Below, one piece after another: positions 1-25,995 of a stretch of 25,995 nucleotides of DNA (position 1 is the first letter of the stretch; the number at the start of each line of letters is the position of its first letter). Origin of the DNA: a virus. The position numbers and the translations under genes are program-made. Below the pieces are notes generated by a model, which was given only the letters and a program-made list of their open reading frames with translations, made no database searches and had not been told where the DNA came from. Where the stretch lies: positions 1 through 25,995 of the IMG/VR virus record IMGVR_UViG_3300009164_000318. One strand, written 5' to 3'.

Positions 1-244
1 GTTGCTGGTGCTGGACGAGATTGGTGTCCAGTACGGCACGGACGGCGAGCAGACGATTTTGTTTGATGTGCTGGACAGGCGCTATCGGGATTTGAAGCCG
101 AGCATTTTGCTGACGAATCAAGACAAGGCGGGGTTCAAGCAGTACATCGGGGAGCGGGTTTTTGACCGGTTGACGGAAACGTCCAAATGGGTTGCGTTTG
201 ACTGGCAAAGTTATCGGGCTACTGCGAGGCGGGAGGCGGCGTGA
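1..244 (+). CDS. DnaC/IstB-like helicase loader ATPase, C-terminal part (truncated by window edge)
   Basis: Only the last 80 or so codons are present; the reading frame is open at the left edge, so the true start lies outside the window and the first in-frame TTG is an internal codon. The fragment opens on a Walker B strand (LLVLDEIG, with the D-E pair), followed by a sensor-1-like strand ending in T-N-Q and then a G-E-R-V-F-D-R-L segment that fits the arginine-finger/sensor helix of DnaC/IstB-type AAA+ proteins. These proteins load the replicative helicase onto phage or host DNA. Its place just before RusA and NinB fits a replication/recombination module. The stop (242-244) overlaps the GTG start of the next gene, so the two are probably translationally coupled. 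The family call is strong; whether it is DnaC-type or another helicase loader cannot be settled from this piece. Confidence 0.8.
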   Translation, partial: LLVLDEIGVQYGTDGEQTILFDVLDRRYRDLKPSILLTNQDKAGFKQYIGERVFDRLTETSKWVAFDWQSYRATARREAA

Positions 245-465
245 GCATCGCAGCCAAAGCTCAGAGAGACCCGGCAGTAGCCGAGGCGTACTGGCGCGAA
301 CGGTCCGCTTTTGACGCTGCTTACGAGGCAGCGCAGATGGTGCGCGACTTGCCCAGGACGGCTTCGCTGAAGATGGGCCGCGCCAAGCGCGCTTGGGCGA
401 GCCAGAAAAGGCGCGAGTGGCTGGCTGCCAAGGAGCGGCTGCGGGTGATGGTGGGGGCTGAATGA
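241..465 (+). CDS. Small charged hypothetical protein, 74 aa
   Basis: I do not recognise this protein. It starts at GTG 241, overlapping the previous stop as GTGA, and its own stop overlaps the ATG of rusA at 462, so it is a coupled operon member. It is rich in Ala, Arg, Lys and Glu, has no Cys, no signal peptide and no hydrophobic segment, and is probably all helical with a basic second half (residues 44-68, K-M-G-R-A-K-R-A-W and K-R-R-E-W). The basic helix could bind nucleic acid or a partner in the replication module, but nothing shows this directly. The tight overlaps on both sides and good codon usage make it a real gene. Confidence 0.65.
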   Translation: MSIAAKAQRDPAVAEAYWRERSAFDAAYEAAQMVRDLPRTASLKMGRAKRAWASQKRREWLAAKERLRVMVGAE

Positions 466-803
466 TTGAGATAACGCTGCCCTGGCCGCCCACCGTGAAC
501 ACCTACTACAGGGCTTTCAAAGGTCGAACGCTGATCAGCGAAAGAGGGCGTCAGTACGCGCGCGCCGTTGCTGAGCAGGTGCTGATTCAGTGTGCCGCAA
601 AAATGTATTCCGGCCGCCTGGAGGTGCGCATCGAAGCCTACCCGCCTGACAAGCGCTGCAGGGATCTGGATAATCTTTTCAAGGGGCTGCTCGACAGTCT
701 GACAAAGGCCGGGGTGTGGGTCGATGATGGCCAGATTGATCATTGGTCAATCATCAGGATGCCGGTGGGCGGGGTGGTCAAGGTGGAGGTACGTGCACTA
801 TGA
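462..803 (+). CDS. rusA: RusA-family Holliday junction resolvase
   Basis: RusA dimers cut four-way DNA junctions during phage recombination and replication. The 113-aa length is typical of the family. The N-terminus carries the family motif LPWPPTVNTYYR (residues 6-17). The catalytic acidic residues are visible: D68 and D70 in the R-D-L-D-N motif, followed by the N-L-F-K-G-L-L-D helix, and D88/D89 in V-D-D-G-Q-I-D. These correspond to D70, D72 and D91 of E. coli RusA. The start at 462 overlaps the upstream stop (ATGA) and the stop at 801-803 overlaps the next ATG at 800. Context with NinB and a Ref-like nuclease supports a phage recombination block in the position of the lambda nin region. 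Confidence 0.93.
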   Translation: MIEITLPWPPTVNTYYRAFKGRTLISERGRQYARAVAEQVLIQCAAKMYSGRLEVRIEAYPPDKRCRDLDNLFKGLLDSLTKAGVWVDDGQIDHWSIIRMPVGGVVKVEVRAL

Positions 804-1183
804 ACGGCTGCTACAACCGACACCCCAAAAGCGGCAAGCAAATCCTGAACAAGCCGCTTTGCGTTGATGACTTTGGAAACCTTGTGTACCGCTGCCTGTA
901 CACAAAAAAACCAGTCGCTACCGATGCTTGCATTTTTATCGGGGCCTGCATCCCCCAAGTAAGCGGCACCTTTGTTTGCGCGCCGGATGCGTGGCCCGCA
1001 TTCCGAGCGTCAAAAGCGTGCTTTGACCAATGGGATGCCAATTGCAACACTTGCAGCAATTTGGTGCGCCACAAGCAAGACAAATGCAAAGCCGGTTTTA
1101 TGTCGGGCAAGTGTTACCAGGGTGAGCGCAAATTCCACCCTGGCGACCATATGGGCATGGCTTGCTGGAGTGCGCGCACGTGA
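800..1183 (+). CDS. Cysteine-rich (12 Cys) phage protein, probable zinc binder, 127 aa
   Basis: The start chosen is ATG 800, which overlaps the rusA stop as ATGA; an open frame upstream to 743 lies inside rusA and is not needed. The protein has 12 cysteines at about residues 4, 21, 32, 44, 50, 60, 74, 82, 85, 96, 105 and 122. The C-terminal half has a C-x2-C pair (C82, C85), H91, C96, C105 and then H113 and H117 before A-C-W near the end. This spacing looks like a zinc-binding knuckle or treble-clef type fold. No signal peptide or membrane segment is seen, so disulfide stabilisation outside the cell is less likely. The operon context (rusA, ninB, ref) suggests a DNA- or nuclease-linked role, but no function can be assigned. 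Confidence 0.75.
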   Translation: MNGCYNRHPKSGKQILNKPLCVDDFGNLVYRCLYTKKPVATDACIFIGACIPQVSGTFVCAPDAWPAFRASKACFDQWDANCNTCSNLVRHKQDKCKAGFMSGKCYQGERKFHPGDHMGMACWSART

Positions 1184-1644
1184 GCGACCTGATGATGCAA
1201 GCCACCCTGATCGAGCCGCAACAGGCCCACGGCGTGCTATCGGGCCAGATTTGGCCTTGGGCAAAGAACATGCTGATGGCCGGCCACCGCCTGGACGTAG
1301 AGGTGCGACTGCACGAAGACACCAAGACCGATGCGCAGCGCAAGTATTACCACGGCGTCGTTTTGACCGAGATTGCCAAACAGGCGCGCGTAAACGGGCA
1401 GCGCTTCCCGCTGGCAGTTTGGAAAGAGCATTTTCGCGCGGAGTACCTAGGCTTTAAGACCGTGACTGCAGTCAACCCGATGACCGGTAAAAAGCACCGT
1501 CGCCGGGTTCGCAAGTCCACCGAAGACCTGGGCGTGAAGGCGTATGCCACATTGATTGAGCGCGTGACCGCTTTTGCGTGCACGGACTTGGGCGTTGAAT
1601 TCCCGGCACGCGTTGATCCCGAGACCGGGGAAATCTTGCACTGA
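1180..1644 (+). CDS. ninB: NinB-family (lambda Orf-like) recombination mediator
   Basis: NinB/Orf of lambda loads recombinase in phage recombination, taking over part of the RecFOR role. The frame shows the conserved core: K-T-D-A-Q-R-K-Y-Y-H-G-V-V-L-T-E-I-A, then W-K-E-H-F-R, T-G-K-K-H-R-R-R-V-R-K-S-T-E-D-L-G and the C-terminal E-F-P-A-R block. I chose GTG 1180, which overlaps the upstream stop (GTGA) with a GGAG at 1167-1170; ATG 1192 or ATG 1195 are close alternatives and leave the conserved part intact. Protein length is about 154 aa, normal for the family. It sits between the Cys-rich protein and a Ref-like nuclease. Confidence 0.88.
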   Translation: MSDLMMQATLIEPQQAHGVLSGQIWPWAKNMLMAGHRLDVEVRLHEDTKTDAQRKYYHGVVLTEIAKQARVNGQRFPLAVWKEHFRAEYLGFKTVTAVNPMTGKKHRRRVRKSTEDLGVKAYATLIERVTAFACTDLGVEFPARVDPETGEILH

Positions 1645-1652
1645 CACTAGCC

Positions 1653-1928
1653 ATGCATTCCAAAAACGCCAAGACCATCACAGCAGCCGAGCGCCGACAC
1701 CTGGCGCGCGTCAAGTCGCTGCCGTGCAGTGTATGCAGCCACCCCGGTCCAAGCGACGCGCATCACATCGAGCAGGGCGCGCACTTTGCAACGGTGGCGC
1801 TTTGCCCGGACTGTCACCGAGGCCCGTTGCTTGGATGGCATGGACAAAAAAGGGGCTGGCTGGTGCGCAAGATGAACGAGGTTGATGCCCTAAACGTGAC
1901 CGTGCAGAGATTGATGGAGTCCAGCTGA
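1653..1928 (+). CDS. Ref-like (RecA-dependent) HNH nuclease
   Basis: This 91-aa protein matches the compact zinc-binding HNH core of the Ref (recombination enhancement function) family known from phage P1. In that family Ref cuts DNA within RecA-bound D-loops. Visible motifs are C25-x2-C28, the A-H-H-I motif (H37, H38), a C51-x2-C54-H55 cluster and H63 in L-G-W-H-G-Q. Ref of P1 is longer, with an N-terminal tail; this is essentially the globular domain alone, as in many prophage members. The gene starts 8 bases after the ninB stop and has no clear Shine-Dalgarno, so translation may depend on coupling. The stop overlaps the next ATG (TGATG). A generic HNH protein is the main alternative. Confidence 0.78.
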   Translation: MHSKNAKTITAAERRHLARVKSLPCSVCSHPGPSDAHHIEQGAHFATVALCPDCHRGPLLGWHGQKRGWLVRKMNEVDALNVTVQRLMESS

Positions 1929-2341
1929 TGGGTATACCGTTGCGAAAAAATGTAGACGACGTATCGGCCAGGCTGGACGAGCTGCTGGTGATGTGGCACG
2001 AGCACAGGTCGAGCTACAAACTGGCGCGCGGCTATGCCGGCCAAGACGCGACATGCCGAGATTTCCGAGCGCCGACGCATTGGGACTGGCACAACGGGGC
2101 AGCGCAGGCGAGGGCGGATAGCTTGGAGGTCGCCGCGGTGGATGCAGCCATGGAGCGGGTGCCCAATACGCCGCAGCGCTGGCACACCGCTTTGGCCTTT
2201 GAGGCGCGCAACTTGTCCACTGGAAATCGGGTTTGGTCGTCGCCCGTGCTGCCAAAAGGCGAGGAACTGGAGGTACTGGTGCTGGAGGCGCGGAACCGGC
2301 TTTTGGTCGAATTAAATCGAGCGGGGGTGATGGGATGCTAG
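1928..2341 (+). CDS. Candidate late-gene antiterminator/regulator (lambda Q position), 137 aa
   Basis: I cannot name a family from sequence alone. The protein is 137 aa, starts at ATG 1928 inside TGATG, and has no Cys cluster or membrane segment apart from scattered residues. It has a central segment with W52-D-W and a helix-rich stretch A-V-D-A-A-M-E-R-V-P-N-T-P-x-R-W-H, which loosely resembles the helical motif seen in Q/RinA-type late regulators (two helices around a short Leu/Pro-Arg turn). The stronger argument is position: it is the last substantial gene before a promoter followed at once by a terminator and then the lysis, packaging and head genes, just as Q precedes pR'/tR' in lambda. 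The regulatory role is an inference. Confidence 0.5.
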   Translation: MGIPLRKNVDDVSARLDELLVMWHEHRSSYKLARGYAGQDATCRDFRAPTHWDWHNGAAQARADSLEVAAVDAAMERVPNTPQRWHTALAFEARNLSTGNRVWSSPVLPKGEELEVLVLEARNRLLVELNRAGVMGC

Positions 2342-2454
2342 AGAAACAAGGCGAATCAAAGCATTGCATCAGTCGCGGCTGGGTGCGGTACTACGGCACG
2401 GATTGGATTCCAGAGCATGTTTGGTGGACGCTTCGGATCAAGGGATTCAAATAA
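2335..2454 (+). CDS. Possible 39-aa protein at the end of the early operon
   Basis: A short frame starts at ATG 2335, overlapping the stop of the preceding gene (TAG 2339-2341), and ends at TAA 2452-2454. A GGGGGTGA stretch at 2322-2329 is a plausible ribosome binding site with normal spacing. The peptide is Trp/Tyr-rich in its middle (W16, Y19, Y20, W24, W30, W31 region) and basic at the end, with the pattern G-W-V-R-Y-Y-G-T-D-W-I-P. It has no recognisable domain. The good ribosome site and operon-style overlap argue for translation; the small size leaves doubt. Confidence 0.4.
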   Translation: MLEKQGESKHCISRGWVRYYGTDWIPEHVWWTLRIKGFK

Positions 2455-2485
2455 CCGCCCGCGGGGTGAAATTTGAGGACGAAGG

Positions 2486-2515
2486 TTGACAAGCCAATAA
2501 AAAATAGTGTCTAAT
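2486..2515 (+). promoter_or_regulatory. Strong sigma70-type promoter, candidate late promoter (pR'-like)
   Basis: A perfect -35 box TTGACA lies at 2486-2491 and a 5/6 -10 box TCTAAT at 2510-2515, with an 18-base A/T-rich spacer. The predicted start point is near 2522. It is in the only gene-free stretch between the recombination genes and the lysis/packaging genes and faces the late genes. An intrinsic terminator begins about 27 bases after the predicted start, so without antitermination it would make only a short RNA. Confidence 0.7.
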
Positions 2516-2548
2516 GTCGACGTGGGGATAAGCACGCCCCAACAAACC

Positions 2549-2580
2549 AAAGCCACCCAAACCCGGTGGCTTTTTTTATT
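2549..2580 (+). terminator. Intrinsic terminator directly after the late promoter (tR'-like)
   Basis: The stem AAAGCCACC (2549-2557) pairs with GGTGGCTTT (2565-2573) around a 7-base loop, followed by a T-rich tail to 2580. It sits about 30-60 bases after the predicted transcription start, where lambdoid late operons place the terminator overcome by Q. It would also end leftover transcription from the early operon. Confidence 0.85.
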
Positions 2581-2689
2581 TCCGATTCCATCCTCGCCCG
2601 TTTGACCGACTGCCGCTCCCATATTGCAGATTCGGAAGATCAAGATGGACCCTCGCAGCGCCCAGGGGTATATAGGCCTGCCCCGTGAA

Positions 2690-2728
2690 GCCCCCGGCAA
2701 TAGCTCCCCGCCCGGGGACGCCGGGGGC
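2690..2728. repeat. Perfect two-level GC inverted repeat (cruciform/RNA hairpin)
   Basis: The outer arms GCCCCCGGC (2690-2698) and GCCGGGGGC (2720-2728) are exact inverted copies. Inside them TCCCCG (2705-2710) and CGGGGA (2713-2718) form a second exact inverted repeat with a 2-base loop. No T run follows on either strand, so it does not look like an ordinary terminator. It lies between two intrinsic terminators in the leader of the late operon. Confidence 0.7.
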
Positions 2729-2762
2729 GTAGCGGCCAAAACAAAAAGACTCAGTTGGATTT

Positions 2763-2796
2763 GCCCGCCAGGTTTGCTCCCGGCGGGCTTTTTTTT
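2763..2796 (+). terminator. Second intrinsic terminator upstream of the lysis genes
   Basis: The stem GCCCGCC (2763-2769) pairs with GGCGGGC (2782-2788) around a 12-base loop and is followed by eight T residues (2789-2796). It ends 9 bases before the start codon of the first lysis gene. Together with the terminator at 2549-2580 it makes a tandem block that late transcription must pass. Confidence 0.88.
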
Positions 2797-2805
2797 GGAC
2801 ACCAC

Positions 2806-3180
2806 ATGGCCGAACCTACAACGTCAGCGGCGGGCATCAGCATCGTTGCGCTGGCTATTGCGCTGCTCGGCCCTTTGGCCGGCCCGTATGCGCTGATTTT
2901 CTTTGCCGCCCTGGCGGGCAGCCTATGGCCGCTGAGTGCGGCGGCAACGGCAACGCGCGTAGACGGGGCCTGGCTGGTGCTGCGCTGCACGCTGACAAGT
3001 GTGGTGCTGACCGGTGGCGCCGCAGCCTGGCTGCAAAGCGAATACAAGATCCAGGTCGATGAATCGATCGGTCCGGTGGCCTTCGCCTTCGGCGCGCTGG
3101 GCAACGGCTGGCGCACGGTGATCGATGCTCTAGCCGATGCTTTGTCATCCGCCCTCAAATACTTTGGAGGCCGCGCATGA
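2806..3180 (+). CDS. Putative holin, 124 aa
   Basis: The protein starts at ATG 2806 just after a terminator; an in-frame extension back to 2755 would run through the terminator hairpin and is rejected. It has a hydrophobic N-terminal region with two closely spaced membrane segments (about residues 10-46, rich in Ala, Leu, Ile and Gly) and a third (about 57-76), then a more polar C-terminal part. Small size, multiple membrane segments and place at the head of a cassette with spanin genes fit a holin, which makes the inner-membrane lesion that times lysis. No clear Shine-Dalgarno is seen right upstream; the terminator T run may leave the leader partly structured. Its stop overlaps the next gene (ATGA), so the two membrane proteins are coupled. 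Exact holin class is not certain. Confidence 0.7.
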   Translation: MAEPTTSAAGISIVALAIALLGPLAGPYALIFFAALAGSLWPLSAAATATRVDGAWLVLRCTLTSVVLTGGAAAWLQSEYKIQVDESIGPVAFAFGALGNGWRTVIDALADALSSALKYFGGRA

Positions 3181-3488
3181 TCGAGGCCCACGTCATCCTC
3201 TGCTTGGCCCTTTTCTACTCTGTCTTTTGCCGCTGCGTGCGGATGGATGTCAGCACCCACCGACCGATACGCCTAGTGCTGTGGATGCTGGGCACCGTGG
3301 CAGCAATAGGCCTGGCCGCGCCGCTGCACTGGCCGCACTGGACGCCGGACTTCTTCTCGCTGGCCCTGTTGGCCAGTGTGACGGCGATGCAAATGGTGAC
3401 CGCCCACTATTGGAGCAAAAGCCTTCCACCGGCTTTTACGCAGGCCGATAGGCCGCACGTCGGATTCTTCTCAAGGGGCGGCCCATGA
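3177..3488 (+). CDS. Small membrane protein, second holin or antiholin candidate, 103 aa
   Basis: This 103-aa protein has a hydrophobic N-terminus (residues 4-19), a second membrane segment (about 32-50) and a third (about 58-77), with a polar tail. A good ribosome site GGAGG (3166-3170) precedes ATG 3177, which overlaps the upstream stop. Two adjacent small membrane proteins in front of a lysin/spanin block are often a holin/antiholin pair. Which of the two makes the lethal hole cannot be told from sequence. Its stop overlaps the next ATG at 3485. Confidence 0.65.
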   Translation: MIEAHVILCLALFYSVFCRCVRMDVSTHRPIRLVLWMLGTVAAIGLAAPLHWPHWTPDFFSLALLASVTAMQMVTAHYWSKSLPPAFTQADRPHVGFFSRGGP

Positions 3489-3916
3489 AGCTGACTTTGA
3501 AGCGCCGCCCAAGCCGCGCCGAGGCAACGGTGGGTGATTTGTACATTGGCGAACAGCACGTTTGCTTCACGCTGGAAGACGTGGTTCGCGAGATCCCGGG
3601 CGTGCCGGTCGAAAAATGGAAGGTCAAGGGCAAGACCGCAATACCGGCAGGCACTTACCGCGTGACGCTGGAGACGAGCCCCAAGTACGGACCGGACTGT
3701 CTGACTGTGTGCGATGTGCCCGGCTATCAGTACATCCGCATGCATGCCGGCAATACCAGCGCGGACACGGAAGGCTGCATTTTGCTGGGCTTGCAGGCAA
3801 CTGAGACAACGCTGGTAGGTGGCAGCAGCCGCCCGGCTGTGGCCATGGTGCGAACGCTGGTGGCCAACGCGCTAAAGCGGGGTGAGGCCGTGAACATTGA
3901 GGTGCAAAACGCATGA
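3485..3916 (+). CDS. DUF5675-family protein, candidate endolysin or lysis factor, 143 aa
   Basis: The sequence matches the DUF5675 family, often found beside phage lysis genes. The conserved centre is Y-I-R-M-H87-A-G-N followed by T-x2-D-T-E-G-C98-I. The order His, then Thr-x-Gly-Cys-hydrophobic, resembles the active-site region of L,D-transpeptidases, which act on peptidoglycan with a catalytic Cys. That similarity is my inference, not an established assignment. No lysozyme, amidase or endopeptidase gene appears between the holins and the spanins, so this is the only enzyme candidate in the cassette. There is no signal peptide, so it would need a holin to reach the periplasm. A purine-rich site AAGGGG (3473-3478) precedes the start. 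Confidence 0.8.
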   Translation: MKLTLKRRPSRAEATVGDLYIGEQHVCFTLEDVVREIPGVPVEKWKVKGKTAIPAGTYRVTLETSPKYGPDCLTVCDVPGYQYIRMHAGNTSADTEGCILLGLQATETTLVGGSSRPAVAMVRTLVANALKRGEAVNIEVQNA

Positions 3917-4407
3917 TCGCCTTGCTGGCGCAACTGGCCAACCCGCGCTTGTGGGCATCGCTGGCCATCGCCGCCGTATTGGCTTGGACCCATTGGCAGG
4001 CATACGACATGGGCCGCGCACACGTGCAAAGCGCCTGGGATGCCGACAAGCTGCAGACCGCCCAACAGACGCTGCGGCTAATCGAGCGCCGCGACCGCGC
4101 CACCCAAGACCTGCAGGACACCGCCGACGCACAAAGGAGAGCTAAAAATGCGCGCATTTCTACCCTTGACGCTGATCTTGCTGCTGCTCTTAGGCGGCTG
4201 TCAGACCGTCCCGACCGTCCCGCCGAGCGCACAAGTGATGTGCCCGCGCCTGCCCCTGCTGAACCAGGAGCCCGCTGTACTGGAGCCGAGCTTTACCGAT
4301 CAGATGCAGAATTTCTTATCCGGGAGGCTGCCCGAGCAGAGCGAGTTGTTGCCGCCCTGGCCGAGTGCCAGGCTGCCTATGGTCGGGCCAGAGAAGCCTT
4401 GAGATAG
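3913..4407 (+). CDS. Rz: i-spanin (Rz-like), inner-membrane lysis protein
   Basis: Rz-type proteins sit in the inner membrane and, with Rz1, span the periplasm to disrupt the outer membrane at the last step of lysis. This 164-aa protein has one N-terminal membrane segment (about residues 12-26) followed by a long charged Ala/Gln/Arg/Glu coiled-coil region (about 40-98), then a Pro/Ala-rich hinge (about 100-120) and a C-terminal helix. This is the usual i-spanin layout, with no sequence identity needed. Start ATG 3913 overlaps the upstream stop. The gene fully contains the Rz1 frame (4148-4402) shifted by +1, the classic embedded arrangement of lambda Rz/Rz1. Confidence 0.88.
   Translation: MIALLAQLANPRLWASLAIAAVLAWTHWQAYDMGRAHVQSAWDADKLQTAQQTLRLIERRDRATQDLQDTADAQRRAKNARISTLDADLAAALRRLSDRPDRPAERTSDVPAPAPAEPGARCTGAELYRSDAEFLIREAARAERVVAALAECQAAYGRAREALR
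4148..4402 (+). CDS. Rz1: o-spanin (Rz1-like) lipoprotein, nested in Rz
   Basis: The 84-aa product has a short signal peptide (M-R-A-F-L-P then a Leu-rich core) and a lipobox L15-G16-G17-C18, so it should be an outer-membrane lipoprotein acylated on C18. The mature part is short and Pro-rich, as in other o-spanins, which pair with Rz at the periplasmic ends. It has its own ribosome site (AAAGGAGA, 4133-4140) ahead of ATG 4148 although it lies wholly inside the Rz gene in the +1 frame. A 9-base repeat GACCGTCCC occurs twice in a row (4204-4221) within this doubly coding stretch and gives D-R-P repeats in Rz and T-V-P repeats in Rz1. Confidence 0.9.
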   Translation: MRAFLPLTLILLLLLGGCQTVPTVPPSAQVMCPRLPLLNQEPAVLEPSFTDQMQNFLSGRLPEQSELLPPWPSARLPMVGPEKP

Positions 4408-4408
4408 C

Positions 4409-5101
4409 ATGGCCGCGCGGAAAACAGGCAAACCCGGCGCTTCAAAGTCGCTGGAGGGTAATCCGACACGGCGGCGGGCCGATTGGGAGGCCATTGAGCG
4501 CGATTACCGAACCGGCAAGTACACGCTGCGCGAGCTGGAAGCAAAGCACGGTGTATTTAACTCTTCGATAGCTCGCAAGGCAAAAGAATGCGAGTGGAGC
4601 AAAGACCTAAGCGCCGCCATACGGCAGGCGACCAATGCAAAGCTTGATAGCGCTCTCGTTAGCACCATTGCTAACCAAAACGCACAAGACGTTAGCATTA
4701 CGATAGCAGCGGCTGCCGCAGCCAGTGCCGACGTCATCCTGGGGCACAGAAAAGGATTGCAACGTATTGCAGCGATCAAGTCAAAGATGCTTGATCAGAT
4801 TGAGCAAGCGGCGCAAAACATGCCTGACTTGACCGCAGTGATTGAAATGGTTCGAAGCCCAGACGACAAAGGCATTGATCGCGCGAATGACGCGCTAAAG
4901 AAAGCCATGGGCCGATCTGCTTTGGTGGACGACCTAAAAAAGCTGGCGGACGTTGATGAAAAGGTGCGCAGTGGTGAACGCATTGCTTACAAGCTTGACG
5001 ATGACGGCGTAGGCAAAGGCAGTGCGCCTAGCGCAAGCTTGTCGGATACCGAGCGCGCTGTCCGGCTGGCGGCGATGCTGGCAAAGGTGCAAGACCGATG
5101 A
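4409..5101 (+). CDS. terS: Terminase small subunit
   Basis: TerS recognises the packaging start site and recruits the large subunit. The protein is 230 aa with a basic N-terminus and a helix-turn-helix-like segment (about residues 25-60: D-W-E-A-I-E-R-D-Y, then T-L-R-E-L-E-A-K-H-G-V, then S-S-I-A-R-K-A-K-E) typical of TerS DNA-binding domains, then a long helical oligomerisation region. The gene directly precedes and overlaps TerL (ATGA at 5098). It starts 1 base after the Rz stop, so lysis and packaging genes form one transcription unit. Confidence 0.85.
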   Translation: MAARKTGKPGASKSLEGNPTRRRADWEAIERDYRTGKYTLRELEAKHGVFNSSIARKAKECEWSKDLSAAIRQATNAKLDSALVSTIANQNAQDVSITIAAAAAASADVILGHRKGLQRIAAIKSKMLDQIEQAAQNMPDLTAVIEMVRSPDDKGIDRANDALKKAMGRSALVDDLKKLADVDEKVRSGERIAYKLDDDGVGKGSAPSASLSDTERAVRLAAMLAKVQDR

Positions 5102-6621
5102 CGGCTGCGGCCTTGGTCGACGTCATCGCAAAGATGACGCCAGCAGAAAAAGCAGAGCTGGATGAATTGCTTACCGCTGGTCTGCCGCTTTGGATTCCGC
5201 AAGAGGGGCCGCAGCGCATGGCTTTTGAGTCTGAGGCCGACATTCTTTTTTATGGCGGCGCGGCCGGCGGTGGCAAGACGGATCTGTTGCTGGGTCTGTG
5301 CCTGACAAGCCAAGAGCACAGCATCATTTTTAGGCGTGAATCAGTGCAGCTTATCGGCATTGAAGAGCGCATGACCAAAATCACCGGCACGCGACAGGGC
5401 TACAACAGCACGACGGGCGTGTGGCGCCTGCCTGGTGAGCGGGTGATGGAGCTGGGCAGCGTCAAAGAGCCTGACGATTGGATGAAATACCAAGGCCGCC
5501 CGCACGACTTGAAGGCGTTTGACGAGATCACACACTTTTTGGAGACGCAGTTCCGCACGTTGATAGGCTGGCTGCGCTCCGACAACCCAAACATCCGCCA
5601 GCGCGTGGTGTGTGCAGGCAACCCACCAACATCAAGCGATGGCCAGTGGGTAAAGAAGTTTTGGGCACCATGGTTAGACCCCATGCACCCCAACAAAGCC
5701 AAGCCGGGCGAGCTGCGCTGGTATGTGAGCGATGCAACCGGCGAAGACCTAGAGGTGCCCAGCGGTGAGCCTGTAAAAGTGGGCAATGACTGGGTAAAGC
5801 CAAAAAGCCGGACGTTCATCCCGTCAAGCGTTGATGACAACCTTTTCCTGAGTAGCACGGGCTACAAGGCTACGTTGCAGAGCTTGCCCGAGCCGCTACG
5901 CAGTCAGATGCTGCGCGGCGACTTTATGGCCGGCAGTGCAGATCCGGTTTGGCAAGTCATACCGACGGAGTGGGTCAAGGCGGCAATGGCACGATGGCAA
6001 CCGCTTGAGAACAAAGGTCCAATGACATCAATTGGCCTGGACGTGGCGCGCGGTGGATTGGACAAGACGACTGCCGCCCCGCGCTACGGGCGCTGGTTTG
6101 ACAAGCTGGTGACGTGCCCAGGAATCATGACAAACGACGGACCTAAAGCCGCGGGCTTTGTGGCCCCGCTGGTGCGCAACGGCGCGCCCGTGGTGGTGGA
6201 TTCAATCGGAATTGGCGCTTCGGCGCTGGACTTTATTCGTGGCCTGCGCATGCGGGTGCATCCGTTTGTGGGGTCTGAAGCAAGCAAGTCTGCCGATATC
6301 AATGGCGCGCTGAGATTTCGGAACAAACGCGCGGAGACGTATTGGCGCTTGCGCGAGGCGCTTGACCCAACAAACCCAGAGCCCATATCTTTGCCGCCCG
6401 ATGAAGAGTTGTCTGGCGATCTATGTGCCGCGCGCTACAAGGTGGTGACGATGGGTATCTATGCGGGCATTCAGATTGTAGACAAAGACGAGATTCGCAA
6501 AGTGCTTGGCCGCTCGCCCGACAAAGGCGATGCGGTGACCATGACTTTTGATGATGCCGTGCCGCCTGCCGGGCTTGGCGACGATGCGGCCGCATGGCGC
6601 AAAAAACGAGGTCTTGCATGA
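5098..6621 (+). CDS. terL: Terminase large subunit
   Basis: TerL is the ATP-driven motor and nuclease that fills the capsid. The 507-aa protein has the ATPase Walker A motif G-G-A-A-G-G-G-K-T (residues 53-61), a Walker B strand ending F-D-E-I-T (D142, E143), and a C-terminal RNase H-like nuclease domain with metal-binding candidates D315 (in G-L-D-V-A-R-G-G), D368 (V-V-V-D-S) and D475/D478 near the end. Length and order are normal and no motif is broken. Start ATG 5098 overlaps the TerS stop, and its own stop overlaps the portal start at 6618. It would dock on the P22-type portal encoded next. Confidence 0.95.
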   Translation: MTAAALVDVIAKMTPAEKAELDELLTAGLPLWIPQEGPQRMAFESEADILFYGGAAGGGKTDLLLGLCLTSQEHSIIFRRESVQLIGIEERMTKITGTRQGYNSTTGVWRLPGERVMELGSVKEPDDWMKYQGRPHDLKAFDEITHFLETQFRTLIGWLRSDNPNIRQRVVCAGNPPTSSDGQWVKKFWAPWLDPMHPNKAKPGELRWYVSDATGEDLEVPSGEPVKVGNDWVKPKSRTFIPSSVDDNLFLSSTGYKATLQSLPEPLRSQMLRGDFMAGSADPVWQVIPTEWVKAAMARWQPLENKGPMTSIGLDVARGGLDKTTAAPRYGRWFDKLVTCPGIMTNDGPKAAGFVAPLVRNGAPVVVDSIGIGASALDFIRGLRMRVHPFVGSEASKSADINGALRFRNKRAETYWRLREALDPTNPEPISLPPDEELSGDLCAARYKVVTMGIYAGIQIVDKDEIRKVLGRSPDKGDAVTMTFDDAVPPAGLGDDAAAWRKKRGLA

Positions 6622-8768
6622 AACCAACCAAGCAGTATGACGACCGCGCAAGCGACCCGTCGCGCGACTTTGCTGGAGCCGGTGCATTTAGTCAGCACGC
6701 CCTGGAGCGGATGCTGCGCGACTGCTATGCGCAGCCCTCGTGGCGCATCCGCGCTGCAATTTGCGCCGCTTATTACGATGGCAACCAGCTTACCGAGCTG
6801 CAACGCCACAAAATTCGGCAAGAGGATCTGGACGAGCGGGTGATGAACCTGATTCGTCCAGTGATCAATTCGGTATTAGGCCAAGAGGCCAAAAGCCGAA
6901 CGGACGTGAAAGTTGAGGCAGACGACGAAGAGCATGCCGATGTCGCAGAGGTGATCAGCGCAAAACTAAAAGAAGCTGAGCGTGAAACGCGCGCGCACAT
7001 GGCAGTGTCTGAGGCATACGCTTCCGGGGTAAAAAAAGGCTTGGGCTGGGTACACGTCAGCAAAAATAGCGACCCGCTGGATTACGCTTACCGTGTGGAA
7101 AGCGTGCCGATTGATGAAATCTGGTGGGATTGGCACGGCCAGCGCGGGCCAACACTGCTTGCCGGGTGCCGCTGGCTGGTGCGCAAACGCTTCATTGACT
7201 TGGACGAGCTGGAAGCCGTTATGCCGGAGCATAAGGAAGTGCTAAAGCAAAGTATTGCTGGATGGGCCGACTACACGGGAACGACAGGGAATTTTCTGGG
7301 GCAGCCCGAAGAAATTCACTTGACGACCGGCATGATGAACAACGCATTTGATAACGAGCGCCGGTTCGGTTTGACAATTAGCCGCCGCGACTGGGTGGAC
7401 AGCGCTCGCAAGATGATTGCGATGTTTGAAGTCTGGTACCGCGTACCCGCTACGGTCGCAGTGCTACACATGAGCCCGACCAGGCGGATTGAGTACAACC
7501 CAAAAGACCCGCGTCACGTAGAGGCTGTGTCGCGCGGACTGGTCAAAGTGACCAAGGGCATTACGTCGCAAGTGCGCCGCGCTTTGTACGCGGGACCGCA
7601 CCGGCTGTTGGACGAAGGTACAACCAAGCGCAATTTCCCGTATTACCCGTTCTTTGCGTTTCGCGACGACGGCGACAAGAGTCCGTATGGCTTGATTGAC
7701 GGGATGATTGCGCCGCAAGACGAATACACCGAGCGCCGGTTGCGAATTCAATGGATGCTTAAGGCGCGTCAAATCGAGTTTGATAACGACGCGCTAGACA
7801 CGACTTTCAACAAAATTGAAGACGTGGCAGATTTGATCATGCGCCCGGATTTTGCAATCATTACCAATCCAAATCGCATGAATAAAAACGGCCCAGCCGT
7901 CAAAGTGCGCAATGAATTGAGCATGCAGCCCGAACAGTTCACGGTCATGGCTGACAGCAAGCAGCTGATTCAAGATACGGCAGGGCGCTATGCCAGCCAG
8001 ATGGGCAATCGCCCGGCAGGCGTGACATCAGGTATTGCCAACAGCATCCTGGTGGAGCAGGGTGAGCAAAGCATGGGCGAGATGAACGACAATTACATTT
8101 ACTGCCGGCGCAGCACTTTTGAGGGCCTAGTGGACGAAATTGTGAGCGACCACAAAGAAGAGCGCATGCAAGTATTTATCGGAGCGGGTAAGTCGCGCCG
8201 AGTGGTAGTTCTTAACGACTGGGATCCACAAGGCATGCCAGTCAACCGGGTTGAAGACGCAGCTATCAGCACCGGACTGGCAGAGACGCCAAACACACCG
8301 GCCGCTCGCCAGCAGACGCAGCAGCAGGTCTCCACAATCATTCAAGCGCTTGGCAACAATCCGCAGGCAGTAGCGATTCTTGCCCCGGCATACATTGAAA
8401 GCACCTCGCTTCCCAACCGCCAAGAAGTGGCAGACAGTTTGCGCAAAGCATCGGGTCTGCCCACGCCCGGAGACAAGAACGGCCAAGCCCAAGCCGACGA
8501 CATGCAGCAAAAGCAGATTGAGCAAAAGATGCAGCAAGAAAAACAAGCCGCAGCCGCCAAGGTAGATGTGGATGTGGCCAACGCAGAACGCCACCGCGCC
8601 GCCGCGCGTTTGGCTGATGCGCAAGCCAAGCTGGTTGAGCAGCGTGAACGTGCCGGAGAAGGTGCAGCCAATGTAGACGAAACCGTGGCGCGTACTCAGC
8701 ACTTGGAAAACCAAGCAGCCAATGAGGACAACATGATTAACCAGGCGCTTCAAGAAGCTGCCGCCTAA
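6618..8768 (+). CDS. P22-type portal protein
   Basis: The portal forms the 12-subunit ring at the capsid vertex through which DNA enters and leaves. The protein is 716 aa from ATG 6618, which overlaps the TerL stop and is preceded by GAGG (6608-6611); an in-frame ATG at 6594 would overlap TerL by 28 bases and is less likely. The N-terminal half has the P22 portal family pattern with W-R and Y-Y-D-G-N-Q-L (about residues 36-50), N-L-I-R-P-V-I-N-S-V-L-G and later W-W-D-W. The last 150 or so residues are Gln/Ala/Glu/Lys-rich and helical, as expected for the long C-terminal barrel of P22-like portals. A terminator-like hairpin follows. Confidence 0.9.
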   Translation: MKPTKQYDDRASDPSRDFAGAGAFSQHALERMLRDCYAQPSWRIRAAICAAYYDGNQLTELQRHKIRQEDLDERVMNLIRPVINSVLGQEAKSRTDVKVEADDEEHADVAEVISAKLKEAERETRAHMAVSEAYASGVKKGLGWVHVSKNSDPLDYAYRVESVPIDEIWWDWHGQRGPTLLAGCRWLVRKRFIDLDELEAVMPEHKEVLKQSIAGWADYTGTTGNFLGQPEEIHLTTGMMNNAFDNERRFGLTISRRDWVDSARKMIAMFEVWYRVPATVAVLHMSPTRRIEYNPKDPRHVEAVSRGLVKVTKGITSQVRRALYAGPHRLLDEGTTKRNFPYYPFFAFRDDGDKSPYGLIDGMIAPQDEYTERRLRIQWMLKARQIEFDNDALDTTFNKIEDVADLIMRPDFAIITNPNRMNKNGPAVKVRNELSMQPEQFTVMADSKQLIQDTAGRYASQMGNRPAGVTSGIANSILVEQGEQSMGEMNDNYIYCRRSTFEGLVDEIVSDHKEERMQVFIGAGKSRRVVVLNDWDPQGMPVNRVEDAAISTGLAETPNTPAARQQTQQQVSTIIQALGNNPQAVAILAPAYIESTSLPNRQEVADSLRKASGLPTPGDKNGQAQADDMQQKQIEQKMQQEKQAAAAKVDVDVANAERHRAAARLADAQAKLVEQRERAGEGAANVDETVARTQHLENQAANEDNMINQALQEAAA

Positions 8769-8790
8769 CAGCCAAACACCTAAACGACAG

Positions 8791-8814
8791 ACCGCCCACC
8801 GAGGCGGTTTTTTT
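8791..8814 (+). terminator. Intrinsic terminator after the portal gene
   Basis: ACCGCC (8791-8796) and GGCGGT (8803-8808) pair around a 6-base loop and are followed by a run of T to 8814. It begins 23 bases after the portal stop. Confidence 0.8.
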
Positions 8815-8864
8815 ACGTCCCAAGTTTTTCAAGCCGCTCCCTAGACCGCCGCGCTGGGGAGTGC

Positions 8865-8915
8865 GTACACAGCGGCAGCCACGGATTGCTAGTCGTCAAA
8901 GCAATGCGTGTGTAC
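8865..8915. repeat. Nested inverted repeats in the portal-scaffold intergenic region
   Basis: GTACAC (8865-8870) pairs with GTGTAC (8910-8915), and inside them ATTGCT (8885-8890) pairs with AGCAAT (8900-8905). No T run follows. The 8815-8971 stretch carries no recognisable gene, tRNA or convincing promoter; this paired structure is the only pattern seen. Confidence 0.35.
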
Positions 8916-8971
8916 CTCATGACGGTGGCCATAGGCCTCGGTGACCGACCGCAAACGGCAAGGAGTACAGA

Positions 8972-9862
8972 GTGGAAATTGACAACAGCGCCATGTTCGA
9001 CAAGGACGAGCAAACTATCTTGAGCGCGCTAGTGCCAGATGAAGGCAGTGAAGGAGCCGGTGACCCCGCGGTTCAGCCAGCCAACGCCACTGCACCAGCA
9101 GCAGATACCGGAAGCAGCGCTCCAGCGCAGCCCGCTAGTGCTTCGGATCAAGAAGCCAAGCCAACAGACCCAGCCAGCGCAGAGCCCGCACCGCCCCAGG
9201 GCGACACCCGTGCCGCTTTGCGCGCATCACGACGCGCCGAAAAGCGCTTGCGTGACCAACTGGATAAGTTGCAGGCTGAAAACGAGGCTCTTCGGCAAGG
9301 CAAGCCTGCGTCAGCGGTGGATACATCCATCACCGACGAAGAGCTTGCAACGCTGGAAGAGGACTTCCCCCTGCAGGCCAAGATTGTTCGCCAGCAGCGC
9401 GCCCTTCAAGAGCAGTTAGCCGCCAACGCAGCAAGCCAATCAACACCGACCGCAACAGACGAGTTTGAGCCACTGGTTTACGACCCGGCAGTGCAAGAGG
9501 TGATTGACGGCGTGCCGGAGCTGGTAGCTTGGCAGTACGACCCGACAGCGCAGGACAAATTCCTGCGAGCCATTGAGTACGACAAGGCATTGGCCGTTGA
9601 TCCGGATTGGAAAGACCGAAACGTCTCCGACCGCTTCACCGAGGCCGCGCGCCGTGCCAAGGCAGCACTTTCCACCGCTCCTTTAGACGCTGCACCCGCA
9701 GCACCGCCCCGTCAAGACCCCGCCACCGTAATTGCCAACGCACAGGTTCAAGGACCCAAAGGCATTAGCGATTTCCGGGGCGGGGCACCAGCAACACCAC
9801 CCAGCAACAACTATTCCGGGATGACGGACGAGCAAATCATGGCGTCCCTTCCGGCTAGTTGA
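8972..9862 (+). CDS. Head scaffolding protein
   Basis: The protein is 296 aa and starts at GTG 8972 with an AAGGAG ribosome site (8960-8965). It is acidic and low in complexity near the N-terminus, with a long Ala/Pro/Gln-rich segment (about residues 28-78), a charged coiled-coil (about 80-108, R-R-A-E-K-R-L-R-D-Q-L-D-K-L-Q-A-E-N-E-A-L) and further helical segments. This composition, and the place between portal and major capsid protein, fit a scaffold that guides procapsid assembly and then leaves. There is no catalytic motif for a protease. The call rests on context and composition more than sequence identity. Confidence 0.78.
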   Translation: MEIDNSAMFDKDEQTILSALVPDEGSEGAGDPAVQPANATAPAADTGSSAPAQPASASDQEAKPTDPASAEPAPPQGDTRAALRASRRAEKRLRDQLDKLQAENEALRQGKPASAVDTSITDEELATLEEDFPLQAKIVRQQRALQEQLAANAASQSTPTATDEFEPLVYDPAVQEVIDGVPELVAWQYDPTAQDKFLRAIEYDKALAVDPDWKDRNVSDRFTEAARRAKAALSTAPLDAAPAAPPRQDPATVIANAQVQGPKGISDFRGGAPATPPSNNYSGMTDEQIMASLPAS

Positions 9863-9893
9863 CCTGGGAAATTTCTTTACTTAGGAGTTTTTC

Positions 9894-11195
9894 ATGTCCA
9901 CGACATCCGTACCCCGTGGTAGTGCGCTTGCCAACAAGCAATTTTCCAAAGCATTGTCAGCAATGGCAGTGCGCGCACCCACACCAATCCAAGCCTTAAC
10001 TGGCCCCATGTCCACTGAGGACAGCGCAATGCGCAAACTCAAGCAGCAAACCACCAACGATATGCCTATCGTGCGCGTGGATGAGCTGTCCAAAGGCCCG
10101 GGCGACGTTGTGCAGGTTGACTGCGCACACGTGGTCAAACTGCGTGCAGTGATGGGCGACCGCAACGCCGAGGGCATGGGCTCCGCGTTGAAATACAGCA
10201 CCAAAGACATCATTTTGGACATGGCCACCCTCCCGGTGTCCGCTGGCGGCAAGATGACTCAGCAGCGCACGCCTCACAGCATGCGCCTGAACGCCTTGGC
10301 GCAACTCAAGCGCGGTATTCCTGCCTTCCGGTGGCAGCGTATCCTGACGTTGCTGGCAGGCTCGCGCGGTAAGCAAGACGGCACCGACTGGGTTCTGCCT
10401 TTGGCAACCGACCCCGAGTTTGCTGAAATGCTGGTCAACGCACTCAAAGCGCCAACGTACAACCGTCACTTTGTGGTCAACGGCACGTCGCTGACCCAAG
10501 GCGGCGCGCAATTGGCATCTGTGGCAACCACGGACAAGCTGGTGTTGTCACACATTGACGAGCTGGCCGCCCTGTGGGATGAAATGACCATCAAGATGGC
10601 GCCTATTCAGGTGCCAGGCGATCCGGCCGCCGGAGATGACCCCATCAAGGGCATTCTTATGGTTGATCCGCTGGTTTGGGATGCAATGATCACGGACACA
10701 ACGTCTGGGAACAACATCCGCACGTTTGAGACCAACGCCATGAAACGTGCCGAATACGGCAACTTGCGCGCCCATCCGCTGTTTTCTGGATCTCCAATCC
10801 TGTGGAACGGCATTTTGGTGCGCAAGATGCAGTTTGGCATTCGCCAAGACGCCGGCGACTCAATGAACATCGTCACAGCGGCAAACCGCTTGACGGCTAC
10901 TGAGTCCACGGTGACTGTTGCGTCTGGTTTGTCCACCACCCACCAGGTGGCTCGCTCGGTGTTTTTGAGTGCGCAGGCTTTGGCCATGGTCTCTGGCGCC
11001 AACCAAACCAGCGAAGAAACCTACTCGCTGCTGGAAGGTCGCACCAACTTCGAGCGAAACCTCGAGCTGGCCGGCGAAATCATGGGCACCGAAGAGAAGC
11101 TGCGCTGGGCACTGCCCAACTCCAGCGGCGACTTGGAGATGACCGACTTCGGCGTGGCGGTGATTGACAGCGTGGTGAAAAAGCGCTCGGTCTAA
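9894..11195 (+). CDS. Major capsid protein (N4-gp56/DUF4043-like)
   Basis: The 433-aa protein has the pattern of the N4 gp56/DUF4043 major capsid family, with I-V-R-V-D-E-L, then G-D-V-V-Q-V, G-D-R-N-A-E-G and the block G-G-K-M-T-Q-Q-R-T-P (about residues 122-131). A strong ribosome site AGGAG stands 5-10 bases before ATG 9894, as expected for the most abundant virion protein. It follows the scaffold gene and is followed by a hairpin (11202-11220). Because the portal and terminase are P22-like, the head module looks like a mix of lineages. I am confident it is the capsid protein; the subfamily is less certain. Confidence 0.85.
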   Translation: MSTTSVPRGSALANKQFSKALSAMAVRAPTPIQALTGPMSTEDSAMRKLKQQTTNDMPIVRVDELSKGPGDVVQVDCAHVVKLRAVMGDRNAEGMGSALKYSTKDIILDMATLPVSAGGKMTQQRTPHSMRLNALAQLKRGIPAFRWQRILTLLAGSRGKQDGTDWVLPLATDPEFAEMLVNALKAPTYNRHFVVNGTSLTQGGAQLASVATTDKLVLSHIDELAALWDEMTIKMAPIQVPGDPAAGDDPIKGILMVDPLVWDAMITDTTSGNNIRTFETNAMKRAEYGNLRAHPLFSGSPILWNGILVRKMQFGIRQDAGDSMNIVTAANRLTATESTVTVASGLSTTHQVARSVFLSAQALAMVSGANQTSEETYSLLEGRTNFERNLELAGEIMGTEEKLRWALPNSSGDLEMTDFGVAVIDSVVKKRSV

Positions 11196-11201
11196 GCAAA
11201 G

Positions 11202-11226
11202 GCGGGGCCTTGTGCCCCGCTTCTTT
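11202..11226 (+). terminator. Terminator-like hairpin after the major capsid gene
   Basis: GCGGGGC (11202-11208) pairs exactly with GCCCCGC (11214-11220) around a 5-base loop, followed by TTCTTT. The T run is interrupted, so termination may be partial, or the hairpin may mainly protect the 3' end of the capsid mRNA. Confidence 0.65.
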
Positions 11227-11269
11227 GGGCTATGCCCATCAATTTTTATTCATTTTTTAGGAGCCAATC

Positions 11270-11722
11270 ATGGCAAGTATTAAAGCTCAGCGCGCCGCCG
11301 CGCCCAAATTCATGGACATCGACGGCTGCGCCTATTTCGAAACCGACAAAGTGGTGTTGGGCTCTGGTCAAGGCGGCACTCCAGCCGCTTCAGATACCTT
11401 GGATTTCACCATTCCGGCGGGAGCCAAAGTGTGCGATCTGGCGTTTGTTTTGGACGACTGCGACACGGGCACTGCGTTTGTGTTTGGCATTGGCTATCGC
11501 CCTGTTTCCTCGGCCAGTTCGCTAACCGCAAGCGCAACCTACTTCGCTGCAGCTGGTCAAACCATTGGCCAAACGGGCGGACGCTTGCAATGCACCTTCA
11601 AGCCAATCACGTTTGAAGAGGACGTGTACATCCAGGTAGTGGTGGGCACTGCGCCTGGCGGTATTTCGGGTAACCCCGAGGTGCACATGATCGCTGGCTA
11701 CACCTGCCAAGGTCCGAAGTAA
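11270..11722 (+). CDS. Candidate head decoration/structural protein, 150 aa
   Basis: I do not recognise a named family. The protein is 150 aa, rich in Gly, Ala, Thr and Val with predicted short beta strands (for example D-T-L-D-F-T-I-P-A-G, then V-Y-I-Q-V-V-V-G-T-A). It has a good ribosome site (AGGAG) before ATG 11270, set off from the capsid gene by a hairpin and from the next gene by another terminator. Single-copy placement right after the major capsid protein with strong translation signals suggests a capsid decoration or stabilising protein. This is inference from context and fold type. No membrane segment or signal peptide is seen. Confidence 0.55.
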   Translation: MASIKAQRAAAPKFMDIDGCAYFETDKVVLGSGQGGTPAASDTLDFTIPAGAKVCDLAFVLDDCDTGTAFVFGIGYRPVSSASSLTASATYFAAAGQTIGQTGGRLQCTFKPITFEEDVYIQVVVGTAPGGISGNPEVHMIAGYTCQGPK

Positions 11723-11727
11723 GCATT

Positions 11728-11743
11728 ACCGCGGCTGCGCGGT
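11728..11743. repeat. Small perfect hairpin after the 150-aa structural gene
   Basis: ACCGCG and CGCGGT form an exact 6-bp stem with a 4-base GCTG loop, ending in TTTG. It is just upstream of the larger terminator at 11756-11792 and may be part of the same 3' end. Confidence 0.45.
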
Positions 11744-11755
11744 TTGCAGCAACTC

Positions 11756-11792
11756 AAAAGGGCTGGCCTGTGACGGGCTGGCCCTTTTCTTT
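11756..11792 (+). terminator. Terminator between two 150-aa head genes
   Basis: AAAAGGGC (11756-11763) pairs with GCCCTTTT (11781-11788), and further G-C-C/G-G-C pairs close the inner part after a 2-base mismatch. The descending T-rich arm runs TTTTCTTT to 11792. Confidence 0.72.
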
Positions 11793-11804
11793 GGAGATTC
11801 CCCC

Positions 11805-12257
11805 ATGAAAATCAAATACGTAGGCGTCAAGGTGGACGGAGAAACAGCATTTGCGCACTTGAGCGGTGTTGCTCTTTGGATGGATGGCGACGAGTATGAA
11901 ATCAAAGACGACGTAGCCAAGCGCATGTTGCAGCATCCGGATGTTTTTGCATTGGCCGACAAGCAAGAGCCCGACACCCAAACCACAACCCAAACCACAA
12001 CCCAAACCGCTGACACTACCAGCCTGACACTGACCCCCGGCGCAGAAGTTAAAGCCCCCGAGTCCACCGAACCCAAGGATCCCGCAGAACCCGTGGCATC
12101 CATCACGGTCGAGGGCAAGGTAATCGTGCTCGACGGCTTGGGCAAAGACGAGCTGCATGACCTGGCCAAGCGCCTGGGCGTGGCCGTTCACCATGCCAGC
12201 GGCCCAGACAAGGTGATCGCGGCTTTGCAGGCTGCATTCCCGGCTACCGCCGAGTAA
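11805..12257 (+). CDS. Head/connector protein with C-terminal SAP/HeH-like motif, 150 aa
   Basis: The N-terminal 50 residues form a small domain (M-K-I-K-Y-V-G-V-K-V-D-G start, then Y-E-I-K-D-D-V-A-K-R-M-L). A Thr/Gln-rich spacer follows (about residues 57-75), encoded by a 12-base tandem repeat. The last 40 residues (about 108-147: L-D-G-L-G-K-D-E-L-H-D-L-A-K-R-L-G-V ... A-L-Q-A-A-F) match the pattern of SAP/HeH/Rho-N-like two-helix motifs, which are common in phage head-completion proteins and bind nucleic acid or a protein partner. GGAG lies shortly before ATG 11805. It sits between capsid genes and the fibre-like genes, so a head-tail joining role is likely but not shown. Confidence 0.6.
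   Translation: MKIKYVGVKVDGETAFAHLSGVALWMDGDEYEIKDDVAKRMLQHPDVFALADKQEPDTQTTTQTTTQTADTTSLTLTPGAEVKAPESTEPKDPAEPVASITVEGKVIVLDGLGKDELHDLAKRLGVAVHHASGPDKVIAALQAAFPATAE
11977..12008 (+). repeat. 12-base tandem repeat inside the HeH-type gene
   Basis: The unit CCCAAACCACAA occurs twice exactly (11977-11988, 11989-12000) followed by a partial third copy (12001-12008). It encodes the Q-T-T-T repeat of the linker, so slippage changes linker length by four residues without shifting the frame. Confidence 0.8.
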
Positions 12258-12260
12258 GCC

Positions 12261-13157
12261 ATGCAAAAGTTCTCCGAGTACCTGCTAGACGGCTCGGGAA
12301 ACCCGATTACGACTGCGGACATCGCGGTCTATTACTTTGGCACAACCACGCTTGCGCCGCTGTTTGCAACGGCGACCGGCGTGGCAATTGCCAATCCGAT
12401 TACAAGCCAGCTCAGCACTGGCCTGTTCGAGTTTTACGCGGCGGACGGCAAGTACACGTTGGCCATTTCTGAGCCAGGGTATCAGCCGCGCTCGCTGACA
12501 GTTGAAATCATCAACGACCAGAACCCGGTTTATTCGACCCTGAGCGGCGCATACCAGGCCGTGCGCTCGATTGAATTTAACCCCGCGCAAACTGCGCTGC
12601 GGATCACGCACGGGGTTGATGCAACTGTTGCCGAAGTGCCTTTGATGGATAACCAAGGGCCGATTCATTCGACAGCAACCGGCGTTTACCAAAACGTCAA
12701 GTCTCTGGAATTTAACCCCGCGCAAACTGCGCTGCGGGTGACTTACGGCGATACGCCAACTGTGGCCGAAGTGCCAATTTCTGATGACAACCCGGTAAAT
12801 CAAGTCATCGCCATAGCTTGCAGCAATGAAACCACGCCCTTGGATGTGGGAGCGGCCAAAGTTACCTTTCGCACGCCGTTTGCTTTCAAGCTGACGGGCA
12901 TTCGTGCCAGCGTCACCACGGCCCCGACCGGCGCGGCGTTGATTGCCGATGTCAAGTCAAACGGCACCACGCTTATGGCGGCCAACAAATTGCGCATTGA
13001 CGCAAGCACCAAGTCAACGGTAGCAGCCGCAGCACAGCCCACGCTGACAACCACTGCGCTAAGCAGCGACGCCGAAATCACCATTGACATCACCCAAGTC
13101 GGCGGTACGGTTGCCGGAGCGGGCCTAAAGGTTTATTTGATTGGATATCCAGCATGA
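12261..13157 (+). CDS. Fibre-like virion protein with internal duplication, 298 aa
   Basis: Three parts are visible. Residues 1-86 resemble the N-terminal particle-anchoring domain of phage fibres (N-P-I-T and L-F-E-F-Y-A-A-D-G-K-Y pattern). Residues 88-131 and 133-177 are two copies of a 45-residue repeat sharing E-F-N-P-A-Q-T-A-L-R and V-A-E-V-P. Residues 182-298 match a C-terminal beta domain common in many phages (T-F-R-T-P-F-A, R-A-S-V-T-T-A-P-T-G, D-A-E-I-T-I-D-I-T-Q-V-G, A-G-L-K-V-Y-L-I-G). The protein probably sits on the particle surface and may bind a receptor or a partner fibre. The stop overlaps the start of the LamG/propeller gene (ATGA at 13154), so the two are likely made together. 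Confidence 0.65.
   Translation: MQKFSEYLLDGSGNPITTADIAVYYFGTTTLAPLFATATGVAIANPITSQLSTGLFEFYAADGKYTLAISEPGYQPRSLTVEIINDQNPVYSTLSGAYQAVRSIEFNPAQTALRITHGVDATVAEVPLMDNQGPIHSTATGVYQNVKSLEFNPAQTALRVTYGDTPTVAEVPISDDNPVNQVIAIACSNETTPLDVGAAKVTFRTPFAFKLTGIRASVTTAPTGAALIADVKSNGTTLMAANKLRIDASTKSTVAAAAQPTLTTTALSSDAEITIDITQVGGTVAGAGLKVYLIGYPA
12573..12737 (+). repeat. Exact 30-base duplication marking a 135-base repeat unit
   Basis: The same 30 bases (beginning GAATTTAACCCCGCGC) occur at 12573-12602 and 12708-12737, exactly 135 bases apart, inside the fibre-like gene. The rest of the unit has drifted at the DNA level but is conserved as protein. Confidence 0.85.
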
Positions 13158-15505
13158 TGCTGAATCCGTACCGGTTTGGTGGCGGCGCGGTAGACCCGTA
13201 TTACGCCAGCGTCAGCATGCTGCTGCATTTCGAGGGCACCAACACCAGCACCACCATCACAGACAGCAGCCCCATCGCTCTACAGTGGACTGCGGTCGGC
13301 GACGCGGCCATCAGCACCACCCGCAGCAAGTTCGGCAACAGCAGCCTGCGCCTGAATGGCGCGGGCTATGTGCGGCCTGCGGATATGGCGGTGGCCGATC
13401 CGTATTTTGATCTGGGCACCGGCGCGTGGACGCTGGATATGCAGGTGTGGCTGGACAATACAAGTGGGGTGCAGACGGTTTACAGCCGCACAACTCCCAA
13501 GCCAAGCATTCTGTTGCTTAACGGTAACGGTACCAATGGGTCTACCGCCATTGCCGACAAGTCTGGCAGCGGTACGGCGGTGCAGCTTTATGGTGATACC
13601 AAGCTGAGCAACACGGTGACGTTTTTTAATACCTGCTCCATTTATTTGGACGGTACGGGCGATTGCGTGCGCATTCCGGCCAGTGCAGCTAACAATATCG
13701 GATTGCAGGATTTTACTTTTGCGGCGTGGGTTTACTTGCAAACCTATGGCAATGGCTATACCAATTTGCTATCCGCTTTTGAGACAGCATCCGGCGGACC
13801 AACGCAGATTCCGTTGCTGTTGCGAACTGATGGAAGACCTTGGTTTTATCAAGATGGCGGCAGTGGTTGGTTGGATTCAAGCATTGCCATTCCACTCAAC
13901 ACGAAGACCTATTTTGAAATCGGTTCAAAAATAATTGGAGCCCAACGCTGGTGGTATCTGTTTGTCAATGGCCAATTGGCCGGCAGTGCAGCGACTGCTG
14001 CAACAAGCATTCTCAATCGCGATTTTTACGTTGGAGGCCATAAAGATTTTTATCACGGCTCACTGCGTGGCTATTTTGACGATGTGGAGCTGCTGGTAGG
14101 CACCTGCCGCCATACCACGGCCTACACCGTGCCCACTGCAGCAGCCGCAAAGGGGGGGGCGAAGTTGGCGCTGGAATTGCAAGGCGGCGGCCCGGCGCTG
14201 GTGTTGCGTAATGCGGCGGGGGTGGCGACTACGGTAGCAAACATGACTGTTACTTACAGCACCGCCGTAACCCAATTGCGCTTGGTTGGCACCACCGGCA
14301 ATTATTACGGCAGCGCCATCCATCCATCGGGCGCATTTATTTGCGTTGCAGTGCAAAACCTCAACAAAATTGAATGCTATTCCATTGCATCAGACGGAGC
14401 GCTGGCTTTAGTTAGCTCCATCACGGTAGATTCAAGCCCTTGGATTTTGGCGTTTCACCCTAACGGAAACTATTTATATTGCACATGCAATGGCGCAAAT
14501 ACTATCAATAAAATAGATTTTAGTAGCGCTGGAGCATTATCGAATAAATCATCTTATGCCGGATTTTCTGGTGCTTTGGGCCTAGGCATTACAAGCAATG
14601 GATATTTGTTTGTTGCGAATCGAAATGCAAATACAGTTTCAATGTGTTCTATTGACGCAGCGGGTGTGCCTACTAAATTAAATGATTATGCGACAGGTGA
14701 TGGCAATTATAAATTGTGTGTAAGCCCTGATAACTTAAACGTCTACGTTGCAAATTATGGCAACGGAAGCATTAGTCAATATCAAATCAGCGGCGCAACC
14801 TTGGTTTCTTTGGGTACTGTTTCTGGCGCACAGCCTGATACGGTGGCCATTCACCCCAATGGAAAATACTTGTATTCTGGAAATGATAGCTCAAACGTCA
14901 TCAGCACATATTCTCGTGATTTGACTTTGCGCCCTACGGGTGCGCTGGTAAAAATCAATGACTTATTAAATACCGCAAATAATGCAAACGAAGCCATTGT
15001 TTCGCCCGACGGCAATAGTTTATATGTTGCTTGTTGGGGCAATGGATTATATAGATACAGTATCAATCAAACGACCGGATTACCTACATTTGACGGGCAA
15101 ACAACCGCTTTAGGTACGGTGCGAAATGTTACTGTGTCGCTTGATAATAAATATGTTTTTATTTCGTCGCTAGATTCAAAACTGTATGAATTTGCGCGCA
15201 GTTTTACCTCGGTCAATAACTCGCCCCTAACCCCCGCCACCTGGACCCAAATAACGGCCCGCCGCAGCGTCAGCAACGGCATAGGCACCGTCACCCTGGA
15301 CGTAGCCGGTACCACCGTGGCCACCGGAACTTTCAGCGACGCGCTGGACTTTGCCGCTACCGACGTGGTGACTATCGGCGCGCAACTGGTCAGCGGCAGC
15401 GCCAGCCAGTTTTTTACCGGCAACATTGATGAGGCGCGGCTGACCAAAAACGTGGCGCGTGCAAGCGCGGTGCAGACTGCGGCGTGGCCGGATGCGGCCA
15501 GCTGA
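13154..15505 (+). CDS. Large adhesin-like protein: split LamG domain holding a second LamG and a seven-bladed beta-propeller
   Basis: This 783-aa protein is a probable receptor-binding or surface-adhesion component. Residues 20-112 are the first half of a LamG/concanavalin-like domain (M-L-L-H-F-E-G-T, S-S-L-R-L-N-G, W-T-L-D-M-Q-V-W). Residues 118-330 are a complete second LamG (L-L-L-N-G-N-G-T through Y-F-D-D-V-E-L-L). Residues 333-368 look like the middle strands of the first LamG. Residues 369-690 hold seven repeats of about 45 residues with H-P-x-G or S-P-D-x followed by Y-V-A-N, the pattern of YncE/lactonase-like propellers. Residues 695-783 are the last half of a LamG (W-T-Q-I, T-V-T-L-D-V-A-G, F-T-G-N-I-D-E-A-R-L-T-K). 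It overlaps the upstream fibre gene by 4 bases. The propeller part is AT-rich, and a G8 run lies at 14153-14160. Function as adhesin is inferred. Confidence 0.75.
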   Translation: MMLNPYRFGGGAVDPYYASVSMLLHFEGTNTSTTITDSSPIALQWTAVGDAAISTTRSKFGNSSLRLNGAGYVRPADMAVADPYFDLGTGAWTLDMQVWLDNTSGVQTVYSRTTPKPSILLLNGNGTNGSTAIADKSGSGTAVQLYGDTKLSNTVTFFNTCSIYLDGTGDCVRIPASAANNIGLQDFTFAAWVYLQTYGNGYTNLLSAFETASGGPTQIPLLLRTDGRPWFYQDGGSGWLDSSIAIPLNTKTYFEIGSKIIGAQRWWYLFVNGQLAGSAATAATSILNRDFYVGGHKDFYHGSLRGYFDDVELLVGTCRHTTAYTVPTAAAAKGGAKLALELQGGGPALVLRNAAGVATTVANMTVTYSTAVTQLRLVGTTGNYYGSAIHPSGAFICVAVQNLNKIECYSIASDGALALVSSITVDSSPWILAFHPNGNYLYCTCNGANTINKIDFSSAGALSNKSSYAGFSGALGLGITSNGYLFVANRNANTVSMCSIDAAGVPTKLNDYATGDGNYKLCVSPDNLNVYVANYGNGSISQYQISGATLVSLGTVSGAQPDTVAIHPNGKYLYSGNDSSNVISTYSRDLTLRPTGALVKINDLLNTANNANEAIVSPDGNSLYVACWGNGLYRYSINQTTGLPTFDGQTTALGTVRNVTVSLDNKYVFISSLDSKLYEFARSFTSVNNSPLTPATWTQITARRSVSNGIGTVTLDVAGTTVATGTFSDALDFAATDVVTIGAQLVSGSASQFFTGNIDEARLTKNVARASAVQTAAWPDAAS
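14153..14160 (+). repeat. G8 homopolymer inside the LamG/propeller gene
   Basis: Eight consecutive G residues lie at the join between the second LamG domain and the returning strands of the first. The frame as given reads through (K-G-G-A-K). A one-base slip here would truncate the protein before the propeller, so it is a possible phase-variation or sequencing-error site. Confidence 0.6.
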
Positions 15506-15531
15506 AGCAATTTTTAAGAAAGGGTTGATCT

Positions 15532-15891
15532 ATGTCCATCATCCTAATCCCCGAAGCCAGCAACGGCGCAAAAACCGTAGCCGACGTGCTGACCTCATCA
15601 GACGGCACGCTGAGCGACAAGGATAGAACCGCATACCCGCAGTCCGAGCGCATTGGGTTTATCAACGATGCCCTGCAAACGATTCGCAACATGCGCCCCG
15701 ACATCTTTGTGGGCCAATTTAATGACGCCCTAACGGTTGCCAACACGACGGATGTGTTGCCGATCGACAACCAGTTCTTTCGGCCTGTCGTGGACTACGT
15801 GATTGCACGCTGCGAGTCCAAGGACGAGGCCCATGTGGTGAGCGGGCGCGCTGACCTGATGGCCAAACTGATGACGGGGTACTTGGGATGA
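15532..15891 (+). CDS. DUF6682-family phage adaptor protein, 119 aa
   Basis: The sequence has the pattern Y-P-Q-S-E-R-I-G-F-I-N-D-A-L-Q followed by R-P-D-I-F-V-G-Q, characteristic of DUF6682 adaptor-like proteins of short-tailed phages. Such proteins attach under the portal and link it to the tail. An AAAGGG ribosome site precedes ATG 15532. The stop overlaps the next ATG at 15888, so this gene and the next, also adaptor-like, are coupled. The long fibre-like genes sit between the capsid genes and this one. Confidence 0.72.
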   Translation: MSIILIPEASNGAKTVADVLTSSDGTLSDKDRTAYPQSERIGFINDALQTIRNMRPDIFVGQFNDALTVANTTDVLPIDNQFFRPVVDYVIARCESKDEAHVVSGRADLMAKLMTGYLG

Positions 15892-16514
15892 GCAGCTTTT
15901 CGGCTTACTACGATCACCTGATGCCCGATCTGCCGGGCTGTACCAAGGCTTTGCTTGACGTGCACTTGCTGCGCGTGGCCCGCGACTTTTGCAGCAAGAC
16001 CGGCATCTGGCGGCAGGAGTTGACGGCTGTGAACCTGGTTGCTACGCAAGCGACTTACACGCTGACAACACCCTCAAGCAGCGCGCTGGTGCGCGTGGTG
16101 CGCCTTACGGTGGCTGACGAGCTGCTGTGGCTAGACGGCGAAGATGACAACAACGAATACCCCAAATACGAGCGCAACAAACCGCCCTTTAGCCTGAGCA
16201 ACGACCTGACGCAGATCACGCTGATTGCCGACGAAACACCTGCAGCCAGTTTGGCCCTGGGTCTGAAAACCACGGCCACGCTGCAACCCAGCACAACGGC
16301 AATAACATTACCCGACTTCTTGCTCAGCCAGCACATGGAAGCAATCAAGGCCGGCACGCTGTCTGGCCTGATGAAGATGATGAAGAAGCCCTGGAGTAAC
16401 CCGGGTCTGTCGGGCGAGTACCGCAACGAATGGAACACGCTGACCAACCGCGCTGCGTACCAGGCGCAGGTGGGGAACACGGGAAAGCTGCTGCGCGTCA
16501 AAAAATGGGGCTAA
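15888..16514 (+). CDS. Putative head-tail adaptor / tail tube A-like protein, 208 aa
   Basis: No exact family is claimed. The protein is 208 aa with an N-terminal helical part (Y-Y-D-H-L-M-P-D-L-P-G-C, A-R-D-F-C-S-K-T-G-I-W-R), a beta-rich centre (Q-A-T-Y-T-L-T and L-V-R-V-V-R-L-T-V) and a helical C-terminus. The opening F-C-x-K-T-x-I-W-R and the Y-T-L motif are common in gp11-type adaptors of podoviruses, which form the second ring below the portal and bind the nozzle. Overlap with the DUF6682 gene and closeness to the nozzle gene support this. Start ATG 15888 is set by the overlap. Confidence 0.62.
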   Translation: MSSFSAYYDHLMPDLPGCTKALLDVHLLRVARDFCSKTGIWRQELTAVNLVATQATYTLTTPSSSALVRVVRLTVADELLWLDGEDDNNEYPKYERNKPPFSLSNDLTQITLIADETPAASLALGLKTTATLQPSTTAITLPDFLLSQHMEAIKAGTLSGLMKMMKKPWSNPGLSGEYRNEWNTLTNRAAYQAQVGNTGKLLRVKKWG

Positions 16515-16553
16515 TCCCCCGAGTGCCCTTGATTGTCTTGAAGGATTTCCACT

Positions 16554-17480
16554 ATGGCTCAAAAGTTTGCTAACGCCGCTCGATCTGCTCTGATCGCGGA
16601 CATCGGGCCTACCGATACCTCGCTTTCTATCGGGTCAAGTGCAGCCGACTTGTTTCCTGTTGCCAACACGGGCACAAGTGCGGTGGGCACGGTGGGCAAG
16701 GACTGGTTCAAGGGAGTGCTGGAAGACGCTGATCACAATATTGAGATTGTCTATGTGCGCACCCGGCAACTAGGGTCGCCTGGCATGAGCAACGTGCTGC
16801 GCGGGCAAGAGGGCACGACCGCGCGGCTTTTTGCGGCGGGCTCGATTGTGGGCTTGCGACACACGGCGGCTGACTTGGGCGACGCCATTTCTTTTGCCAG
16901 CAGCGCGTCGTCTTTCTGGCGGACGCTGGTCGGGTACACCACGGCTGCGGCAAGTCGGATGCAGCTTGGAATTTCAAGTGTGGGGAATGACTTGTTTACG
17001 GCGGTGGATGCGGCTGCGGCGCGCAATGCCATTGGTGTGACAGCAACCAGCAGCATATTGGATGCGATGTATCCAATCGGCTCACTTTACATAAACGCAG
17101 AGGTGGCTACGAACCCCGCGACTTTGCTGGGGTTTGGCACCTGGGCGGCGTTTGGCGCGGGGAAGGTCCCGGTTGGTTTTGATAGTCAAAACACGCTGTT
17201 TAACGCGGCGGGCAAGACAGGGGGATCGGCGGATGCGGCGGTAGTAAGTCACAGCCACACTGCAACGGTGACAGACCCCGGGCACTCTCACATTGCGGCT
17301 CAACCATATTTGAGTAGCACTTACGCAAATGGCGGAAGTTATGCGGGGCAGGGCGATAGCCGCGCAACAGGCTCGGCAACGACTGGCATCAGTGTATCGG
17401 TCGGCAATACCGGGACAAGCGGTGCCAATGCCAATTACCAGCCCTTTATCACGGTTTATATGTGGAAACGCACGAGTTAA
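16554..17480 (+). CDS. Tail fibre protein with collar-type C-terminal domain and HxH motifs, 308 aa
   Basis: The N-terminal 110 residues form a small domain with D-W-F-K-G-V-L-E-D, L-R-G-Q-E-G-T-T-A and similar motifs common in podovirus tail proteins. The C-terminal half starts at M-Y-P-I-G-S-L-Y-I-N (about residue 172), continues G-F-G-T-W and V-P-V-G-F-D, and ends Y-Q-P-F-I-T-V-Y-M-W-K-R. This is the collar/short-fibre type domain seen at the tips of many phage fibres. The pairs H233-x-H235 and H244-x-H246 could bind metal ions in a trimer, as HxH motifs do in other fibre tips. AAGGA at 16540-16544 serves as ribosome site. It is a second or third host-contact candidate in this window. Confidence 0.75.
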   Translation: MAQKFANAARSALIADIGPTDTSLSIGSSAADLFPVANTGTSAVGTVGKDWFKGVLEDADHNIEIVYVRTRQLGSPGMSNVLRGQEGTTARLFAAGSIVGLRHTAADLGDAISFASSASSFWRTLVGYTTAAASRMQLGISSVGNDLFTAVDAAAARNAIGVTATSSILDAMYPIGSLYINAEVATNPATLLGFGTWAAFGAGKVPVGFDSQNTLFNAAGKTGGSADAAVVSHSHTATVTDPGHSHIAAQPYLSSTYANGGSYAGQGDSRATGSATTGISVSVGNTGTSGANANYQPFITVYMWKRTS

Positions 17481-17504
17481 CAAACGTTTTTTTGGAGCAT
17501 CAAA

Positions 17505-17777
17505 ATGGATTACAAAATTGTCTCGGCGGATGCAGAGCAAGGAAACATTGTTGTGCAGTTTTCGCATGTAGGCATGGACGACATCATGACGATGATTGAA
17601 GTGCCAATTGAAAACAATGCGTTTGTCTCAGGCGATGCGCTGGAGGCTGCAATTCAAAGCCACGCGCCAATTTGGCTGCTAGAGCGCCGGGCCGCAGTGG
17701 CAGCGGCTACGGGGTTTGATGCCATAGCGGCCCTGGTGCAAACCGAGCAGGCGGATGTTGTCACGCTGACCGAGTAG
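17505..17777 (+). CDS. Small hypothetical protein downstream of the fibre gene, 90 aa
   Basis: I do not recognise this 90-aa acidic protein. It has a good ribosome site (TTTTGGAG) before ATG 17505, no membrane segment, and no Cys. It has a beta-rich N-terminus (Y-K-I-V-S-A-D and N-I-V-V-Q-F-S) and a helical Ala-rich C-terminus. Its place between a tail fibre and the nozzle gene suggests a fibre-assembly or tail-attachment role, which is guesswork from order. Confidence 0.6.
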   Translation: MDYKIVSADAEQGNIVVQFSHVGMDDIMTMIEVPIENNAFVSGDALEAAIQSHAPIWLLERRAAVAAATGFDAIAALVQTEQADVVTLTE

Positions 17778-17781
17778 CCCC

Positions 17782-19794
17782 ATGACCAGCATTGCAGTCT
17801 CTGCATTTCGCGGCATCGCGCCCCGCGTATCGCCGCGCTTGCTTGGCCCCAACTTTGCCCAGCAGGCGCTGAACTGCAAACTGGTGTCCGGTCGGATTGA
17901 CCCGCTCAACGGCCTTGAGCTGGCGCATGCATCAGAGGCCAACGTCATCACGACGATGTACCGCTACCGGTTTGGCAGCGCCTACAACTGGCTGGTGTGG
18001 GCCTCGGTTGTGGATGTCGCGCGCTCACCGGTGGCACAAGATTCCCTGGGGCGGTTTTACTTCACCGGAGACGGTGAGCCGCGCATGAGCACCTACGCAG
18101 ACGCGATCACCGGCACGCTGTACCCGGCGGCTTGGTATGTGCTGGGCGTGGTGTCTCCGGTGAATGCTGCGGTCATTACAGTGACCGGCGGCGCAGCGGC
18201 CAATGAAGACCGGGCCTATGTGTACACGTTTCGCACGCGCTACGCGGAAGAGTCCGGGCCAAGTCCGGCAACGCTGGTTACGGGCAAGGCAGACGGGGCC
18301 TGGAACATCACGGGCATGAATGCGACACCAGCCAACAGCGGAGCAATCTCGGCGGCCGTCAAAGACACGCCAGAGTTTGGCCAGGTGCGTGTCACGCTGA
18401 ACGATGTATTTGGCCTGGCTGCTGGTGAGCAAGTGGCTTTTGCTGGCGTGGCCGGAATGGCCGATCTGAACAGCACTTTCACGCTGGTGAGTGTGGATTC
18501 CGTCAGCAAGCAGGTGGTGGTTACGCTGGAGACGACGCAGACCTACGCATCGGCGGGAACCTGGTCGCGCTTGGCGCCACACAACACGACGGGCATGGTC
18601 AAGCGAATTTATCGCACAGTCGGAACCAACTCGGATTACAAGCTGGTAGCCGAGATTGACCCGGCACAAACCAGCTACACGGATACCGTGCCGGCCACTA
18701 CGGTCGCACAGAATTTTGGCATCAGCACACTGGACACCTTGCCGCCGCTGAAGGACATGCACAGCCTGGTGCTGCTGTCTAACGGCGTGATGGCGGGCCT
18801 GTCGGGAAGCCAACTTTGCCTGTCCGAGCAGGGTAAGCCGTATTCGTGGCCGGTAAAAAACCGCTACTCGTTTGCCGGTACCGGGGTTGCCTTGTGCGCA
18901 GCCGGAACACAGGTGATTGTGCTGACGGACAACGTGCCCCAGGTGGCGACGGCTTCCGTTCCCGAGGCTGCGACGATTGCCAAGATTCCCGGCGACACGT
19001 TAGCACCCTGCGTTTCCAAACGAGGCGTGGCCGACATTGGAAGTGGCGCGGTTTACCCCAGCCACGACGGCTTGTATGTGGCAACTACGGCGGGCGTGCG
19101 CAACATCACGGAGGCCGCGTTTGGGTTTGATGAGTGGCAGGCCCTGAAGCCCGAGACCTTCAAGGCGGCGTTTCACAATTTCCACTATTACGCCATGCAC
19201 GACACCGAGGGCGGGTCGCTGATGGTGATGATTGACACCCGGCAAAGCGAGAGCGCGCAGCAGTTCAACGTGCAGGTAACTTCGCTGTACCCCAACCCTT
19301 GGGATGGTAATTTGTTTGCCAGCCAAGGCGGGCAAATCAGCAAGTGGGACGCCGACGAGCTGAACAAGTTCACCAGCTACTGGACATCTAAAGAGTTTCA
19401 GCTCTCAAAACCCTTGGTTATGTCAGTGGCCCAGGTGCACGCCAATTACGAGGATGCAACGCTGTACGACACCAGCATTTTTGATGCAAACACGGTTTTG
19501 CTGGCTGACGTGCGCAACGTGAACGGTGAAATTGCTTGTTTTGAGGTGGGCCGGTATGAAATTGGCGCGTCGGCCATATTGCCAGTACCGGCCCAGACAA
19601 GGCCCAATGTCGAATTTACGCTGCTGCGCGATGGCCAGGCAGTGTTTAGCAAGACCTTGACATCAAGCAAACCGTTTCGGCTGGACAGCGGCTACAAGTC
19701 GGACATCTACGCGGTGCAGATCGCTACAACACTACCGGTTCACTCGGTAAAAGTGGCGCAAAGCATGGCCGAGATTGCGCAGGTGGCGGTATGA
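17782..19794 (+). CDS. Tail nozzle protein (T7 gp12-like / tail tubular B type), 670 aa
   Basis: This 670-aa, beta-rich protein has the pattern of the large tail nozzle proteins of podoviruses. It contains R-T-R-Y-A-E-E-S-G-P-S-P near the middle of the N-terminal half, and H-S-L-V-L-L-S-N-G-V-M-A-G-L-S-G then C-L-S-E-Q-G and W-P (about residues 331-361). It also has A-P-C-V-S-K-R-G-V-A-D then G-A-V-Y-P-S-H-D-G-L, which repeats as propeller-like blades. In T7 the matching protein forms the lower tail channel. It starts 4 bases after the previous stop, and its own stop overlaps ATG 19791. Fit to family is good; exact name varies by annotator. Confidence 0.82.
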   Translation: MTSIAVSAFRGIAPRVSPRLLGPNFAQQALNCKLVSGRIDPLNGLELAHASEANVITTMYRYRFGSAYNWLVWASVVDVARSPVAQDSLGRFYFTGDGEPRMSTYADAITGTLYPAAWYVLGVVSPVNAAVITVTGGAAANEDRAYVYTFRTRYAEESGPSPATLVTGKADGAWNITGMNATPANSGAISAAVKDTPEFGQVRVTLNDVFGLAAGEQVAFAGVAGMADLNSTFTLVSVDSVSKQVVVTLETTQTYASAGTWSRLAPHNTTGMVKRIYRTVGTNSDYKLVAEIDPAQTSYTDTVPATTVAQNFGISTLDTLPPLKDMHSLVLLSNGVMAGLSGSQLCLSEQGKPYSWPVKNRYSFAGTGVALCAAGTQVIVLTDNVPQVATASVPEAATIAKIPGDTLAPCVSKRGVADIGSGAVYPSHDGLYVATTAGVRNITEAAFGFDEWQALKPETFKAAFHNFHYYAMHDTEGGSLMVMIDTRQSESAQQFNVQVTSLYPNPWDGNLFASQGGQISKWDADELNKFTSYWTSKEFQLSKPLVMSVAQVHANYEDATLYDTSIFDANTVLLADVRNVNGEIACFEVGRYEIGASAILPVPAQTRPNVEFTLLRDGQAVFSKTLTSSKPFRLDSGYKSDIYAVQIATTLPVHSVKVAQSMAEIAQVAV

Positions 19795-19985
19795 AGGTAC
19801 CAGTCCCAACAGTGAACACGGGTAACGCCGACTTAGACCGATTTGCAGAGGCCGTAAAGGCAAACATGGACAGCATGACAGGGCAGCAAAAGAACGCCAC
19901 AAAGCTGCTCCCATTGGCCAGCACGGCAACCCAGGCCGAGCAGATCAACCGGTTAAACGCGCTCCTGGAACGCATCCAAGGCTGA
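19791..19985 (+). CDS. Small hypothetical virion-region protein, 64 aa
   Basis: The start ATG 19791 overlaps the nozzle stop (ATGA). The 64-aa product is polar and helical (D-L-D-R-F-A-E-A-V-K-A-N-M-D-S-M then Q-A-E-Q-I-N-R-L-N-A-L-L-E-R-I) without Cys or membrane segment. It may form a short coiled coil. Position between the nozzle and the internal-protein genes suggests a minor virion or assembly component. I cannot name a family. Confidence 0.6.
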   Translation: MKVPVPTVNTGNADLDRFAEAVKANMDSMTGQQKNATKLLPLASTATQAEQINRLNALLERIQG

Positions 19986-20049
19986 CTATGCACACCGCCA
20001 AAACTGAGCGTAGAATCGCGCTCGGTGGGATAGCTGCGCCCGCAGTTTT

Positions 20050-20646
20050 ATGAACAAGACGCACGCCGCGATTGTTCTGGCCAAGGCCATTGGCAAGACC
20101 CTGACGCCCGAGCTGGCCGCAGAAATTGCCTGCGAACTTTTCAATTCCCCCGACCTAGCGCCACCGCCCGGCACGTTTGCGCCCAGCCAGTACGGCGCCT
20201 ACACCTTTGCCCTGGAAAGCCTGCGAAAGATATTGCCAGAGCTGCACGCGCTGCACGCGCTGCACTACGCCGAGACCGAGGTATATCGGGCCGGCATCCC
20301 CATGAACCCTGACTACGCCGCTATGGCGCAAAGCGAACATGACGGCCAGTTGTTGCAGTTCACAGCGCGCCGCGACAGGGAGCTGGTGGGCAACATGCGG
20401 GTTTACCTGGTGCCTAGCCGCCACACGCAAACGCTGACGGCGACTGAGGACACCTTTTTTATCGTGCCCGAGCATCGCGGCGGGTTTATGGCGGTGCGTT
20501 TGTGGCAGTACGTGGAGCGCTGCGTGATTGCAGCCGGAGCCCGCGAGATTTGTTTTGACAGCAAGACGATCAACAAAGCCGACGCTATGGCCCGCTACCT
20601 GAAATACCAGCCGGTGGCCACCAAATTTGTCAAGGTCATTCACTGA
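20050..20646 (+). CDS. GNAT acetyltransferase-like phage protein, 198 aa
   Basis: The C-terminal half carries a GNAT-like core: D-T-F-F-I-V-P-E-H-R-G-G-F-M-A (about residues 136-150), in which R-G-G-F-M-A fits the acetyl-CoA-binding R/Q-x2-G-x-A loop, followed by a helix with L-W-Q-Y-V-E-R and then I-C-F-D-S-K. GNAT-like proteins of this type are found next to nozzle and internal genes in several podoviruses and are probably virion or assembly proteins; the acceptor is unknown. No clear Shine-Dalgarno is visible before ATG 20050, and no better start exists in frame. A 9-base tandem repeat (20242-20265) gives L-H-A-L-H-A-L-H in the middle. Confidence 0.72.
   Translation: MNKTHAAIVLAKAIGKTLTPELAAEIACELFNSPDLAPPPGTFAPSQYGAYTFALESLRKILPELHALHALHYAETEVYRAGIPMNPDYAAMAQSEHDGQLLQFTARRDRELVGNMRVYLVPSRHTQTLTATEDTFFIVPEHRGGFMAVRLWQYVERCVIAAGAREICFDSKTINKADAMARYLKYQPVATKFVKVIH
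20242..20265 (+). repeat. 9-base tandem repeat in the GNAT-like gene
   Basis: CTGCACGCG occurs twice, then CTGCAC again, giving an in-frame L-H-A repeat. Copy changes would alter the protein by three residues at a time. Confidence 0.75.
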
Positions 20647-20661
20647 CCCGAGGAGCTACCC

Positions 20662-21783
20662 ATGTGCCAATCTTCCGCGCCTGACACGTCGGGCATGAAT
20701 GCTGCCGCTGTACAGCAGGCGGCCTTATCCAAAGAGCAATTGGATTGGGCCAAGCAGATTTATGCCGAAACAGCCCCGGACCGGGCAAAAGCGATTGCGC
20801 GTGCCGGTGAGGTATCGGATGCTCAACTGGCCTCGATGAAGCAAAACGATGCTATATCCAAGGACTACTGGGACTACCAAAAAGGCACGTTTCGCCCGCT
20901 GGAGCAGGGCATTGTTGATGCCGCCACCAAGTATGACACCGCAGAGCGCCGGGATGCGGAAAGTGCACAAGCGCAGGCCGATATTGGAAGCGCCTCAGAC
21001 ACGGCGCGCGCTAACTTGGCAAACGAATTGACAAGCCGGGGCGGTGATGTCAACTCAGGCAACTTCACGGCAAGCCTGGCCAACGCCAGCGTGCGCGAGG
21101 CCGCGACCAAAGCAGCCGCCGGGAACGCGGCGCGCAAGAACGTGGAGCTGCAGGGCTACGCGCGCAAGATGGACGCCGCCAACCTGGGCCGCAACTTGGC
21201 CAGCAACCAAGCCACCAGCGCAGGCGTGGCGCTAAACGCCGGAAACTCTTCAGCCAACAACACGGCTTCGACGGGCAACATCACAGCCCAGGGTAACCAG
21301 ATCATGAACCAAGGATACGGTGGTGCGCAGCAGGGGTTGAGTGGTGCCGCATCGACTTATGGGAGCCTGGCCAATATCCAAAACCAAGCCAACGCAAACG
21401 ACAACGCTTGGATGGGTGCGGCCGGGGGCGCTTTGGGAATGTATGCCGGATCAAGCGCCGGATCGGCACAAATTAGCAAAGCACTTTCCGACAAAAACGC
21501 CAAGAAAAACATCAAGCGCGTGAGCGGCAAACATTCCCTTGCCGCTTTCCGAAAAATGCCGGTATCTAGCTGGAAATACAAAAAAGGCCGGGGCGACGGC
21601 GGCAACCACACCGGCCCCATGGCGCAGGATGTCAAAAAAGGTTTGGGCGACGCCACGGCACCAGGCGGAAAGATGATCGACATGATTTCCATGGCTGGAC
21701 ACACCATTAACGCCATCAAAGAATTGGACAAGCGCGTGGCCGGGCTGGAGTCCGGCAAACGCAAAGGAGCGCGACATGACTAA
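20662..21783 (+). CDS. Internal virion protein with C-terminal peptidase S74 (intramolecular chaperone) domain, 373 aa
   Basis: The first 250 residues are Ala/Asn/Gln/Ser-rich helical sequence, then a Gly-rich hydrophobic stretch (about 251-268, G-A-A-G-G-A-L-G-M-Y-A-G-S-S-A-G), typical of proteins ejected into or across membranes. Residues 275 to the end have the S74 pattern: L-S-D-K-N-A-K-K-N-I, then F-R-K-M-P-V-S-S-W-K-Y-K, G-P-M-A-Q-D-V and a closing helix N-A-I-K-E-L-D-K-R-V-A-G-L-E. The catalytic pair of the endosialidase chaperone (Ser, then Lys five residues on) is present as S276 and K281. S74 domains usually help fold trimeric tailspikes and then cut themselves off. A GAGGAG ribosome site precedes ATG 20662, and its stop overlaps the next gene's start region (21776). 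Confidence 0.78.
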   Translation: MCQSSAPDTSGMNAAAVQQAALSKEQLDWAKQIYAETAPDRAKAIARAGEVSDAQLASMKQNDAISKDYWDYQKGTFRPLEQGIVDAATKYDTAERRDAESAQAQADIGSASDTARANLANELTSRGGDVNSGNFTASLANASVREAATKAAAGNAARKNVELQGYARKMDAANLGRNLASNQATSAGVALNAGNSSANNTASTGNITAQGNQIMNQGYGGAQQGLSGAASTYGSLANIQNQANANDNAWMGAAGGALGMYAGSSAGSAQISKALSDKNAKKNIKRVSGKHSLAAFRKMPVSSWKYKKGRGDGGNHTGPMAQDVKKGLGDATAPGGKMIDMISMAGHTINAIKELDKRVAGLESGKRKGARHD

Positions 21784-23095
21784 TGTTGGTGGACTGGCTT
21801 CGTTTACGGCCAATCTCGCAAATGGCTACATGCAGGGTAAGGAGCGCGAGCGCGAACGCCAGCGACAGGACAAGCAAGACGCGTATCAGGAAAGCCAGCA
21901 GGCTTTTCAAGCCGAGCAGCAAGCGGTTTTACGCAAGCAGCAGGAGCGGGAAAATGCTCTGCAAACGGGTCTGAGCAATGCCGCAGCACCAGCCACGATG
22001 ACGCCCGTAGAGGGTAGCGTGCTGCCACCGGACCAGGCCGGCCCAAGCCTGGCGCTCTACCGCGTCAAAGGCAATGGGATTGACGAGACTACCAGCGACC
22101 AGGCGGCGGCCAGTAAATCTGCGGCTGCCTACAACGCGCCGGAATCGGTGGCCACACGACAAGCAGGCGTGTACCGCGCCAATGCGATGCCGGATAAAGC
22201 GATGTCGCTGGAAAGCGCAGTGGTAAGTCGCGGGCGCGAGACTGAAAAATATGAGGCGGACGAGGCCGAGCGTGCGCGAAAACTCCAACAAGAGGGCGTG
22301 TTTGATGCCGTGCGCGCGTTTCGAAGCGGTGATGCCAGTGGAATTGTGAAAGCATTTAACGCGGGCGGAGACTTTAAGTTGGAAGGCGAGCCAGTGCTGA
22401 CTAAAGAAAACCGCGAAGTGCCAGGCATTGGAACAATTCCAAGCTACACGGCAAAGATGCGCATCGTCGGGCCAGACGGCAAGGTGGAAGAAAAAACCTA
22501 CAACAGCCACGACCTGAGCATGCAAATCATGCCCTATGAGAAAACGCTGGAGCTGCAGCGCAAGGGCTCTGACAGCGAGACCATGGCAACCTACAAAGCG
22601 GGCTTGCTGGATTCAAAACAAGGGCTGCTGGATCAGAAGATCAAAGAGCTGGAGCTCAGGGGGCAGCTTGCCGAGGCCAAAGCACTCAAGGCAGCGGCCA
22701 ATGGTGGGGCTATTGGGCGGGAAGAGCGTTTGCGGTACACCAGCTTGTTCTCTGATGCCGGGCGTCGAATGAGCGAGGCGCAACAAGCACTGAGCAAGCT
22801 GCAAGGCGACACAAGCTTTATGCGCAAAGCCGCAAAGCCTGGCTCAGAAGAATCCCAACAAGTGGCGCGTCTAAATGACTCGTTGGCGACTTACGCAGAA
22901 GAGCGAAAGTTGTACCAAGGTCTGTTAGTTGGATCGCAGTCTGGCGCGTCGCTTGCCGATGCGCGCAAGCCCACAGCACCCCCAGCCAACATACCGGCCA
23001 TGCCAAAAACAAAGGCCGAACTCAAAACCGGCACGGTATACAACACCGCACGCGGCCCGGCCAAATGGAACGGCAGCGTGTTTGAAGCTCAGTAA
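21776..23095 (+). CDS. Internal/ejection-type virion protein, coiled-coil rich, 439 aa
   Basis: The protein starts at ATG 21776, overlapping the previous stop by 8 bases. It has a highly charged helix (E-R-E-R-E-R-Q-R-Q, about residues 23-31) and a long Gln/Glu/Arg/Lys coiled coil up to about residue 62, then a more globular centre and another helical region (about 275-340). It lacks a signal peptide and enzyme motifs. Order (nozzle, GNAT, S74 protein, this gene, very large protein) matches the internal-protein block of podoviruses, whose products leave the capsid with the DNA. I do not claim a specific family. The TAA stop is followed at once by the next ATG (23096), leaving no gap. Confidence 0.65.
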   Translation: MTNVGGLASFTANLANGYMQGKERERERQRQDKQDAYQESQQAFQAEQQAVLRKQQERENALQTGLSNAAAPATMTPVEGSVLPPDQAGPSLALYRVKGNGIDETTSDQAAASKSAAAYNAPESVATRQAGVYRANAMPDKAMSLESAVVSRGRETEKYEADEAERARKLQQEGVFDAVRAFRSGDASGIVKAFNAGGDFKLEGEPVLTKENREVPGIGTIPSYTAKMRIVGPDGKVEEKTYNSHDLSMQIMPYEKTLELQRKGSDSETMATYKAGLLDSKQGLLDQKIKELELRGQLAEAKALKAAANGGAIGREERLRYTSLFSDAGRRMSEAQQALSKLQGDTSFMRKAAKPGSEESQQVARLNDSLATYAEERKLYQGLLVGSQSGASLADARKPTAPPANIPAMPKTKAELKTGTVYNTARGPAKWNGSVFEAQ

Positions 23096-25995
23096 ATGGC
23101 AAAAACATTTTCTTTTGAAGATGCGTCAAGCCCGGTAGCGGCCAAGACCTTTTCGTTTGAAGAGGCTGGCAATGCTGCGCTGCGAGACCTGCCAGCCGGA
23201 GTAACACCATCTACCGCTGGCGCTGGCCGAGGCAACGTCAATCCACCGGCATTGAGCGAAGCACAGTCGCCACCAGCCAGCCAAGCAAAAACGCGCGCGC
23301 AAAAAATCGCAGAGCTGGATAGCGTCACGGACCCGACGGATCCAAATTACTTGCCGGTGACAAGCAGCGCAGGCGCTGAATACGTGCCCATTGTTGCCAG
23401 AGGGCTTAAAGACACTGCCGACAAAACAAAACAGCCGGGCTTCATGCTCCAGCCCAGTTTTGTTGCCGACGTGCGTCAAAGCTTTGCCGACATTGCGCCA
23501 GAGAAGCGTCTTGGCGCTTTGCAGGCGGCAGCCAAGGGAACCGATGTTCGGGCGCGTGCGGCGCAACAAATTCTTTTAGATACTCAGGCAGAAGACGAAA
23601 AGATTCGATTAAACACAGACCAGCCTGGTACTCGTGCCATGGTCGATCTGTTTGCCAAAGGCAAAAAAGTAGAGCCATCGCCACGTCAATCCGGAGCTGG
23701 CCCGGCGGCCCCGCCTGCGCCAGTGACGTTTCCAAATACAGCACCAACGCTGTCCGATTACATGGACCGCGCGCCAACCGAAAAGGCCCGCGTTCAAAGA
23801 GCTCTGGACCTTGATGCGGCGCGGCGCGGCGTCAACACAGCCGACACCAGCATAGAGGCTATAGCGGACCGAGGGAATGCAGCAAACCGCGATCTGGCGG
23901 CGGAGGACTTTGCAAAGAAAAACCCAGTTCAAGCTGCGCTTTTTTCAGGCGGAGCTCAAACCGTTGCGGGTCTTGCTAATGCCGTTCCGACAATTGTGGA
24001 TTTTGCAGCCAGGGTAAGCGGTTTAGCTGGTGAAGAAAATGTCCGGGCACCCACTTACGACTGGGCCGACAGGCTGGCTGTAACGGCCAACAGCGCAATG
24101 CCGGAGACAGCCAAACAGCCCATGGAGGACGCCTGGAAAAAGGGCGAATTTGGCGAGTGGCTTGGTCTTAATTTTGTCGCTCAGGCCCCAAATGTTGCGC
24201 AAAATTTTGTGGCAACCGTGTTCCCGCCTTTGCGCCCCTTTGTGTTGCCGGCAATGGGCGCGCAGACTGCCGGCCAGGCATACGGACAAGGTGATAGCTC
24301 AACCGGCGCTTTGCTTAAAGGCGGGGCTGAAATTGTTGGTGAGCACATCACCTTTGGCGTGTTTGATCGCAGCATGGCGGCCCTGTCTAAGCTGCCCGTC
24401 AATCTGCAAGCGACCACCGTTCAATCAGTAGGCAAGGCTTTTGTTGCAACGGGCAAGGCCGTAACCGCGCAAACCGTCGCTGGCGCAATCGAAGAATCTG
24501 CAACCCAGATTATTCAAAACGGCGTAGATAAATTTGTTGAGGGAAAGAATACCAAAGCTCTTGATGGAGTAGCCCAAGCAGCCGTTTTGGGCGCTGCCAT
24601 AGAAGGCCCGCTGGCAATTCCCCAGGCGGCAGCGGCATTGAAATCTCAAGGCCGACCAAACAACATAAGCCCTGCTGAAGACGCCACCGCAGCCGCCCGC
24701 GCCGCCCGCGAGCAGCGCATCAAAACCCTGCGCGATGCCGGAGAAACTGCCGCCGCCGACCTGCTGCAACAAAAGCACGACAAGGCCACGGCGGCCGAGG
24801 ATGTGGAGGCGGAGCTCAGCCGCCTGCCGGGTAACGAGGACTTTGCCAACCAATACCGGACCCTGCGCACCAGCGGCGTCAAGCCGGTAGAGGCAGCTTC
24901 CCGTTCCGCTATTGCGACCACCTACAAAGGTATCCTGACCGATTTGGGCATGTCCGAGAAGGCGATTACCCGTGCCCTGGAAACTGCTAAGGACATGCCG
25001 CTGGACAAAGTGCCCGGCTTTTTGCACAAGTTCGCCGACATCTTGGCCAAGCAAGGCCTGGTACCGCCCAACGAGGCGCTATCGCAAATTGCCCCAAGCC
25101 TAGAGGCTGCGCGAGACGATGCCATGGATGCGGCCATGAGCAGCATGGATGACGTGCTGGCGCTGGAGAATGCAAACGACCAAGCCGATATCCAAAAGCA
25201 ATCAGGACAAGCAGATCAAGCCCCGGCAAATCAAGCGCCAGAAGCAGTGGGAATTGATGCAGCCGTCGCCCAAGACCTACCCGGAGCCGGAGACGCAGCC
25301 GTACAACCCGGCGGGGTAGAGCAAGCCGCCATGCAAGCCGTGCCACCTGATGCCGAAGCAGCGCCGGCCGCCCAAGCGCCGCAGGCTGCGCCATCTGCGA
25401 CCGAAGCTGCCCCCGTCGAGCTTCAAGGCAAAGCAGCCTACCTAGGCCGTGACAACGTGGCCTTGGGTGAAGGCGGCCAGGCATTCAAGAGCCGCAAGGC
25501 TGCTGATCAAGCCCGCAAGCTGAACCCGGCCATGCGCGTGGTGCGGGCAGACGGCGGCTTTGCATTGGCGCCGAAGACCGAGGCTCAACTGGCGGCCCAA
25601 GAAAAAGCAGCCAAGCGCCTGAGAAACCCGCAGACTACCCCTAAGGGCGAGCCAATTGCCGCGCATGCGTTTATCGCGTCCGAAGGGGGACTGAGCCCCA
25701 GCACACGGTCCGACATGGGCATGGAAGGCAACGTGCAGATCGGCAACCGCAAGCTGTTTGCAGGTGCCGGGCGCGGCCTGACCATAGAGCAGGCAACCGA
25801 GCGCCTGATTGAAGAGGGTTACCTGCAAGAAGGTGACAGCCACGAAGAAGCACGCAACCTGATCAAGCGCAGCCTGACTAATCCTCAGTACACGCCTGAC
25901 GGTTTTGAGCGCATGGCGCAGGCCCACGCAGAGCAGGCATTTGAGGATTACCTGGCCGCACAGGAAGACGCGGGGCCGGACTATGACCCGTTTGA
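23096..25995 (+). CDS. Very large virion/polyvalent-type protein, N-terminal 966 codons (truncated by window edge)
   Basis: From ATG 23096, directly after the preceding TAA, the frame stays open to the right edge, so the protein exceeds 966 aa. The N-terminus has a short repeat K-T-F-S-F-E-D-A ... K-T-F-S-F-E-E-A (residues 3-10 and 17-24). A hydrophobic helical segment lies near residues 276-305, and a glycine-rich segment near 380-400. A Gln/Ala/Pro-rich linker spans about 697-775, followed by a small domain (G-K-A-A-Y-L-G-R, about 778) and a motif G-G-L-S-P-S, G-N-x-K-L-F-A-G-A-G-R-G-L-T, L-I-E-E-G-Y-L (about 860-910), like linkers between domains in polyvalent proteins of phages and plasmids. 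In Bcep22-like phages the last gene of the virion block is a giant protein carried in the particle. Enzymatic domains, if any, lie beyond the window. Confidence 0.75.
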   Translation, partial: MAKTFSFEDASSPVAAKTFSFEEAGNAALRDLPAGVTPSTAGAGRGNVNPPALSEAQSPPASQAKTRAQKIAELDSVTDPTDPNYLPVTSSAGAEYVPIVARGLKDTADKTKQPGFMLQPSFVADVRQSFADIAPEKRLGALQAAAKGTDVRARAAQQILLDTQAEDEKIRLNTDQPGTRAMVDLFAKGKKVEPSPRQSGAGPAAPPAPVTFPNTAPTLSDYMDRAPTEKARVQRALDLDAARRGVNTADTSIEAIADRGNAANRDLAAEDFAKKNPVQAALFSGGAQTVAGLANAVPTIVDFAARVSGLAGEENVRAPTYDWADRLAVTANSAMPETAKQPMEDAWKKGEFGEWLGLNFVAQAPNVAQNFVATVFPPLRPFVLPAMGAQTAGQAYGQGDSSTGALLKGGAEIVGEHITFGVFDRSMAALSKLPVNLQATTVQSVGKAFVATGKAVTAQTVAGAIEESATQIIQNGVDKFVEGKNTKALDGVAQAAVLGAAIEGPLAIPQAAAALKSQGRPNNISPAEDATAAARAAREQRIKTLRDAGETAAADLLQQKHDKATAAEDVEAELSRLPGNEDFANQYRTLRTSGVKPVEAASRSAIATTYKGILTDLGMSEKAITRALETAKDMPLDKVPGFLHKFADILAKQGLVPPNEALSQIAPSLEAARDDAMDAAMSSMDDVLALENANDQADIQKQSGQADQAPANQAPEAVGIDAAVAQDLPGAGDAAVQPGGVEQAAMQAVPPDAEAAPAAQAPQAAPSATEAAPVELQGKAAYLGRDNVALGEGGQAFKSRKAADQARKLNPAMRVVRADGGFALAPKTEAQLAAQEKAAKRLRNPQTTPKGEPIAAHAFIASEGGLSPSTRSDMGMEGNVQIGNRKLFAGAGRGLTIEQATERLIEEGYLQEGDSHEEARNLIKRSLTNPQYTPDGFERMAQAHAEQAFEDYLAAQEDAGPDYDPF

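Follow-up and report, generated by a model that had tools for sequence, protein, structure and literature searches.

The open reading frame at positions 13154-15505 (+ strand) of the window, by which we mean the whole 25,995-base phage contig analysed here, encodes a 783-aa product that is probably a virion-associated adhesin in which one LamG scaffold is split by a second LamG (B) and by a seven-bladed propeller, its three pieces folding together. In the architecture we propose, the scaffold would be a single LamG (ConA-like jelly-roll) domain preceded by the N-terminal peptide MMLNPYRFGG. The second, complete LamG would be inserted in the loop that follows the 'QTVYSR' strand, past scaffold residue ~113, and a complete lactonase/YVTN-type propeller in the loop ahead of the 'WTQITARR' strand (residue 697). 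According to this view, the three scaffold pieces (A1, A2 and A3) most likely fold together within one chain, and B and the propeller are most likely displayed from two of its loops, where they would provide further sites for binding receptors or glycans. The N-terminal peptide most likely anchors the protein to the product of the overlapping upstream gene, and the inserts would have been acquired by recombination. The insert borders fall at about residues 113/114, 330/331, 372/373 and 688/689 (Table 1), and B and the propeller occupy two different loops of one LamG. The initial annotation had described two nested insertions; there are indeed two whole inserts in one LamG, but because they lie in separate loops the insertions are serial, neither being within the other. 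The interpretation of A1, A2 and A3 as a single split scaffold is supported by the agreement of profile complementarity, codon composition, insert-free homologues together with the rarity of lone LamG halves, and a second phage protein with an insertion at the same loop.

Table 1. Features of the adhesin gene and its upstream partner. Positions are those of the window; unless a Pfam family is named, profile positions and bit scores refer to whole-protein matches to the phage LamG profile described in the text.
Feature	Positions	Strand	Residues	Matches and models	GC3
A1: N-terminal tag MMLNPYRFGG and opening half of scaffold LamG	13154..13492	+	1-113	Residues 14-113 = profile 2-99, 87.5 bits; pLDDT 82-96 from ~residue 11	.79
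B: complete inserted LamG	13493..14143	+	114-330	Residues 120-330 = profile 10-219, 115 bits; PF13385 above cut-off	.52
A2: middle strands of scaffold LamG	14144..14269	+	331-372	Assigned by position, length and GC3; weak sequence support	.71
Inserted seven-bladed Lactonase/YVTN-type beta-propeller	14270..15217	+	373-688	PF10282, 81 bits; 7 blades; strand 376-378 placed to close last blade	.38
A3: closing half of scaffold LamG	15218..15502	+	689-783	Residues 676-769 = profile 126-208, 33.9 bits; PF13385 32.6 bits alone; pLDDT 77-92	.78
Upstream partner gene, 298 aa	12261..13157	+		4-nt overlap with adhesin gene; last ~118 aa are a conserved domain	

Using a LamG profile built from 180 phage LamG domains out of viral contigs, we obtained three matches to the whole protein (Table 1). 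The second is a complete domain, and the first and third, in A1 and A3, cover complementary spans of the profile with zero overlap. A full-length match for the scaffold arises only once A1, A2 and A3 are joined: the scripted join gave a single continuous match to profile positions 2-208 of 222 at 134.3 bits, comparable to the 120 bits of the intact inner LamG scored alone. From the order of motifs, the initial annotation had read the first 112 residues as the opening of a LamG only, residues ~118-330 as a complete second LamG and residues ~697-765, beyond the propeller, as the closing half of the first, with the pieces falling into normal LamG order once the inserts are removed, and all of this was borne out by the profile matches. 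The joined scaffold is a better match than B for 117 of the 180 intact phage LamGs, the best of which align across its whole length at ~31-36% identity. Shuffling A3 lowered the joined score to 99 bits and shuffling A1 to 37, whereas with A2 shuffled it was still 130.2 +/- 1.7 bits, which leaves A2 poorly supported by its own sequence. The middle strands that the initial annotation placed at ~334-345 were thus not recognised by sequence alone, and the weak assignment of A2 to the scaffold draws mainly on its position, its composition and its length, which is near that of the equivalent stretch in intact LamGs (31.5 +/- 3.7). Pfam reports for the product one LamG (PF13385, best stretch 166-313; 58.2 bits for the whole protein against a cut-off of 27.6) and one Lactonase (PF10282, 376-682), the two kinds of family to which the initial annotation had proposed comparing the parts, and A3 clears the PF13385 cut-off by itself.

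Apart from one 100% identical contig, we found no close relative of the whole 783-aa protein, and none in bacterial genomes. A comparison with insert-free homologues, also proposed in the initial annotation, was nonetheless possible within the same gene context. Locus L025 encodes a 234-aa protein that starts with MMLNPYRFGG and has one uninterrupted LamG, and locus L033 a 275-aa protein with FLNPYRFGG and likewise one uninterrupted LamG. The gene directly upstream of each ends in a ~118-aa domain that shares 51-53% identity with the end of the window's upstream gene, and in L025 the two genes overlap by 4 nt, as they do in the window. The window's upstream gene also contains, at 12525-12775, two tandem 116-nt copies that are 74% identical and spaced by 135 nt.

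The ~118-aa domain at the end of the upstream gene is present in many phages, where it lies just upstream of LNPYRF-tagged lectin-like proteins. At the 65 loci where the start of the downstream protein could be scored, the motif NP[YF]R[FY] occurred within the first 60 residues of 33 downstream proteins and a looser form in 54, as compared with 0/489 (strict) and 16/489 (loose) other ORFs. The proteins behind the tag are very diverse, and most have LamG- or other lectin-like domains where inspected. At two loci (L033 and L179) the cassette directly follows a GTA/Rcc01698-like tail-tip protein. Taken together, the shared tag, the diverse lectin-like proteins and the tail-tip neighbours point to a host-recognition cassette in which the tag would act as a common docking peptide. 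Our search of open-access papers found no phage paper on the LNPYRF motif. Cassettes with an LNPYRFGG-like tag were seen in the window (12261-13157 plus 13154-13183) and at L025, L033, L036, L027, L032, L028 and L131-L209. Longer proteins also occur behind the same upstream gene (L181, 1386 aa; L205, 677 aa, which matches LamG; L148/L149/L152, 1052-1075 aa; L197, 797 aa) and are candidates for further enlarged adhesins.

We have assumed that the propeller has a binding rather than an enzymatic role. It is conceivable, though in our estimation unlikely, that a protein of the same architecture is instead a capsid decoration or other structural protein, or a lactonase-type enzyme. The contig codes for a P22-like portal protein and an internal virion protein, and the cassette sits between head and head-tail genes, so that capsid decoration is possible; the propeller, for its part, resembles 6-phosphogluconolactonases. 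On the other hand, in L007, a phage with 65% identity in the internal virion protein, the flanking genes are adjacent and the upstream and adhesin genes are both absent from the same place, the cassette follows tail-tip proteins in other phages, and very diverse lectin-like domains stand behind one tag, all of which argue for the adhesin. The absence was noted at L007 1869-2672; this phage has a 753-aa tail-type protein a few genes further on. The adhesin gene was not seen in any of the related phages found via the internal virion protein.

The differing origins of the inserts are apparently still readable in codon composition. GC3 is indistinguishable between A1 and A3 (p=1), and the scaffold differs from B (p=1e-8) and from the propeller (p=5e-21), as it does at fourfold sites (p=3e-4 and p=3e-12, respectively). 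A domain-blind segmentation of GC3 into five segments (residues 1-101, 102-310, 311-389, 390-684 and 685-783) put its breaks at 101, 310, 389 and 684, near the domain borders, with the BIC marginally favouring a 4-segment model (1025.3 vs 1026.7). The GC3 of the propeller is well under that of every equal-length window in the other tested genes (minimum.49); that of B is low, yet inside their range (minimum.49). A difference in GC3 was also seen between B and the propeller (p=.001), which suggests that they were acquired separately. A search for flanking repeats marking the insertion borders found none.

A second phage protein, of 944 aa (L111:3485-6316), also has an outer LamG split by a complete LamG (208 bits) at the same loop. 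Its outer N-part extends up to profile position 105 and its C-part starts from 101, and the outer pieces, when joined, gave a single match of 44.1 bits, as compared with at most 25.3 for shuffled controls. The outer LamG of this protein differs from the window's scaffold in belonging to another subfamily, in having neither a propeller insert nor a GC3 contrast, and in being embedded in a larger protein, which may be a tail protein. Its insertion is independent of that in the unrelated window protein. It was the only LamG-in-LamG found by our insertion test among 82 complete LamGs with enough flanking sequence, a test that misses the window protein itself because the last piece of its scaffold lies past the propeller. 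Within this sample the architecture is as uncommon as the initial annotation had supposed, with one other case in 82 testable domains, but loop-inserted binding domains as such have a precedent in the evolved Dits discussed below. The initial annotation had also raised the possibility that each part occurs elsewhere alone as a complete domain. In the loci used for this control, with the window's own copies left out, we counted 240 complete LamGs and only 3 interior N-halves without a following C-half, so lone halves are rare in this sample.

These results bear on whether A1 and A3 might be remnants of two LamGs from a decayed tandem array that do not co-fold, which would leave B and the propeller as the only real domains. 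Tandem LamG arrays are frequent in these phage loci, and the weak sequence support for A2 fits such a reading. However, we find this very improbable because A1 and A3 are exactly complementary, without overlap and with equal GC3, the reading frame is undamaged and motifs are conserved in both pieces, the joined match is as good as that of an intact domain, and interior N-halves are nearly absent elsewhere.

Structure models recover the inserted propeller and are compatible with a single split scaffold. A joint MAFFT alignment combining LamG halves with relatives of the inner LamG and of the propeller was dropped because it merged fragments at wrong places, and we therefore used separate alignments of the scaffold and of the propeller for modelling. 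With nine propeller relatives, AlphaFold confidently placed a propeller of seven four-stranded blades at 376-682, comprising 27 strands over 384-681 plus the first strand, 376-378, in position to close the last blade (Table 1); all regions other than the propeller are unreliable in this model because no alignment covered them. The seven-repeat propeller that the initial annotation placed at ~369-690 was thus recovered, with its borders corrected to 373-688, and the PF10282 match lies well above its cut-off of 21.7 bits. The best Foldseek matches of the model are propellers of YVTN and 6-phosphogluconolactonase structures, the closest being a 333-aa phage propeller (A0A6J5SZJ1; TM 0.86 by target, 27% identity). 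An 879-aa protein of an uncultured Caudovirales phage in BFVD (A0A6J5R6I7) has a related lactonase propeller and ~550 more residues, and may share the architecture. When LamG halves were aligned on A1 and A3, both pieces were modelled well (pLDDT in Table 1), with B and parts of the propeller poor. Since such an alignment presupposes the homology of A1 and A3 to LamG, this model is supportive rather than independent. That the scaffold pieces pair across the chains of an oligomer, each LamG being completed by a neighbouring subunit, strikes us as very unlikely: many phage adhesins are trimeric and inserts of this length would permit a swap, but an inserted LamG and a velcro-closed propeller, here with strand 376-378 placed to close the last blade, have their termini close together, which makes pairing inside one chain easy.

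If the interpretation of a single scaffold folding within one chain is correct, the protein offers a clear case of two whole foreign domains within one small phage binding domain for which insert-free homologues are at hand, and it shows how phages can add binding parts without rebuilding the scaffold. It also makes testable the ideas that phage adhesins gain binding sites via loop insertion instead of end-to-end fusion, and that LamG loops are natural grafting sites, which would be useful in protein design. A broader proposal, which we put forward tentatively and hold to be possible rather than probable, is that phages repeatedly use the LamG loop that follows the 'liskR' strand (profile ~100) as a docking site for inserting whole binding domains. 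On that proposal the window protein would be an adhesin with three sites, one each in the scaffold LamG, the inner LamG and the propeller, and would belong to a mobile two-gene cassette whose common LNPYRFGG docking peptide keeps interchangeable lectin-like heads attached to the virion. With such a tagged cassette as a guide, many lectin-like phage proteins listed as 'hypothetical' could be annotated as candidates for host-recognition heads.

That phage adhesion proteins can take up binding domains in their loops is already known from the evolved Dits of lactococcal P335 phages and skunaviruses and of Lactobacillus phage J-1. There, loops of a beta-sandwich scaffold house carbohydrate-binding modules. 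The N- and C-terminal portions of that scaffold can be aligned with the uninterrupted protein, and the insert has been shown to enhance adsorption and to broaden the host range (PMC9692632, PMC10688798). The window protein shares with them a binding domain in a scaffold loop and the existence of uninterrupted homologues, and it is most likely a virion adhesin analogous to the evolved Dits. It is not itself a Dit: neither Pfam nor PHROGs gave a Dit family match for the 783-aa product. In an evolved Dit, a galectin domain belonging to a distal tail ring protein serves as scaffold, whereas here the scaffold is a tagged LamG protein of a phage with a P22-like portal, and it carries two unlike inserts, a LamG and a propeller. 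Other phage LamG/ConA-like proteins (PF13385; Aphanizomenon phage CL131 gp036, S-SKS1 SWZG_00008 and the proteins of L033 and L025, which share the window's N-terminal tag and upstream gene) have the same domain, but uninterrupted. Propellers are likewise found in the phage receptor-binding proteins phi11 Gp45, PRD1 P2 and phiKZ gp131 (PMC4901313), which resemble the window protein in having a propeller in a host-recognition protein, if that is indeed its role. The described phage propellers, however, take the form of five-bladed platforms, of a distorted head domain or of a C-terminal domain, whereas that of the window is seven-bladed, of lactonase type and set in a LamG loop. What is new here, within a known kind of protein, is that a LamG has received two whole domains unlike each other, accompanied by compositional evidence of their foreign origin.
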